NCBI RefSeq assembly: GCF_000024885.1
Contig: NC_013512.1
Location: 1,922,001-1,986,000 of the forward strand
Source: Sulfurospirillum deleyianum DSM 6946
GTDB lineage: Bacteria; Campylobacterota; Campylobacteria; Campylobacterales; Sulfurospirillaceae
Reading direction: 5' to 3'
DNA length: 64,000 nucleotides
Part shown: piece by piece, positions 1 through 64,000 of the stretch
Layout of the letters: the number at the start of each line of letters is the position of its first letter
Position numbering within the stretch: the stretch's first letter is position 1
Translations under genes and position numbers: made by a program
Notes under the pieces: model-generated
What the model saw: only the letters and a program-made list of their open reading frames with translations
Database searches by the model: none
What the model was told of the DNA's origin: nothing

Positions 1-306
1 CTCTTCATAAGTAGCATAATAACTCGCATCATCAATGGCGTACAACACCGCACCTTGTTTCACAAAATCACCCTCTTTGAAGAGTCTCTCTTTAATAATA
101 CCACTGATTTGTGGTCGAATTTCCGCACTTTTAGAGGCTTTGGTTCGCCCTGAGAGTTCTTGCTCCAGTGTGAGACTTTGTGTTGCTACGGTATAGGTAC
201 CCACACTCACCTGAGTCGCCTTTTTAGTTGGTTTTGTTTGTTGTGTACATCCCACAAACAAAAAGGGGAGGAGAAACAAAAGAGGTGTTAATCGCAGTAG
301 AGTCAT
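1..306 (-). CDS. RND efflux periplasmic adaptor, lipoprotein (N-terminal part; gene runs off the window)
   Basis: The first 102 residues of a membrane-fusion protein of the AcrA/MexA type, which links an inner-membrane RND pump to an outer-membrane channel. The N-terminus is a lipoprotein signal with the lipobox LFVGC, so the protein should be lipid-anchored facing the periplasm. The stretch around residues 50-85 (SGRTKASKSAEIRPQISGII, then a GDFVKQG turn and LYAID) is the typical first biotinyl-lipoyl-like half of the family. I chose the ATG at 306 rather than the in-frame ATG at 312 because an AAGGA lies at proper distance only from 306. The C-terminal part and the pump gene should lie to the left of this window. 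Confidence 0.85.
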   Translation of the reverse strand, partial: MTLLRLTPLLFLLPFLFVGCTQQTKPTKKATQVSVGTYTVATQSLTLEQELSGRTKASKSAEIRPQISGIIKERLFKEGDFVKQGAVLYAIDDASYYATYEE

Positions 307-386
307 GGTCATTCCTTCATAAATATGTGTGACATTCTACTGCATTTTCGTTAACAAAACCTTGCTGGAAAACAAGAAAACCATGC

Positions 387-392
387 TAAAAT
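387..392 (+). promoter_or_regulatory. Possible -10 box for the hemerythrin gene
   Basis: TAAAAT preceded by TGC (extended -10-like) lies 30 bases before the start codon at 423. It sits in the divergent spacer between the efflux adaptor and hemerythrin genes. No clear -35 box is visible, which is normal for sigma70 promoters in this phylum. Confidence 0.35.
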
Positions 393-422
393 AGACACAA
401 AATAGTTTCAAGGGGATACCCA

Positions 423-848
423 ATGATTTTAGAGTGGAGTGAACGTTTCTCTTTACGCCATGAGACGCTTGATACCCAACATCAAGAGCTTTTCAAACTC
501 GCCAATGCAGTACATGCACTTGACCCTGCAACCTCCACCAAAGCAGAACTCTCTAAACTTTTTAAAGCATTTTATGACTATATGGCAAGCCATTTTAAAG
601 AAGAAGAGGCGTATATGCAAAGCCTTCATTATCCACTCTTCCCTAAACATCAAAAGATGCATCAAAGTATTATTGAAGGGATGAATACCATCCTCAAAGA
701 GGAAAAAAGTATGGAAGGCCTGCAAGAGAAGATGAAATTTATCTCTCAAAAGTGGTTGGTGGAGCATATTTTAGAAAATGACCTCAAAATCGAAGCGTGG
801 CGCAAAAGCATTACGCTGGATGAAAATGAGTTTACAACCCTACATTAA
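423..848 (+). CDS. Bacteriohemerythrin
   Basis: Small soluble O2-binding di-iron protein of the hemerythrin family. All seven expected iron ligands are visible: His20, His57, Glu61, His76, His80, His114 and Asp119, in the usual H, HxxxE, HxxxH, HxxxxD pattern of a four-helix bundle. The length of 141 residues is normal for a single-domain bacteriohemerythrin. These proteins are thought to store, deliver or sense O2, which suits a microaerophile, but the role here is inferred. An AGGGGA element precedes the ATG. The 3' end overlaps the next gene by 23 bases in a different frame, suggesting co-transcription. Confidence 0.92.
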   Translation: MILEWSERFSLRHETLDTQHQELFKLANAVHALDPATSTKAELSKLFKAFYDYMASHFKEEEAYMQSLHYPLFPKHQKMHQSIIEGMNTILKEEKSMEGLQEKMKFISQKWLVEHILENDLKIEAWRKSITLDENEFTTLH

Positions 849-1326
849 CTCTTTACCTTTACATGTAAAAAGGACTATCTTGCTCGATTCTCGTATCCGT
901 ACTTTTATCAAAAAACACCATCTCTTAAGCCTAGCCACATCCGCCAACAATCAACCCTATTGCGCTTCGTGTTTTTACGCGTTTATAGAAAATGAGCCTA
1001 TATTAATTATTGCCACCGATACGCAAAAGACACGTCATGGCAAAGAAGCCCTAGCAAACGAAACCGTGGCAGGAGTTATCGCTTTAGAAACAAACATCAT
1101 AGGGAAAATTCAAGGAGTTCAATTTACGGGGATTTTTAAAGAAGCCACTGCGGAAGAAAAAAGAGTTTATCTTAAACGCTTTCCTTATGCCCTAGCGCTC
1201 AATCCAACGCTTTGGAGCATTCACATAACGTATTTAAAATTTACGGACAATACTTTAGGATTTGGCAAGAAATTGGAGTTTTTTGCCCCCAATGTCTCGC
1301 CAAACTCATTTACATGTAACGCTTAG
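826..1326 (+). CDS. YhbP/UPF0306-type FMN-binding-fold protein
   Basis: 166 residues resembling E. coli YhbP (UPF0306), a relative of the pyridoxamine-phosphate-oxidase split-barrel proteins. The C-terminal [12 protein letters not shown] stretch and the central GVQFTG segment match what I remember of YhbP. Family function is unknown; flavin or heme binding is possible. An ATG at 820 is an alternative start; the longer reading from 778 has no support because it runs deep inside the hemerythrin gene. Two copies of the TTACATGTAA palindrome lie in this gene, at 859 and 1310, the second forming the last codons (Thr-Cys-Asn-Ala). The 3' end faces sstT and overlaps it by 4 bases. Confidence 0.8.
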
Positions 1327-2528
1327 AGTTTAATCGGCTCATTGGAACATGCAGCGGTAAAAACCACATCTGTTGAGCTGTTCAGCGCTGTTTCGGTGGA
1401 ATCTTGAATGACACCAATTAAGAAACCAACCGCAACCACTTGCATCGCAACCTCATCGCTAATGCCAAACAAACCACACGCCAAAGGAATCAAAAGAAGT
1501 GAGCCACCCGCAACGCCTGAAACACCAGCAGCAGAAACACTCGCAAGCAGACTTAAAAGAAGTGCTGTGGGTAAATCCACTGAAATACCTAAGGTATTGA
1601 CCGTTGCTAGGGTTAAAATGGTAATGGTAACCGCCGCACCTGCCATATTGGCAGTTGCCCCTAAAGGAATCGAGATAGAGTACGTATCTTCATGGAGTCC
1701 CAATTTCTTACACAATGCCATATTAACAGGAATATTTGCCGCAGAACTTCTGGTAAAAAATGCTGTGACACCGCTCTCTTTTAAACAGGTAAAAATTAAA
1801 GGATACGGATTGCTCTTGGTTTTAAAGAAGACCAATAAAGGATTGATAACCAACGCCACAAACAACATGGTGCCCACTAAAAGCACTAAGAGTTTTCCAT
1901 ACCCTAACAAAGCGTTAAAACCCGTTTCTGCAAAGGTTTCAGCCACTAAACCTAAAATACCAAAAGGGGCTAAAGCAATGACACCTTGAACAATTTTAGT
2001 CATCGCATCGCTGACATCTTTTAAAACTTTTTTCGTCTCTTTGCTCGAATGATGCAGCGCAATACCTCCCGCCACTGCCCACGTCAAAACACCAATATAA
2101 TTACCCTTAAGCAATGCATTAATTGGATTATCAACCATGCTGACCACAAACCCTTTAATAACGCCTACAATGCTTTGTGGTGGCGTTAATCCTGCTTCTG
2201 GATTGACCAAGACCAAACTGACAGGAAAGGAAAAACTCACTACAACAGCGCTTAACGCTGCCAAAAACGTTCCTATCGCATACAAAGCGATAATGGGTTT
2301 AATATTGGTTTGCGCACCCACCTCTTTCGTAGCAATCGCCGTTGAAACCAATACCAAAACCAGCACGGGTGCGACCGCTTTAAGCGCACCAACAAACAAT
2401 TTACCCAAAATAGACACTGCCATCGCAGCACTCGGAGAAATAAGCGCTATAACTACGCCTAGCACCATTCCCATCAAAATAAGAACAATTAAATTGCTCT
2501 CCTTATACCGTGAAACTAAACGCTCCAT
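1323..2528 (-). CDS. sstT: Serine/threonine:sodium symporter SstT
   Basis: 401-residue inner-membrane transporter of the dicarboxylate/amino acid:cation symporter (DAACS) family. It resembles E. coli SstT over the whole length. Visible signatures are [18 protein letters not shown] near residue 45, [15 protein letters not shown] near 135, the hairpin segment [15 protein letters not shown] near 260, and STDVVFTAA at the C-terminus. It imports serine and threonine with Na+. Amino acids such as serine can be carbon sources in this phylum, feeding pyruvate to the PFOR encoded further right. It appears to be a single-gene unit, convergent with the YhbP-like gene. Confidence 0.95.
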
Positions 2529-2599
2529 TCTTCACACCTTTATTCAAATTGAATCTTAAAAATTAGATTGTAGTTAAAAAGTTCTTAGAGCCTCTTAAA

Positions 2600-3106
2600 C
2601 TAAACGTGAAGACGATTAAGGTCTAGTTTTAACGCCTCATTATCCATCACCCCAATCCCTTTGGCTAAGATATTTGAAGCAATTTCGTGGGCTTCTTTTA
2701 ACGAGTGCATCTGATACGTGCCACATTGATAAATATTAAGCTCAGGAATATCTGATTCACTCTTTACATGTAAAATATCTTCCATCGACGCTCTCCATGC
2801 CTCAACGACTCTTTGAGGAGCGGGTGTGCCAATGAGACTCATATAAAATCCTGTACGACATCCCATCGGTGAAATATCAATAATCTCAACCCCATCGCCA
2901 TTGAGATGAGAACGCATAAAGCCTGCAAAAAGATGCTCTAGGGTATGAATTCCTTTTTCAGGAAGAATCTCTTGGTTGGGTTTGCAAAAACGCAAATCAA
3001 AGACGCTGATGTCATCCCCTTTAGGTGTTTTCATCGTTTTAGCAAGACGCACAGCAGGGGCAGGCATTTTGACGTGATCGACACAGAAACTATCTAATAG
3101 TGGCAT
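2600..3106 (-). CDS. luxS: S-ribosylhomocysteine lyase LuxS
   Basis: 168-residue LuxS, which cleaves S-ribosylhomocysteine to homocysteine and DPD, the precursor of autoinducer-2, in the activated methyl cycle. The HTLEH motif (His54, His58) and Cys128 in YQCGTY are the metal ligands, and Cys83 in MGCRTGF is the catalytic cysteine. The start at 3106 is supported by an AAAGGA site. A -10 box at 3129-3134 places transcription start near 3122, so the longer in-frame reading back to 3151 cannot be translated from that promoter. One TTACATGTAA copy at 2764 encodes Leu-His-Val-Lys. Confidence 0.96.
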
Positions 3107-3128
3107 TTTCAATCCTTTTTTTTCACGG

Positions 3129-3134
3129 ATTATA
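3129..3134 (-). promoter_or_regulatory. -10 box of luxS
   Basis: TATAAT on the minus strand, preceded by TTGC (extended -10-like), lies 23 bases upstream of the luxS ATG. It supports the short LuxS start. Confidence 0.6.
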
Positions 3135-3169
3135 GCAAAAAAAGTGTACAATATTTTGCCTCTTCATCC

Positions 3170-3179
3170 TTACATGTAA
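3170..3179. repeat. TTACATGTAA palindrome joined to the SD of the Na/Pi gene
   Basis: Intergenic copy of the window-wide palindrome. Its right edge continues as AAAGGAG, the ribosome binding site of the GTG-started gene at 3189, so palindrome and Shine-Dalgarno share bases. Confidence 0.8.
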
Positions 3180-3188
3180 AGGAGTTGC

Positions 3189-5012
3189 GTGAAGCACATT
3201 GGTCTTATTGTGATGATGGCTATTCTTGCGTATGCCTTTACCAAAAGTGATATACTGCTCCTTATTAGCTCAGGCATTGCTCTTTTTTTATTTGGAATGT
3301 TTTGCCTTGAAGAGAGCTTTCGCAATTTTGCGGGAGGCTTTTTAGAGCGCATTTTACACACACTGACCAACACCCGCTTAAAAGCTCTTTTTTTTGGCAT
3401 CCTCACAACGAGTATTATGCAATCAAGCTCTTTGGTTTCCATCCTTTCCATCTCCTTCATCAGTGCGGGACTTATCTCTTTAGCAGATGGCATTGGAATT
3501 ATCTTTGGTGCGAATTTAGGAACAACCACAGGGGCATGGCTCATTGCGGGATTAGGCGTTAAAGTCGATATCGCCATCTATGCGATGCCTTTGCTTGTTT
3601 TTGGTACGATGCTTATGTTTTACAACGAAAAGCAGACCAAATATCTAGGCTATCTCCTTGTGGGCATTGGCTTTCTTTTTTTAGGCATTGCCTATATGAA
3701 AGAGGGATTTGAAGCGTTTAGAGGAGAGATTGATCTGACACGTTTTACCCTAGAGGGATGGCGTGGACTTTTGCTCTTTACCCTTATGGGCGTGATTGTA
3801 ACAGTCATTATGCAATCTTCCCATGCAACTTTAGTGCTTCTGCTCACAGCACTCTCCGCCGCACAAATTAGTTATGAAAATGCTCTAGCCCTTGCGATTG
3901 GCTCAAATGTTGGAACAACGATTACCGCTCTTTTAGGCGCACTTACGGCAAATATCGAGGGGAAAAAGTTTGCCCTTGCCCATCTGTTTTTTAACCTTTT
4001 TACCGCACTTGTAACCCTTTCTTTGATGCACCCTTTTATGGCAATCGTCGATAAAACCGCAGCGATTTTAGGGATTTTAGCGGATGATTATGCCTTGAAA
4101 TTGGCGTTATTTCATACATTCTTTAACTGCTTAGGAATTGTGCTTCTTTTTCCATGGATTTCACCCTTAGTCCTCCTACTCAACACCCTTTTAAAACCCT
4201 CTAAAAGCACGACACCCGCCCAAGACGATGTGCTCTATTTGGATGAAAGTGCACTTGATTTTCCACTGAGTGCACACACCGTTTTAATGAAAGAGAGTAA
4301 ACACCTCTATCAAAATATTCTAGAAAGTATCACCCAATCACTGAGTATCACTAAAAACGATATAAACTCAGGCATGGATAATGACGAGATTATTGCCCTG
4401 CGTAGCAAAGCGATTCCTGTTGATTTGGATGCGTACTATGAACACACTATTAAAACCCTTTATGGCAAAATTATCACCTTTGCCATCACCGCACAAGGCA
4501 CATTTTCTGAGGAGTATAAAACGGATTTTATTGTGATTAAAAATGCTTCATTGCGTATGGTAGAAGCCTTTAAAGCCGCTAAACATATGCAAAAAAATAT
4601 GCTCAAATACCTAGAATCGAGCAATCTGGACATTAAAAACGAATACAACACCATTCGAAAAAATCTTATCAACCATTTGCGTACTATACAAACACTCTTT
4701 ACCACGACGGAAGAGGATGTGGCGATTTTACTATTGAGTAAATTGCAGGTAGATATACAAAAATATGACATAGCCTCCAATAAATCGCTTGATACACTCA
4801 TACGTACCCAAAAAATTACCTCCACCATGGCAACCTCTTTAATGAACGATACCACCTATGCGTATACCATCGCAACGGAGCTGACAAAAGCAGCGCAACT
4901 GCTCTTTGTCCATGAAGAAAAAGGGTTAAAAGCAAGACGAGAGGCACTGATTTTAAACGAAAACGAAGCCATGACGTTAGCACATGAAAACGACCAAAGG
5001 AGCAGTTTGTGA
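3189..5012 (+). CDS. Na/Pi-cotransporter family protein with PhoU-like C-terminus
   Basis: 607 residues. The N-terminal ~330 residues are hydrophobic and hold the two repeated Na/Pi-cotransporter (NptA/YjbB) signatures: QSSSLVSILSISF with GANLGTTTGAW, and QSSHATLVLLLTAL with GSNVGTTITALLG. The remaining ~270 residues are helical and charged and look like the PhoU-type domain often fused to bacterial members. The likely role is Na+-coupled phosphate movement across the inner membrane; direction cannot be read from sequence. The start is GTG with AAAGGAG upstream. The stop overlaps the next GTG by 4 bases, so the two downstream small genes are probably translationally coupled. Confidence 0.88.
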   Translation: MKHIGLIVMMAILAYAFTKSDILLLISSGIALFLFGMFCLEESFRNFAGGFLERILHTLTNTRLKALFFGILTTSIMQSSSLVSILSISFISAGLISLADGIGIIFGANLGTTTGAWLIAGLGVKVDIAIYAMPLLVFGTMLMFYNEKQTKYLGYLLVGIGFLFLGIAYMKEGFEAFRGEIDLTRFTLEGWRGLLLFTLMGVIVTVIMQSSHATLVLLLTALSAAQISYENALALAIGSNVGTTITALLGALTANIEGKKFALAHLFFNLFTALVTLSLMHPFMAIVDKTAAILGILADDYALKLALFHTFFNCLGIVLLFPWISPLVLLLNTLLKPSKSTTPAQDDVLYLDESALDFPLSAHTVLMKESKHLYQNILESITQSLSITKNDINSGMDNDEIIALRSKAIPVDLDAYYEHTIKTLYGKIITFAITAQGTFSEEYKTDFIVIKNASLRMVEAFKAAKHMQKNMLKYLESSNLDIKNEYNTIRKNLINHLRTIQTLFTTTEEDVAILLLSKLQVDIQKYDIASNKSLDTLIRTQKITSTMATSLMNDTTYAYTIATELTKAAQLLFVHEEKGLKARREALILNENEAMTLAHENDQRSSL

Positions 5013-5254
5013 GCCAAAAAAAATTTATTTATACCCTTAAAAAACTCTTAGGTATTAGCCCTGCATCTGAAGAACAAAAACAGACCAACGAAGAGATTAG
5101 ACACTTGATGGGGAAACTAGAACAACACTATCTCTCCTTGAAAGAAGCCCTCAAACACGAAGGAGATGCCAGCAAACGCGAAGCGCTTAAGGAGAGCTTG
5201 AGTATCATTAAAGAACAGCTTAAAAAGGGAAAGGATTTTTTACACCATGATTAA
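5009..5254 (+). CDS. Small charged helical protein of unknown function
   Basis: 81 residues, rich in Lys, Glu and Leu, with no membrane segment. The middle and C-terminal parts (about residues 22-75) have heptad-like spacing suggesting a helical hairpin or coiled coil. I do not recognise a family. It starts with GTG inside the end of the Na/Pi gene and has AAAGGAG upstream; its own end overlaps the next gene by 8 bases. The tight overlaps on both sides indicate a three-gene operon and argue that it is a real gene. A partner role for the transporter is only a guess. Confidence 0.7.
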   Translation: MSQKKFIYTLKKLLGISPASEEQKQTNEEIRHLMGKLEQHYLSLKEALKHEGDASKREALKESLSIIKEQLKKGKDFLHHD

Positions 5255-6011
5255 AAGCTTGATGCTCTTCCTTCTCTTTTTTGTTGTTGGTTGTGGAACC
5301 CCACCTCAGGAAAAAGTCAGTGAACTACTCCAATCCCGCGGTGCGACCAACCTGACACATGATTATAAAAAAATCACCCACTACCTCTATACTTACAAAG
5401 AAAAACTCGATATTCGCAATCCAAAAGCCTTTAACAAAGCCTCACAACCCTATATTTTTCATGAAATCAAATACGCTAAAAACACGATTCGGATGCATTA
5501 CAATGGTGTTTTGCTCAAAACTTATGATGATTATTTGCGTCTGGCTTTTGATAAAAATCCTACAATCCCTGAACGCAATGATTTTCTTATTTTGGGATTG
5601 CATAAATTGCTTTGGGAGAGTTACAAAATCGGCGAAGGACATCAAGTCACGACGCTGAGTTACAAAGAAGAGGAATTTAAAAAACTCTACTACTATCTTG
5701 AAGTGATTCGTTGGAAAATAAAAACCGCTAAAGACACCAATGGCAACTACCTTTTTACCACATGGCAAAATAATTGGCAAATCGAATTGCACCAAAAACT
5801 TCTTAAAGGGGAGCCTCTTTCATGGGATTTAGTTCAAAATCTTCCCTCACTGAGAACCAAACGAGAAAGCCTTTTGGATGCCTCAAATTTTAACTTTGAA
5901 GTGCTCTTAACCCAAATGATTGATGAAGTAAAAAGTAGTGCCAAACAAATTGGCAAAGAGCCTGTGGATATTGGGATTGATGCGATGATAAGCCTTGTCT
6001 TCTTTCTCTAA
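5247..6011 (+). CDS. Predicted lipoprotein of unknown function
   Basis: 254 residues. The first ~16 residues are a lipoprotein signal ending in the lipobox FVVGC, followed by a hydrophilic region rich in Tyr, Lys and Leu. I do not recognise a domain. The protein should be anchored to the inner or outer membrane facing the periplasm. As the last gene of the Na/Pi-cotransporter operon it may act with that transporter, but nothing in the sequence proves this. The final residues (SLVFFL) are unusually hydrophobic. Confidence 0.75.
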   Translation: MIKSLMLFLLFFVVGCGTPPQEKVSELLQSRGATNLTHDYKKITHYLYTYKEKLDIRNPKAFNKASQPYIFHEIKYAKNTIRMHYNGVLLKTYDDYLRLAFDKNPTIPERNDFLILGLHKLLWESYKIGEGHQVTTLSYKEEEFKKLYYYLEVIRWKIKTAKDTNGNYLFTTWQNNWQIELHQKLLKGEPLSWDLVQNLPSLRTKRESLLDASNFNFEVLLTQMIDEVKSSAKQIGKEPVDIGIDAMISLVFFL

Positions 6012-6050
6012 GTAATCTTATGTTTTAATCGAGAATTACAAAATAAAGAT

Positions 6051-6056
6051 TATAAT
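6051..6056 (+). promoter_or_regulatory. -10 box for the dsrE-like gene
   Basis: TATAAT lies 31 bases before the ATG at 6087, in an AT-rich spacer after the lipoprotein gene. This gives a short leader containing an AAAGGAA ribosome binding site. Confidence 0.5.
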
Positions 6057-6086
6057 TTTCAAAAATAATTTGCATAAAGGAATTCT

Positions 6087-6440
6087 ATGATACTTTTTAT
6101 TTTCAACAACCAACCTTACGATGGAGGCGATAAAACCTACAATGCTCTGCGCCTTGCAAAATCTTTACATGTAAAAGGTGAAAAAGTAAAAATCTTTTTG
6201 ATGAGCGATGCCGTGGATATGGCACGTGAAGCAACCCAAAAGCCTGATTTTTACGATTATGATTTGGTTGCTATGCTCAAAGAACTCTTTATGGATGGGA
6301 TTGCTTTGGGCGTGTGTGGAACCTGTATGACACGCTGTGGCATTCATAAAAACCAACCCTATTTTGATGAAAACATCAAAGGTACGATGGGAATGCTCAC
6401 CGAGTGGAGCATTGAAGCAGAAAAAATCTTAACCTTCTAA
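6087..6440 (+). CDS. DsrE-family protein
   Basis: 117 residues of the DsrE/YchN fold. The protein begins with a beta strand and NQPYDGGDKTYNALRLA, and carries a cysteine cluster (GVCGTCMTRCGI) around residues 75-84. Family members such as DsrE and TusD carry sulfur on a conserved cysteine, so a persulfide-related role is possible in a sulfur-metabolising bacterium. Substrate and partner are unknown. A TTACATGTAA copy at 6165 encodes Leu-His-Val-Lys. The J-domain gene follows after 2 bases, so the pair is probably one transcript. Confidence 0.8.
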   Translation: MILFIFNNQPYDGGDKTYNALRLAKSLHVKGEKVKIFLMSDAVDMAREATQKPDFYDYDLVAMLKELFMDGIALGVCGTCMTRCGIHKNQPYFDENIKGTMGMLTEWSIEAEKILTF

Positions 6441-6442
6441 CC

Positions 6443-6718
6443 ATGCACTACGAAACCTTTCAAAAAGCCTTAGAAACCTTAGGCATTATTTCGGGGATGG
6501 GTAAAAAAGAGATTCGAGAATGCTACCTTGAACTCTGTAAACAGCACCATCCCGACGCCTCGGGTGAAGCAGGAGAGAAATTTCAAGAGATTCATGAAGC
6601 CTATCGCCTTTTGATGACCTATACAGAAGAGTTTCGCTTTCGCTTTAGTCAAGAGGAGTTTCAAGGGCAGTTTCCTTTTTCTGATTCTCAAAAAGGGGAT
6701 TGGCTTTACAAATTCTAA
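6443..6718 (+). CDS. Small J-domain (DnaJ-like) protein
   Basis: 91 residues, mostly a single J domain. The HPD motif is at residues 36-38, followed by EKFQEIHEAYRLL, the usual helix III. There is no glycine-rich linker, zinc domain or C-terminal substrate domain, so this is a type III J protein that would stimulate a DnaK ATPase. The C-terminal ~30 residues are aromatic-rich (FRFRF, QFPF). It starts 2 bases after the DsrE-like gene. Its substrate is not evident. Confidence 0.82.
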   Translation: MHYETFQKALETLGIISGMGKKEIRECYLELCKQHHPDASGEAGEKFQEIHEAYRLLMTYTEEFRFRFSQEEFQGQFPFSDSQKGDWLYKF

Positions 6719-6740
6719 TCCTTGATATAACTCAATCTTT

Positions 6741-6770
6741 TTGGCGCTTTTTTTCATTATAATACGCCAA
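6741..6770 (+). promoter_or_regulatory. Promoter with inverted repeat for the zinc-ribbon-like gene
   Basis: A TATAAT at 6758-6763 lies 25 bases before the ATG at 6789. It is flanked by TTGGCG (6741-6746) and CGCCAA (6765-6770), a 6-base inverted repeat 18 bases apart. The arrangement could be an operator or chance. Confidence 0.45.
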
Positions 6771-6788
6771 ATTTAACAAGGAGTTCTC

Positions 6789-6983
6789 ATGGAAATCAAT
6801 AACATTCAAATCTGCAACGTCTGTATGCGCACAAGTGAAGAGAACAGTAATGCTGTTTTTATCAAAGCGATGAAAGGTGGCGAAGAGATTCATACGTGTA
6901 CGAGCTGTATTCCACACATTATTCATGGAAGTGGTGACGTTGTCAAATCCAACGCACAAGTTGCCGCTGAATTTCAAAAATAA
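6789..6983 (+). CDS. Small Cys-rich protein (zinc-ribbon-like), unknown function
   Basis: 64 residues with two CxxC pairs, CNVC near residue 9 and CTSC near residue 38, spaced as in a zinc ribbon or small Fe-S protein. Histidines follow the second pair (PHIIHG). There is a clear promoter, an AAGGAG site and a hairpin after the stop, so it is a well-supported single-gene unit. I do not recognise a named family; a metal-binding regulatory or structural role is inference. Confidence 0.75.
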   Translation: MEINNIQICNVCMRTSEENSNAVFIKAMKGGEEIHTCTSCIPHIIHGSGDVVKSNAQVAAEFQK

Positions 6984-6986
6984 CTC

Positions 6987-7020
6987 TTTTACATGTAAGG
7001 ATTAACTCCTTACATGTAAA
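6987..7020. terminator. Hairpin made of two TTACATGTAA copies, between convergent genes
   Basis: Two palindrome copies (6989-6998 and 7010-7019) face each other with extended arms TTTACATGTAAGGA and TCCTTACATGTAAA around a short TTAAC loop. This gives a strong stem between the convergent zinc-ribbon-like and SOD genes. Arms end in T/A runs, so it could terminate both transcripts. It resembles the paired uptake-sequence terminators of Neisseria and Haemophilus. Confidence 0.65.
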
Positions 7021-7029
7021 GCGTTTTAA

Positions 7030-7728
7030 CTACTTCATTGCCGCATCAAAACGTGCATTGACCTCATTCCAATTCACCACACTCCACCAATTTTTCAAAT
7101 AATCTGCTCGTTTATTTTGATACTTAAGATAATACGCATGTTCCCAGACATCTGCCGCTAAGATTGGCATTCCCTTCGCTTCTGTGACGTCCATGAGAGG
7201 ATTGTCCTGATTGGGTGTTGATGTCACTGCTAATTTTTTATCTGCGGTAACGATAACCCACGCCCAACCTGAGCCAAAACGAGTCGCTCCTGCTTTTTCA
7301 AACGCCTCTTTCATCTTCTCTAAACTTCCAAAATCACGCTCAATCGCTTTAGAAAGTGAAGCTGATGGCGTACCGCCTTTTCCCACAGGCGCCATGAGTT
7401 TCCAAAAAAGTGCATGGTTATAGTGTCCACCACCGTTATTTCTCACCGCTGCATTGTATTTGGAAATTGATGCCATTATTTGCTCCACACTCATCCCTTT
7501 CAATTCAGGATACGTTGCGACTTGCGCATTAAGATTTGAAACATACGCTTGATGATGTTTACCATGATGGATCTGCATGGTCTCTTTATCAATCACGGGC
7601 TCTAAGGCATCATATCCATAGGGTAAAGGCGCTAAGCTAAACGCATCTGCTGCCATCAATGCAGGAACAAAAAGCCATGAAAAAACCAGTGCCATCCAAC
7701 GCTTACGTAGAAGAGATTTTTGAAACAT
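7030..7728 (-). CDS. Exported superoxide dismutase (Mn/Fe family)
   Basis: 232 residues. An N-terminal signal peptide (about residues 1-27, ending ALMAA) precedes a complete Mn/Fe SOD domain, so the enzyme should act in the periplasm. Metal ligands are seen in IHHGKHH, NHALFW and DVWEHAYYL. The residues that usually distinguish the metals look Mn-like: Gly-Gly before HYNHALFW, and Gln in TPNQDNPLM, rather than the Gln of Fe enzymes at the first site. A cambialistic enzyme is still possible. An AGGAGG site lies 6 bases before the ATG. It removes superoxide formed near or outside the respiratory chain. Confidence 0.9.
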   Translation of the reverse strand: MFQKSLLRKRWMALVFSWLFVPALMAADAFSLAPLPYGYDALEPVIDKETMQIHHGKHHQAYVSNLNAQVATYPELKGMSVEQIMASISKYNAAVRNNGGGHYNHALFWKLMAPVGKGGTPSASLSKAIERDFGSLEKMKEAFEKAGATRFGSGWAWVIVTADKKLAVTSTPNQDNPLMDVTEAKGMPILAADVWEHAYYLKYQNKRADYLKNWWSVVNWNEVNARFDAAMK

Positions 7729-7873
7729 ATAACGCCTCCTAGAAGATTTTATAAAGTTGATTTTATCACAAAAATGTCACAACTCTGAATAGATTTTATA
7801 GGGAAAAGAATTAAAATACGCTGAGAAAAAAAGGGTAAAAAATGAAATAAAAAACGTCAGAAAAAAGAAGAGA

Positions 7874-7900
7874 AAGGAGCAAAAAAGGCTTTTGCTCCTT
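7874..7900 (-). terminator. Terminator after the PFOR gene
   Basis: An 11-bp perfect stem (AAGGAGCAAAA paired with TTTTGCTCCTT, 5-base loop) lies 19 bases after the PFOR stop and is followed on the minus strand by a T-rich run. Confidence 0.7.
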
Positions 7901-7918
7901 AGATAAATTAAGAGGTTT

Positions 7919-10900
7919 TTACGCCTCTTCTACTTCATTTGAAAAATCTGAACTTGCAAGACGATTTAACTGTCTCCATCTGCGTTGTGCATCTTTTTTA
8001 TTGTGGTCAAACAGTTCTTGTGCATGTTCTGGATTTGACTTTTTAAGCGATGCGTAACGTACCTCATTCATCAAGAAGTCATCATACAATGACCAATCAG
8101 GCTCTTTTCCTGTAATCTTAACTGGATTTTCACCTTTTTCTGCCAAACGTGGGTCATAGGTATAAATTGGCCAGTAACCACACTTGGTTGCAAGTTCTCC
8201 TTGATTTCCTGATTTGCTTAATCCCCCTTTAATACCATGGGCAATACATGGTGAGTAAGCAATAATCAGTGAGACTCCAGGATACGCTTCGGCTGCTTCA
8301 AAGGCTTTAATGGTTTGCGCTGCAGAGGCATTTGAGTTAATCTGTGCAACAAAAACGTTACCATACGTCATCGCAATATACCCCAAATCTTTTTTCTGAC
8401 TCGGTTTACCCGCTGCTGTAAATTGAGCGATAGAACCTGCACGAGATGATTTAGAACTCTGACCACCTGTGTTCGAGTAAACCTCTGTATCGAGTACCAA
8501 AATGTTAACATCCTCACCGCTGGCAATAACATGATCTAATCCGCCATAACCAATGTCATACGCCCAACCATCTCCACCAAAAATCCATTGTGATTTTTTC
8601 GCAATGTACTGTTTGAGGCTTAAAATAATGTCCGCACCTGCAGCACTTGGATTCGCTTGTAAAAGAGGAACTAAAAGATCACGAATTTCAGCAGATTTTA
8701 CTCTGTCATCTCTAAACTCAATCCAATCTTTATAGAGTGCAGCAATGGCATTAGGTGCTTTGTCTAAAGAAGCTTCCATGACAGTGTGAATACGATGACG
8801 AATTGTCTCATTGGCGACATGCATACCCAAACCAAACTCTGCATTGTCTTCAAACAGTGAGTTCGCCCATGCAGGACCAAATCCTTTGTCGTTTTTACGG
8901 TACGGTGTTGAAGGCGCTGAACCACCATAAATAGAAGAACAACCTGTTGCATTGGCAATCATCATGCTATCGCCAAAAAGACGTGTAGCAAGTGTGATAT
9001 AAGGTGTTTCACCACATCCTGGACATGCTGCGTGGAACTCAAAAAGTGGTTGTGCAAATAAAGCACCCTTGACGGTATTTTTAGAGAGAATATCATCTTT
9101 ATAGGTCACTTTTTTGAAGAGGTAATCTGCGTTAATTTGCTCTCCAGCATCAATACTCTCTTGCAATGGAACCATCACCAAAGATTTCTCTTTCGTAGGG
9201 CATGCCTCTGCACAAAGATCACATCCTGTACAATCTAATGAAGAGACTTGGATTTTATACTTTAAGCCTTTTAGCTCTTTACCTTTTGCATCAAGCGCAT
9301 GCGTTTTAACACCCTCAGGTGCTGCTGCAAACTCTGCATCATTAATAAGAAATGGACGAATAACAGCGTGTGGGCACACAAACGCACATTGATTACATTG
9401 AATACAATTCTCTTCAATCCATTTTGGAACCATAACACCAACACCACGTTTTTCATACTCTGTGGTGCCATGTTCAAATGTACCATCTTCGTAGCCTTTG
9501 AAAACAGAAACAGGTAAGCTATCTCCACGTGCAGCATTGACTGGTTTTGCGATGGCTTCAACAAATGGGGTACCTTTGTATTTGACTTCTTGCTGAACTT
9601 TGACCTCATCAACCAAATGAGCCCAAGATGGATCCACATCGACTTTTACTAAACCATTGGCTCCCACATCAATCGCTTTGTAGTTAAGCTCAACAATGTG
9701 TTCACCTTTTTTGTGATACGTTTTATACGCTTGCTTTTTCATAAACTCTTGCGCTTTTTCAAAATCAATAATTTCGGCAAGCTTGAAAAAAGCAGATTGC
9801 ATAATGGTATTGCTTCGATTTCCTAAACCAATATCACGTGCTAATTTTGTCGCATTAATAATGTAAAATTTGACTTTTTTCATAGCTAAAATACGTTTGA
9901 CTTTGTTTGGAATTCGCTTAATCGTCTCATCCGCATCCCAAATTGAATTAAGCAAGAAGGTACCATTTTCTCTGATACCATCAATGACGTCATACAATTC
10001 AAGATATGCAGCTACTGAACAGGCGACAAAATGTGGGTTAGATACAAGGTAGGTTGAACGAATCGGATGTTTTCCAAAACGAAGATGTGAACGGGTAAAA
10101 CCACCTGATTTTTTGGAGTCATACGCAAAATAAGCTTGCGCATACATATCTGTCTCATCACCAATGATTTTAATCGAACTTTTATTGGCACCAACCGTAC
10201 CATCAGCACCCAATCCATAAAATAAACACTCTTTTGTCTCAGGTTCACCCAAACTCATCTTCTCTTTAACATCAAGAGATTTAAAGGTGACATCATCCAC
10301 GATACCTACAGTAAAATCATTTTTAGGTTCAGCCAATTTGAGGTTTTCAAACACAGCCAACATTTGCGCTGGATCAACGTCTTTTGAAGAGAGACCATAA
10401 CGTCCACCCACAATAATAGGCGCATTTTTGTGACCGTAGAATGCTGCTCTCATATCAAGATACAATGGTTCACCAATAGAGCCTGCCTCTTTGGTTCTAT
10501 CTAAAACAGCAATTTTTTTAACCGATTCTGGCATAACATCCATAAGATACTTAATACTAAATGGGCGGTAAAGATGTGGTGTAATCAAACCTACTTTTTC
10601 ACCCTGACTCATTAAATAATCAATGGTCTCTTTTAAACACTCCGTAACAGAACCCATTGCCACAATGATTCTATCCGCATCTTGTGCACCATAATAAGTA
10701 AAAGGTTTATATTCACGTCCTGTCTCTTTAGAGATTTCAGCCATATAGTGGGCTACAATATCAGGTAAGGCATCGTAAAATTTGTTTTGTGCTTCTCTAC
10801 CTTGGAAGTAGATATCGTCATTTTGAGCGGTACCACGTGTTTTAGGTGATTCAGGATTTAACGCTTCATCACGAAAACGCTGAACTGCTTCTTTGTCCAA

Positions 10901-11482
10901 TAATCTCTCAAAAACCGCATAATCCATCACTTCAATTTTTTGAATTTCATGTGATGTTCTAAAACCATCAAAAAAGTGCATAAAAGGAACACGCCCTTTA
11001 ATGGCCGCTAAGTGTGCCACACCTGCTAAATCCATGACTTGCTGTACAGAACCGCTTGAGAGCATGGCATAGCCTGTTTGACGTGCGGCATAAACATCTT
11101 GATGGTCTCCAAAAATAGAAAGCGCATGGGTTGCAAGAGTACGAGCAGCGACATGGATAACACTTGGAAGTAAGCCACCTGCCATTTTGTACATATTCGG
11201 GATTTTAAGTAGCAAGCCCTGTGAAGCAGTATACGTTGTTGTGAGTGCTCCTGCTTGCAATGATCCATGCACCGTTCCAGCAGCACCACCCTCACTTTGC
11301 ATTTCAACCACTTTAACAGGCATACCAAAAAGATTTTTTTTACCTTGTGAAGCCCAAATATCCGTAAAATCCGCCATAGGTGAAGAAGGTGTAATTGGAT
11401 AGATACCTGCCACTTCTGTAAAAGCATACGATGCATACGCAGCAGCTTCGTTACCATCCATTGTTTTCATGACTTTAGCCAT
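7919..11482 (-). CDS. nifJ: Pyruvate:ferredoxin (flavodoxin) oxidoreductase, single-chain
   Basis: 1187 residues, the usual length for the homodimeric single-chain enzyme. It converts pyruvate and CoA to acetyl-CoA, CO2 and reduced ferredoxin or flavodoxin in the cytoplasm. The N-terminal pyruvate-binding region (YPITPSSPMAD) comes first. Next are two 4Fe-4S cluster motifs around residues 690-700 (CIQCNQCAFVCP) and 750-765 (CTGCDLCAEACP), then a CPGCGETPY segment. The thiamine-diphosphate site is around 970-1005 (GDGWAYDIGYGGLD and TEVYSNTGGQSS). The ATG has AAGGGGA upstream. It is a single-gene unit with its own terminator. The enzyme is oxygen-sensitive, which makes the neighbouring SOD noteworthy. 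Confidence 0.97.
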   Translation of the reverse strand: MAKVMKTMDGNEAAAYASYAFTEVAGIYPITPSSPMADFTDIWASQGKKNLFGMPVKVVEMQSEGGAAGTVHGSLQAGALTTTYTASQGLLLKIPNMYKMAGGLLPSVIHVAARTLATHALSIFGDHQDVYAARQTGYAMLSSGSVQQVMDLAGVAHLAAIKGRVPFMHFFDGFRTSHEIQKIEVMDYAVFERLLDKEAVQRFRDEALNPESPKTRGTAQNDDIYFQGREAQNKFYDALPDIVAHYMAEISKETGREYKPFTYYGAQDADRIIVAMGSVTECLKETIDYLMSQGEKVGLITPHLYRPFSIKYLMDVMPESVKKIAVLDRTKEAGSIGEPLYLDMRAAFYGHKNAPIIVGGRYGLSSKDVDPAQMLAVFENLKLAEPKNDFTVGIVDDVTFKSLDVKEKMSLGEPETKECLFYGLGADGTVGANKSSIKIIGDETDMYAQAYFAYDSKKSGGFTRSHLRFGKHPIRSTYLVSNPHFVACSVAAYLELYDVIDGIRENGTFLLNSIWDADETIKRIPNKVKRILAMKKVKFYIINATKLARDIGLGNRSNTIMQSAFFKLAEIIDFEKAQEFMKKQAYKTYHKKGEHIVELNYKAIDVGANGLVKVDVDPSWAHLVDEVKVQQEVKYKGTPFVEAIAKPVNAARGDSLPVSVFKGYEDGTFEHGTTEYEKRGVGVMVPKWIEENCIQCNQCAFVCPHAVIRPFLINDAEFAAAPEGVKTHALDAKGKELKGLKYKIQVSSLDCTGCDLCAEACPTKEKSLVMVPLQESIDAGEQINADYLFKKVTYKDDILSKNTVKGALFAQPLFEFHAACPGCGETPYITLATRLFGDSMMIANATGCSSIYGGSAPSTPYRKNDKGFGPAWANSLFEDNAEFGLGMHVANETIRHRIHTVMEASLDKAPNAIAALYKDWIEFRDDRVKSAEIRDLLVPLLQANPSAAGADIILSLKQYIAKKSQWIFGGDGWAYDIGYGGLDHVIASGEDVNILVLDTEVYSNTGGQSSKSSRAGSIAQFTAAGKPSQKKDLGYIAMTYGNVFVAQINSNASAAQTIKAFEAAEAYPGVSLIIAYSPCIAHGIKGGLSKSGNQGELATKCGYWPIYTYDPRLAEKGENPVKITGKEPDWSLYDDFLMNEVRYASLKKSNPEHAQELFDHNKKDAQRRWRQLNRLASSDFSNEVEEA

Positions 11483-11619
11483 TAAAATCCCCTTTTTATT
11501 AGTTTAATTTATTTTGTTTTCTACGTGTAAACTGATGACATTCTGATTCTACATAGCATTTTCTTAATAACTCATAAATGAAACTTAAGCCTCAATCGTT
11601 TAATAAAATTTTAACAATT

Positions 11620-12258
11620 TCAACCTATTTTTGCCACCAATTTCACGGCATCCAAAGCATCACGTACCACATAGCGGGTATGCGCCAACAACTCAGCATG
11701 GGTACTGTACCCACATAACACACCAATTCCCTCAACACCCGCCTCTTTGGCTGCAATTAAATCCATAGGAGTATCCCCAATCATCCACGCCAAAGAAGCC
11801 TCTTTACCAAGCGTTTGTAATGCCTTTTGAATAGGCTCAGGATGGGGTTTTGGATACGTCACTGATTCTCTACCAATCAAAACTTGAAAATAGTGCATGA
11901 CCCCCATATGTTCCAAAAGTTCTTCAGAATAACGTGCGGTCTTTGTGGTCACAATACCAAGGGTTGCGATGCGAGAGGCCTGTTCAATCGCCTCACGAGC
12001 CAAAGGAAGCAAAGTGGTTTTTTGACGTGAAATTAAGCGATAATGCTCTTTATACGCCGCTACATAATCATTCGCTTCCATACTAGCAATACCCAAACGC
12101 ATAAACATGACATCCAAAGGATGCCCAATCAGCTTTTTAATTGCCTCTTCTTCAGGAACTATGCGTCCAAATGTCTCATACGCCACGCCAAAACTCTCCA
12201 CAATGGCGTCAGTGGAATCAATCAGTGTTCCATCTAAATCAAATAAAATCGTTTTCAT
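11620..12258 (-). CDS. HAD-family phosphatase (phosphoglycolate phosphatase-like)
   Basis: 212 residues. HAD motif I is FDLDGTL near the N-terminus, the nucleophile being the first Asp. Motif II is around VTTKTARY, motif III is the Lys in YPKPHPEP, and motif IV is MIGDTPMDLIAA. The helical cap sits between motifs I and II. The substrate is unknown; phosphoglycolate, pyrophosphate and other small phosphates are typical. There are two adjacent ATGs; 12258 has better spacing from AAGG than 12261. A second, more Gph-like paralogue lies at 42903-43559. Confidence 0.85.
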   Translation of the reverse strand: MKTILFDLDGTLIDSTDAIVESFGVAYETFGRIVPEEEAIKKLIGHPLDVMFMRLGIASMEANDYVAAYKEHYRLISRQKTTLLPLAREAIEQASRIATLGIVTTKTARYSEELLEHMGVMHYFQVLIGRESVTYPKPHPEPIQKALQTLGKEASLAWMIGDTPMDLIAAKEAGVEGIGVLCGYSTHAELLAHTRYVVRDALDAVKLVAKIG

Positions 12259-12278
12259 CATTTACCTTAATAGAGCTT

Positions 12279-12288
12279 TTACATGTAA
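12279..12288. repeat. TTACATGTAA palindrome between divergent genes
   Basis: Copy in the 70-base spacer between the HAD phosphatase and the DUF4197 gene, immediately left of an AT-rich TATATTATAAC stretch that probably contains the promoter of the latter. Confidence 0.75.
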
Positions 12289-12328
12289 AGATATATTATA
12301 ACTTTAACACGATTAAAAAGGAGATATT

Positions 12329-13129
12329 ATGCTTAAACAAACACTTATTCTATTAACCCCACTAATGCTCTGTGCGGCAAATTGGCAAGATACTTTAAAT
12401 ACTGCAGTTAATGCCGCATCGAGTACACAAACAACGACCAAAACGACCACCACTTCGCAAAGTACGGCGACATCAGGTGTCAAGGAAGCACTCAGTTTAG
12501 GAGCCAAACAAGCCGTCTCTTTGTTGGGTAAAGAGAACGGCTATCTGAATAACAGTGCCGTTAAAATTCCTCTGCCCTCTTCCATGAAACCTATTGCCAC
12601 AGCCGCTGAAAAACTAGGAGGCAAAAGCTACGTCGATGATTTTGTTAAAACGATGAATACCGCCGCTACCAAATCCGTTCCTAAAACAGCCTCAATTCTT
12701 AGTGATACGATCTCTTCGATGAGCGTTGAGGATGCACAGGCCATTGTCAGTGGTGGCAATACTGCCGCAACGGATTATTTTAAAACCAAAGCAGGTAGCA
12801 AGCTCTTAAGTGCGATTATGCCGATTATCAAAGAGAGTATCAGTGAAAGTCAAGTGATGAGCTCTTATCAAGCCCTTAAAGGCTTTGCAGGTGGCAGTAG
12901 CGCAACCCAAGCCATTGGCAATAATGCTCTGGTTGGACAAGCCTCTTCTTTAGCCAAAGGCTTAGGCATGGGAGATGCACTTCCGAGTGGGGATGAAGAT
13001 ATTGAGAGTTATATTGGGCGTAAAACCCTCGATGGACTTTTTTATATGATTGGGGAGAAAGAAAAAGCCTTGCGTAGCAATCCTTTGGCAAGTGGTAGTT
13101 CGATTATTCAACAAGTCTTTGGAAAGTAA
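12329..13129 (+). CDS. DUF4197 domain protein, exported
   Basis: 266 residues with an N-terminal signal peptide (about residues 1-17, ending LCAA) and a Thr/Ser-rich linker (residues 30-48). The DUF4197 body then begins with GVKEALSLGAKQAVSLLG and continues with LPSSMKPI. Family function is unknown; members are exported proteins found in many Proteobacteria and Campylobacterota. AAGGAG precedes the ATG, and a strong hairpin follows the stop. Confidence 0.85.
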   Translation: MLKQTLILLTPLMLCAANWQDTLNTAVNAASSTQTTTKTTTTSQSTATSGVKEALSLGAKQAVSLLGKENGYLNNSAVKIPLPSSMKPIATAAEKLGGKSYVDDFVKTMNTAATKSVPKTASILSDTISSMSVEDAQAIVSGGNTAATDYFKTKAGSKLLSAIMPIIKESISESQVMSSYQALKGFAGGSSATQAIGNNALVGQASSLAKGLGMGDALPSGDEDIESYIGRKTLDGLFYMIGEKEKALRSNPLASGSSIIQQVFGK

Positions 13130-13137
13130 CAAGAGGT

Positions 13138-13166
13138 ATTCCATCTAGCCTAACGCTAGATGGAAT
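13138..13166. terminator. Bidirectional terminator between DUF4197 and OmpA-family genes
   Basis: A 12-bp perfect stem (ATTCCATCTAGC paired with GCTAGATGGAAT) with a 5-base loop lies between two convergent genes, with A/T runs outside the stem. Confidence 0.8.
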
Positions 13167-13173
13167 AAAAGGT

Positions 13174-14181
13174 TTATTTTTTAAAGAGTGCGTCTACTCT
13201 TCTGTTTTCAGCACGACCCGCTTCTGTATCGTTGGTTGCAACAGGTTTGCTCTCACCATACGCTTCAGTTGTTACTTTCGCAGCCGCAACACCTAAATTT
13301 GAAAGTGCTTTAGCCACCGCTTTTGCACGGCTATCAGAAAGTTTTTGGTTATACGCATCGCTACCTTTAGAGTCAGTGTGTCCCTCTAAAACAACGCTAT
13401 ATCCTGGATTTTGTTTCATAAAATCTGCTACTTTTTGAATTTCAGGCATAAACGCTGGTTTTACGACAGATTTGTCAAAGTCAAACTTTACATGTAAACG
13501 AATAATTTTGGTACAACCATCAACATCAACAACGGTACCTTTTGGTGTATTTGGACATTTATCTTTGTCATCATATACGCCATCCATATCGCTATCTTTT
13601 GGTGCAATAGGTGCTGCAACAGGAGCTGGTTTTGGCTCAGCTTTTGCTACCACAGGTGCTGCTTTTGGACTAAATGGAATAGCAAAACCTAGGCTATAAA
13701 ATAGGTTATTATCGCCATGGTCAAATTTAACCGCATGACGTACTTCTGCTTTAAGTGCAAAGTTATCGCTTACCCAATATTTGACACCACCACCGTATTG
13801 TGCAAACATGCTATCGTCATTGTCATTTGCAGAGTTGCTCAAATCTTCATGACCCAAACCTACCAAAGCATAAAGCGCTGTTTCAGGAGTTAATTTGTAC
13901 TCTTTAACAACGTTTGCATAGTAGCGATTAATGTTTGTATCTTTCGTACTTTTTTCATAATCAACATCATCACTTCTGTCATAACCTAACTCGATTTGAC
14001 TTACAATGTTGCTATCAAGATTGATACCAAATCGTAGACCATACGTCAATTGACTGTGAATGTCAAGATTGCCTTCTGGATAAACACCACCAATGGTTGG
14101 TGTCACCTCATAGTTGTATGCTGTTGGAGCAGCCAATGCAAGCGTTGCCAACGCTGCTAATGAAAATAGCGATTTTTTCAT
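13174..14181 (-). CDS. OmpA-family outer membrane protein
   Basis: 335 residues. A signal peptide (1-17) is followed by an N-terminal region of alternating strands up to about 175, likely an 8-stranded barrel. A Pro/Ala-rich linker (about 178-195) and a thrombospondin type-3-like calcium motif (DSDMDGVYDDKDKCPNTPKG) come next. The C-terminal OmpA/MotB peptidoglycan-binding domain has EGHTDSKGS and the closing ENRRVD. It ties the outer membrane to the cell wall. A palindrome copy at 13488 encodes Leu-His-Val-Lys. The gene looks monocistronic. Confidence 0.93.
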   Translation of the reverse strand: MKKSLFSLAALATLALAAPTAYNYEVTPTIGGVYPEGNLDIHSQLTYGLRFGINLDSNIVSQIELGYDRSDDVDYEKSTKDTNINRYYANVVKEYKLTPETALYALVGLGHEDLSNSANDNDDSMFAQYGGGVKYWVSDNFALKAEVRHAVKFDHGDNNLFYSLGFAIPFSPKAAPVVAKAEPKPAPVAAPIAPKDSDMDGVYDDKDKCPNTPKGTVVDVDGCTKIIRLHVKFDFDKSVVKPAFMPEIQKVADFMKQNPGYSVVLEGHTDSKGSDAYNQKLSDSRAKAVAKALSNLGVAAAKVTTEAYGESKPVATNDTEAGRAENRRVDALFKK

Positions 14182-14227
14182 ATTTCATCCTTTTGGGAAA
14201 ATTTTCTTTTTTTAAAGTTAAAAACGA

Positions 14228-14233
14228 ATTGTA
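14228..14233 (-). promoter_or_regulatory. -10 box of the OmpA-family gene
   Basis: TACAAT on the minus strand, 47 bases upstream of the ATG, with a leader carrying AAAGGAT before the start. Confidence 0.45.
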
Positions 14234-14256
14234 ACACACTCCATACAAAAAGAGGT

Positions 14257-15762
14257 TTAAAGTTCTGGTTTAATCCAATCAACAGCATTATGCATAATAC
14301 CAATCAGCGACGTGGAGACGGGATGTATCTCCTTATTGACGGCGGTAATGCTATTTGGAATCACTAAGAAAAGATAAGGATTATCTGCAACAATATGCGC
14401 AAAAATCTCCCGATACAGTGCGTCAAATTTTTCTTGATTCACCGTTTTTTCTGCTTCTTTAATCAGCGCATCGACTTTTTCATTGTGATAACCCACAAAA
14501 TTAAAGCCTCCTTTGCGCTGCGACTCACTGTGCCATATACTATACGCATCAGGCTTTAGACCTAAAGACCATCCCATTAAAACCGCCTCAAACTTACGGG
14601 GCAATACCACTGTATTTAAAAAAGCTTGCCACTCCATCACACGCAGCTTCATCACAACCCCTGCTTCTTTAAGTTGATGCTGTAAAACCTGTGCCGAATA
14701 ACTCCCACTGCCACTCGCACTCGTGGAGAGCTCAAATATCAATGGATTTTCTGCATCATAGCCCGCCTCTTTTAAAAGCGCTTTAGCTTTAGCAATATCT
14801 CTTTTAGGCGCTTCAATCTGTGCATTAAACGCTCCTGTGCCAGACATAAAAGGACCTGTGCAGACTTTGCCATGCCCAAAATGCAAAATATCAACCAACG
14901 CTTCTCTATCAATCGCCAAAGAGAGCGCTTCTCGCACACGTGGGTCTTTAAACTTCGCCTCTTTTAAATTAAATCCTATATACGAATAAGAATGAGCGCT
15001 CTCTTCATAAATCGTATAATACTGACGAAAATCCTCATCAATTTGACGCTCTAATTGCAAAGGTGTTAAGGTGCCTATATCAAGTTTTTTCGATTTAAGC
15101 ATCATAAATTCCGCCGCACGATCAGGTAAATAGTGAAAAATAATCTCATCAATATAGGGTTTATGGATAAAATAATTCGCATTAGCGTGAAGCACAATGT
15201 TTTTAGAAATCGCAAATGATTCTAAAGTATAAGAGCCTGTCCCAATGGGAGATTGGTTAAAAGAGCTTGTCATCAACGCTTTTTCATCACGCAAAATATG
15301 CTCAGGCAACACTTCCATCATCCAGATTTCTAAGGCTTTAAAATAGGGATATTTATACTTGACTTCAATTTTATACGGGTCTAAAATCTTTACATGTAAA
15401 ACATGCGTAAATCCTGAAGAGTAAGGCGTAAAGATAGAAGGCGAGAGAATGGTCTCATAAGTAAAAAGGATATCCTTCGCACTAAAAGGCGTTCCATCAC
15501 TCCATGTCACATCCTCTCTTAATTCAAAGACCAGCGTTGTATCGTCTATAAAAGAGTAGTTTTTCGCCAATTCAGGAACAACCCTTCCCTCTTTGTCATA
15601 GCGAAGCAGGGCATTAAAAATCCATCTTGAAACTTCTGAACTTGTCGCATCCGTTGAAAGAATAGGATTTAGACGACTAGGATTGGCAGCAATGGACAAA
15701 TGAAGCGTACTTGCGCTCACAGACGATAGACAAAAAATAAGCATCCATAAAAGTGTTTTCAT
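14257..15762 (-). CDS. Peptide/nickel-type ABC transporter substrate-binding protein
   Basis: 501 residues of the SBP_bac_5 family. A signal peptide (about 1-17) precedes the mature protein, which contains NPILSTDATSSEV and ELAKNYSF. The signature FELREDVTWSDGTPFSAKDI lies around residues 78-97, and DPRVREALSLAIDRE around 275. Such proteins bind oligopeptides or metal chelates in the periplasm and deliver them to a permease. No permease or ATPase genes are adjacent, so this is an orphan receptor in this window; the ligand cannot be assigned. A palindrome copy at 15390 encodes Leu-His-Val-Lys. Confidence 0.88.
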   Translation of the reverse strand: MKTLLWMLIFCLSSVSASTLHLSIAANPSRLNPILSTDATSSEVSRWIFNALLRYDKEGRVVPELAKNYSFIDDTTLVFELREDVTWSDGTPFSAKDILFTYETILSPSIFTPYSSGFTHVLHVKILDPYKIEVKYKYPYFKALEIWMMEVLPEHILRDEKALMTSSFNQSPIGTGSYTLESFAISKNIVLHANANYFIHKPYIDEIIFHYLPDRAAEFMMLKSKKLDIGTLTPLQLERQIDEDFRQYYTIYEESAHSYSYIGFNLKEAKFKDPRVREALSLAIDREALVDILHFGHGKVCTGPFMSGTGAFNAQIEAPKRDIAKAKALLKEAGYDAENPLIFELSTSASGSGSYSAQVLQHQLKEAGVVMKLRVMEWQAFLNTVVLPRKFEAVLMGWSLGLKPDAYSIWHSESQRKGGFNFVGYHNEKVDALIKEAEKTVNQEKFDALYREIFAHIVADNPYLFLVIPNSITAVNKEIHPVSTSLIGIMHNAVDWIKPEL

Positions 15763-15787
15763 AAAGGGATTATATTAGATTTTTGGG

Positions 15788-15873
15788 CAAAAAAAAAGCT
15801 TCCAGATCGGGCAAAATCTGGAAGCTTTATAAAGAAGTTAAGTTATTCACAAAAAGGAGGTAATTGTCTTGGT
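15788..15873 (-). ncRNA. Candidate small RNA with CCUCC segment and strong terminator
   Basis: On the minus strand a TATACT -10 box (15880-15885) points to transcription start near 15873. The transcript would contain ACCTCCTTTTT (complementary to Shine-Dalgarno sequences). It would end in a 13-bp stem (AAAGCTTCCAGAT with ATCTGGAAGCTTT, 15795-15828) followed by a run of T. No convincing ORF lies in it. An alternative reading is a terminator for some unseen minus-strand transcript. Ends are approximate. Confidence 0.45.
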
Positions 15874-15991
15874 AGTGAAAGTATAGAGAAGTTGTTTAAA
15901 CGCTCTCTAAATCATTGGTAAATAAAAAGTTAATAAGAGTTATTTTCTCTTTTTTTATCTTCTTTTTTAAAATTTGAGGTTAAACTGCTCC

Positions 15992-15997
15992 TATAAA
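15992..15997 (+). promoter_or_regulatory. Possible -10 box of the YjbR-like gene
   Basis: TATAAA lies 23 bases before the ATG at 16020, with AGGAATA as a weak ribosome binding site between them. Confidence 0.35.
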
Positions 15998-16019
15998 AGT
16001 CTTCTATTTAGGAATAACC

Positions 16020-16376
16020 ATGACATTAGCAACCCTAACTGATTATTGTCTTGATTTCACAGGCGCAACAAAAGAGTACCCTTTTGATGAAACAACGGCT
16101 GTTTTTAAAGTAGGAAACAAAATATTTGCTCTCCTTGACGAAGAGAGTCATCCCCCTCGTATCAATGTCAAATGTGACCCTTACTATGCCAAAGAACTAC
16201 GTGAAATATACCCCTGCGTTTTAGCAGGGTATCATATGAACAAAAAACATTGGAATACAATTATCTGCAATGATAGCATTGAGTCTTCTTTAATCTTTGG
16301 ATGGATAGATGATTCTTATGAGCTTGTCTTTAAAGGACTCTCGTTGAAAATGAAAGCATTTATTTCCAGTACTTAA
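16020..16376 (+). CDS. MmcQ/YjbR-family protein
   Basis: 118 residues of the MmcQ/YjbR fold (CyaY-like DNA-binding superfamily). Visible family hallmarks are YPFDETTAVFKVGNKIFALL in the first third, NVKCDPYYAKELRE in the middle, and GYHMNKKHWNTI near residue 70-82. Some members are proposed DNA-binding proteins, but function is not established. The stop codon overlaps the end of the convergent DUF523 gene by 4 bases. Confidence 0.85.
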   Translation: MTLATLTDYCLDFTGATKEYPFDETTAVFKVGNKIFALLDEESHPPRINVKCDPYYAKELREIYPCVLAGYHMNKKHWNTIICNDSIESSLIFGWIDDSYELVFKGLSLKMKAFISST

Positions 16377-16843
16377 AAAACTTTTCGCTTCCAAAACGCT
16401 TCCGCTTCTTCTAGCTCCTCTTCACTAAAAACCGCAATACCAGCACTCTGCAACGCTTTACACGCCACCCCAGAATCATTAACTTTCGTATGCGAAAACG
16501 TTCCATCGTAGATAACGCCTTTTCCACACGAAGGGCTTCTAGCTTTTAAAATTGCCATAACAGCCCCCTCTTCTTTCGCAATGCGTAAGGCTTCCAAAGC
16601 TCCTTTTTCAAATGCGTCAGTTACCTCTTCTCCCGCAGAATTAACCACACGAAAAGAGCCATACACCACTTCTGAGGGCAAACGAGGAATACTTAAACCA
16701 CCTAAAACTTCAGGGCACAAAGCAACGAGAACACCCTCCTCTTGCCACTGCGCCACTCTTTTTACATGTAAAGCATTGTTACCACCATCATACTTCACAT
16801 TTTCGCCCATTAAACAAGCACTGATTAAAATTTTTGGTTTCAT
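16373..16843 (-). CDS. DUF523 family protein
   Basis: 156 residues matching the DUF523 pattern: ISACLMGENVKYDGG at the N-terminus, LCPEVLGGLSIPR around residue 43-55, then VTDAFEKGALEAL and KARSPSCGKGVIYDGTF around 100-116. The conserved cysteines (in SACL, LCPE, SPSCG) suggest metal or sulfur chemistry, but the biochemical role is unknown. It directly follows purT, whose stop overlaps this start by one base, so the two are co-transcribed. A palindrome copy at 16762 encodes Leu-His-Val-Lys. Confidence 0.87.
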   Translation of the reverse strand: MKPKILISACLMGENVKYDGGNNALHVKRVAQWQEEGVLVALCPEVLGGLSIPRLPSEVVYGSFRVVNSAGEEVTDAFEKGALEALRIAKEEGAVMAILKARSPSCGKGVIYDGTFSHTKVNDSGVACKALQSAGIAVFSEEELEEAEAFWKRKVF

Positions 16844-18003
16844 TATCCGATGATGGCAGAGACAATCTCTTTAGCTTTTTTCTTTGCCGCTTCTACTTCA
16901 TCAAGCACTAATGCCACCGCCATTCTTCGCCCCACATGACTCACAGGTTTCCCAAAAACACGCACAAAGGAGTTTTTAGAAAAGGCACTCTCAGGAATTT
17001 CAAGGGTTGGCAAATGCTCCTCTTTCAGACTTTTAAACGCCCCACTCGCACCCGCTCCGTAAAAGGTAAAATCAAGCGGTAAGCCAAGAACGGCTCTTAC
17101 ATGTAAGGCAAATTCGCTCTGACTTTGGGTTATCATCGTGACCATGCCTGTGTCATGCGGACGAGGACTCAGCTCAGAAAAATAGACCTCATCATTTTTC
17201 ACAAAAAATTCCACGCCAAATAGACCACGACCCCCTAAACCATCCGTCACCGTTTTTGCCATCACTTGCGCTTTAGCTAAAACTTCAGGCTTCATAGGAA
17301 CAGGCTGCCAACTCAAAACATAATCCCCATTTTCTTGTATATGACCTATTGGCTCACAAAAAACAGTCTCTTTGCCATTGCGAACCGTAAGAAGCGTAAT
17401 CTCATAATCAAATGGCACAAACTCCTCAACGATGAGTTCACTCGCATCGCCTCTGGCTTCTTTAGCAATCTCCCACGATTTTTGAATGTCCGCTTCGCTT
17501 CTAATCACACTTTGCCCATGCCCTGAAGAACTCATCACAGGCTTAACCACGCAAGGAATGCCCAGCTTTTTAGTCGCTTCTTGAAGCTCTTCAAGCGTCT
17601 TAACAAAAACATAACCACTCGTTTTAAGCCCCAATTTTTCAGCGGCAAACTCACGAATATTTTTACGATTCATCGTCTTTTTAACCGCGTCCGCATTAGG
17701 AATGACACAAAAACCCTCTTTCTCCGCTTCAATAAGTGCTTCGATACTGAGTGCTTCCACTTCAGGCAAGATATACATCGGTTTTTCGAGACGAATCACC
17801 TCTAAAAGAGCTTCTTTATTTTTCATGTTGATGACATAGCTTTTATTGGCAACCAAATGTGCAGGTGCTTGCGGATACGAATCCACCGCTACGGTTTCAA
17901 TGCCCAAACGTGTTGCTTCGATAACGACTTCTTTGCCCAGCTCACCACTGCCAATGAGCATGATTTTCGTACTGTTACTTTTAAGGGGAGTTGTAAAGTG
18001 CAT
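16843..18003 (-). CDS. purT: Formate-dependent GAR transformylase PurT
   Basis: 386 residues, an ATP-grasp enzyme that makes formyl-GAR from GAR, formate and ATP in purine synthesis, bypassing the folate-dependent PurN. Seen: the N-terminal nucleotide-fold [24 protein letters not shown], the ATP-grasp segment [15 protein letters not shown] around 150-165, [13 protein letters not shown], and the C-terminal metal site [15 protein letters not shown]. The use of formate fits an organism with active formate metabolism. A palindrome copy at 17097 encodes Leu-His-Val-Arg. Confidence 0.95.
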
Positions 18004-18116
18004 GATGTCCTCTTTGTGTTAGTTTAAGAGATTTTACACAAAAGAGGTTTAAGAAATGAAAGGTATTCTAAATTTTATCGCGGAGAGTTGGATATACTGT
18101 TTATCAAAATCCGATT

Positions 18117-18126
18117 TTACATGTAA
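18117..18126. repeat. TTACATGTAA palindrome joined to the SD of the 18136 gene
   Basis: The palindrome runs into AAAGGT, the probable ribosome binding site of the gene that starts at 18136, in the same geometry as the copy at 3170. Confidence 0.75.
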
Positions 18127-18135
18127 AGGTAATTC

Positions 18136-18420
18136 ATGGAATTTCTTCCCCACATTCTCCTGCTAAGCTCCATTTTTGTCTTTGGCTATTTCTGGCTCAA
18201 ACCGCGCACCAAGCCAAAACCAAGTCCGCAAAAACAAGAAGAGATTCGTGAAATGTACCGACAAAGACTCCACACAGAGCTTTCACGCATCGAAAATTCT
18301 GATGAGCGTCAAACAAAAAAAATTGCACTACTCAAAGAATTTTCTAAAGAGTTAGAGTTTAACCTCTTTTTTGATAAAGATGATGTTCAAGTATTGATGA
18401 AAGAATTGGCAGGATATTAA
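18136..18420 (+). CDS. Small membrane-anchored protein of unknown function
   Basis: 94 residues. One N-terminal transmembrane segment (about residues 4-21) is followed by a Lys/Pro-rich stretch (23-35) and a charged helical domain. The protein is probably an inner-membrane anchor with a cytoplasmic tail, as the positive residues follow the membrane segment. I do not recognise a family. It is followed after 29 bases by the DUF3223-like gene and may share its transcript. Confidence 0.65.
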   Translation: MEFLPHILLLSSIFVFGYFWLKPRTKPKPSPQKQEEIREMYRQRLHTELSRIENSDERQTKKIALLKEFSKELEFNLFFDKDDVQVLMKELAGY

Positions 18421-18449
18421 CATAGAATTTACAAGAATAAGGAAAGAAT

Positions 18450-19163
18450 TTGAGTCGATTTACAATTAAAATAGGCAATCAAGAATTTACGTCAAAAACA
18501 CAAGCCCTTACTTTTTATAAAATTATTTTAAATGCCTACAAAGTGGGTGAAGAATTAAATAGACAAGATTTTGCAAGTGTTAAAAATCTTGTCTATCGTG
18601 ATTTTGAAAATGAAGAAATCGAAGCATACGAAAAAGAAACAGGTGATTATTTAAAATCAGTTACAGTAGATTTGCACCCTGACTTTAGAGGCACTCAATG
18701 TTTTTTTCTTTTATACCAATCTGGCAAAAAAGCATTATTTGGCTACAGATTGGCAATCAACAATGATTTGTCAAATGAAAAATTTTTTTCGCGTGCTTGT
18801 CGCTTTACGATAGCTAATCGTTTAAGAGATTTTAAGAAGCATTGTTTTAAAAATAGACCTGTTAAATGTGCTCTTACTAATGAAATTATTGAATGGGAAG
18901 AGTGCCAAATTGATCATAAATCACCCCTCACATTTTCTGTCATTGTTAAAAGTTTCATTATCGCAAATAAACTTGATCTTAGCACCATAAAATATGGAGC
19001 AGAAAATGGCGTGGAATACTTTCTGGATGAAGAACTTGCACAAAAATTCGATTTATTTCATAAAGAGATGGCTGTTCTTAGGATTTTATCAACTAAAGAA
19101 AACAATAAGCGTGCTAGCAGTGCGCGTATTAAACCTACAAAAAAAGATGGCGTATTAAAATAA
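18450..19163 (+). CDS. DUF3223 (DCL)-domain protein with HNH-like segment
   Basis: 237 residues starting at TTG after AAGGAAAG. The N-terminal ~110 residues fit the DUF3223/DCL pattern: a sequence like FTSKTQALTFYKIILNAYKVG, then a RDF/LH region and CFFLLYQSGK. The middle holds KCALTNEIIEWEECQIDHKSPL (about residues 146-167 in two parts), in which the DH pair and spaced cysteines look like an HNH-type nuclease core. The tail is Lys/Arg-rich. It is visibly more AT-rich than its neighbours and sits alone between purT and ribosomal genes, suggesting an acquired gene. A defence or DNA-processing role is inference. Confidence 0.6.
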   Translation: MSRFTIKIGNQEFTSKTQALTFYKIILNAYKVGEELNRQDFASVKNLVYRDFENEEIEAYEKETGDYLKSVTVDLHPDFRGTQCFFLLYQSGKKALFGYRLAINNDLSNEKFFSRACRFTIANRLRDFKKHCFKNRPVKCALTNEIIEWEECQIDHKSPLTFSVIVKSFIIANKLDLSTIKYGAENGVEYFLDEELAQKFDLFHKEMAVLRILSTKENNKRASSARIKPTKKDGVLK

Positions 19164-19187
19164 AGAATGAAGATTTTAAGAGAGAAA

Positions 19188-19210
19188 ATGCAAGGGAAAA
19201 TCCCTTGCAT
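19188..19210. terminator. Terminator hairpin between the DUF3223-like gene and rpsI
   Basis: A 10-bp perfect stem (ATGCAAGGGA with TCCCTTGCAT, 3-base loop) lies between convergent genes. A shorter second hairpin (AGTCT with AGACT, 19221-19234) lies nearer rpsI and may serve the minus strand. Confidence 0.6.
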
Positions 19211-19249
19211 AAAGCACAAAAGTCTCGAAAGACTCTTGTAAAAGAACAA

Positions 19250-19639
19250 TTAACGTTTTGAGAACTGTGGACTACGACGTGCTTTTTTGCGACCGTATTT
19301 TTTACGCTCTACAATTCTTGAGTCACGAGTTAATAAACCAAATGGTTTAAGGATTGCTCTAAAATCTGCATCCATAGAAGCAAGTGCTTTAGAGATACCA
19401 TGACGAAGAGCGTCAGCTTGAGCTGAATAACCACCACCCAAAGTGTTAGCTACGATATCAAAGCTTGCTTCTTGTTTTGTAAGAGCAAGGGGTTGACGAA
19501 CACGTTTCTTAATAGTCTCATGACCACCCAACCACGCTTCAAAATCAATACCGTTAACTGTAATTGAACCTTTACCAGGTGCAACCCATACTTTAGCGAT
19601 AGCTGTTTTTCTTTTTCCAGTTGCATATACTTTTGCCAT
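19250..19639 (-). CDS. rpsI: 30S ribosomal protein S9
   Basis: 129 residues, normal length. Seen: [14 protein letters not shown] at the N-terminus, [15 protein letters not shown] in the middle, and the C-terminal [19 protein letters not shown] tail whose last residues reach the P-site tRNA in the ribosome. It lies 1 base after rplM, forming the conserved rplM-rpsI operon. Confidence 0.98.
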
Positions 19640-19640
19640 A

Positions 19641-20069
19641 TTACTTTACCTCTGCTTTAACTTGCGCTGTATGTGGATGCTCATTACCAGCATATACTTT
19701 TAGCTTTTTGATCATCTCTTTAGCAAGATTTGTTTTAGGTAACATGCCTCTTACTGCAAGTCTGTACAATTTCGCTGGGTTGTTGTTCAAAAGATCACCT
19801 AATTTTTCAGTTTTAACACCACCGAAATATCCTGTGTGTCTATGGTACAATTTTGTGTCTAATTTTGTTCCACTAAACTCTACTTTTTCCGCATTGATGA
19901 TGATAACAAAATCACCACAATCAACATTTGGAGTAAAATAAGGTTTATGTTTGCCTCGAAGAAGTGTCGCTACTTCTGTAAGCACTTTACCAAAACGCTT
20001 ACCAGCAGCATCGACCACGATCCAGTCGCGTTTGACTTCGCTTGGCTTAATCGCAAGTGTTGCTTTCAT
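19641..20069 (-). CDS. rplM: 50S ribosomal protein L13
   Basis: 142 residues. Family features include [33 protein letters not shown], the HTGYFGG segment and AVRGMLPK. It is the first gene of the two-gene rplM-rpsI operon, with a promoter at 20119-20124. Confidence 0.98.
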
Positions 20070-20118
20070 TTGTCATAACCTTTGACGTATTTATTTAACG
20101 AAGTGCAAGTGTAGTTAA

Positions 20119-20124
20119 ACTATA
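20119..20124 (-). promoter_or_regulatory. -10 box of rplM-rpsI
   Basis: TATAGT on the minus strand, 50 bases upstream of the rplM ATG, in the only spacer between addA and rplM. Confidence 0.45.
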
Positions 20125-20150
20125 CTTATATATCGCTTAAATTAAGTATC

Positions 20151-22874
20151 TTATAAGTTTTTAACCAGCTCCACACCCTCATTCCCCAAATAACAAATAT
20201 ACCCCTCCACAGGAAGCGTATAGATTTGTGAAAGAGCCTCTTGATAAAGAGCAACTTGCGCATGATGTTTTGCACTCTCTTTTTTAGAACTTTTATAATC
20301 AATCACCACAATTTTATCGGGATGCTCTAGTAAAAGGTCTATTTGTTTGCGCTCTTTTTGATACATCAGCGGTTGTTCCTTCAAGATGTTTGCGCCTTGA
20401 ACTAAACTCAAAAAATCCTTACATGTAAGCAAATGCTCTGCTCTTTGATAAAGACGTTGTAACGCCCCTTCATCAAGCACAGAAGCAAAACGGTTACGCA
20501 ACGCCAAATACGCCCTCTCTAAACTCTCTTTTTCAAAACCATCCCACATTTCAAGCAAATAGTGCTGTGCGATGCCAAACGTCATAGAACCAACCTCTAC
20601 ACTCTCGTTGAGCTCATCTTCGACTGCACTGATGTTTTGTGTCCCATACGCTTTAGGAAAAAACAGAGGCAGTGGCTTCAACGAAGGAGCCACACTAGCC
20701 TCTGTCTGGCTTAGAATACCTCGCTCCAAAGGGGTAAGGTTTAAAGACTCAAAAACACTATTGTCTGATTTTGCACACACACATAAAGAGCGTTTTGCCC
20801 GAGTAAAAGCAACATAAAGCGCATTGAGCCTGTCTTCAAAATTTAAACTCTGCTCACGCTCTTTCGCCTTTTCATACCCGCTATCCACAGACTCTCTGCC
20901 TCGCATCGTCAGGTGAACTTCTTGTAAATTCACCGCATCGTAAGAAAACAAAAGAGTGTCGCTTTGAGTGGTATCTCGTCCCAATTTATCGCACAAAATC
21001 ACATGTTCAAACTCCAAACCTTTTGATTTATGCACCGTTAAAACCCGCAACCCTTCACTGTCTTCACTCTTCGCCTCGTCGCTTAAGCGCTCTAGCGCAA
21101 AGAGAAAACTCTCTATCTCCTCATAACGACTCGCAACCTCTAAAAAGCGCAACCAGTCTTGACTTCCATCGTACAACCCATAGTGCTCAATCAGCATTTG
21201 AACCACTACCAAAGGAGGCTGATGCATCGTACATGAGACCATAGAAAGCGGTGTACCCCATGACATCCCAGATAAAGTGCAAAAGGATGCTTTATAAATT
21301 TCATCTCCAAAATAGAGATATTTTAACAACGAAATCATCGCCTTAATCGAACGAACTTCCGTCAATTTTAACGTGGCTTCCAATCGAACATGTAAAGAGG
21401 GAAAATGCTCTTGTATCAACGCTTTGAAAACTTTAGCATCTTTGTTTGTATGCACTAAAAGTGCAATATCTTTTGGCTTAATGCCTTTTTCTAGCACACG
21501 CCCAATCTCCTCTAAAACCAAAGACTCAACACACTCATCTATGCGTACGCAAATGTACCCCTCTCCCTCTTTTTTCGCTGCCTTTTGCGTCTCATAACCT
21601 TTCATTTTCCCCGTAAAAATTTCATTGACAAACGCTACGACTTCAGGACTACTGCGATAATTGGTGTCCAAAGAGTCCACCGCTAAATGAAGGCTCTCTT
21701 TAGCGTACCCAAACAACTCCTTTGCTCCACCACGAAAGCGATAAATAGACTGCTTCACATCCCCCACAAAAAAGAGTGTTTTAAAATCCTTAACCCCACG
21801 TCCTGCGCGAATCTCCTCAATTAAGGGAAGCAATATTTCATACTGCACTACGCTCGTATCTTGAAACTCATCAATGAGAAGATGCTCCACCGTCCCATCC
21901 AAACGAAAATAGAGAAAATCCTTATGAATTTCCTCTCTTAAAAGCGTATAAAGCAAATTGGTGACATCATCAAATCCTAATTCTCCATTTGCCCTCATCA
22001 GACGCCTAAGGCTTTCATCGTAGACCCCAAAAAGCTTTCCAAGTTCCCCTAAAAAGTACGCCTCTTTCGCATCACAATGTATGCGTAACGCCTCTTTGAG
22101 CTCATGCAAAAGCGCATTGACGGTTTCATTGGCATACTTTTTATAATCCCAATATCCAAAATCCTCTCGCTCCAAATATTTCTTCGCTAAAAGTTCCCCT
22201 AAACTCTGTGCTTGAAACGTTGCCAAACCTCTTGTAGAGAGTCCGCACGCTTCAAAATAAACCCTTATACGCTCCAAAATCTCTAAACACGGCTGTAAAG
22301 AAGGGTAAGAAGCCTCAGGAAAGGCATCGAGCCTGAGTTCAGATTTTTTTTGGTACAAAAAGTGCAACAGAGAAAAAACATCTCCTAATTTTTTATCTTC
22401 TTGAAGTGTAAAGGCGATTAAAGAACGATAAAGATTTTTGGATTTGCACAGTGCAATAAACTGTTCTATCAACTTTTCATCTAAAGTTTCCTCTCCAATA
22501 CTAAAATCAGGTTGCAACCCTACATTAAGCGCAAAATGGCGTAAAATTAGGGCAAAAAAAGCGTCTAGTGTGGAAATTTTAATATCCGCTTGAAGCAAAT
22601 GGCGCAACACATGCTCTTTTTCACGCAACAGAACCTCTTCGCTTTTTCCTGTCTGTTCCGCAATAGCGTGTAGCTCTTCTTTGTTTTCCAAATCTTTGAG
22701 GGTCTCAAAAATACGTGTTTTCATCTCGTGTGCGGATTTGTTGGTAAAGGTCAATGCCACAATTTTCTGAGCATTGGCTCCCATAAACAGTAAAGAGAGA
22801 TAACGCACACTCAGCGCAAAAGTTTTTCCACTTCCCGCACTTGCCTCTAGGGCTAAATAAGGTGAAAAATTCAT
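20151..22874 (-). CDS. addA: AddA-like UvrD-family helicase/nuclease
   Basis: 907 residues. It has UvrD/RecB helicase motifs in order: Walker A (EASAGSGKTFALS) at residues 9-21, motif Ia (FTNKSAHEMKTRI), motif II with DEFQDTSVVQYE, a GDVKQSIYRFRG motif, VHKSKGLEFEHV, and YVAFTRAKRSL. The C-terminal RecB-type nuclease has QIDLLLEHPDK then VIDYKSSK. With AddB it processes double-strand breaks for recombination. The ATG at 22874 overlaps the addB stop (ATGA), and a longer reading into addB has no support. A palindrome copy lies at 20419 (Leu-Thr-Cys-Lys). Confidence 0.9.
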   Translation of the reverse strand: MNFSPYLALEASAGSGKTFALSVRYLSLLFMGANAQKIVALTFTNKSAHEMKTRIFETLKDLENKEELHAIAEQTGKSEEVLLREKEHVLRHLLQADIKISTLDAFFALILRHFALNVGLQPDFSIGEETLDEKLIEQFIALCKSKNLYRSLIAFTLQEDKKLGDVFSLLHFLYQKKSELRLDAFPEASYPSLQPCLEILERIRVYFEACGLSTRGLATFQAQSLGELLAKKYLEREDFGYWDYKKYANETVNALLHELKEALRIHCDAKEAYFLGELGKLFGVYDESLRRLMRANGELGFDDVTNLLYTLLREEIHKDFLYFRLDGTVEHLLIDEFQDTSVVQYEILLPLIEEIRAGRGVKDFKTLFFVGDVKQSIYRFRGGAKELFGYAKESLHLAVDSLDTNYRSSPEVVAFVNEIFTGKMKGYETQKAAKKEGEGYICVRIDECVESLVLEEIGRVLEKGIKPKDIALLVHTNKDAKVFKALIQEHFPSLHVRLEATLKLTEVRSIKAMISLLKYLYFGDEIYKASFCTLSGMSWGTPLSMVSCTMHQPPLVVVQMLIEHYGLYDGSQDWLRFLEVASRYEEIESFLFALERLSDEAKSEDSEGLRVLTVHKSKGLEFEHVILCDKLGRDTTQSDTLLFSYDAVNLQEVHLTMRGRESVDSGYEKAKEREQSLNFEDRLNALYVAFTRAKRSLCVCAKSDNSVFESLNLTPLERGILSQTEASVAPSLKPLPLFFPKAYGTQNISAVEDELNESVEVGSMTFGIAQHYLLEMWDGFEKESLERAYLALRNRFASVLDEGALQRLYQRAEHLLTCKDFLSLVQGANILKEQPLMYQKERKQIDLLLEHPDKIVVIDYKSSKKESAKHHAQVALYQEALSQIYTLPVEGYICYLGNEGVELVKNL

Positions 22875-25213
22875 AGACTCTCCTCTCTTCCACACAACAT
22901 CACATAGGGGCAAATCCTACAATGCTTAATATCATCACACAAAGCATAACCGTTCATTGGCTTTGCAAAAAGGCGAAGTTTCTCCTCTAAAAGCACTTTT
23001 TTTTCTTCTAAAAACGGCTCCTCAATCAAAACACCCTCTTTTAAATCATAATAATACGCCCCATGCACCTCTCCTAAAGCACCTGCAATCAAGCTATAAA
23101 ACAGCAGTTGAAAATCAACCGTATTTTCAAGGTTCTTTTCCGTAGTGGTTGGTACTTTACCGCTTTTATAATCAATTACATAGAGCCTATCTTCTTTCCT
23201 ATCAATACGGTCAATCTGTCCTTCTAAGACAAATCCTTGATACAACACGCTATGCGAAAACTCTTTTTTATAGACCAAAAAGCCATCTTCAAAACGCTTC
23301 ACTTCATTGCAAATAAACGGACGCAATTTTTCCAACCACACATCCGCAAAATAACCCCAAACATCATTATGCGACTCTTTTTTTAGAAGCTCTTCTATCT
23401 TAGCAAAGAGGTGCTTCTCCTCTAAAAGATTTTGCGTCAAAATCGCCTCTTCTAAAACCTTATGTAAGACAATTCCAAGGCTTTGCTCATCTATTGTGTT
23501 ACTAGGCATCTTTGCCTCTTTGAATTTAGCGATGTAACGAAAATAAAATTGGCGTTGACATGAAAGCAGGGTTTTCAACTTAGTAGCCGATAATGGAGCA
23601 GCCTTTAAATCATAGGGCGCATCAATAAACGCTTGTGTATAAAGAGTTCGTGGAGCGTTTATCTTCCATAAAAGAGGAGCAAAATTTCCCTCATCTGCCA
23701 TACGTTGTGTATCAAATCCCATCTCATCCAAAAAACGAGAAGGCATAGCCGTCTCATTTTTAACATACGCAATGGCAACTTTTGTAGCACGAGAAAAGAG
23801 TTGATGGTAAAAATAACGCTGTAAATTCTCACGGTCTCTTTTCGTTGGAAGTCCTGCATGGGCACGTACATCAGAAGAGAGAAAAAGGTCTTTTGAAGAG
23901 CGTTTGGGGACAAACTCATCGTTAAAATCAACAACAATCACCCCTTTATATGCCACCCCTCTGGTTTCTAAAACACCCATAACGGTTATTTTCCCGCCTC
24001 TTACATCATCTTCGCTTAAAACACTCAAGCGATTGAGTAAAAGCTTTATGACCTGTTCAAAACGTAAAGAGGGCGCATGGTTTAAAAAGTGTTCAAATGC
24101 AAAAAGTGCCTCTTTAAAAACGCCTTTTTGCGCCTCTTTTTCACTCAATAAACTTCTAATAAAATCCATCGCACTTTGAGGAGCAAGTTTTTGATGCCAT
24201 ACTGTTTTACATGTAACGAGTTTCTCTTCGTCTATCTTTAAGCGTTTGACACGTAAAGTATCTTCAATTTCTCCTTGACGCATCGCTTTTTCCAGCGCAC
24301 TGAGTGTTTGAAAAAAAGCGCTCTGCTTAACACTTATACCCATCGCAAAGTTCAAATTGTTCCAGCGATCAAAGCAAGATAAATGTTGGGCAAATCCCTC
24401 ATCAGGTAAGACAATAACAATTTCATGCGGAGCAATGCCCTCCTCGACAAACTGCGCAATCGTACTGTAAACATACGCTACTTGTGAGATACGTGAACGA
24501 AATCCATAACATGAACCCCCTAAAGACAAGGGCTCATTTACCCTTACATGTAAAATCTCTTTGCGTGAAAAATCAATCTCATACGTATGATTCTCTTGTG
24601 TCACAATCCCACGTGTTTGCAAATGTGCTTTGATTTTTTGATTGTATGCATTAAGACAAACTTTTACATGTAAAGGGATTATCGCTGCTATTTTTTCAAG
24701 TAACTCCCATTCAAAATGGCTCAAAAAACCTTCGAGATGAATACACACCGCACCTAAGGAACGAACATACGCTTCATTGATTGTATAAAGTTCTAGGAGC
24801 GTTATGCGATCATAAAGAGCCTGTTGATTTAAAAGGGCTTTGTAGTGTTTTAAAAGGGTTTGCAAAACATCCAAATGCTCTGCGTAATGCGCATAAGTAT
24901 CAGCTATGACCAAAGCATCCATAGAGACTTTTTCATGCGCAAGTTCTTCAAAGAAACGAAAAAGATAGGAGGAGTTTTTTAAAAATGTAAAAAAATCACG
25001 ATCAATATGCAACAACTCAAAACGGGTAAAGCGTGAGGCCTCTTGCATTAACAAAACACGCATGTCCTCATCGACCAAGGAACGATGGGGGATAAGAAGC
25101 GCTTTTTGTTCAAACTCAGCGATACTGATCGCTTTGGGTAAAAGGGTATTGGTTTCAACAAATGTATCGTAAAAAGAGCGTATTGCACGGCTCGTAGGAA
25201 AAACATGTATCAT
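22871..25213 (-). CDS. addB: AddB-like nuclease subunit
   Basis: 780 residues, low overall conservation as is usual for AddB in this phylum. The N-terminal half is a degenerate helicase-like region. The C-terminal ~250 residues form a PD-(D/E)XK nuclease: ATKLKTLLSCQRQFYFRY, then QIDRIDRKEDRLYVIDYKSGK. The final CRICPYVMLC cluster, with the upstream Cys in LLSCQ, probably holds the 4Fe-4S cluster known in AddB. It is translationally coupled to addA. Three palindrome copies lie within it (24207, 24544, 24664), giving LeuValThrCys, LeuHisValArg and LeuHisValLys readings. Confidence 0.85.
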   Translation of the reverse strand: MIHVFPTSRAIRSFYDTFVETNTLLPKAISIAEFEQKALLIPHRSLVDEDMRVLLMQEASRFTRFELLHIDRDFFTFLKNSSYLFRFFEELAHEKVSMDALVIADTYAHYAEHLDVLQTLLKHYKALLNQQALYDRITLLELYTINEAYVRSLGAVCIHLEGFLSHFEWELLEKIAAIIPLHVKVCLNAYNQKIKAHLQTRGIVTQENHTYEIDFSRKEILHVRVNEPLSLGGSCYGFRSRISQVAYVYSTIAQFVEEGIAPHEIVIVLPDEGFAQHLSCFDRWNNLNFAMGISVKQSAFFQTLSALEKAMRQGEIEDTLRVKRLKIDEEKLVTCKTVWHQKLAPQSAMDFIRSLLSEKEAQKGVFKEALFAFEHFLNHAPSLRFEQVIKLLLNRLSVLSEDDVRGGKITVMGVLETRGVAYKGVIVVDFNDEFVPKRSSKDLFLSSDVRAHAGLPTKRDRENLQRYFYHQLFSRATKVAIAYVKNETAMPSRFLDEMGFDTQRMADEGNFAPLLWKINAPRTLYTQAFIDAPYDLKAAPLSATKLKTLLSCQRQFYFRYIAKFKEAKMPSNTIDEQSLGIVLHKVLEEAILTQNLLEEKHLFAKIEELLKKESHNDVWGYFADVWLEKLRPFICNEVKRFEDGFLVYKKEFSHSVLYQGFVLEGQIDRIDRKEDRLYVIDYKSGKVPTTTEKNLENTVDFQLLFYSLIAGALGEVHGAYYYDLKEGVLIEEPFLEEKKVLLEEKLRLFAKPMNGYALCDDIKHCRICPYVMLCGREESL

Positions 25214-25296
25214 AGTCTCTGCTCTTTGATGTGAAGTAGAGAGATTATAACAAAGGAAAAATGTGAGAGAGATTTTTATGTCAGGGTGAAATGATT

Positions 25297-25791
25297 TTAT
25301 TTCACCGCATACGCCTCATCTTTATGATAACCCTTAAATTCACCCACCTGAATTTTACTTAAAAGCTGCCATCTTCCCTCTTTTTCAATCGTAAAAGGAC
25401 CAAAGGTATAAAGACCTTTCTCCACACGAGAGGGGCGTAAGGTTTGATTCTCTTTATTGGTTTCAGGACGTGAAAGCATCAAGGTGATATCCGCATTTTC
25501 AACGACTTCGCCACGTTTCGTCGTTAAGCGAAGGGTGATCTCATTTTGACCTTTGTGAAACTTCTCAGAAGAGTATGCCAGTGTAAAATTGGCATTGAAT
25601 TTTTCTTGAAGCTCTAAGATTTCGTTAATGTTTTCATCGACATTTTGGTATTTTTCCATGTAGTACGTATCCATTTCAACAGGATTATCCAAAGCAATCT
25701 TAATGGTATAACCACACGCTATCACACACCCAATAATCATCCCTACTACCGCATGTGGGTAATAATTTCGCTCTGTTTTTACTTTAGACAC
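25297..25791 (-). CDS. FixH-family membrane protein
   Basis: 164 residues. One membrane segment (about 13-33) is followed by a periplasmic beta-rich domain, matching the FixH/CcoG-associated family (FixH: copper delivery or assembly help for cbb3 oxidase). The first GMIIGCVIACGYTIKIALD stretch and the later LRPSRVEKGLYTFGPF fit the fold. It overlaps the upstream TPM-like gene by 8 bases and is the last gene of the cco cluster. Its role in oxidase assembly is inferred from family and location. Confidence 0.8.
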   Translation of the reverse strand: MSKVKTERNYYPHAVVGMIIGCVIACGYTIKIALDNPVEMDTYYMEKYQNVDENINEILELQEKFNANFTLAYSSEKFHKGQNEITLRLTTKRGEVVENADITLMLSRPETNKENQTLRPSRVEKGLYTFGPFTIEKEGRWQLLSKIQVGEFKGYHKDEAYAVK

Positions 25792-26383
25792 GTTTTTTCA
25801 TCCTTCGATAGAACATCATCAAAACCAAAATCCCAACAAACCCATAAATCCCAAGTTTGATAAAACTTAAGGTTGTTTTATTGGCACTTCCAATAGAACT
25901 TGCTAAAACAATTTTCTTAGACGCTGCGATTTGATCAACAATATCTGCATAACCATTGAGCAAAGCCGCACTCACACCCACCTCATTTTTCTTCGTGGTT
26001 AAAAGCGGAATAATCGTCCCACGCCACGGCAAAGGAGATAAAATAGCCTCTTTATCAAAAAGCGATTCAAGCCCTTTAGAGTGATAAATATCCACTTTTT
26101 TCTCTTCCAAAAAAAGCGTTAAAAGCACAAAAGGTGTCTCTTGTGTTTTCGCAAATGTTTCACCAAAATTGACGATGGACTCACCACCTCTCTCTTTGGC
26201 AACCAAAATCACTTTAATACCGCTTTTTTCAAAGAGCTCTTTTCCCATTTCATCTATCTTTTGCGCTGTTCTCTCTTCTAAAATCGCATCCGATTGAACA
26301 AAATGAGACTCCATGGCAAAAAGCGGTACAAAGGCAAAAAGAGCGCTAAAAAACGCCCTTTTTACCTTTACATGTAAAGCCAT
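25784..26383 (-). CDS. TPM-domain-like membrane protein in the cco cluster
   Basis: 199 residues. An N-terminal signal or membrane segment (about 8-24) is followed by a periplasmic domain. It resembles a degenerate TPM (YgcG-like) domain: KIDEMGKELFEKSGIKVILV, then a region ending with LLNGYADIVDQIA. A C-terminal membrane helix (about 172-190) and a basic tail close the protein. The start at 26383 follows the stop of the 34-residue ORF by 5 bases. Longer readings to 26428 overlap that ORF and lack an SD. A palindrome copy at 26368 forms codons 3-6. A role in oxidase assembly or stability is inference from position. Confidence 0.65.
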   Translation of the reverse strand: MALHVKVKRAFFSALFAFVPLFAMESHFVQSDAILEERTAQKIDEMGKELFEKSGIKVILVAKERGGESIVNFGETFAKTQETPFVLLTLFLEEKKVDIYHSKGLESLFDKEAILSPLPWRGTIIPLLTTKKNEVGVSAALLNGYADIVDQIAASKKIVLASSIGSANKTTLSFIKLGIYGFVGILVLMMFYRRMKKRV

Positions 26384-26388
26384 TTTCC

Positions 26389-26493
26389 TTAACCAATGAA
26401 CAGATGATTGGGAGTAAGTACCGCCCACGCTGTTACAATCGCTAAAATAATAAGCCCTGCTGTAATGATTTTATCCATATTGTCTGCCATCAT
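26389..26493 (-). CDS. 34-residue single-membrane-span peptide in the cco operon
   Basis: A short ORF translating as MMADNMDKIITAGLI, a hydrophobic helix (IILAIVTAWAVL), then TPNHLFIG and stop. It overlaps the end of the DUF4006 gene (ATG within AAATGATGG) and has an excellent GGAGGGA site 5 bases before the first ATG; the second ATG is an alternative start. The next gene begins 5 bases after its stop. The tight spacing, SD and membrane span make it a credible small oxidase accessory subunit, like CcoQ, CydX or CcoM-type peptides. I know no named family for it. Confidence 0.65.
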   Translation of the reverse strand: MMADNMDKIITAGLIILAIVTAWAVLTPNHLFIG

Positions 26494-26717
26494 TTACTCC
26501 CTCCTGACGTCTCAATCACTTTTTGCGTCGCATTTTGTGTATCTCGCATTTTAATCGCTTGAGGATCTGTCAATTTATACGGTTTATCCGCAACAACTTG
26601 TTGCGCACTAATGCCCCATATCGTCAACCCAGCTAAAATAGACAATAGTAAAACAGTTGCAATCAACATCCCTGTGATGCCATTGAGACCAAAAATGTTT
26701 CGATTGGTATTTTCCAT
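26490..26717 (-). CDS. DUF4006 family protein
   Basis: 75 residues: a short N-terminal tail (NIFGLNGITGMLIATV), one transmembrane helix (about 14-36) and a hydrophilic C-terminal region. It matches DUF4006, a small family known to me from the cco clusters of Campylobacterota. It begins 9 bases after ccoP. Function is unknown; position strongly suggests a role in cbb3 oxidase. Confidence 0.8.
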   Translation of the reverse strand: MENTNRNIFGLNGITGMLIATVLLLSILAGLTIWGISAQQVVADKPYKLTDPQAIKMRDTQNATQKVIETSGGSK

Positions 26718-26726
26718 CTTTTATCC

Positions 26727-27575
26727 TTATTTTGCTAATGAGCTAACATAGGTGCCAACGGCTGTTTTTTGAACATTGCTTAAGCGACCATCGTTAAATT
26801 TAGGCATATTTCCAATAGCGCCTTTTTTGCCTGTTCCTAAAACATTCACTACAAATTGCGCACTGCCATAGGTACTTAAATCAGGAGCGCTTCCTGCCAT
26901 ACCTTTTCCATCTTCACCATGACACGCCGAGCATGTTGCCCAAAGTGCACGACCCTCTTCAACAAGGGCTGGATTCTTCGTTTTTTTGACGCTCGAAATT
27001 TCTTGCATCATAAATGCCGCCACTGCTTTTGCACTTTGCTCATCCAACAATCCTGCTGGCATTTCACCCAAAGGATACTCTGAGCCTTTTGCACCATTCA
27101 CAATGGCGTGAACAACAGCTGCTTCATTGCCCCATTGCTCAAGATTTGCCGCTTTTCCATTAATACCATCACCCGTAACACCATGACAAGGAGCACATTG
27201 AACAAGAAAGATGCCCTCACCCATTGCCATCAGTGTTGCTTTATCAGGATTGGAGAATTTACTCTCAAACTGTGTCGTATGACCTTTAACCTCATCATTA
27301 TACTCACCAATTTGTGAATATGAATTGAGAGGATACCCTACGAAAAAGTACCATAATGCCCAAATCATAGTACCTAAAAAAGAGAGCGACCATCCAATAG
27401 GGAGAGGATTTTTATACTCACCAATTCCATCCCAATTCTCTTTTGTTAACTCTCCACTGCTTTTGTCGGTTTTCATCTGTTGAATGTACTTCCAAGACAC
27501 ACCGATGGTGAGAATTAAAATTGCTGCGGCACCAAGCAATGCCAATACGTTTACATTGTCATTCAGCCAATTCAT
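26727..27575 (-). CDS. ccoP: cbb3-type cytochrome c oxidase subunit III, CcoP (diheme)
   Basis: 282 residues. There are two membrane segments (about 9-29 and 62-82) joined by NWDGIGEYKNPLPIGW. A periplasmic region carries two c-type heme motifs, CAPCHG near residue 127 and CSACHG near 217. It passes electrons from soluble cytochrome c to CcoO and CcoN. The length and two hemes are usual for CcoP. It follows ccoQ in the operon. Confidence 0.96.
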   Translation of the reverse strand: MNWLNDNVNVLALLGAAAILILTIGVSWKYIQQMKTDKSSGELTKENWDGIGEYKNPLPIGWSLSFLGTMIWALWYFFVGYPLNSYSQIGEYNDEVKGHTTQFESKFSNPDKATLMAMGEGIFLVQCAPCHGVTGDGINGKAANLEQWGNEAAVVHAIVNGAKGSEYPLGEMPAGLLDEQSAKAVAAFMMQEISSVKKTKNPALVEEGRALWATCSACHGEDGKGMAGSAPDLSTYGSAQFVVNVLGTGKKGAIGNMPKFNDGRLSNVQKTAVGTYVSSLAK

Positions 27576-27588
27576 CTATTGCTCCTCT

Positions 27589-27798
27589 TTATTCTTTCTC
27601 TTTATTCGACGGTGTACGGGATTCAACTGGAGCATCGTCAAGATTATCATGCAGAGCAATATTAGAATACTGCTCATAGTTTCTTGTACCTTTTTTTTCA
27701 GCCTTATACAAATGATACAAATAGCTGTACAAAATGACGGCTAAAAAAATCGTAAAAAAGATATAACCATACGCTTGAAGCTCTCTAATTGTTTCCAT
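27589..27798 (-). CDS. ccoQ: cbb3 oxidase subunit CcoQ
   Basis: 69 residues: one transmembrane helix (about residues 10-30, YGYIFFTIFLAVILYSYLYH), then a charged tail. CcoQ stabilises the oxidase complex. The in-frame GTG at 27813 would start one base after the ccoO stop; I prefer the ATG at 27798, preceded by GGTGA, because the resulting protein has the usual short N-terminus. The gene lies between ccoO and ccoP. Confidence 0.85.
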   Translation of the reverse strand: METIRELQAYGYIFFTIFLAVILYSYLYHLYKAEKKGTRNYEQYSNIALHDNLDDAPVESRTPSNKEKE

Positions 27799-27814
27799 AT
27801 TCACCGTATGCACC

Positions 27815-28480
27815 TTATTTTAAGCTGTTAAGATAGGCAATCATTGCCACAATCTCTTTAATCTCGCCTCGTTTGAAAGCCTCTTTAACCTCAGAATCTT
27901 TCATATCTGCCACAATCAAAGCTGCCTCTTCCATGAGTGCTTTTTTTGCTTCATCATAGGTTCCAAGTTTAGGCATATCTGGCTGATCATAAGGAACATT
28001 AAAGACTTTTTTAACGGTTAATGCTTCAGCATACGCTGTCTCAATATCCGTATTATTTTTAAACATATGCTTATACGCTGGCATGATAGAGCCAGGAACA
28101 ACACTTTGAGGTGCTAACATATGGTACTCGTGCCAATCGGTTGTTCGATAATTTCCAACCCGCATCAAGTCAGGACCCGTACGTTTACTTCCCCAAAGGA
28201 ATGGTCGATCATACGCATATTCACCGCTTAAAGAGTACATACCATAACGGTCTGTTTCAGATTTAAAAGGACGAACCAACTGTGAATGGCAAGCATTACA
28301 GCTATCTTTAATATAGATTTGACGTCCCGCAAGTTCCAAAACCGTATAAGGTTTTGTACCTGTTACAGGACGAGCACTCTCCATAAAGTCTGGAAGAATC
28401 GTCACAACACCCGCATAAGCAATCACCAAAAAGACACCTACCGCAAAAAAGAATGGGTTTTTTTCTAACCAATGAAACAT
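27815..28480 (-). CDS. ccoO: cbb3-type cytochrome c oxidase subunit II, CcoO (monoheme)
   Basis: 221 residues. One N-terminal membrane anchor (about 8-28) is followed by a periplasmic cytochrome c domain with heme motif CNACHSQLVRPF near residue 60. The heme axial Met is probably in GSIMPAYKHM near residue 128. It transfers electrons from CcoP to CcoN. It starts 16 bases after the ccoN stop. Confidence 0.97.
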   Translation of the reverse strand: MFHWLEKNPFFFAVGVFLVIAYAGVVTILPDFMESARPVTGTKPYTVLELAGRQIYIKDSCNACHSQLVRPFKSETDRYGMYSLSGEYAYDRPFLWGSKRTGPDLMRVGNYRTTDWHEYHMLAPQSVVPGSIMPAYKHMFKNNTDIETAYAEALTVKKVFNVPYDQPDMPKLGTYDEAKKALMEEAALIVADMKDSEVKEAFKRGEIKEIVAMIAYLNSLK

Positions 28481-28495
28481 AATTCTACCCTCCCC

Positions 28496-29962
28496 TTACG
28501 CTGCCATAGGTGAAGCATTTTGAGGTTCTCGCTCAATCGCTTTACTTACAGTCATGGTTTTATATAAATTATACGCAAACATAAAGAAACCAATTAAATA
28601 CAACAATCCACCTGTCGCACGAAGCGCATAGTAAGGAATGAGTACGGTTACGGTATCAATGAAAGAGTATGCAAGATTTCCGTATTGATCCGTTGCTCTC
28701 CACATCATACCCTGTGTAATACCTGCAATCCACATGCTAGAGAAGTACATCACGATACCTGTGGTTTGAATCCAAAATTGAGATTCCATCAATTTTTTAC
28801 TGTAAAGTTCACGCTTATACATACGTGGCGCCATATGATACAAGGCTGCCATGGTCATAAAGCCAACCCAGCCCAACGTACCATCATGAACGTGACCTGG
28901 AATCCAATCCGTAAAGTGTGCTAACGCATTAACCGATTTAATCGCTTGAATTGGACCTTCAAGTGTACTTAACATGTAAAAGGTTGAAGCAAAAATCATA
29001 AATTTAATCAAAGGATTCTCTTTGAGTTGACCCCATTGTCCTTTCATGGTTAAAAGCATATTAATCGCACTACCCCATGATGGAAGAATCAAAATAATAG
29101 AGAAAATAGAACCCATTGTTTGAACCCAATCAGGCACCGTTGAGTAGAGTAAATGGTGTCCACCTGCCCAAAGGTAAACAAACATCAAACCCCAAAATGA
29201 AAGAAGAGATAATTTATAAGAAAAAACTGGCTGACCTGATTCTTTTGGCAAGAAGTAATAAATCATCGCAATAATAGGCACGGTGAAAACAAACGCCACA
29301 GCGTTATGTCCATACCACCATTGAACCATCGCATCATTGGTTCCTGCATACATGGAAACAGAGTGATACCATTTACCCATACCCGCAACAAAATAAGTTG
29401 GAACTTCCATGTTATTGAAAAGATAGAGCATTGCCACACCTAAAAAGGTTGCGATGTAGTACCACATAGAGATATAAAGTGTTTTTTCACGTCTGATACC
29501 AATCAAACCAAAAATACTAATACCCCACATAACCCATACCACAACCACAGCGATATCGAGTGGCCATTCTAGCTCTGCGTACTCTTTAGACGTACCAATA
29601 CCCATAAACAAAGTCACAACTGCCACAAGAATTGTGATCATATAAATCCAAAAATGAAGTCGTCCGACAATCATCAAAAATGGAGATTCTGCCATAGAAA
29701 CTTTAAGCACACGTTGCCCAACGTAGTACCAAGTAGCAAAAATTCCACTCAACAAAAAGCCAAAAATAACCCCTGACGTGTGAAGTGGTCTTAAACGACC
29801 AAACGTGCCATATTCACCCGCTAAATAATTCAAATCTGGAAACGCCATCTGATAGGCAATAACAACACCTATTACCATACCAATGATTCCAAATAGAATC
29901 GTTGCGTAGGTAAAACATTTCGCTACGGAATAATCATAGTTCAATGCATGATTAGCCTGCAT
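28496..29962 (-). CDS. ccoN: cbb3-type cytochrome c oxidase subunit I, CcoN
   Basis: 488 residues, about 12 membrane helices, the catalytic heme-copper subunit. Visible metal-binding segments are LHTSGVIFGF (heme b ligand), WWYGHNAVAF (CuB His), GGHHLLYS (two CuB His) and HVHDGTLGW with the following His (heme ligands). It reduces O2 to water with high affinity and pumps protons. The ATG at 29962 has AGGAGG 5 bases upstream; a TTG one codon earlier is less likely. It is the first gene of ccoNOQP-DUF4006-small ORF-TPM-fixH, promoter at 30015-30020. Confidence 0.97.
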   Translation of the reverse strand: MQANHALNYDYSVAKCFTYATILFGIIGMVIGVVIAYQMAFPDLNYLAGEYGTFGRLRPLHTSGVIFGFLLSGIFATWYYVGQRVLKVSMAESPFLMIVGRLHFWIYMITILVAVVTLFMGIGTSKEYAELEWPLDIAVVVVWVMWGISIFGLIGIRREKTLYISMWYYIATFLGVAMLYLFNNMEVPTYFVAGMGKWYHSVSMYAGTNDAMVQWWYGHNAVAFVFTVPIIAMIYYFLPKESGQPVFSYKLSLLSFWGLMFVYLWAGGHHLLYSTVPDWVQTMGSIFSIILILPSWGSAINMLLTMKGQWGQLKENPLIKFMIFASTFYMLSTLEGPIQAIKSVNALAHFTDWIPGHVHDGTLGWVGFMTMAALYHMAPRMYKRELYSKKLMESQFWIQTTGIVMYFSSMWIAGITQGMMWRATDQYGNLAYSFIDTVTVLIPYYALRATGGLLYLIGFFMFAYNLYKTMTVSKAIEREPQNASPMAA

Positions 29963-30014
29963 CAATTCCTCCTGTTTGTCTTTTTATGTCACAAAAATAT
30001 CACATAATGGAGAA

Positions 30015-30020
30015 ATTATA
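30015..30020 (-). promoter_or_regulatory. -10 box of the cco operon
   Basis: TATAAT on the minus strand, 53 bases upstream of the ccoN ATG. I saw no clear FNR-like dyad in the spacer; TGTGATATTTTTGTGACA near 29988-30004 contains imperfect TGTGA-type half sites in direct orientation. Confidence 0.55.
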
Positions 30021-30119
30021 GTGAAGAGAATCTGCAATAAAGCTTAATAAGATTAAATTTGTGTTAAATGAAAAATATGGAAAAAATGTTTAACTAAGAA
30101 GAAAGCAAGAACAATGAAA

Positions 30120-30800
30120 TTATCGTTCTTGCATATTTATTTTGTAGCCAAGTCCTGGAATGTTTTTGATAAAGTCTTTGTCCGTTTTTTCACGAACACG
30201 CTTAATAAAGGTGCGAATTGCTGAATCTGTTACTTTTTTGTTTGTCCAAACGTATTTTTTAATCTCATCATGCAACACAAACACTCCGAGATTTTTGACT
30301 AAAATGGAGATAAAAAGCAACTCTTTTTTGGTTAAAAAAATCGTTTTTCCCTCTTTAACAAGAACCCGCCTACTTTTGTCAAATTGATAGTTAAAACCCA
30401 AATCGACACTATCACTCTCTTCAAAAAGTTCTCGTGAAATATGTCGTAAGGTCGACAAGAGTTCATCAGGGTCAATCGGCTTAATCAAATACTTATCAAT
30501 GCCTACATCAATCGCTTCTAAAAGTTTTTCTCTTTCACTAAACGCACTTAAAATAACAATGGGAGTTTGTTTTGAGAACTGCTTAATCTCTTTTGCCATA
30601 CTCAAACCATCCATAATGGGCATCATAATGTCTGTGATGACAATATCTGGCTTATATTTTTTAAATTTTTTCAGCCCATCTTCACCATCGCGTGCCAAAA
30701 TAAATTTAGCAAACTCATCGCTAAGCGCTTTTTGCAGTGCCTCTCGTAGATACTCCTCATCTTCGACACATAAAACTGTTAATTTCGATAATCCACTCAT
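30120..30800 (-). CDS. Two-component response regulator (OmpR-type)
   Basis: 226 residues. The receiver domain has acidic pocket Glu13/Asp14, phosphoacceptor Asp57 in ITDIMMPIMDG and the conserved Lys in YLIKPIDP. The C-terminal winged helix (about 130-226) has TKKELLFISILVKNLG and VRTFIKRVREK-like features, and ends GLGYKI. The start at 30800 (MSGLSKLTVLCVEDE) has GGGAAAGAG upstream; the longer reading overlaps the kinase gene more deeply. It is co-transcribed with the kinase (overlap in the start region only). Its targets are unknown; the cco operon is next door. Confidence 0.92.
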   Translation of the reverse strand: MSGLSKLTVLCVEDEEYLREALQKALSDEFAKFILARDGEDGLKKFKKYKPDIVITDIMMPIMDGLSMAKEIKQFSKQTPIVILSAFSEREKLLEAIDVGIDKYLIKPIDPDELLSTLRHISRELFEESDSVDLGFNYQFDKSRRVLVKEGKTIFLTKKELLFISILVKNLGVFVLHDEIKKYVWTNKKVTDSAIRTFIKRVREKTDKDFIKNIPGLGYKINMQER

Positions 30801-30811
30801 CTCTTTCCCTT

Positions 30812-32035
30812 TTACTCTTTTGCGGCAGGTATCGTTAGTGTAAAACACGCACCCTTATTTTCATTATGGGCAACGATGGAGCCTTTCATGCTATTATTGA
30901 CAATCATTTTACTCATATAAAGCCCAAGCCCTGTGCCCGAACTTGCGTGTTTGGTCGTAAAATAAGGTTCAAAAATTTTGTCTAAAATCCCCTCTTCAAT
31001 ACCACCAGCATTGTCACATAAACGCATTATAGCATCTCCTTGCGTTGTTGTGTCAATTTCAATATAAATTAATCTTTTTTTAAGATTAATTCCATTAAAT
31101 GCATCAATGGCATTATTCATTATATTAATCAAAACTTGCGAAAATTCATTGAAGAATCCCTTGATTTTGACATCTTTTTTTACATCAAGTTTAATATAAA
31201 TTTTATTTTTTTCCAGTGTCCCTCGCATAATATCAATCGCTTCTTGGGCAACACTGCTAAGCATAAAAAAATCACTTTGACGTTCAGGACTAAAAAAATT
31301 ACGAAAATCCTCAATCGTTTCAGACATTTTTGAGATAATACGTTTAGCGTGAATATAACTCTCTTCAAACGCTTCATCTTTATCATTGCCTTGTTTGGTA
31401 TAAACTTTTTTCATCTGATAAAGCGTAATGGTCAGTTCTGAAAGAGGCTGTCTCCATTGGTGCGCAATATTAGCAATCATCTCTCCCATGGAAGCTAAAC
31501 GGGATTGCTGAAACAAAAAACGATCTTTCTCTCGATTTTTTTCAACCTCTTCTTTGACACGCTCTTCTAGGGTTTGGTTTAACTCCATCAAGGCTTTTGT
31601 CTGCTCTTGAACACGCTTTTCTAACGTTGCGTTTAAATCTTCTAATTCTTCATCTTTAGCGATAAGTGCCTCACTTAATCGCACACTCTCTGTGACATCA
31701 TAACGAATTGCTATAAATTCTTCAATCTCATCTTCTTCATTTAAAATGGGAAATACTGTGGTATTAACATAAAATGTCGAACCATCTTTAGCACGATTTT
31801 TAACGGTTGATTTATAGGTTTTTTTTTGAAGAATCGTTTGCCACATTTGCTTAAAAGTCGAGGCTGGAACATCAGGATGTCTGACAATATTGTGATTTTG
31901 ACCTATTAATTCTTCTTTCGTATAGCCCGAAATTTTACAAAATTCATCGTTAACAAACGTAATAATGCCATAGACATCCGTCTTTGAGATGATATTACTG
32001 CTTTCAATAGCATGCTGATACTGCTCTAGCTTCAT
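30812..32035 (-). CDS. PAS-domain sensor histidine kinase
   Basis: 407 residues without clear membrane segments, so probably cytoplasmic. A PAS domain with PAC (about residues 5-125: FVNDEFCKISGYTKEEL, then NIVRHPDVP, AIRYDVTE) resembles those of aerotaxis-type sensors. A coiled coil follows (125-180). The H-box contains IANIAHQWRQPLSEL, and the ATPase domain has N-box INIMNNAIDAF and DNAGG with GTGLGLYMSKMI. The start at 32035 lies 2 bases after the stop of the TauE/SafE-like gene. The PAS ligand is not identifiable; FAD or redox sensing is possible. Confidence 0.9.
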   Translation of the reverse strand: MKLEQYQHAIESSNIISKTDVYGIITFVNDEFCKISGYTKEELIGQNHNIVRHPDVPASTFKQMWQTILQKKTYKSTVKNRAKDGSTFYVNTTVFPILNEEDEIEEFIAIRYDVTESVRLSEALIAKDEELEDLNATLEKRVQEQTKALMELNQTLEERVKEEVEKNREKDRFLFQQSRLASMGEMIANIAHQWRQPLSELTITLYQMKKVYTKQGNDKDEAFEESYIHAKRIISKMSETIEDFRNFFSPERQSDFFMLSSVAQEAIDIMRGTLEKNKIYIKLDVKKDVKIKGFFNEFSQVLINIMNNAIDAFNGINLKKRLIYIEIDTTTQGDAIMRLCDNAGGIEEGILDKIFEPYFTTKHASSGTGLGLYMSKMIVNNSMKGSIVAHNENKGACFTLTIPAAKE

Positions 32036-32036
32036 C

Positions 32037-32717
32037 CTATCCCACAACCGCACTGTAGCCAAGATAGGACATATAAATACCATAAAGGACAATAATCAAA
32101 GAAGCAATTTTAATCATCCAATCTCGAAAGACGTTTCCTTTTAAAAATCCAACCACATATCCCAGTCCTAACATCACAGGCATGGTGGCTAACCCAAAGA
32201 GTGCCATTGTCAAAGCCCCATAAAACGCAGAGCCTGATGTAGCCGCTTTCGCTAAAAAGAAGTACACCAAACCACAGGGTAAAAAACCATTTAAAACACC
32301 CAGTCCATAAAAACTGACCATTTTTTTCGTATGAATTAAGTAAGAAAAGAGTTTTTTTACAAAGGGATGAAAAGCGAGATTGGACTCTAGCGACGTTAAA
32401 AATTTTATTTTTCCCATCATGGAAAGTCCCATTAACACCATGATGATACCCGCTACAAAGTAGAAATATCCACTTACATAAGCTGAAAATGTAAAAAGTG
32501 AGCCTAAGGCACCAAAAAGAAGACCTAAAACAACATAGGCACTCATACGTCCAAAATTATAAATCAAATGGGCAAAAAACTGATGTAAAGCAGCAGAAGA
32601 GGGATCAATTTTAGCGCTTGTGTACGCCATTACAAATCCCCCACACATACCAATGCAGTGCCCTAAACTTCCTAAAAAAGCAACACTAAGAATTGCTGAA
32701 ATATCAATTGCGTTTAT
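32037..32717 (-). CDS. TauE/SafE-like (DsbD_2-type) membrane protein; non-standard start suspected
   Basis: 226 residues if read from ATA at 32717. The family's conserved GHCxGMCGG motif (GSLGHCIGMCGGF) straddles the first ATG at 32648, so a start there would remove a conserved membrane helix. Upstream of that ATG the frame stays open for 23 codons to ATA (then Asn-Ala-Ile-Asp-Ile-Ser) before a TAG, with no ATG, GTG or TTG. An AGGGGA site lies 8 bases before the ATA. Six or so membrane helices; FLPCGLVY carries a further conserved Cys. Homologues near cco genes are linked to oxidase or heme/copper maturation. Sequencing error is possible. Confidence 0.65.
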   Translation of the reverse strand: MNAIDISAILSVAFLGSLGHCIGMCGGFVMAYTSAKIDPSSAALHQFFAHLIYNFGRMSAYVVLGLLFGALGSLFTFSAYVSGYFYFVAGIIMVLMGLSMMGKIKFLTSLESNLAFHPFVKKLFSYLIHTKKMVSFYGLGVLNGFLPCGLVYFFLAKAATSGSAFYGALTMALFGLATMPVMLGLGYVVGFLKGNVFRDWMIKIASLIIVLYGIYMSYLGYSAVVG

Positions 32718-32738
32718 GACACTGCTCCCCTAAGAAGA

Positions 32739-33869
32739 TTAAAGTCTGTTAGCAAACTCTTGAAAAATGTATTTACTTTCATGAGGACCAGGACTGGCTT
32801 CTGGATGATGTTGCACTGAAAAAATAGGTGCATCGTTATACTCCAACCCCTCAATGGTATTGTCAAAAAGGTTAATATGCGTTACCTTTGCAATGGAACA
32901 GACGGATTCTGGAACATTGTAATTGTGATTTTGTGCGGTAATCTCAACAATATTTGTTTTCGTGTTTTTAACAGGATGGTTACCACCGTGTTGACCAAAT
33001 TTCAATTTGTAAGTTGGATGACCATGCGCAATAGAAAGCAGTTGGTGTCCTAAACAAATACCAAACATAGGTACTTTTGCTTCAATTAATTTGCTAATTT
33101 GCGCAACCTCTTTTTTAAGAATAAGAGGATCTCCCGGCCCGTTGGATAAAAAGAGTCCGTGAATCTCTCCTCTTTTATAACGCTCAATAATCTCATCGGC
33201 ACTAAAATCATGAGGAATCACTTCAACCTCAAGTCCTGTTGCACATAACTCATTTAAAATATTGCGCTTAATACCAAAATCAACCGCAACAATTTTTTTG
33301 CCTAAATTATTGTGAGCAGCATTGTAAGACTGTGTTTCAGCATTCCAAACACCCTTTACATGTAAATAAGATTTTTTAGTTCCAACCTGCTCAATATAAT
33401 TGACCTCTTCAATACGAGGACTGTTTTTGAGCATTGTTTTAAGCGTCTCTTTATCACTCACTTCGGTTGAGGCAATCATCATTTGAGGACCACCATCTCG
33501 AATCATCTTGGTAAGGTAGCGTGTATCAATCTCACAAATACCCATACTGTCATGTTTTTTCAAAAGTGAAGGTAAGTTTTCTCTCGCTCTAAAATTCGAA
33601 GGTATCTCATTCAAACTTCTGACAAACATACCACTGGCATGAATGCTTTGGCTTTCCATATCGTCATCATTACACCCAACAATACCAATTTCAGGCATGG
33701 TGAAAACGACAAATTGTCCTGCGTAACTTGGATCACTCATAATCTCTTGATACCCGCTCATTGAGGTATTAAAAACAATTTCACCCGTTCTTGAGCCCTC
33801 AAAGCCAAAACTTTTCGCTTCTAAAAACACCCCATTTTCAAGGTAAATCCATACAGGTTTTAACATCAT
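32739..33869 (-). CDS. carA: Carbamoyl-phosphate synthase small subunit
   Basis: 376 residues. The N-terminal CPSase domain (EIVFNTSMSGYQEIMSDPSYAG in pieces) is followed by a class I glutamine amidotransferase domain with nucleophile Cys in FGICLGHQLL near residue 270 and the His/Glu pair in VQHHPEASPGP. It releases ammonia from glutamine for carbamoyl phosphate in arginine and pyrimidine synthesis. The large subunit carB is not in this window. The start overlaps the DUF507 stop by 4 bases. A palindrome copy at 33356 encodes Leu-His-Val-Lys. Confidence 0.96.
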   Translation of the reverse strand: MMLKPVWIYLENGVFLEAKSFGFEGSRTGEIVFNTSMSGYQEIMSDPSYAGQFVVFTMPEIGIVGCNDDDMESQSIHASGMFVRSLNEIPSNFRARENLPSLLKKHDSMGICEIDTRYLTKMIRDGGPQMMIASTEVSDKETLKTMLKNSPRIEEVNYIEQVGTKKSYLHVKGVWNAETQSYNAAHNNLGKKIVAVDFGIKRNILNELCATGLEVEVIPHDFSADEIIERYKRGEIHGLFLSNGPGDPLILKKEVAQISKLIEAKVPMFGICLGHQLLSIAHGHPTYKLKFGQHGGNHPVKNTKTNIVEITAQNHNYNVPESVCSIAKVTHINLFDNTIEGLEYNDAPIFSVQHHPEASPGPHESKYIFQEFANRL

Positions 33870-34420
33870 GACAACATTCCTCTTCTTCTCAACTCTTCTT
33901 CATACAATTTCTCAAAAATCAAATCATACTCTTCAGAACCAGGGACAAGTTTGCGCTTATAATTCGCTATTTTATCTGCTACTTCATTTTCAATCTCTTG
34001 AAAATGTTCCACATAAGCTTCAATAGCCATATATACGACATTCTTAATACGATTTTCAGAAACATTGTATTCAATTAATCCCTGCTTCCAACATGTTTCT
34101 AAAATTTTATGTGCCACTTCATTGTATCTATCTTCATACGATAAAATAACACCAAACTCACGCGCGAGTTTTTTCTTAATCAACCAAAACATATTTCTTC
34201 GGTCAACCCGCTGAAATTCCATCTCATCTTCATTTTGATCCAAAATTTCGATAACACGTTCTTCCAATGCTGTCTCTTTTTTTATATCTTCGACAATCAA
34301 ATCTTCTGCAACTTTGACAACAGGCTCCAAGCCCTTGAACATGGTAACAAATCCGCAATTTAAAATATCGATCGCTATTTTATTGGCTATATAAGGGGCA
34401 TGAGGCAATCTGATTTTCAT
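33866..34420 (-). CDS. DUF507 family protein
   Basis: 184 residues, strongly charged, with predicted helices throughout. It matches DUF507, a family common in Campylobacterota and Aquificae: MKIRLPHAPYIANKIAIDIL at the N-terminus, RNMFWLIKKKLAREFG in the middle, and a C-terminal EKLYEEELRRRGML. Function is unknown. It is tightly linked to carA in this phylum, which may only reflect operon inheritance. Confidence 0.85.
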   Translation of the reverse strand: MKIRLPHAPYIANKIAIDILNCGFVTMFKGLEPVVKVAEDLIVEDIKKETALEERVIEILDQNEDEMEFQRVDRRNMFWLIKKKLAREFGVILSYEDRYNEVAHKILETCWKQGLIEYNVSENRIKNVVYMAIEAYVEHFQEIENEVADKIANYKRKLVPGSEEYDLIFEKLYEEELRRRGMLS

Positions 34421-34503
34421 CCATAAACCTTACTTCTGAATTTTGACATATTGTATCGAAGCTAAGGTAAATATCTGTTTAGAGAAAGTTTGAAGGGATT
34501 TTG

Positions 34504-35031
34504 TCACTCTTTTGTTTGATTGTTTTCTACAAAAGGAGGACCTTTTTTGAGGCTTTGTGTAATCTCCGAAGCAATTTGCGGATCCATTTTTGCCATAATC
34601 TGTGAGACTTTTTTAGGCGGTAAAGTAAACAAAATAGCAGCACCTTCATGCACAGGAAGTTTTTCAATAATCGCTGCAGCTGCAGCATCTTTCATTTTGA
34701 TATAGGTTTCATCAAGTTTATCGTTTTTCTTCGCTTCAATTTGCTCCAAAAGCTTTTTATTTTCTGCAAGCATTGAAGCGATACGTTTCTCTTTTACCTC
34801 GATTTCCTCTTTGGTTTTCGCTAAAGCGCTCTCTTTTTCCTTCAAAACACTTTTTTGTTTTTCAAAAAGAACATTGGTCGCTGCTTGAAGGGCTTCAAAA
34901 GATTGTCTGGCTTCATCAATCTTCTCAATCTCTTTTAAAAGCTCACTTTTACGCTCTTCAAAAACCTTCGTACAATCAATGGCTTCAGCCCATAAAAATG
35001 TCGCTACTAGAAGTATCCAAAATGCTCTCAT
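34504..35031 (-). CDS. MotE-like flagellar protein
   Basis: 175 residues. A signal peptide (about 1-16, ending LWAEA) is followed by a long coiled coil (about 20-110) and a C-terminal MgtE-N/FliG-like helical domain (AAAAIIEKLPVHEGAAILFT, then VSQIMAKMDP). This layout is that of MotE, a periplasmic flagellar motor protein described as a chaperone/partner of the motor scaffold in Helicobacter and Campylobacter. It overlaps the FliJ-like gene by 4 bases, as in other members of the phylum. Confidence 0.8.
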   Translation of the reverse strand: MRAFWILLVATFLWAEAIDCTKVFEERKSELLKEIEKIDEARQSFEALQAATNVLFEKQKSVLKEKESALAKTKEEIEVKEKRIASMLAENKKLLEQIEAKKNDKLDETYIKMKDAAAAAIIEKLPVHEGAAILFTLPPKKVSQIMAKMDPQIASEITQSLKKGPPFVENNQTKE

Positions 35032-35462
35032 ACCCTTCCTTTTTGGCTCATTTCACCTGCAAATAACATCGTGGATATCTCATCTAAATAGAGCTGTTCT
35101 TCTCTCTTGATTTTTGCCATCATCACTTGAAGTTCTTGCTCTTCTAAATATTTAATTTTTTCATATTCAACATGAGCTTTTTGATACTCTACTTGGAGCT
35201 TTTTGATGACCTGTAAAAGGGCTATCAGTTCTTCTTCATGCCTCTTTTTTTCACGATTTAAAATACTTTTTTGTTCACTCACCATCAAAAAAGCCGATAC
35301 CAATCCTTCTTTCGGGAGTTGAGTCTGTGTAATTTCATCGTAGAGTGAGCTAATTTTATGGCGAATAAGTCGTTCTTTATGTTGATGTTTTATCAGCTCT
35401 CGCTCAATCGTATCACGTTTTTGTTTGCGAATCTTTGCGATTTTCGAGAACTGACTTTTCAT
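35028..35462 (-). CDS. FliJ-like flagellar export protein
   Basis: 144 residues, almost entirely alpha-helical coiled coil, Lys/Glu-rich, resembling the divergent FliJ-like protein of Helicobacter (HP0256 type). FliJ connects the FliI ATPase to the export gate and escorts chaperones. The ATG at 35462 is preceded by AAAGG that extends from the palindrome copy at 35473; the TTG one codon earlier is unlikely. It is coupled to the motE-like gene downstream. Confidence 0.72.
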   Translation of the reverse strand: MKSQFSKIAKIRKQKRDTIERELIKHQHKERLIRHKISSLYDEITQTQLPKEGLVSAFLMVSEQKSILNREKKRHEEELIALLQVIKKLQVEYQKAHVEYEKIKYLEEQELQVMMAKIKREEQLYLDEISTMLFAGEMSQKGRV

Positions 35463-35472
35463 CAAAATACCT

Positions 35473-35482
35473 TTACATGTAA
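35473..35482. repeat. TTACATGTAA palindrome joined to the SD of the fliJ-like gene
   Basis: Read on the minus strand, the palindrome continues as TTACATGTAAAGGT with the start codon 8-9 bases after the AAAGG. It is the third copy whose edge supplies a ribosome binding site. Confidence 0.75.
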
Positions 35483-35485
35483 AGA

Positions 35486-36733
<1,248 letters not shown>

Positions 36734-37588
36734 TTATTGCCCATCTCTTTTCATTAATATTTCAATTAAATTATCAGTATAAAGCCCAAAACCGCTTGAA
36801 GCGATTCCCTCACAATCATAACTTCCACCCACGCCTACGGTAAAATTTTTATCAATAAACCGAAAGAACAACGCATTGTAATAACGCATCTTCACATAAT
36901 ACAGTGGAGAAAATACAAAATTATCATACGAAATTTCTGCAGAAAGTGTTTTAAGCTTTTCTAGCTCTCCTTTAAGCTCCAGAGGCACTTCATCTATCAC
37001 TGCTTCTAACTCTTCAAGGCTTTGTAAACACGTTAATTTTGTCAGCCATGGAATATTAAACGCCAACAATTTTTGTAATTGCCCTTTTTCAAAGACACTC
37101 AAATCAAGTGCTAACATCTGCGCAATGATTTTTGGAATCTGAATATTGCTTACATGTAAAAGTGGTTTCAGCTCAAATTTTGCAAAAAGAGAAAACGTTG
37201 TCGCCAAACTCAAACGCAAATTTTCTTCCCCAATCAGCTCCGCACCGATTTGGTGAACTTCATGACTGGGGTAGCGAAATACAGGCTGAATATAAAACCA
37301 TTTGGAATGTTTCGTACTTCTTCCCACTCGTTTGGTGACCAAACGCACTGCATCCATGGTACTATCAGCACGTAATGAAACAATGTGGTTTTGCTCATCA
37401 GAAAAACGCAACAACTCCTTTTCATCAATGCTTTGATGTTGATGATAGGAAAAAAATGGCGTGACAATCTCTTGAAATCCTGCTTCATACAGCAAATCAC
37501 TTGCAACCCTCTCCAATGTCCGCTTTAATTTAGCACTCTCGCCAAAATAAAGTTTGCTTCCTGTGGGTATTTCGTGCTCATAAATCAT
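36734..37588 (-). CDS. hisZ: HisZ-like ATP phosphoribosyltransferase regulatory subunit
   Basis: 284 residues resembling the catalytic domain of class II histidyl-tRNA synthetases without the anticodon-binding domain, which is HisZ. Motif 2-like (FYIQPVFRYPS) and motif 3-like (GVGGSYDCEGIASSGFGLYTD) segments are present. HisZ activates the short HisG enzyme in histidine synthesis. No hisG is adjacent in this window. It lies in an operon with purA downstream and an aminotransferase upstream. A palindrome copy at 37150 encodes Leu-His-Val-Ser. Confidence 0.85.
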   Translation of the reverse strand: MIYEHEIPTGSKLYFGESAKLKRTLERVASDLLYEAGFQEIVTPFFSYHQHQSIDEKELLRFSDEQNHIVSLRADSTMDAVRLVTKRVGRSTKHSKWFYIQPVFRYPSHEVHQIGAELIGEENLRLSLATTFSLFAKFELKPLLHVSNIQIPKIIAQMLALDLSVFEKGQLQKLLAFNIPWLTKLTCLQSLEELEAVIDEVPLELKGELEKLKTLSAEISYDNFVFSPLYYVKMRYYNALFFRFIDKNFTVGVGGSYDCEGIASSGFGLYTDNLIEILMKRDGQ

Positions 37589-37591
37589 GCA

Positions 37592-38704
37592 TTAGCCTCG
37601 GTAAAATTCTTGCGTAAAAACGCGATTTGCCGTTCCATCAAATGAACGAATACCCAGCTCTGAAAGTGCCATCTCAACCGCATTGAGTGTCCACGCTGTT
37701 TCATACACTTCTACAAGCCCCATATGATTGATTCTAAAAAGCGTCTCTTTAATATGGTCTTGCCCTCCTGCCATATTCACGCCATATTTGGTTTTCAAAA
37801 GTTTACGAATCTTACTCGCATCCTCATGTAAAACTGCACTCATAGCGTAAGCAGGTACTTTAGGATAGATACGAAGACCTAGCGATTCTAGGGCTTTGTT
37901 GGTTGCCATTGCCCTTTTGTGAGTATCTGCATAGAGTTTTTCTAAGCCACCCTTCGCATCAATCAACTCGCACATCGCAACCAAACCAATCACCAATGTC
38001 GTAGCCGCTGTCCATGCTGTCGTATTTTTACGTTGATTTTTGAGCTCTGTTTTGAGATTAAAATAGTACCCTGCCCCATTTCCCGCTTCAATCATTGCTA
38101 ATGCCTCTGCATTTAAACCAATGAAAGCAAGACCAGGTGGAAGCATTAAGGCTTTTTGACTTCCTGAAATGAGCGCATCAATGTATGTCGTATCGACTTT
38201 TTCCACACCGACCGCTGTAATACCATCAGCAATCACCATAATCGTAGGTCGTACCGCTTTAACTGCTTTAGCAACAGCTTCCACAGGATGTCGAAGACCA
38301 CCCGCACTCTCACACACTTGCATACAAACCGCATCAATGCTCGTATCATTTTTCACCAACTCAACAATCGCATCCACGCTAACAGGTGTATCCCACTCAT
38401 TTTTAATTTCAACAAAAGGTTTGTTGTATGCCGCACAAATCTTGCCAAAACGCTCACCAAATTTACCCGAATTGACCACAACGGCTTTGCTGTGACATAA
38501 ATGAAGCACACACGCTTCCATCGCTCCTGTTCCGCTAGAAGCCAACATCACCACCTCTTCCATATCAAAAAGAGTTTTCAAATACGCACGTGCTTTTCCA
38601 AAAATCGCCTCAAATTCAGGCGTTCTATGATGGATAGTGGGTGTGCTCATTGCCACACGAACAGATTCAGGAACGGGAGTTGGGCCAGGTGTCAAAAGTA
38701 ACAT
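37592..38704 (-). CDS. Class V aminotransferase (alanine-glyoxylate / serine-pyruvate type)
   Basis: 370 residues, fold-type I PLP enzyme. The N-terminal LLLTPGPTPVPESVR is typical of the serine:pyruvate / alanine:glyoxylate group. The PLP lysine is probably in ISGSQKALMLPPGLAF near residue 190, and MLASSGTGAMEA binds the cofactor phosphate. The physiological substrate is not certain. Homologues in this phylum are often mislabelled as a soluble hydrogenase subunit. It heads an operon with hisZ and purA. Confidence 0.88.
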   Translation of the reverse strand: MLLLTPGPTPVPESVRVAMSTPTIHHRTPEFEAIFGKARAYLKTLFDMEEVVMLASSGTGAMEACVLHLCHSKAVVVNSGKFGERFGKICAAYNKPFVEIKNEWDTPVSVDAIVELVKNDTSIDAVCMQVCESAGGLRHPVEAVAKAVKAVRPTIMVIADGITAVGVEKVDTTYIDALISGSQKALMLPPGLAFIGLNAEALAMIEAGNGAGYYFNLKTELKNQRKNTTAWTAATTLVIGLVAMCELIDAKGGLEKLYADTHKRAMATNKALESLGLRIYPKVPAYAMSAVLHEDASKIRKLLKTKYGVNMAGGQDHIKETLFRINHMGLVEVYETAWTLNAVEMALSELGIRSFDGTANRVFTQEFYRG

Positions 38705-38838
38705 AATGCAGATCCTCGAAATGTAGTTTTAGAGGTGATTGTAACAAAACTATGCTTGTTGTTTCTTTAGGCATTAAGCCCTCAAAAACAGGCTCAAACG
38801 TCTGTCATTCATTCGCAATCTTTTTAGGTTATACTTCT

Positions 38839-38848
38839 TTACATGTAA
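38839..38848. repeat. TTACATGTAA palindrome in the leader of chemoreceptor 1
   Basis: Copy in the 245-base spacer between the aminotransferase and the first chemoreceptor. The rest of the spacer is AT-rich; I see no other clear feature beyond AAAGGAG before the ATG at 38950. Confidence 0.75.
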
Positions 38849-38949
38849 AAAGAGTTAAAAGTCTTTTTTAAGTCTTTTTGAAGTTCTAAAATTAAATTAA
38901 TAATTTCAATAAATTATGAAAGAAGTCTAACATTCTAAAGGAGTCATCC

Positions 38950-40827
38950 ATGCATTTTAAGACAAAAATCACCTTAACCATAGCTGTACTTATGGCACTT
39001 AGTTTAAGTATTTTTGGATTTTTTAGTTACATCGATACCAAAAAGAACAGTGTCGTGCAAATAGAACAAAGCCTGCAAATGGCATCACGCTCACTGACTG
39101 ATTATATTGATTTATGGATTTCATCAAAAAAGAGTGCCGTTGAAAGTGTCGCACGAAGCCTTGCCGCAAATCCAAGCATGGATGACGTTGAACTGAAAGA
39201 GCGATTGAAGGAGTTAACAAAATCTTTAGGAGCTGTGCAATCCTTTGTAGGATACGAAGATGGTAGAATGATTTATGACAGTGGCAAAAAACCTGCTGAG
39301 GGATACGATCCTCGTGCTCGAGGTTGGTATATACAAGCCAAAAGTGTCGGTAAACCTGCTATTACGGATGCCTATATGGGCTCCTCTATTAAAGCTTATT
39401 TGGTCAGCGTTATGGCACCCATTTATCGTAACAATGCGCTAGTAGGTGTTGTATCCATTGATATTGAGTTAGCCTCGCTTTTTAAAGTGATTGGTGATAT
39501 TAATTTTAATGGTGGCTATGGAATGCTTCTGGATACGAAAGATGTGATTGTAGCTCATCCTAATAAAGAATTACTCGGCAAAGAGTCTTCTATAAAAGAG
39601 GCATTAAATAAAGAGTTTGCCAACAAAAAAGAGGGGCTACTTGAATATACATTTAATGGCAGCAACAAAATCTTCGCCTTTAAAGTCTCCGAAGAGAGTG
39701 GCTGGAAACCAGGCATTACCTTTGATAAAGCGACTGCCTACGCCTTCTTAAACGCCCAAGTCAAAGAACAACTCTTAGTGGGCATCATCATGCTCATCCT
39801 CTCCATAGGTATCATGATTCTGCTCATTAAAGCCCTACTTAAACCACTCGATAACCTTAATGGTGTGGTAGAAGAGCTTTCCAGCAGTGAGGGAGATTTA
39901 AGACAACGCTTAAGTGCCACAGCCAATGATGAATTTGCCCAAGTCTCACGTAATATCAATAAGTTTATTGAAAAACTTCATGAGATTGTCAAAAAATCAA
40001 AAACTATCAGTAATGAAAACGCTTCTATCTCTGAAGAGCTTTCTCGTACTGCTTCAGAAGTCGTACGCAATGTGGATGCAGAATCTCGTATTGTTGAACA
40101 TACGAAAGAAGAAGGTATTTCTTTAGTAAAAAGTATAGAAAACTCTGTCTCTAAAGCCAAAGATTCTCAAAAAGCACTCTCTGATACCCAAAAAGATATC
40201 AGTGATGTTAAAACCAAAGTGGAACAACTAGAATACACCATGCAAGCCACCGCAGCCAAAGAGCAAAATTTAGCCGAACGCCTTAATACCGTGAGTCATA
40301 ATGCCAATGAGGTCAAAGATGTTTTAAATATCATTCGAGATATTGCAGACCAAACCAATTTGTTAGCGCTTAATGCCGCCATTGAAGCAGCAAGGGCTGG
40401 AGAACATGGACGTGGCTTTGCTGTGGTTGCAGATGAAGTACGAAAACTCGCTGAGCGAACCCAAAAAAGCTTAGTGGAGATTGATGCGACCATTAATGTC
40501 GTGGTTCAATCCATTATGGATGCCAATACGGATATTACCGCTAACGCACAAGAGGTCAATGCCTTAGCCTCTATCTCTGTGGAACTGCAAGATGGCATGA
40601 ACAGTGTAGCTAACATTATTCATAAAACCATTGATGATTCTCATCATACCGTTAATGACTTTATTGATACCGCATCTAAGATTAAAAAGATTGTCGATGA
40701 GATAGAAAAAATCAATGTCATCTCTAAAGAGAATGTCGGAAGCATTGATAATGTCTCACAAGCCTCTGAGCATCTCCATGTTATGACTGAAAACCTCAAT
40801 AATGAATTAGGGAAGTTTAAGTCGTAA
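38950..40827 (+). CDS. Methyl-accepting chemotaxis protein with dCache-type sensor (copy 1)
   Basis: 625 residues. An N-terminal membrane helix (8-28) precedes a periplasmic double-Cache-like ligand domain (about 30-270, with [13 protein letters not shown] and [12 protein letters not shown]). A second membrane helix (275-295), a HAMP domain and a long coiled-coil signalling domain follow. The hairpin tip is [19 protein letters not shown], continuing [21 protein letters not shown]. The dCache motif suggests small ligands such as amino or organic acids; the ligand is unknown. No C-terminal CheR-binding pentapeptide is seen. The next gene is a paralogue. Confidence 0.93.
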
Positions 40828-40831
40828 AGCT

Positions 40832-40841
40832 TTACATGTAA
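40832..40841. repeat. TTACATGTAA palindrome after chemoreceptor 1
   Basis: Copy starting 5 bases after the stop codon of the first chemoreceptor and just before its terminator hairpin. Confidence 0.75.
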
Positions 40842-40852
40842 CGCTCTTTCTC

Positions 40853-40878
40853 TTAGCAAGCGAACCCTCGCTTGCTAA
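40853..40878 (+). terminator. Terminator after chemoreceptor 1
   Basis: An 11-bp perfect stem (TTAGCAAGCGA with TCGCTTGCTAA) with loop ACCC is followed by CTCTTTTCCCTTTTT, a T-rich run on the plus strand. Confidence 0.8.
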
Positions 40879-40911
40879 CTCTTTTCCCTTTTTACTTAGT
40901 TTATCACTGAT

Positions 40912-40933
40912 TTGTAACATATAAATGTTACAA
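40912..40933. promoter_or_regulatory. Perfect 9+9 inverted repeat upstream of chemoreceptor 2
   Basis: TTGTAACAT and ATGTTACAA separated by ATAA form a perfect dyad whose right edge is 36 bases left of the -10 box at 40970. This is a typical operator position for an activator or repressor dimer. Which regulator binds is unknown; it is not an FNR consensus. Confidence 0.55.
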
Positions 40934-40969
40934 CTTCTAAAAGTCTCATTTTTTGCTTCAAGATTCTGT

Positions 40970-40975
40970 TATACT
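40970..40975 (+). promoter_or_regulatory. -10 box of chemoreceptor 2
   Basis: TATACT lies 57 bases before the ATG at 41033, downstream of the inverted repeat at 40912. It lies inside the longer in-frame reading from 40925, arguing against that start. Confidence 0.5.
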
Positions 40976-41032
40976 AAAGCAGATGTAAGTCAAAGTACAA
41001 AACATATAAACCATCATAAAAAGGAAGAGATG

Positions 41033-42898
41033 ATGAACTTCAAAACAAAAGTCACGCTGATTATTTCTCTGTTAATTTGTATCAGTCTTATGGCATTTGG
41101 CGTTGTCAGTTATGTCGATACAAAGAAAAACAGCATCACACAAGTTGAGGCAACACTTAAAATGGCGTCTCGGTCTTTAACAGATTATATTGATCTATGG
41201 GTAGCCAGTAAGAAAAAGAATCTTTCAAGCTCAGCAAGAATGTTAAGCAACATTGAGACGATGAGCGAAGCTGAGATAAAAGCGATTCTAAAAGAGACCA
41301 CCCAAGCCTCAGAAAGCCGTGATACCTTTGTGGGTATTGAATCCTCAGGCATTATGATTTACGGTAGCAATACCACACCTAAAGCTGGTTTTGACCCACG
41401 AAAACGTCCATGGTATATTATGGGTAAGACAACAGGTAAAGCGGGTATGACAGATATTTACAAAGGAACAGCAGATCCTATTGACTTGGTTGCGGTTATG
41501 GCGCCTATTGTCAAAGATGGGAAAATTATTGGTGTGATTGCCAGCTCTTTTGAATTGACACACATCGTTAAAGCCGTTAGTGATATTAACTTCAACGGTG
41601 GCTATGGCATGCTTTTGGATGCTAAAAAAACTGTTGTTGCCCATCCAGATCCTGCACGTTTAGGTAAAGAGTCTGTTTTAGCTTCACAGCTTAAAGGGGA
41701 TGCGGAGGGAATTATTGAGTACCATTTGGGCAGTGATAAACTTTTTGCCTATAAAGCCTCTGAAGAAACAAATTGGACACCAGGAATTGTCTTTGAAAAA
41801 GAGAGAGCTTATGCATTTTTAGATGCCCAAGTCAAAGAACTTTTTTTCATAGGAATTTTAATGCTGGTGGTTTCTGTAGGTATTATGATTTTCTTGATTA
41901 AGATGCTTCTTCAACCCCTTGATCAACTCAATAATGTCGTCAAAGACCTTTCAAGCTCAGAAGGAGATTTACGACAACGCCTAAAGGCAAGCAGTCATGA
42001 TGAATTTGGTCAAGTCTCTGGAAACATCAATCGATTTATTGAAAAATTGCATGAAATTGTCAAAAAATCAAAAGAGATCAGCAATGAAAACGCTTCCATT
42101 TCTGAAGAACTCTCCCGTACCGCTTCTGAAGTCGTACGAAATGTAGACGCAGAAGCTCGTATTGTCAGCAAAACAAAAGAGAGTGGTATTGCGCTTACCC
42201 ATGCTATTGAAAACTCTGTGACCAAAGCCACTCAATCACAAGAAGCGTTGCGTCAAACACAGCAGGACATTAACCAAGTCAAAAACCAAGCCGAACATTT
42301 AGAGCGCACCATGCAAGAAACAGCGGTGAAAGAGCAAAGTTTAGCGGAACGCCTTAACACCGTTAGTCACAACGCAAATGAGGTCAAAGAAATTTTAAAT
42401 ATCATCCGAGATATTGCGGATCAAACGAATCTTTTGGCGCTGAATGCGGCGATTGAAGCGGCACGTGCGGGGGAACATGGAAGGGGCTTTGCGGTCGTTG
42501 CTGATGAAGTGAGAAAATTAGCAGAGCGTACGCAAAAAAGTTTAGTGGAAATTGATGCAACCATTAATGTGGTAGTTCAATCCATTATGGATGCAAATAC
42601 TGATATTTCGCATAACGCAGCAGAAGTCAACACACTAGCGTCCATCTCTATTGAACTGCAAAATGGAATGAATGCCATCGATACTACGATTCAAAAAACG
42701 ATTGAAAATGCCCATGCAACGGTTAATAATTTTGTTCACACAGCTACACAAATTAAAGGCATGGTAGAAGAAATCGAGAAAATCAATGTGATTTCAAAAG
42801 AGAATGTCACGAGTATTGATAACGTCTCACAAGCCAGTGAGCACCTTCATGCCATGACAGAAAATCTTAACAATGAATTAGGAAAGTTTAAATCCTAA
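41033..42898 (+). CDS. Methyl-accepting chemotaxis protein with dCache-type sensor (copy 2)
   Basis: 621 residues, a paralogue of the preceding receptor with the same architecture: membrane helix, dCache-like domain, second membrane helix, HAMP, signalling coiled coil. The membrane and signalling parts are near-identical in protein sequence, including the tip and the last ~20 residues. The Cache domain differs (for example [17 protein letters not shown] in place of [18 protein letters not shown]). The ATG at 41033 aligns with the start of copy 1 and has AAGGAAG at 7 bases; ATG at 41030 is an alternative. It ends 4 bases before the convergent gph stop. Confidence 0.93.
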
Positions 42899-42902
42899 TT
42901 CA

Positions 42903-43559
42903 TCACACTTCAGCGAGGAGTTTAATCACCTCGCTGGGTGTTTTTGCAATCTGTTTTGCCCCATGCGCTAAAAGCTCATCTTCATCTCTAAATCCCCACA
43001 ACGCACCAATAGCCATCATACCAGCACGATTGGCTGTTTGCATATCAATCATCGTGTCACCCAAATAATAACACACTTCAGGCTTTACATGTAAAGATTC
43101 ACAAATCTCTAAAGCAGCGCTAGGATCAGGCTTTCGTGGCACACCCTCTCGAATACCAAAAACCCTTTCAAAGTGCCATTGACGTAAATATTTTACCGCG
43201 CACATTTTAGTAAAACTATCTGGTTTATTGGAGAGAATGGCCATTTTAAAACCGCGCGTTTGAAGAAAGGTCAGCAGTTTGCTCACCCCTTCATACAACT
43301 TCGTATTTTGATTAAACTGCTTCGCATAGTGTGATTCAAACAACGTTACCGCTTTTTGAATTGTCTCTGTACTTTGAGGTTGAGAGGCAAAAATATTCTC
43401 AAAAAGCTTAAAGACGCCCTCTCCGACAAAATAACGATACTTTTGAGTCTCTTGTGGTTCAAAACCTAATTGTGTCAGCGCAAAATTTGCACTAATCGCA
43501 ATATCTTCGAGTGTATCTAAAAGTGTGCCATCTAAATCAAAAATAATAACTTTTTCCAT
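42903..43559 (-). CDS. gph: Phosphoglycolate phosphatase-like HAD hydrolase
   Basis: 218 residues. HAD motifs: FDLDGTLLDT at residues 8-17, ILSNKPDS near 109, RKPDPSA, and YLGDTMIDMQTA near 168. The sequence is closer to Gph than the HAD protein at 11620. It would remove 2-phosphoglycolate formed during DNA repair or oxygenation reactions. It starts 2 bases after tkt ends, so the two form an operon. A palindrome copy at 43085 encodes Leu-His-Val-Lys. Confidence 0.85.
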   Translation of the reverse strand: MEKVIIFDLDGTLLDTLEDIAISANFALTQLGFEPQETQKYRYFVGEGVFKLFENIFASQPQSTETIQKAVTLFESHYAKQFNQNTKLYEGVSKLLTFLQTRGFKMAILSNKPDSFTKMCAVKYLRQWHFERVFGIREGVPRKPDPSAALEICESLHVKPEVCYYLGDTMIDMQTANRAGMMAIGALWGFRDEDELLAHGAKQIAKTPSEVIKLLAEV

Positions 43560-43561
43560 GT

Positions 43562-45532
43562 TTACTGCTTACAATTCACACCCGCATTTTCATACGGTAT
43601 ATTCAAAAAACCACACACACTCTCAGTCACATGCTCAGGCGTTAAACCAAACTTCTCAAACAATAACTCAGCAGGGGCACTCGCACCAAAACGCTTCATA
43701 CCTATCACTTCATCTGCATAACGATACCACTCATTCCCCGCACTGGCCTCAATGGCAATGACTTTGGTATTTGAATCAATCACTGTGCTAATATACGCCT
43801 TGCTTTGCTCGACAAACAGATCAAAACAAGGAACACTCACAATGTTGGCATCCACCCCCAATTTTTCCAAACGACAACCTACTTGAAGCGCAAGATAGAC
43901 TTCACTTCCACTGGCCATCAACGTGACACGTGCATGGTCTCGTTTCGTGAGCAAATAACCCCCATTTTCCACATCCCCATAGACTCTCTCATCTTTCAAC
44001 GCTTTAAGTTTTTGACGAGAGCACACAAACGCAGCAGGTGCTTGCATACGAAGGGCTTTTTGCCACGCTTTTACATTTTCTCTACCATCACATGGACGAT
44101 ACACATAAAAATTAGGAAGTGCTCTAAATTGGCTGAGTTGTTCAATCGGCTGATGCGTTGGACCATCTTCACCCACACCAATGCTATCGTGTGTCCAGAT
44201 GTAAAAGTTTTTCAGTTTCATAAGCGCTGCGAGACGAACAGAAGGCTTCATATAATCACTGAAGATAAAAAAGGTTGCGCCATAAGGGATAAAAAGCCCA
44301 TATAAAGCAAACGAGTTCACAATCGCCCCCATAGCATGTTCACGAATACCAAAATGGATATTACGTCCAAATGGAAAATCTCCCATGCCTGTTAATTCAC
44401 TTTTATTGGAAGGTCCTAAATCCGCACTTCCTCCTAAAAACCCAGGAATCGCTTTGGCAATCGCATTGAGAATTTTCCCATTGCTATCACGAGTTGCCAC
44501 ATCACTCTCAAATAAAGGCCACTCAATCTTTGAAAAATCAGGGTTTAAAAGGGCTTCAAGAAGCTCTTTTTGTTCCTGTGTTGCGTTGTTTTTAAGCATC
44601 GCATTCCATTGCGCTTCAGCTAAGTCTCCCTTTTCAAGAGCACAGCTAAAACGTGCTTTAACATCTTCATCAACGACAAAGCTAAGCTCTGGATCAAAAC
44701 CTGCTTTCATTTTTGCATTTTTAATCTCTTCACAACCAAGAGGTGCTCCATGTGCATGATGGCTTCCTTCCATCTCACACGCACCTTTAGCAATGATGGT
44801 ATCTGCAATAATCAAATAAGGTTTTGTTTGCCCTTTTGCTTGCTCTAAGACCGCATTAATTTCATCAAAATCATGCCCATCAATACGAGAAACTTCCCAT
44901 CCTTGCGCCTCAAAACGATGTTTTACATCCTCACTCCACGCAATAGAAGTATCACCTTCAATAGTAATAGCATTGCTATCGTAAATGACCACTAAATTAT
45001 CTAAGCCTAAATGCCCTGCAAGCGAACATGCCTCATAACTCATGCCCTCTTGAAGATCGCCATCTCCACATAAACAATAGACTTTGTGAGAGATAATATT
45101 GGCTTCTGGTTTATTTAAGACCTGTGCCGCATACTTAGCAGCCATCGCAAAACCAACGGCATTAGAGATACCTTGCCCCAAAGGCCCTGTTGTCACTTCT
45201 ACCCCTGGTACATCACCGTACTCTGGATGACCTGGTGTTTTACTGCCTAATTGCCTAAAATTTTGCAAATCCTCGATACTTAAATCATAACCGCTTAAAT
45301 GTAAAAACGAATACACAAGGGCTGAAGCATGTCCACCACTAAAAATCAGACGATCACGGTTTAACCATTTTGGATTTTTAGGATTATGGTGAATATGTCT
45401 AGCCAAAATAGTCACAATATCAGCAAGTCCCATGGGAGCACCTGGATGTCCACTATTGGCACGTTGCACCATATCCGCTGCTAAAAATCGTATCGTGTCT
45501 GCCTGTTTTTTCAATAACTTTTTATTTTCCAT
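43562..45532 (-). CDS. tkt: Transketolase
   Basis: 656 residues, normal length. Thiamine-diphosphate enzyme moving two-carbon units between sugar phosphates in the non-oxidative pentose phosphate pathway. Seen: RANSGHPGAPMGLADI at the N-terminus, GPLGQGISNAVG, CLCGDGDLQEGMSYEA (TPP/Mg site), HGAPLG, then FGIREHAMGAI and the C-terminal domain. It is encoded between the polyprenyl synthase and gph genes on one strand with short gaps. Confidence 0.97.
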   Translation of the reverse strand: MENKKLLKKQADTIRFLAADMVQRANSGHPGAPMGLADIVTILARHIHHNPKNPKWLNRDRLIFSGGHASALVYSFLHLSGYDLSIEDLQNFRQLGSKTPGHPEYGDVPGVEVTTGPLGQGISNAVGFAMAAKYAAQVLNKPEANIISHKVYCLCGDGDLQEGMSYEACSLAGHLGLDNLVVIYDSNAITIEGDTSIAWSEDVKHRFEAQGWEVSRIDGHDFDEINAVLEQAKGQTKPYLIIADTIIAKGACEMEGSHHAHGAPLGCEEIKNAKMKAGFDPELSFVVDEDVKARFSCALEKGDLAEAQWNAMLKNNATQEQKELLEALLNPDFSKIEWPLFESDVATRDSNGKILNAIAKAIPGFLGGSADLGPSNKSELTGMGDFPFGRNIHFGIREHAMGAIVNSFALYGLFIPYGATFFIFSDYMKPSVRLAALMKLKNFYIWTHDSIGVGEDGPTHQPIEQLSQFRALPNFYVYRPCDGRENVKAWQKALRMQAPAAFVCSRQKLKALKDERVYGDVENGGYLLTKRDHARVTLMASGSEVYLALQVGCRLEKLGVDANIVSVPCFDLFVEQSKAYISTVIDSNTKVIAIEASAGNEWYRYADEVIGMKRFGASAPAELLFEKFGLTPEHVTESVCGFLNIPYENAGVNCKQ

Positions 45533-45545
45533 TCTCTATCCCCAA

Positions 45546-46406
45546 TTAAACTTTAAAATAATCACGCATAATCATTTGAAGCCTCTGCGCTAAAGGCTTT
45601 TCAAGTCTGCATAACGCCTCTTCAAGCTCATGCAAAAGTTTCTCTTTTTCCATGATAGCTCCCTCTAATCCTAAAAGATTCACAAAGGAGTTTTTATGCC
45701 CATCATTTTGAGTCGGCTTTCCTGCTTCCTCAGCGCTCAGTGTTGCATCAATGATGTCATCTTGAATTTGAAACAAAAGCCCCAATCGTAAACCAAAAGC
45801 ATACACTGTCTCTTGTGTTGCTTTATCCAATTCACAAATGACCGCACCCATCAAAAGTGAAGCCGCAATGAGTTTAGCTGTTTTATGAACATGTAAAAAA
45901 CTGAGTTGCTCTACATCTAAACGTTTATCTTCGAAAAAACAATCCAACGCTTGACCCAAAACCATGCCATAGATACCTGCATCACCCGCTAAAATAGAAA
46001 CAAGGCGTACCTTGATTTCAGCACTTAAAGGAGCATTGGCTATCCTATAAAAAGCATGCGTATTTAATGCATCTCCTATTAAAACAGCCGTAGTCTCATC
46101 GTACGTTACATGTAACGTTGGATGACCACGCCTTAAAGCTGCGTTATCCATACATGGCAAATCATCATGAATCAATGAATACGTATGCATCATCTCTAAA
46201 CCCAAACTTACATGTAACGCATTTTCAAACAGTAAGGGAGCACTTGCCTCCACAACACTTAAAAGTAATAAAGGGCGAAAACGTTTTCCCCCAACATCAA
46301 GCATTTCACCAAAAGCTTGATTAAAATGAGGATGAAAGCTCTCCACCACAGGAAGCTCTCTTTTTAAAAAAGCTTCAAATTTTTCAACAATCGCTTTAGA
46401 ACTCAA
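45546..46406 (-). CDS. ispA: Farnesyl/geranyl-type polyprenyl diphosphate synthase
   Basis: 286 residues. The first Asp-rich motif is DDLPCMD (HDDLPCMDNAALRRG), the second is QIQDDIIDATLS near residue 200; GGKRFRPLLLL is the substrate-binding stretch. It makes C10-C15 (possibly longer) isoprenyl diphosphates for quinone and cell-wall carriers. The N-terminus is short, as for FPP synthases; product length cannot be fixed from sequence. Two palindrome copies 92 bases apart (46106 and 46208) encode Leu-His-Val-Thr and Leu-His-Val-Ser. Confidence 0.9.
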   Translation of the reverse strand: MSSKAIVEKFEAFLKRELPVVESFHPHFNQAFGEMLDVGGKRFRPLLLLSVVEASAPLLFENALHVSLGLEMMHTYSLIHDDLPCMDNAALRRGHPTLHVTYDETTAVLIGDALNTHAFYRIANAPLSAEIKVRLVSILAGDAGIYGMVLGQALDCFFEDKRLDVEQLSFLHVHKTAKLIAASLLMGAVICELDKATQETVYAFGLRLGLLFQIQDDIIDATLSAEEAGKPTQNDGHKNSFVNLLGLEGAIMEKEKLLHELEEALCRLEKPLAQRLQMIMRDYFKV

Positions 46407-46416
46407 GATAACCCTT

Positions 46417-47490
46417 TTAACGTTTTAACGTAACAAAAAATTGAAAATCATCACGATCAAAAAGAAGATGTATCTCACGATTTCCTACGTTACGCAAAGA
46501 CTCATCAGCTTGCGAAACTCGGCTTATGGGGGTTGTTTCTACCTGCATCAAACGATCCCCTATTTTTAGCCCACTTTTCTCAGCAAATGAACCAGGCTTA
46601 ATCTGTGTAATCCTCAAATCGTTATCAAAACTAAAGCCCTTCGTTTGCAAATAACTCTCTTTTTTAGGAACAGCGCTCTTCTTAACTTTGGGAGGTGCTA
46701 CTTTTTTAGGTTGAACTTTAGGTGCTAAAATATTCTCTTCAATCCATGCGCTATTTCTTTGAACCTGTGCACTGACCTTACTTAAGTCTTTAAAACTTTT
46801 TAAAACTTCACCAAATTCTTGAACATTGCTCACTTTTTTACCATTCAAAAGTGTAATTCTATCTCCTGCTTTTAAACGAGCTTCTTTAAAAGTTGGATCT
46901 ACAAAATCAACCTGAACACTTTCATTAGCATCAACGATGCGTACACCTAGTTCAGGGAAGGAAGCTGTTTTGCCCTGAACAAACTGCTCCAAGACCTCGC
47001 TTCCTATAAAAAATTTATCCCCAATTCCAAGCCCATACATTTCGCAACACAAGCCACCCACAACAGCATTAGCTTCACCCGCACCACCAAATTCAAAGAA
47101 GTCATTGGCACTTTTTCCTATCTTAGAAGCATTCACCGCAATAATCGATTTATCTGTCATGCTTCCTAGCCACTCACCCAATTTTAATTCATGCGTTGTT
47201 TTTAATTTCACAGGCATAAGCGGTTTAGGAGATTCGAATAAATAAAGGTGTGAGAGATAGTCATGTTTTACAAAAGGAACATTGGGTTTCTCTTTTGAAT
47301 AAGCCACGGCATACTTTTCACTTACCGCAATCGCCCTTGTCGTTCCAAAATAAACAATAGAAGCCTTATTTTTTTCATAACATTGTGAGAAATCAGGATA
47401 GACAAACTCTGCTTTATTTGCCACTACAGGAGCCTCTGCCGCAAAAAGAGTGCAAACGACCATTACCCATAAAAAACTAATACGTTTCAC
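46417..47490 (-). CDS. Exported protein with two PDZ-like domains
   Basis: 357 residues. Signal peptide (about 1-18, ending LFAAEA), then a ~180-residue region of unknown fold with Cys-Cys in GGLCCEMYG. The first PDZ-like domain (LGVRIVD, then LKAGDRITLLNGKKV) is followed by a Lys/Pro-rich linker (KVQPKKVAPPKVKKS) and a second PDZ (DLRITQIKPGSFAEKSGLKIGDRL). No Ser-His-Asp protease domain is seen, so it is not a Deg protease. The GTG at 47490 has AAGGAG at 7 bases; the longer ATG reading at 47526 would overlap the ybaB gene. Confidence 0.78.
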   Translation of the reverse strand: MKRISFLWVMVVCTLFAAEAPVVANKAEFVYPDFSQCYEKNKASIVYFGTTRAIAVSEKYAVAYSKEKPNVPFVKHDYLSHLYLFESPKPLMPVKLKTTHELKLGEWLGSMTDKSIIAVNASKIGKSANDFFEFGGAGEANAVVGGLCCEMYGLGIGDKFFIGSEVLEQFVQGKTASFPELGVRIVDANESVQVDFVDPTFKEARLKAGDRITLLNGKKVSNVQEFGEVLKSFKDLSKVSAQVQRNSAWIEENILAPKVQPKKVAPPKVKKSAVPKKESYLQTKGFSFDNDLRITQIKPGSFAEKSGLKIGDRLMQVETTPISRVSQADESLRNVGNREIHLLFDRDDFQFFVTLKR

Positions 47491-47500
47491 ATAAAACTCC

Positions 47501-47818
47501 TTATGACGTTGCGCCAAATCCTCCAAACTGAGAGAGCATTTGAGTTGTCGCTAATTTTTTATTCTCTTCAACCATTTTACTAACATCATTCATAGCACTC
47601 ATCAGAAGAATCTGCAAAGATTCTTTATCGCTTAAGAGTGAATCATCAATGACAATATCAATGACTTCACCATGACCATTCATGCTGACTTTAACAAGTC
47701 CTCCACCGCTTTTTGCTGTAAATTCTTTACTTGCCGCATCTTCTTGCATTTTTTGAGCTTGTTTTTGTGCTTCTTCAAGCATCGCACTCATTTTGGATAA
47801 ATCAAAATTTTCAAACAT
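47501..47818 (-). CDS. YbaB/EbfC nucleoid-associated protein
   Basis: 105 residues of the YbaB/EbfC family, small dimeric DNA-binding proteins. Characteristic segments: LEEAQKQAQKMQEDAASKEFTA in pieces, then VKVSMNGHGEVIDIVID. It starts at the stop of panD (one-base overlap) and precedes the PDZ protein gene. It is not next to dnaX or recR as in many other bacteria. Confidence 0.9.
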   Translation of the reverse strand: MFENFDLSKMSAMLEEAQKQAQKMQEDAASKEFTAKSGGGLVKVSMNGHGEVIDIVIDDSLLSDKESLQILLMSAMNDVSKMVEENKKLATTQMLSQFGGFGATS

Positions 47819-48183
47819 TAGATATAATCTCTCACTTCCACCAGCGCGTTTTTCTCATCCACTAACACAACCGTTGGCTTAAATGTTTCAATCTCTTCTT
47901 CACTCAAGTGCGCATACGCCATAATAATCACTTTATCTCCAATATGTGCTTTTCTAGCAGCCGCACCATTGAGACAAATATCTTTTTGCCCTGCTTTTCC
48001 CTCAATAACATACGTTGTAAAACGCTCACCGTTATTAATATTGACCACTTCTACTTTTTGACCTACTTTTAAATGAGAAGCCTCTATCAACTCTTTATCA
48101 ATCGTGATAGAACCTACATAATTTAAATTCGCATCACTCACCGTAGCCCTGTGAATTTTACTGTACAACATCTCAAGCGTCAT
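47818..48183 (-). CDS. panD: Aspartate 1-decarboxylase
   Basis: 121 residues. Makes beta-alanine from aspartate for pantothenate and CoA. The self-cleavage site Gly24-Ser25 (NYVGSITID) creates the pyruvoyl cofactor; [19 protein letters not shown] is the conserved core. The length is typical. It is co-transcribed with ybaB. Confidence 0.97.
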
Positions 48184-48228
48184 CGCTCTTCTACCTCTTT
48201 AGACTTTAAGAAATTTTTTTATTTTACC

Positions 48229-49542
48229 CTATTTTTGCTTAGCTAATCGTGCAAGGATTTCGAGAACAACGTTTCTATCGTCAAAAGGATATTTCACTCC
48301 AGCAACTTCTTGATACGTCTCATCGCCTTTTCCCAAAATCAAAACAACATCACTCTTCTTTTGCATACCAAGTGCTTCTTCAATAGCTTGATAGCGATCG
48401 ACCTTTACATGTAAAGATTCTGTGCGTTGGATTCCTGCTACAATCTCTTCAATAATCGCATCGGGATTTTCAGAACGAGGATTGTCGCTCGTTACAATCA
48501 TCCATTTTGCGTACCGTTCTGCAACAGCTCCCATTTTTGGACGCTTTGTTCGATCTCTATCTCCACCCGCACCAAAAACGACAATACAATTTTTATCTTT
48601 CATACTCTCTAGTACTTTTTCCATACCATCAGGCGTATGTGCAAAATCAACAATCACCAAAGGATCTTGAGAAACCACTTGCATACGTCCCTCCACACCA
48701 CCAAAGTGAGAAACTGCTTCACAAATCTCTTCCATTCCTGCAACATGCAATAAATCCACAGCGCTAATGGCTGCTAAAAGATTATAAAGGTTGAAAAAAC
48801 CATGCAAAGAGGATTCAAAATCATACACCTTCTCTTTTTTGGCAATAGCTGCGCTAATCCCCTCTTTCAAAGAGTAAGCAAGCACTTTATAGGTAGCAGG
48901 ATGCTCAATACCGTACGTAAAAGCATTGATGCGATTAAAGCGAATATGGCGCTCATCACTATTTATCAGCTTTAGACTTTCATCTTCAAAAAAACGACTT
49001 TTCACAGCGATATACTCATCAATTGTTTTATGAAAATCTAAATGATCTTGTGTGACATTGGTAAGAATTTTAAGCGCAAAAAAGAGCCCATCAATACGAT
49101 TTTGAACAATCGCATGAGAGCTAACCTCCATGACAAAGTACTCACACCCCTCATCTACTGCCATTTTTAGATTTTTAATCGTTTGTAAAATAGGAGGCGT
49201 GGTTAAACTTTTATCCTCCACACGTTTTTCATTAATAAAACATCCTCTTGTCCCCTGCAAACCCACCTTTTGACCCAAATCAAGCAAAAGAGAGTAGATA
49301 GCAGCAGCTGTCGTTGTTTTACCATTGGTTCCTGTAATACCGATAATTTTAATCTTTTTATCAATTCCTAAAAGGCTTAAACACTCTGTAGGCGAAATAA
49401 AATGCGTACATCCTTGCTCCTGTGCATTGCCTTGATACCTAGCATTTTGATCCGTTAAAAGAAAAAAAGTATCTTTATCACACTCTGAAGAATTATCACT
49501 TACATGTAAAAGATTTTCACCGTTTTGAAATGCTATTTTCAC
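48229..49542 (-). CDS. murE: UDP-MurNAc-tripeptide ligase MurE
   Basis: 437 residues. Seen: the Mur ligase P-loop GITGTNGKTTTAAAIY near residue 67, NVTQDHLDFH, and VTSDNPRSENP, whose DNPR motif indicates meso-diaminopimelate as the added amino acid. VDFAHTPDGME marks the C-terminal domain. It is shorter than typical MurE at the N-terminus. Two palindrome copies (48405 and 49500) encode Leu-His-Val-Lys and Leu-His-Val-Ser. Confidence 0.95.
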   Translation of the reverse strand: MKIAFQNGENLLHVSDNSSECDKDTFFLLTDQNARYQGNAQEQGCTHFISPTECLSLLGIDKKIKIIGITGTNGKTTTAAAIYSLLLDLGQKVGLQGTRGCFINEKRVEDKSLTTPPILQTIKNLKMAVDEGCEYFVMEVSSHAIVQNRIDGLFFALKILTNVTQDHLDFHKTIDEYIAVKSRFFEDESLKLINSDERHIRFNRINAFTYGIEHPATYKVLAYSLKEGISAAIAKKEKVYDFESSLHGFFNLYNLLAAISAVDLLHVAGMEEICEAVSHFGGVEGRMQVVSQDPLVIVDFAHTPDGMEKVLESMKDKNCIVVFGAGGDRDRTKRPKMGAVAERYAKWMIVTSDNPRSENPDAIIEEIVAGIQRTESLHVKVDRYQAIEEALGMQKKSDVVLILGKGDETYQEVAGVKYPFDDRNVVLEILARLAKQK

Positions 49543-49554
49543 TTCACAGCTCCG

Positions 49555-50118
49555 TTACTTTTCAATTTTTTTAATCAAGGATAAAAGCTCTTCATCGCTA
49601 GGGAAAAGCGTAATCGCTGTTTCAAGATAATTTAAGGAGATATCAACAAAGCCATTTTCAATCAACTTTGCCAAAAAATCAACAAAATCCTCTTTTTTTG
49701 AAATAATGACTTTTGTTGAAAACATAATATCTTCAAATGCTTCCTTAAAGCTTCCTCGTGTTTGAATTAACGCAAGAAAATCTTCATATTTAATGCCATT
49801 TTCAAGATTAATACGTGATTCAAGCGAATCATTTTTTGAAGTTTTCCTCATATTATCACTACGTTTTTCAATGGAACTTATCATCTCTTCAATAAGATTT
49901 TCTAAATTTTCCATTCCTTTTTCATCATTAAAGAGATAATATTCAAACAGAGCAAGTGCTTGTTCTTCATGCTGCATGGCAAGGTCACATAAAAAAGCTC
50001 CTATACGTGCTTTTGAAGATTTGGGGTCATCATTGAGTGCTAGAGAAAATTCAAACAGAGCTTCCTTGAAGTTTTTTGCATAAAATTTTTCAATACCTTT
50101 TTGGATATGTGTCTTCAT
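49555..50118 (-). CDS. TPR-like helical protein of unknown function
   Basis: 187 residues, all-helical. The first ~60 residues read as a tetratricopeptide-like pair (GIEKFYAKNFKEALFEFSLAL and DDPKSSKARIGAFLCDL); the middle is charged and probably disordered (about 88-105); the C-terminus again has a helical repeat (LNYLETAITLFPSDEELL). It overlaps the NifU-like gene by one base and precedes murE by 12 bases. A scaffold role is likely; partners are unknown. Confidence 0.7.
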   Translation of the reverse strand: MKTHIQKGIEKFYAKNFKEALFEFSLALNDDPKSSKARIGAFLCDLAMQHEEQALALFEYYLFNDEKGMENLENLIEEMISSIEKRSDNMRKTSKNDSLESRINLENGIKYEDFLALIQTRGSFKEAFEDIMFSTKVIISKKEDFVDFLAKLIENGFVDISLNYLETAITLFPSDEELLSLIKKIEK

Positions 50119-50399
50119 TATTCTCCAAAAGTTTCAAACTCATCTTCCATTCCAGGCAATAGATTTACAACCTCTAATTCAGGATGAATATCAATTCGTA
50201 ATTGTCTTTCTATACCATATTTTAAAGTTTGACCACTTGAGGGACATCCTTGACAAGCGCCTTGTAATTGTACAAAAACACGACCTTTTTTTATACCTAG
50301 CAACGTCAATCCACCACCATCTAAAGCTAACATTGGTTTTATTTTTTCAAGTGATTTTTCAACGGCAGGACGTAACTCTTCATCACTAAATGGTATCAT
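50118..50399 (-). CDS. NifU C-terminal-domain (Nfu-type) iron-sulfur protein
   Basis: 93 residues, a stand-alone Nfu domain. The cluster-binding CxxC is in GACQGCPSSGQTLKYGIE near residue 49; LALDGGGLTLLGI is the N-terminal signature. Such proteins carry and pass on 4Fe-4S clusters, relevant here to PFOR, AddB and respiratory enzymes. It heads a run with the TPR-like gene and murE. Confidence 0.92.
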   Translation of the reverse strand: MIPFSDEELRPAVEKSLEKIKPMLALDGGGLTLLGIKKGRVFVQLQGACQGCPSSGQTLKYGIERQLRIDIHPELEVVNLLPGMEDEFETFGE

Positions 50400-50513
50400 A
50401 CATTCTCCTATAGCAAAGTATCTAATTTAACAATAGTTTGCGTTAAAAGCGACTTAATTTTTGTGTGGAATTTTGAAGAAAAAAAGAGGAAAATAACTTA
50501 AATTTTGAAGAAG

Positions 50514-50538
50514 TTTTGGGGATTTTTCATCCCCAAAA
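50514..50538 (-). terminator. Terminator after rplQ (end of the ribosomal supercluster)
   Basis: A 10-bp perfect stem (TTTTGGGGAT with ATCCCCAAAA, 5-base loop) starts 9 bases beyond the rplQ stop on the minus strand. The T-run after it is weak. Confidence 0.65.
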
Positions 50539-50546
50539 AAATAGCA

Positions 50547-50897
50547 TTAAACGAGCTCTAAAAACGCCATTGGCGCAGCATCACCCTTTCGAATTCGTGT
50601 TTTAATGATACGGGTATAACCACCGTTTCTTTCCACGTATTTAGGAGCAATCTCATTCACAAGTTTTTTTGTACACTCTTTATCTTGAAGTGCTGCAAAA
50701 ACAGTTTTGTGAGCATGATCGCCACCAACACCAGCTTTTGTAATCAATTTCTCAACATATCCTCTAAGCTCTTTTGCTTTAGGAAGTGTTGTCTCGATTT
50801 TTTCATATTTAATAACAGCTATAGCCAAGTTCTTCAACAACGCCGCTCTGTGTGATGAAGTACGGCCAAGCTTTCTATATCCGTGCTTATGTCTCAT
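50547..50897 (-). CDS. rplQ: 50S ribosomal protein L17
   Basis: 116 residues. [20 protein letters not shown] at the N-terminus and the closing [12 protein letters not shown] are the family signatures. It is the last gene of the alpha operon, directly after rpoA. Confidence 0.98.
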
Positions 50898-50900
50898 AAA

Positions 50901-51914
50901 TTAACCCTCATTGGCTTCAGATTTTAAATCTTCAATTTTTTTCTTGAGCAAACTTGCTGTCTCGTCAGAGAAATTATATCCTACAGGATATCCACTCTCT
51001 TCCATAACTTGTCTGATCTCTTCTAATGATTTTTTGCCTAAATTTTTAAGGTCTTTCAACTCTGTTTCACTCATAAGAGCAAGTTCACCGATGTACTTAA
51101 CCTCTGCTCTATCTAAACAGTTAAAACTACGTGCACTCAGATTTAACTCTTCAACACTTTGTAATAATTTGCCTAGCTCAACATTATCGTGAGAAGTCTC
51201 ATTTTTCGGAGCTACTGCAATGTCTAAAATACCATTAAAAACTGACATTTGAGCATACATTGCTTCTAGTGCATTTTTAAATGCCTCAATAGGAGAAACC
51301 AATCCATCTGTTTCAATTGTAAATACAATTTTTTCATAATTAGGATTGTCTTCTACCAAAACATTTTCAATATCATATACAGCTCTTTTGACAGGTGTAA
51401 AGAAAGCATCTAGCGCAATATAATCATCTGTAAGTAGATCTCTAATATTTTCACTTGGAACGTATCCAATACCTTTTTCTATAATCAAAGAGAAATTGAA
51501 TTCTGCATCTTCATTGATAGTTGCCAAATAAGTATCTGGCGTTACAATTTCAATATGAGAATTTGCAAGGTCACTTCCTTTAATTTCTTTTGGACCAGAA
51601 AAAGAGTAATTGACTTCTACTCGCTTCTCATCACCTTTGATTTTGAAGCGAATATTTTTAAGATTAATGATAAAAAGAGCAACATCTTCAAGCATACCAC
51701 GCATGCTATCAAATTCATGAGTTACACCTTCAATCTTTACAGCCGTTGGAGCCGATCCTATGGTACTGCCCAAAAGCAATCTTCTTAAAGGATGTGCCAA
51801 TGTTACAGCAAAACCTGATTCAAAGGGATACGCACTAATTTGAACCTTATTCGCTGAAATATTCTCGACCTCAATTTCAGTTGGCATGTAAGCTGATGTA
51901 TTGATTTTTTTCAT
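50901..51914 (-). CDS. rpoA: RNA polymerase alpha subunit
   Basis: 337 residues. The N-terminal assembly domain has [20 protein letters not shown] in pieces and [16 protein letters not shown]. The linker near 235 leads to the C-terminal domain with [18 protein letters not shown] and [25 protein letters not shown], which contacts UP elements and activators. Alpha operon, between rpsD and rplQ. Confidence 0.98.
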
Positions 51915-51929
51915 ATGCTACCTACTTTA

Positions 51930-52556
51930 TTATTTAGAGTATAGCTCAACGATTAATCTTTCTTCAACCGGAATAACTACTTCTTCTCTCTCTGGGATTC
52001 GTGTAAAAATACCCATTGCTTTTTCTCTTTCAACATCAACCCATGGTGCGATACCTGTTTGTTGTGTTAATTCAAGAGCTCTTTTAATTTGAGGATTGTT
52101 TTTTGATTTTTCACAAACCTCTACTTTGTCACCAGCACGAACAATATAAGAAGGAATATCTACTTTATTCCCATTCACTAAAATATGTCCATGCGTTACT
52201 AATTGACGAGCAAAACGACGTGTTGTTGCAAATCCCATACGATACACAACGTTATCAAGTCTTCTCTCAATAAGTAAAACAAGGTTAATACCAGTGTTTC
52301 CTTCTCTACGAGCTGCTTCATCAAAAATACGTCTGAATTGTTTTTCAGAAACTCCATACATAAATTTAGCTTTTTGTTTCTCTCTTAATTGGAGACCATA
52401 TTCACTAATTTTTGTTCTTCTTTGTCCGTGCTGACCTGGTGCATACGGTCGCTTGTCTAGTGCGCTTTTACCAGCAAGTCTGCGCTCACCTTTAAGGGCT
52501 AAGCTGACACCAAGTCTTCTTTCAAGCTTTTCGACTGGTCCTCTATATCTTGCCAT
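51930..52556 (-). CDS. rpsD: 30S ribosomal protein S4
   Basis: 208 residues. The S4 RNA-binding domain (about 98-160) has [20 protein letters not shown] in pieces and [14 protein letters not shown]. The N-terminal [15 protein letters not shown] is conserved; no zinc-binding cysteines are seen, so it is the C-minus form. A 76-base gap separates it from rpsK. Confidence 0.98.
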
Positions 52557-52632
52557 TTTTTCTCCTAATCTATTGCATAAACGAAAAAATTTATTCTGTT
52601 TTTTATAAGGTATTCTAAGCTAAAACTTAAAA

Positions 52633-53025
52633 TTACACTCTTCTTCTTTTTGGAGGTCTACAGCCATTATGTGGCAACGGGGTAATGTCTTTTAAGAAAG
52701 AGACTTTAATACCCTCTGTTGTACCAGCACTTTTTACCGCTGTTTCACGACCACTACCAGGTCCTTGAACTTTAATACCGACTTCTTTGAGACCATGTTC
52801 TTTTGCTTTTGTGAGCGCATCCTCTACTGCTTGTTGTGCAGCATATGGAGTGGATTTTTTACTGCCTTTAAAACCAAGGCTTCCTGCGCTACTCCAAGCA
52901 ATAACATTTCCCATCTCATCAGTTACAGTTACGACAGTGTTATTAAATGTTGCAGAGATATAAATGATACCTTTTGCAATATTTTTCTTAACAACTTTTT
53001 TACGTACTACTTTTCTTTTTGCCAT
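52633..53025 (-). CDS. rpsK: 30S ribosomal protein S11
   Basis: 130 residues. Signatures: [42 protein letters not shown], and the C-terminal [18 protein letters not shown]. The lysine-rich N-terminus is longer than in E. coli but normal for the phylum. Confidence 0.98.
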
Positions 53026-53046
53026 CTGTTTCCCTTTGAGACTTCG

Positions 53047-53415
53047 TTATTTAGCTTTAGCGCCAACGGTGCGTTTTTTACCTTTTCTGGTACGCGCATT
53101 CGTTTTTGTTTTTTGACCTCGAACTGGCAAGCCTTTTCTATGTCTAAGTCCACGGTAACTTCCCATGTCCATTAATGCTTTAATGTCCATAGCTACTTTT
53201 TTACGAAGATCACCTTCTACTTGAAAACCTGCTTGAATCTCTTTACGAATTGCTGCAACATCGTCTTCACTTAGTTCATGAACTCTTTTATCAAACGAAA
53301 TTCCAGTTGCTGTTAAGATAGCTCTAGAACTTGTTAAACCAATACCATAGATGTATGTTAAACCATACTCTACTCTTTTCTTCATTGGAAGGTCTACACC
53401 TGCAATCCTTGCCAT
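53047..53415 (-). CDS. rpsM: 30S ribosomal protein S13
   Basis: 122 residues. [20 protein letters not shown] at the N-terminus and [20 protein letters not shown] near the end are the family signatures. The start is 2 bases after the rpmJ stop. Confidence 0.98.
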
Positions 53416-53417
53416 GA

Positions 53418-53531
53418 TTATCCTTGTCTCTGTTTATGTTTTGGATTTACGCAAATGACTCTAACGATATTTTTTCGTTTAATCACTTTACATTTATCGC
53501 ACATCTTCTTTACAGAAGGTCGTACTTTCAT
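53418..53531 (-). CDS. rpmJ: 50S ribosomal protein L36
   Basis: 37 residues, [19 protein letters not shown] and then [17 protein letters not shown]. The zinc ligands of the C-plus form are visible: Cys11, Cys14, Cys27 and His32. The start at 53531 is the only ATG in position. It opens the alpha-operon part, after a 160-base gap from infA. Confidence 0.96.
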
Positions 53532-53581
53532 TGTGACTCCTGAACTTTTTTTCCACTGGAATTTTGAGTTAAACTGTCACA

Positions 53582-53636
53582 GGTTTGATGATGTTTTCAA
53601 ACCAACAATCGAAAAAACAGTGGTTCTTTTTCGATT
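53582..53636. other. Two hairpins in the infA-rpmJ spacer
   Basis: The 160-base gap 53532-53691 has no gene. It holds a 7-bp stem (GGTTTGA 53582-53588 with TCAAACC 53597-53603) and a 10-bp stem (AATCGAAAAA 53607-53616 with TTTTTCGATT 53627-53636). Read on the minus strand, these lie between infA and rpmJ and may be a terminator, attenuator or alpha-operon leader element. Confidence 0.45.
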
Positions 53637-53691
53637 ATTCTTCACACAGCTTTACAAAAGGCGTTAATTATATACAATTCAAGCTAATAAT

Positions 53692-53910
53692 TTACTTATA
53701 TCTGTAAGTTATTCGTCCTTTATCTAAGCTATAAGGAGTTAACTCAACTTTTACTGTATCACCAGGCATTATCTTAATATAATGCATTCTCATCTTTCCA
53801 GCAATGTGACATAAAATCACATGACTGTTTTGAACTTCAACTTTAAATGTAGCATTGGGAAGAGCTTCAATTACTTTTCCATCAATTTCAATTACATCAT
53901 CTTTTGCCAT
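53692..53910 (-). CDS. infA: Translation initiation factor IF-1
   Basis: 72 residues, a single S1-like OB fold: [40 protein letters not shown], and the closing GRITYRYK. The ATG at 53910 (with GGAGG upstream) is chosen over the longer in-frame reading to 53958, which overlaps the map gene and lacks a family match. Confidence 0.97.
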
Positions 53911-53926
53911 TTTACCTCCTAAATCT

Positions 53927-54685
53927 TCAAGATAGCGACAAAATTTCTGCTTTACCATCTATGACTGCAACTGTATGCTCATAGTGGCTTCCTCTTAACC
54001 CATCCGTTGATACAACTGACCATTTATCTTCCAAAATTTTAGGAGTCCCCTCCTTATGGCAAATCATTGGTTCAATACAAAAAACCATACCATTCTTGAT
54101 TTTTGGACCACTCTTTGGATTATGACCTTCTAAGTAGTTGGGTAATTCTGGTTCTTCATGGGGTTTTCGCCCAATACCATGACCACAAAAACCTCTAAGA
54201 GGAACATATCCTTTTGAGAGAATAAACTGCTCAATAGCATGACTTAATTCTTTAAAACGCATCTCAGGATGGATGATATCAATGGCATAATAAAGAGCAT
54301 CTTTAGCACATGCAATCAACGCTTCATCACTTTGAGATATCTTACCAACACCCAGAGTCACTGCAGCATCACCATACCAACCATTAATTTCAGTACCAAT
54401 ATCAAGACCCACGATATCACCCTCTTGAAGTTTATACTCTGTTGGGATACCGTGAATAATGACTTCGTTCACAGAAGTACATACACCCGCAGGGAAGCCA
54501 TAAAGACCTTTAAATGCAGGTCGAGCTCCTAAACTTTGAATGTAAGACTCACCCATGGCATTGAGTTCTTTTAAACTAAGACCTGGGTGAATATTACATG
54601 TAAGATACTCTAACGTTTTGGCAACAATATTATTCGCAACCGAAAGCTTTGCAATCTCTTGCGGCTTTTTAATGTTAATTGCCAT
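53927..54685 (-). CDS. map: Methionine aminopeptidase
   Basis: 252 residues, type Ia. Metal ligands are in the usual places: Asp in [18 protein letters not shown], His in [15 protein letters not shown], Glu in FCIEPMI, and Glu in YEHTVAV. Removes initiator Met from new proteins. It lies between secY and infA, the usual order. The only palindrome copy in the ribosomal region (54594) is inside it, as Leu-Thr-Cys-Asn. Confidence 0.97.
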
Positions 54686-54686
54686 C

Positions 54687-55949
54687 TTAAAGCCCTACAG
54701 CACTCAATGTTTCATATTTATTCATGTACATTTGTGCTTCTATTTTGCGCATCGTATCGAGTGCTACTTGAACAACGATCAAAACAGCTGTTCCACCGAA
54801 ATAAAATGGTACACCCATTACTTTAACCAAAACCCAAGGAAGTGTTGAAATCAATCCTAAATAAATTGAACCCCAAAGTGTTAAGCGTCCTGCAACTTCA
54901 TTGAGATAAAGAGCAGTACTTTCACCTGGTCTCACACCAGGAATAAAGCCACCTTGTTTTTTGAGATTTTCAGAGATATCTTTTGCATTAAAAACAATCG
55001 ATGCATAAAAGTAAGCAAAGAAAATCACAAATAAGAATGTCAATACATTGAAGATATAGCTGTTAGGATTTAAAAAATCATGAATGGCTTGAACAATAGG
55101 ATTAGTACTCGCTTGCATAATGGTTGATGGGAACATTAAAATGGCACTTGCAAAAATAGGAGGAATAACACCACTTAAGTTCATTTTAATAGGAACATAG
55201 TTCATAATACGTTTATGCTGATTTTGAAGAACAACTTTTCGTGAATACGAAATAGGAACCCGTCGTTCACCCATTTCCACATAAATAATAGACCCAACCG
55301 TTGCTAAAATAACAACCAAAATACCAATAACAACGAGGAAGTTTAATTCACCTGTATTGACGAGGTTAATAGTTCCACCAATTGCACTAGGAATTCCTGA
55401 GACAATTCCAGCGAAAATAATTAAACTGATACCATTACCAATACCACGTTGTGTAATTTGCTCACCAATCCACATAAGCAACATTGTACCTGTTAGCATA
55501 CTTGCAGCAGCAATAGCCGAGAATGTTGTCATGTCAAGCATGATGGCACTTTCACCTGATCGACCTGTCATTCCCCCTAGTCCTACAGAAACACCAATCG
55601 CTTGTACGATAGTAATACCAATCGTTGCATAACGAATAATCTGCATGTATTTAACCATACCATCACGCTCTTTTTTCATTTTACCAAGTGCAGGAAATGT
55701 TGCGGCAAGAAGTTCCATAATAATTGAAGCGGTGATATAAGGCATAATACCTAAGGAGATAATGCTTAATCGTTCAGCAGCATTACCGCTGAACATATTA
55801 AACATACCAAGAGCATTAGAGCTATTGGAGTCGAAGAACTCTTTAATTACTTCTATATTAACACCAGGAACTGGCACATATGCCAAAATCCTGTATGCAA
55901 ATATAAAACCCAATGTAACTAAAATCTTCCTCGTGAGATCTTGATTCAT
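54687..55949 (-). CDS. secY: Preprotein translocase subunit SecY
   Basis: 420 residues with about 10 membrane helices. Seen: [13 protein letters not shown] at the start of TM1, [26 protein letters not shown] (plug region and TM2, in pieces), [14 protein letters not shown] in the C4/C5 loop, and the closing [13 protein letters not shown]. It is the channel for Sec export, including the signal-peptide proteins in this window. Confidence 0.98.
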
Positions 55950-56350
55950 TTACTCATTCCAGTAAAAACAACATTTTCATCTTTAATTTTTGAAGCAAGT
56001 TCTTTCGCACCTGCACCAATCAATTTGATTTTGACAATACTGTTGGAAATTTTATGAACCTCTCTGATTGAATCAACAGTGATTTCAGCTAATTCTGCAA
56101 CAGCTGTAATTTTATCAATATTGATCACATAAGGCTTTACGATTTTAGAAGTAAAACCAACTTTTGGTAATCTTCTTTGAAGGGGTTGTTGACCACCTTC
56201 GAAACCTCTTTTACGCTTATAGCCTGTACGAGATTTTTGTCCGTTATTACCACGGCTAGCAGTTTTTCCCATACCACTACCTTGACCACGACCTACGCGT
56301 TTGATCTCTTTAGTAGAATTTTCTGCTGGGGTAAGATTATCTAATGCCAT
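55946..56350 (-). CDS. rplO: 50S ribosomal protein L15
   Basis: 134 residues. [24 protein letters not shown] in pieces and [21 protein letters not shown] are the signatures. The stop overlaps the secY start by 4 bases. Directly upstream is rpsE; rpmD, found here in many bacteria, is absent. Confidence 0.98.
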
Positions 56351-56369
56351 TTTGAATCCCTTTCTTCAC

Positions 56370-56813
56370 TTAGCTTTTAATCATACTAAGAGCTTTAATC
56401 GTTGCCCTTACTACATTAGAAGCGTTGTTTGAACCCAATGACTTTGTCAAAATATCTTTAATACCTGCAAGTTCAACAACAGGACGTGTTGCACCACCAG
56501 CAATAACACCAGTACCATCACTCGCAGGTTTTAAAATAATACGACTTGCATTAAATTTAACTTCAACATCATGTGCAATGGTTGAGCCTTTAATGTTCAC
56601 TTTGACAATGTTTTTAAATGCATCATCAACTGCTTTTCTAATCGCATCAGGAACCTCTTTAGCTTTACCAAAACCAAAGCCAACAAGACCTTTTTTATTT
56701 CCAACAACGACAAGTGCTGTAAATCTAAAACGTCTACCACCTTTAACAACTTTTGTTACGCGGCCAATATTGACGATGACTTCTTCAAACTCTTCTCTGT
56801 TATATTTTTCCAT
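56370..56813 (-). CDS. rpsE: 30S ribosomal protein S5
   Basis: 147 residues. [20 protein letters not shown] and [19 protein letters not shown] mark the N-terminal domain; [21 protein letters not shown] the C-terminal domain. It is shorter at both ends than E. coli S5, as usual in this phylum. Confidence 0.98.
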
Positions 56814-56837
56814 TGAATCGTTTTCCTCTTCTTTTTC

Positions 56838-57194
56838 TTATAGCACTATGCCGTTTGCTCTAAGGCCATCTGCAAAAGCAGCAACTACGCCATGATACAA
56901 ATAACCATTTCTATCGTAGACAACTTGAGTTAAATTTTTAGCCTTAAGTGTTTCTGCAAACGCTTTTGCAACTTCTGCTGCAGAAGCTTTACTTGCATTA
57001 AATCCTAATTTTTTACCATCCACACTTGCCAAAGTAACGCCTGTAGCATCATCAATTGCTTGCGCATAAAGATAACGATTAGATTTAAAAAGAGAAATTC
57101 TAGGTCTTACTTCTGTACCAGAAATATCTGCTCTGATTCTTCTTTTACGCTTAACTCTTAATGCAAGTTTACGTTTTAAAATATTTGCTCTCAT
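56838..57194 (-). CDS. rplR: 50S ribosomal protein L18
   Basis: 118 residues. Signatures: [40 protein letters not shown] in pieces, and [18 protein letters not shown] at the end. Binds 5S rRNA. Confidence 0.98.
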
Positions 57195-57204
57195 TTCCTA
57201 CCCT

Positions 57205-57741
57205 CTACTTCTTGGAAGTTTTTCCGGCTTTACGGATAATAGTTTCATCAACATACTTAATACCCTTGCCTTTATATGGCTCAGGAGCCCTAAAACTTCT
57301 AATTTCAGCAGCAATTTGACCAACGACTTGCTTATCATCGCCTACAATCGTAATGACGTTTTTCTCTACACTAATTTGAATATCTTGTGGAAATTCATAA
57401 TTAATGGGATGAGAATAACCGAGTTGAAGCTCAAGAACTTTACCATTAACAGCAGCTCTATAACCTACACCGTTAATTTCAAGTTGCTTTTTAAAACCTT
57501 CCGTTAAACCTGTAACAATATTTTGACCAAGTGCACGGTATGTTCCCCAAAAAGCACTACTTTGTCTATCAGCACCTTTAGGAGCGAAAACCAATTCACC
57601 CTCTTGAACATTTACGTCAACATTGCCTTTAGTGTCCAAAACTTTTTGGACACTCCCTTTTTTAAATGCCACCAAATCACCATCGACAGATACTTCAATA
57701 CCTGCTGGAATCTTTATAGGCTTTTTACCAATACGAGACAT
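57205..57741 (-). CDS. rplF: 50S ribosomal protein L6
   Basis: 178 residues. [14 protein letters not shown] at the N-terminus; the second domain has [12 protein letters not shown] and the C-terminal [22 protein letters not shown] 74-base spacer without visible genes separates it from rpsH. Confidence 0.98.
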
Positions 57742-57815
57742 TTTCTTTCCTTTTACTTGTCTACGATAAGCTTACATCTTAGAATGGATATCGAATACCA
57801 TAAAAGAACAGCTAA

Positions 57816-58211
57816 TTACCAGATACTACAAATAACTTCGCCACCAAGACCTGCTTTGTGTGCGTCATCATTACTAAGAACACCTTTTGATGTACTAACA
57901 ACAATCGTACCATAACCATTTTTGAAGCGTTTAATCTCATCTCGGCCTTTATAGACTCTACGTCCTGGCTTTGAGATTTTTTTTACTTCATTAATAACTT
58001 GTTGGCCTCTTGCATCATACTTCAAAACAACATTGATAAATTTCTTAGGACCTTCTTCAACAACGTTAAAACTTTCGATATAACCTTTGTTTTGGAAAAT
58101 AACTAAAATCGCTTCTACCAGTTTTGAATGCATTAATTTCGTTACATCAAGTTTTCTCATTGATGCATTTCTGATTCTCGTTAAAGAATCTGCTACTAGA
58201 TCATTAATCAT
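57816..58211 (-). CDS. rpsH: 30S ribosomal protein S8
   Basis: 131 residues. [20 protein letters not shown] at the N-terminus and [20 protein letters not shown] near the C-terminus are family signatures. Elsewhere S8 can repress the spc operon by binding its mRNA. Confidence 0.98.
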
Positions 58212-58222
58212 AGTCTATTTCC

Positions 58223-58408
58223 TTACCAGCTTGCTTTTTTGAGGCCTGGAATAAGACCCTCATTTGCCATTTTACGAAGACAAATTCTGCAGATACCAAA
58301 ATCTCTGTAAACAGAGTGTGGACGTCCACAAATTTGACATCGTGTGTACGCTCTTACTTGAAACTTAGGCTTTCTTGCAGCCTTTGCAATCATTGATTTT
58401 TTAGCCAT
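58223..58408 (-). CDS. rpsN: 30S ribosomal protein S14 (zinc type)
   Basis: 61 residues. The four zinc cysteines are in [20 protein letters not shown] followed by CLRK, so this is the short C-plus type. The ATG at 58408 gives the standard N-terminus MAKKSMIAK; the longer in-frame reading to 58471 overlaps rplE. Confidence 0.98.
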
Positions 58409-58409
58409 A

Positions 58410-58955
58410 TTATTTACCTTTTGCGAACGGCAAACCAATGAGTTCAAGAAGTCTAAATGCTTCTTTATCATTGCTAGCAGTTGTTACGACTGTAATATTC
58501 ATTCCGTGAGTTTTCATAATATTATCATATTCAACTTCTGGAAACATCAATTGCTCATTAAGACCAAAGTTATAGTTTGCTCTTCCATCAAATCCAGTTC
58601 TTGGAAGACCTCTAAAATCTTTTACTCTTGGAAGAGCAACCGAAATGAGTTTATCCAAAAATGCGTACATATTCTCTTTACGAAGAGATACTTTAACACC
58701 GACTGGATATCCAGCACGTACTTTAAAGCCCGCAACGGATTTTTTAGCATTCGCAACAACCGCTTTTTGACCAGCGATTAAAGAAATGGTATCAACGATA
58801 TTTTGCAATAATTTCGTATCTTTACCTTCTTCACCAGCTCCAACGCTAATAACAATTTTTTCAATCTTAGGAGCCAACATAGGGTTTGAAATATTAAACT
58901 CTTTAACCAATGCTGGTTGAACTTCAGCATTAAATTTCTCTTGCAATCTGTTCAT
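58410..58955 (-). CDS. rplE: 50S ribosomal protein L5
   Basis: 181 residues. Signatures: [40 protein letters not shown] and [20 protein letters not shown]. Binds 5S rRNA and contacts P-site tRNA. Confidence 0.98.
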
Positions 58956-59191
58956 TATTTACCCTCTACTTTAGCCACATTAGAGATATGAATTGGTTTT
59001 TCAACATTGGCAAAACCACCTTTAGGATTACTCTCACTTGGCTTAATGGCTTTTTTTGCTACCTTGCAACCCTCAACGACAACTTGTGAAGTTTTTGGCA
59101 TAACTTGAAGCACTTTAGCTTCTTTACCTTTATCGTCGCCCGCGATAACTTTAACCGTATCGCCTTTTTTAATTTTCATCTTTGTTGCCAT
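58955..59191 (-). CDS. rplX: 50S ribosomal protein L24
   Basis: 78 residues. A KOW motif ([20 protein letters not shown]) opens the protein, and [18 protein letters not shown] closes it. Overlaps rplE and rplN by one base each. Confidence 0.98.
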
Positions 59192-59559
59192 TATAGTACC
59201 TCCGGCGCCAAAGATACGATTTTCATAAAGTTAGCATAACGAACTTCACGACCGACTGGTCCGAAAATCCTTGTACCAATTGGCTCTCTTTTATTATCAA
59301 GAATAACCGCTGCATTCTCATCAAAACGAATGAGTGAGCCGTTTTCTCTTTGAATCTCTTTTTTTGTTCTAACGATAACCGCTTTAACAACCTGTCCTTT
59401 TTTCACTTTACCACTTGGCAATGCTTTTTTGACAGAAGCGATAATAACATCACCTACTGTTGCATAACGACGCTTACTACCACCTAGAACTTTAATACAC
59501 ATAATTTCTTTAGCACCACTGTTATCAGCTACCGCTAATCTTGTAAAACTTTGAATCAT
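59191..59559 (-). CDS. rplN: 50S ribosomal protein L14
   Basis: 122 residues. [20 protein letters not shown] at the N-terminus, and the [20 protein letters not shown] stretch with SLAPEVL at the C-terminus, are diagnostic. Confidence 0.98.
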
Positions 59560-59810
59560 TATTCAACTCCTACTTTAACAATAGCACTGAGTCTGAAAGA
59601 CTTTCTTTTTGAAAGTGGTCTACACTCAATCGCACTTACCGTATCGCCAATTTTTACTTGGTTGCTCTCGTCATGGACTAGGTATTTTTTGAAACGTTTA
59701 ACGAACTTGCGATATCGTGGGTGCATTACACGTCTCTCTACCAAAACGGTGATAGTTTTGTCACCTGTCTTTTGAACAACTACGCCTTGAATCTCTCGTT
59801 TTAAAGCCAT
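59559..59810 (-). CDS. rpsQ: 30S ribosomal protein S17
   Basis: 83 residues, OB fold. [20 protein letters not shown] and then [19 protein letters not shown] are family signatures; the closing [11 protein letters not shown] is usual. Confidence 0.98.
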
Positions 59811-59819
59811 TAGTTACCC

Positions 59820-60008
59820 CTACTTGTTTTGAGCAGAAATTGCCGTATTAATACGTGCGATATCTCTTCTAACTTCTTTAATCTCATTAGGATTAGTAAG
59901 TTGCATTGTTTTTAACTTTTGTCTTAATGTAAACAAAAGAACCTTTTTCTCTTTTAACAATTCTGCAAGCTCTGATGCGCTTTTGCTATTTAAATCAATA
60001 TACTTCAT
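59820..60008 (-). CDS. rpmC: 50S ribosomal protein L29
   Basis: 62 residues, a helical hairpin. [20 protein letters not shown] and then [16 protein letters not shown] match the family. It overlaps the end of rplP by 14 bases. Confidence 0.96.
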
Positions 60009-60420
60009 TTTCGCTCTCTCGAGTTACAATCTTGGTTTTGAAAGGCAATTTGTGCATTGCAAGGGTTAACGCTTCACGTGCCAACTCTTCAGGAACACCA
60101 GCCATTTCAAAAATAATTCTGCCAGGTTTAATATTCATAACCCATTTATCAACAGAGCCTTTACCTTTACCCATTCTGGTTTCAAGAGGTTTTGCTGTTA
60201 ATGGTTTATCTGGGAATACACGAATCCATGTTTTTGCTTGACGCTTAACGTGACGTGTGTATGCAATCCTTGCAGCTTCAATTTGGCGTGAATCAATACG
60301 ACCCGCCTCAACCGCTTTTAGACCAATTTCACCAAAAGAGATAGAAGCACCACTTTGCGCTTCACCGCGATTGCGGCCTTTCATCTGCTTTTTATATTTT
60401 GTTCTTTTAGGCATTAACAT
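59995..60420 (-). CDS. rplP: 50S ribosomal protein L16
   Basis: 141 residues. [19 protein letters not shown] at the N-terminus, [20 protein letters not shown] and then GSVDKWV. The first ATG (60420) is preferred because the MLMPKRTK form is usual in the phylum. Overlaps the rpsC stop by one base. Confidence 0.98.
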
Positions 60421-61133
60421 TAGTTTTTACCTCTCTCTTTACGTGCTCTAGGCTTTCTGGTATTTTCTTTTTCAGATGCTTCTTCTTTCTCAGGAGCAAG
60501 CCCCTTTACAAGAACTTCACCTTTAAAAATCCACACTTTAACACCAATAACACCGTATGTAGTGTGTGCTTCAGCAAAACCATAATCAATTTTTGCACGA
60601 AGTGTATGAAGAGGAACACGTCCTTCAAGATACCATTCAGTTCTTGCCATCTCTGCACCACCCAAACGACCAGCAACAGAAATTTTAATACCTTTAGCAC
60701 CTGATTTTTGTGCACCCTGAATCACTTTTTTCATAGCTCTTCTAAACGCAACACGACGCTCTAATTGCATGGCAACATTTTCTGCACATAGTTGAGCAGA
60801 AGATTGAGGACGTCTCTCTTCTTTAATATTAACATTGACATCTTTATTGATAAGCTTACTAAGTTTGAGTCTTAATTTCTCAATGTCAGAACCTTTTTTA
60901 CCAATAATGATACCAGGACGTGCAGCAACAACAGTGACTCTTAATTTCTTAGCTGTACGCTCAATTAAAATTTGACTCACGCCTGCATAGTAAAGTTCTT
61001 TTTTCAAAAATGTTCTGATTTTATAATCTTCACCAATGCTGGTTGCTAATGTTTGCTTACCAGGGAACCATCTTGAATCCCAGTTTCTATTAATACCAAG
61101 TCTTAAACCAATCGGATTTACTTTTTGACCCAT
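60420..61133 (-). CDS. rpsC: 30S ribosomal protein S3
   Basis: 237 residues. [20 protein letters not shown] at the N-terminus, the KH domain with [16 protein letters not shown], and the C-terminal domain with [20 protein letters not shown]. The C-terminal Lys/Glu/Arg-rich tail is a normal variation. Confidence 0.98.
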
Positions 61134-61134
61134 C

Positions 61135-61467
61135 TTAGTCTTCCTTCTTTGCAGCTTTTGCTACTTCAACAATGATATGAGAAGTTGGTTTTCTAATGCC
61201 ACCAGCACTACCTCTTGCTCTTGGCATAAAACGCTTCAACACTGGACCTGCATCAACGCGGCAAGAAGCAACAACGACTTCATTTGGCTCAAATCCGCCA
61301 TTTGCAACTGCAGAAGCGATCACTTTAGAGATAATTTTTGCCGCTTTGTTAGGCATAAATTCTAAACTTGCCATAGCAAATTCTGCATTCATTCCTTGAA
61401 CTTCACGTGCAACTAACCTTGCTTTTGTAGGTGATAAACGGATAAATTTTAATACTGCTTTACTCAT
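61135..61467 (-). CDS. rplV: 50S ribosomal protein L22
   Basis: 110 residues from the ATG at 61467 ([20 protein letters not shown]). The longer in-frame reading to 61542 overlaps rpsS and has no family support. The loop segment [19 protein letters not shown] lines the exit tunnel, where changes give macrolide resistance in other bacteria; no unusual change is evident. Confidence 0.97.
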
Positions 61468-61474
61468 CTTATAC

Positions 61475-61756
61475 CTACTTACCAATTTTTTTCTGAACAG
61501 AGCCTTTATGACCCTTGAACGTACGAGTTGGTGCAAATTCACCCATTTTATAGCCGATATGATTCTCTGTTACATAGACAGGTACAAAGTTTCTACCATT
61601 ATGAACATTAAATGTAAGTCCGATCATATCAGGAAGAATTGTACTTCTACGAGACCATGTCTTAATCGGCTTGTTTGATTTTGTCTCTTTTGCTTCGAGC
61701 GTTTTTTTCAACAAATGAGCGTCAACAAAAGGACCTTTTTTTAGCGATCTAGCCAT
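61475..61756 (-). CDS. rpsS: 30S ribosomal protein S19
   Basis: 93 residues. [18 protein letters not shown], then [20 protein letters not shown] and [15 protein letters not shown]-like [16 protein letters not shown]. Starts one base before rplB's stop. Confidence 0.98.
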
Positions 61757-62587
61757 CTATTTTCCTTTTCTTCTAGAAATAATCAGTTTGTCGCTCGCTT
61801 TTTTCTTACGAGTTTTTCTACCTTTGGTTGGTTGTCCCCATGGAGTTACTGGATGACGTCCTGAGTTAGTTTTACCCTCACCACCACCGTGTGGGTGATC
61901 CACTGGGTTCATTGCAGAACCACGTGTTTGAGGTCTAATACCACGATGTCTGTTACGACCCGCTTTACCAATGACAACGTTTGCCCAATCTTCATTTCCA
62001 ACAACGCCAACAGTTGCCATACATTCAGCTAATATCTGTCTCATTTCACCACTAGGGAGTCTTACCATAACATATTGAGTCTCTTTACCCATAAGTTGAG
62101 CGTAACCACCAGCACTACGTGCCATCTGACCACCCTTACCAGGTTTAAGTTCAAGGTTATGTAAAATAGTACCTACAGGAATGTTTTTTAGCTTCATTGC
62201 GTTACCTGGTTTAATATCCAGTCCGCCTTCTGCTGATTGTACTTTATCGCCTACTTGAAGACCTGATGGTTGAAGAATATATCTCTTGTCGCCATCAACA
62301 TAGTTGATAAGTGCAATTCTACAGTTTCTGTTTGGATCATATTCGATTGCTGCTACAGTACCTTCGATGTTAAACTTTGTACGTTTAAAATCAATAATTC
62401 TGTAAAGTTTTTTGGCACCCGCTTCTTTATGACGAGAAGTGATTCTACCATTATTATTTCTACCTGCTGTTGCAGCAATTTTTACTAACAAAGAAGGAAC
62501 ACTTGCTTTTGCAGTAATATCTTTAGAATCAAGACTGGTTAAAAATCTACGACTCGGGGTGTAAGGTTTAAATGATTTTATTGCCAT
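61757..62587 (-). CDS. rplB: 50S ribosomal protein L2
   Basis: 276 residues. Seen: [20 protein letters not shown], the peptidyl-transferase-proximal [18 protein letters not shown] with its conserved His, and the Lys/Arg-rich C-terminus ending SRRKGK. Confidence 0.98.
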
Positions 62588-62589
62588 GA

Positions 62590-62871
62590 TTACGCCTCCA
62601 CATTCTCAAGTTTTGCGCCTTCAGGCAACTGAACATAAAACTTTTTAAAATCATTACGTTTGCCTTCAATGCCTTTAAACTTCTTAACTTTTCCCATAAC
62701 TCTAAGAGAATTGATCTTAATAGGCGTGAAACCAAAATATTGTTTTAATACTTCTTTCAAGCCATTTTTTGTCATTCTAACAGATGTTTGAATAACGACC
62801 GTACCATTCTCTTGAAGGCTCAAGCTCTTTTCAGTATAAAGGATTGCTTTAATATCAGTAATATCAGCCAT
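62590..62871 (-). CDS. rplW: 50S ribosomal protein L23
   Basis: 93 residues. [20 protein letters not shown] and later [20 protein letters not shown] match L23. It sits at the tunnel exit and docks trigger factor and SRP. Confidence 0.97.
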
Positions 62872-62873
62872 TC

Positions 62874-63488
62874 TTAGCCCTCTTTTGTGATTGTTTCAAG
62901 CACTGATTTTTCTATGATTACTGCATAGAAAGCAGTTGCTAAGTAAGCATTTAATTCGCTTGCATCAACAAGATAGCAATTTTGGATATTTCTAAACGCT
63001 AACATGGTTTTTTCATCAACCAACTCTTTAACGATTAATGCATCTCTTGTACCCAATGTTTTAATTATGCTTGCTGCATCTTTTGTTTTGCCTGATTCGA
63101 TATTTAAAGAATCAACAACAAAAAGTGCATTGTTTGCCGCTTTTTCATTCAAAGCAAACTCTAACGCTAATCTTTTTTGTTTTTTATTGACTTTCAAATC
63201 ATAATTTCTGTTAGCTTTAGGACCGAATGCAGCACCACCGCCAACCCATACAGGACTTCTTCTACTACCAGCACGAGCACCACCACGACCTTTTTGAGCC
63301 CATGGTTTTTTACCACCACCACTGACTTCACCTTTTGTTTTAGAGTGAGCCGTGTTTGAGCGGAGCGCAGCTTGGTATGATTTAACATAAAGATATAAGT
63401 TGTGTGAGTGAATCTCTTCAAAACTTGCTGGAAGAGCTAATGCACCAACATTTTCTAGTTTTTCATTTAATACGATTGCGCTACTCAT
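62874..63488 (-). CDS. rplD: 50S ribosomal protein L4
   Basis: 204 residues. The tunnel-loop segment has [20 protein letters not shown] and then [20 protein letters not shown]. The C-terminal Rossmann-like part is divergent but normal. In other bacteria L4 also regulates the S10 operon. Confidence 0.98.
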
Positions 63489-64000
63489 TTAACAATCCTT
63501 GCTTTACCTAATGATCCATTTGCGCCAGGAACTGATCCCTTAACAGCTAAAATGCCATTTTCTGCGTCAAATGAAACGATCTCATTTTGTACTGTCACTT
63601 GGGTATTACCATAGTGACCAGGCATTTTTTTGCCTTTTTGAACACGACCTGGCCATTCACAGTTACCAATTGAACCAGGAGCTCTATGGAAACGGCTACC
63701 ATGTCCACCAGGACCACCATGAAAGTTGTGACGTTTAATAACACCTGTAAAACCTCTACCTTTTGTGTTCAAAGAAACTTTTAATCTCTGTGCTTCACTC
63801 AAAGGTGCAGTGCTTAAATCGCCTACTTCAGTATTTGTAACATCCAATGTAACAAAACGATTAAATGCAGCAGAAAGATTATACTTTTTTTGCTGACCTG
63901 CAATTGCTTTGTTCATTTTTTTGCCACTCACATAAGAAACTAAAGCACGTTTGTTCTCATCCACTGAACATACTTTTGCTTCTAACACTCTGAGTAACGT
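63485..64000 (-). CDS. rplC: 50S ribosomal protein L3 (C-terminal part; start lies outside the window)
   Basis: The last 171 residues of L3; the frame is open to the window edge (reading Thr-Leu-Leu-Arg-Val-Leu-Glu-Ala from 64000). The apparent start at 63988 is an internal GTG, not a real start. Signatures: [34 protein letters not shown], and [14 protein letters not shown]. About 20 N-terminal residues and rpsJ should lie just to the right. Confidence 0.97.

Follow-up and report, generated by a model that had tools for sequence, protein, structure and literature searches.

The closest described counterpart of the gene considered here is found in Campylobacter jejuni, where three genes between ccoP and ccoH were reported to be required for normal activity of the cbb3-type oxidase (PMC8267372). 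These are cj1486c (ccoX), which encodes a single-helix DUF4006 protein and was reported to be essential; cj1485c (ccoY), named in 2021, which encodes a protein of only 33 residues whose central part is a transmembrane helix; and cj1484c (ccoZ), which encodes 200 residues of the DUF5130/TPM type (PMC8267372). Deletion of ccoY lowered Cco activity, which added copper did not restore, and the phenotype of the ccoZ mutant was partial and similar to that of the ccoY mutant (PMC8267372). Nine supercomplex proteins were identified by mass spectrometry in that study, and CcoY was not among them. As cj1485c is listed as a gene for a ‘putative periplasmic protein’ in a transcript table (PMC7099621), it had been annotated before it was named. 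The main text of a Ribo-seq census (PMC11955535) contained no match to Cj1485c, and no later work on CcoY was found in the open-licence literature. Small single-span proteins accompany other terminal oxidases as well: CcoM of the Pseudomonas stutzeri cbb3 oxidase is required for stability, not for activity (PMC8267372, introduction), and CioY, of 34 amino acids, is the partner of the bd-type oxidase CioAB in C. jejuni (PMC11955535).

We analysed a window of 64,000 nucleotides from the genome of Sulfurospirillum deleyianum DSM 6946, which consists of one contig of 2,306,351 bases. On the minus strand, the window contains ccoN, ccoO, ccoQ, ccoP, the DUF4006 gene, ccoY, a gene for a TPM-domain protein and a FixH/CcoH-like gene, in that order, so that ccoY is placed between ccoX (DUF4006) and ccoZ (TPM), downstream of ccoNOQP. 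The features are:

28496..29965, minus strand: ccoN, catalytic subunit (TIGR00780, E 5.3e-218 in its own genome)
27815..28480, minus strand: ccoO, assigned by position and a CxxCH motif in the translation
27589..27813, minus strand: ccoQ (TIGR02736, E 2.5e-26; PF05545, E 6.5e-16)
26727..27575, minus strand: ccoP, dihaem cytochrome c subunit (TIGR00782, E 2.2e-46, under the cut-off of that model; PF14715, E 1e-18)
26490..26717, minus strand: ccoX, single-span DUF4006 protein (PF13179, E 6e-32), with a 4-base overlap with ccoY
26498..26504, minus strand: Shine-Dalgarno-like GGAGGGA of ccoY, read from the letters, with sites of the AAGGGG/AAGGAG type in the corresponding position of relatives
26389..26493, minus strand: ccoY, single-span membrane protein of 33-34 amino acids, start at 26493 or 26490
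25784..26383, minus strand: ccoZ, TPM-domain protein with hydrophobic helices at both termini (PF04536, 21.4 bits, slightly below the cut-off of 22.1; the model is matched by 11 of 16 ccoZ orthologs)
25297..25791, minus strand: ccoH/FixH-like gene (PF05751, E 9.5e-10), overlapping the end of ccoZ

The sequence-only reading of the window had proposed a 34-residue membrane peptide that overlaps the DUF4006 stop, follows a GGAGGGA site and is separated by five bases from the next gene, and the letters bear out each of these placements. The TGA of the DUF4006 ORF (26490-26717) lies inside ATGATGG, which gives the 4-base overlap; in the GGAGGGA at 26504-26498 (minus strand), GGAGG forms the core, at a distance of 6 nt to the first ATG and 9 nt to the second one; and between the stop codon TAA (26391-26389) and the ATG of the TPM-domain gene at 26383 lie the five bases GGAAA. 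Only the length needs qualification: from the first ATG, positions 26389-26493 (minus strand) encode the 34 residues MMADNMDKIITAGLIILAIVTAWAVLTPNHLFIG of the ORF as listed, but the start in most relatives corresponds to the second ATG (M-A/V-E/D-N-M) or to the third (M-D/E-K), and 33 residues are therefore as likely as 34. The single membrane span was likewise confirmed, with a maximum 19-residue Kyte-Doolittle mean of 2.43 that ranks second among the 235 ORFs of 29-40 amino acids in the window, and an AlphaFold2 model predicts a helix at residues 2-26 followed by an extended tail; both hydropathy and model indicate a protein of about 33 residues that crosses the membrane once, by a central helix. 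We also note that the ccoZ frame stays open for about 40 bases into ccoY (26384-26428, minus strand) and contains a GTG codon there. Gene calling that favours the longest ORF could stretch ccoZ across ccoY and mask it, and the same offset is common to many relatives.

To relate this ORF to Cj1485, the C. jejuni gene was located through its printed primers. A ccoY primer from PMC8267372 matched 8 of 49 genomes of one genus with at most 3 mismatches, 3 of them exactly, and one of these genomes (G132) carried exact matches for 9 of the 11 distinct primers of the cj1484c-cj1486c set. Of the two others, 1484 F1R differs in a homopolymer run, and a 1484 screening primer (labelled so on our reading of a flattened primer table) had no match in the 3-kb locus. 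The 1485 F1R and F2F primers abut the two ends of a 33-codon ORF in G132 that is matched by our ccoY profile A1 (E 3.1e-12). Cj1485 as read from this genome is MSKALEYLIVIGLVAAAAITAWSVLTVNHLHIG, 33 amino acids long as published, and its neighbours and their order are the same as in the window. BLASTP of the window peptide against it gave 16 of 33 identical residues (48%; E 8e-11 for this single comparison), by which the window ORF is, as judged from its sequence, the ortholog of C. jejuni ccoY. The two proteins share a length of 33 amino acids, one span, the order ccoX-ccoY-ccoZ-ccoH and an AW-VLT-NHL-IG tail; the loci differ in that ATGA overlaps flank ccoY on both sides in C. jejuni, whereas here ccoZ starts 5 bases past the ccoY stop. 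The description of the peptide as unlisted is thus correct insofar as no Pfam or NCBIfam model covers ccoY, but not for C. jejuni, where it is annotated (Cj1485c) and named. The gene is largely known already and ordinary in kind.

The same primers bear on how the published genetics can be read. In G132, the ccoX stop and ccoY start overlap, as do the ccoY stop and ccoZ start, each as ATGA. According to the printed primers, the downstream flank of the ccoX deletion begins just inside ccoY and so removes the ccoY start codon, and with flanks at -1 and +102, the ccoY deletion takes out the ccoZ start codon. At each of the two junctions, the cassette end contained in the primers leaves a GTG in frame, but no ribosome site at a suitable distance from it. 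The authors argue that the cassette keeps polar effects limited, as genes downstream of it are transcribed (PMC8267372); translation of those genes is a separate matter. No genetic complementation of ccoX, ccoY or ccoZ was found in PMC8267372, in which all four matches to ‘complement’ concern the ccoNOQP strain or copper. Since each deletion also deprives the overlapping gene downstream of its start codon, the role of CcoY itself is not cleanly established, and since the ccoY deletion lacks the ccoZ start and the ccoZ mutant has a similar phenotype, CcoZ may account for all or part of the lost activity. The ccoX and ccoY phenotypes may therefore not be cleanly those of single genes. The evidence that full cbb3 activity needs CcoY comes only from C. 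jejuni, a genus other than Sulfurospirillum, and carries this caveat about the alleles.

Since chance alone yields many ORFs of this length (99 with 25 or more amino acids were listed around the region), we relied on conservation in relatives to decide whether ccoY is a gene. DUF4006 was present in 35 of 41 genomes (the host genome and 40 relatives), and in 29 of the 30 loci fetched it was immediately followed by a small hydrophobic ORF that has a purine-rich site ahead of it; in the 30th (L030), ccoG comes next after DUF4006 and the small ORF then follows ccoG in the same genome (L131). Loss of the ORF from close relatives that share the gene order had been named as the observation that would count against the gene, and no such loss was seen, all 23 loci of the genus having an intact ccoY. 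Among 298 genomes of the phylum, profile A1 matched 221 at E<=1, of which 42 were weaker than 1e-3, leaving 179 at E<=1e-3. The genomes missed by the profile belonged mainly to a Helicobacteraceae-like family, so the positions after DUF4006 were read directly; counting profile matches alone would have understated the distribution of ccoY. In all 50 Helicobacteraceae- and Arcobacteraceae-like loci returned by the searches (30 from 60 genomes searched and 20 from 41, respectively, the family names being our reading of coded groups), an ORF of 30-39 residues with a single span stands after ccoX (DUF4006) and before a ccoZ-like gene, in most cases with a clear ribosome site. In hhalign comparisons, A1 aligned with the Arcobacteraceae-like set at a probability of 98.5 and with the Helicobacteraceae-like set at 79.6, and the Helicobacter-type counterparts are likely, though not certain, to be homologous to ccoY. 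A further 19 loci had ccoY directly after DUF4006 in 14 cases and after an inserted ccoG in 3; one of the remaining two is cut by a contig end and the other (L121, in genome G263) has ccoX with no such ORF directly after it. In L121, repeated TAGATTCTAT-like stretches occupy the usual place of ccoY after DUF4006.

The distribution of ccoX follows that of the oxidase: ccoN and DUF4006 were each found in 286 of the 298 genomes, both in 285 and neither in 11, with one genome lacking only ccoN (G020) and one lacking only DUF4006 (G250). G250 has ccoN and no match to DUF4006 or ccoY, and in its assembly of 150 contigs loss and an assembly gap are indistinguishable. No ccoY match below E 0.1 was obtained in the 11 genomes that have neither ccoN nor DUF4006. 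Weak matches in family f16, which has no cbb3 in the sample (21 genomes, best E 0.0747), lay mostly within longer frames and were attributed to chance. In the one pattern scan that reached outside the phylum, the 80 matches listed of 159 were titled as Campylobacterota taxa or generically. What is new here is the ccoX-ccoY pairing in 50 of 50 loci, the co-occurrence of ccoX and ccoN, and the start-codon loss in the published deletions.

Gene order was examined in 118 loci, in 111 of which a script found ccoY by its motif; of the seven misses, one locus ends before ccoY, one meets a contig end and five have variant tails with visible ORFs. As 80 of the 118 loci had been fetched by the ccoY motif itself, partly overlapping the earlier genomes, they bear on gene order and not on frequency. 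The upstream neighbour in the 111 loci was ccoX in 107, ccoG in 3 and none in 1 (contig end), and the downstream neighbour was ccoZ in 108 and another gene in 3. Where ccoG stands between ccoX and ccoY (L128, L129 and L131), ccoY adjoins ccoZ; in L191, L210 and L212, two from Candidatus Thiovulum and one from another lineage, ccoY follows ccoX and ccoZ lies elsewhere in the genome. In T. stygium, ccoZ is about 3.7 kb off on the opposite strand, as judged from coordinates. Because ccoY stays with whichever partner remains, it behaves as an independent gene.

In spite of the abundance of chance ORFs, an accidental origin of this ORF has practically no probability left, as it is contradicted by the phylum-wide conservation, by the ribosome sites and by a test of coding constraint that refutes it: among 22 unique core sequences, pN/pS was 0.235 in the ccoY frame versus 0.45-2.74 in the other five frames (uncorrected, with pS at 0.69, close to saturation), differences at codon positions 1/2/3 numbered 1705/581/3502, and the observed third-position share was reached in 0 of 20,000 column permutations. 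Thus, ccoY is a real, conserved gene, tied to cbb3 by position. The tight or overlapping spacing, with ATGA on both sides in C. jejuni, would suit an ORF that merely couples translation of ccoX to that of ccoZ and whose peptide is of no importance; the strong constraint at the protein level and the retention of ccoY where ccoX or ccoZ no longer adjoins make this highly improbable. An even slimmer chance attaches to CcoY being a member of a small-subunit family of known structure, such as CcoM, CcoQ or CydX. It equals these in size and in having a single span, but the peptide is covered by no Pfam or NCBIfam family, and profiles A1 and A3 had no match in the PDB at E<=1, although the library includes cbb3 entries, 5djq among them. 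CcoQ/FixQ, also a small single-span protein of this operon, has its own Pfam and NCBIfam models (PF05545 and TIGR02736), which match 27589-27813 and not the ccoY ORF. CcoM is likewise a small single-span protein of a cbb3 oxidase, whereas no relation of CcoY to any chain of known structure could be detected by sequence. CioY and CydX resemble CcoY as single-span terminal-oxidase partners of about 34 amino acids in the same phylum, but CioY belongs to the bd-type CioAB and not to cbb3. Matches to CAAD, pilin-like, PsbN, SecE and other Pfam or NCBIfam models were far under the cut-offs where shown and inconsistent among members, and these, like a PDB match to a topoisomerase (8sjh, E 1.2), were ascribed to composition. 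The proposal of a small membrane protein tied to the cbb3 oxidase is thus backed by conservation, synteny and the published C. jejuni mutant, and its likening to CcoQ, CcoM or CydX is plausible but unproven, with no sequence match to a solved chain and CcoY absent from the supercomplex list.

We take CcoY to be, most likely, an accessory subunit of cbb3 with a single helix or an assembly clamp of this oxidase, and its topology, binding partner and mechanism we infer as follows. CcoY would be a one-helix inner-membrane protein with a short periplasmic tail, TPNHLF/YI/VG, and its N-terminus is probably inside, since the sole conserved positive charge, the Lys of MDK/MEK, is N-terminal; as the C-terminal side is also charged in Arcobacteraceae-like members, this orientation is tentative. 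Its Trp-bearing helix would pack against the oxidase core or CcoX, and together with CcoX and the TPM-domain CcoZ it may stabilise the oxidase after assembly or the contact that the oxidase makes with the cytochrome bc complex, a role that could be likened to that of CcoM, CcoQ or CydX in their oxidases. The CcoZ model (pLDDT 83.7) gave Foldseek matches to TPM domains with E down to 2.2e-05, Psb32 included, and weaker ones (E 0.0045-0.078) to chains of mycobacterial bcc-aa3 supercomplexes, in agreement with the published modelling of CcoZ on Msmeg_4692 (PMC8267372). With CcoZ modelled as TPM-like, a one-helix CcoX reported to be essential and a one-helix CcoY, the simplest picture would be that the three make up a small membrane module whose task is to stabilise cbb3 or to link it with the bc complex. 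A transient assembly factor, which with CcoZ builds the oxidase or supercomplex and then leaves, is possible but rather unlikely. It would explain the resemblance of the CcoZ model to TPM proteins such as thylakoid TLP18.3 and Psb32, the latter titled a PSII assembly factor, the partial phenotype reported for both the ccoY and ccoZ mutants of C. jejuni, and the absence of CcoY from the supercomplex proteins reported there, among which a 33-residue membrane peptide is easily missed. However, TPM-like chains are present in mature mycobacterial bcc-aa3 supercomplexes (6hwh, 6adq, 8ovc and 8hcr), and ccoY is sometimes not beside ccoZ. On balance, we consider it probable that this gene, as the ortholog of ccoY, encodes a one-helix protein packing on cbb3 or CcoX and stabilising the oxidase or its bc contact. 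A broader proposal, doubtful when taken as a whole, is that CcoX, CcoY and CcoZ would form a phylum-specific module that goes with nearly every cbb3 oxidase of the Campylobacterota, Helicobacter included, and binds the oxidase to the cytochrome bc complex with CcoY as a minimal clamp helix, and that the reported essentiality of CcoX may partly reflect lost translation of CcoY.

The useful additions made here are the phylum-wide pattern and the allele overlap. The removal of the following gene’s start codon is a clear reason to redo the sole genetic test of CcoY’s role that we found. Beyond C. jejuni, a barely studied protein of about 30-38 residues accompanies the cbb3 oxidase across a phylum that includes the Helicobacter family, and in Helicobacter cbb3 has been called the sole terminal oxidase (PMC3120642).
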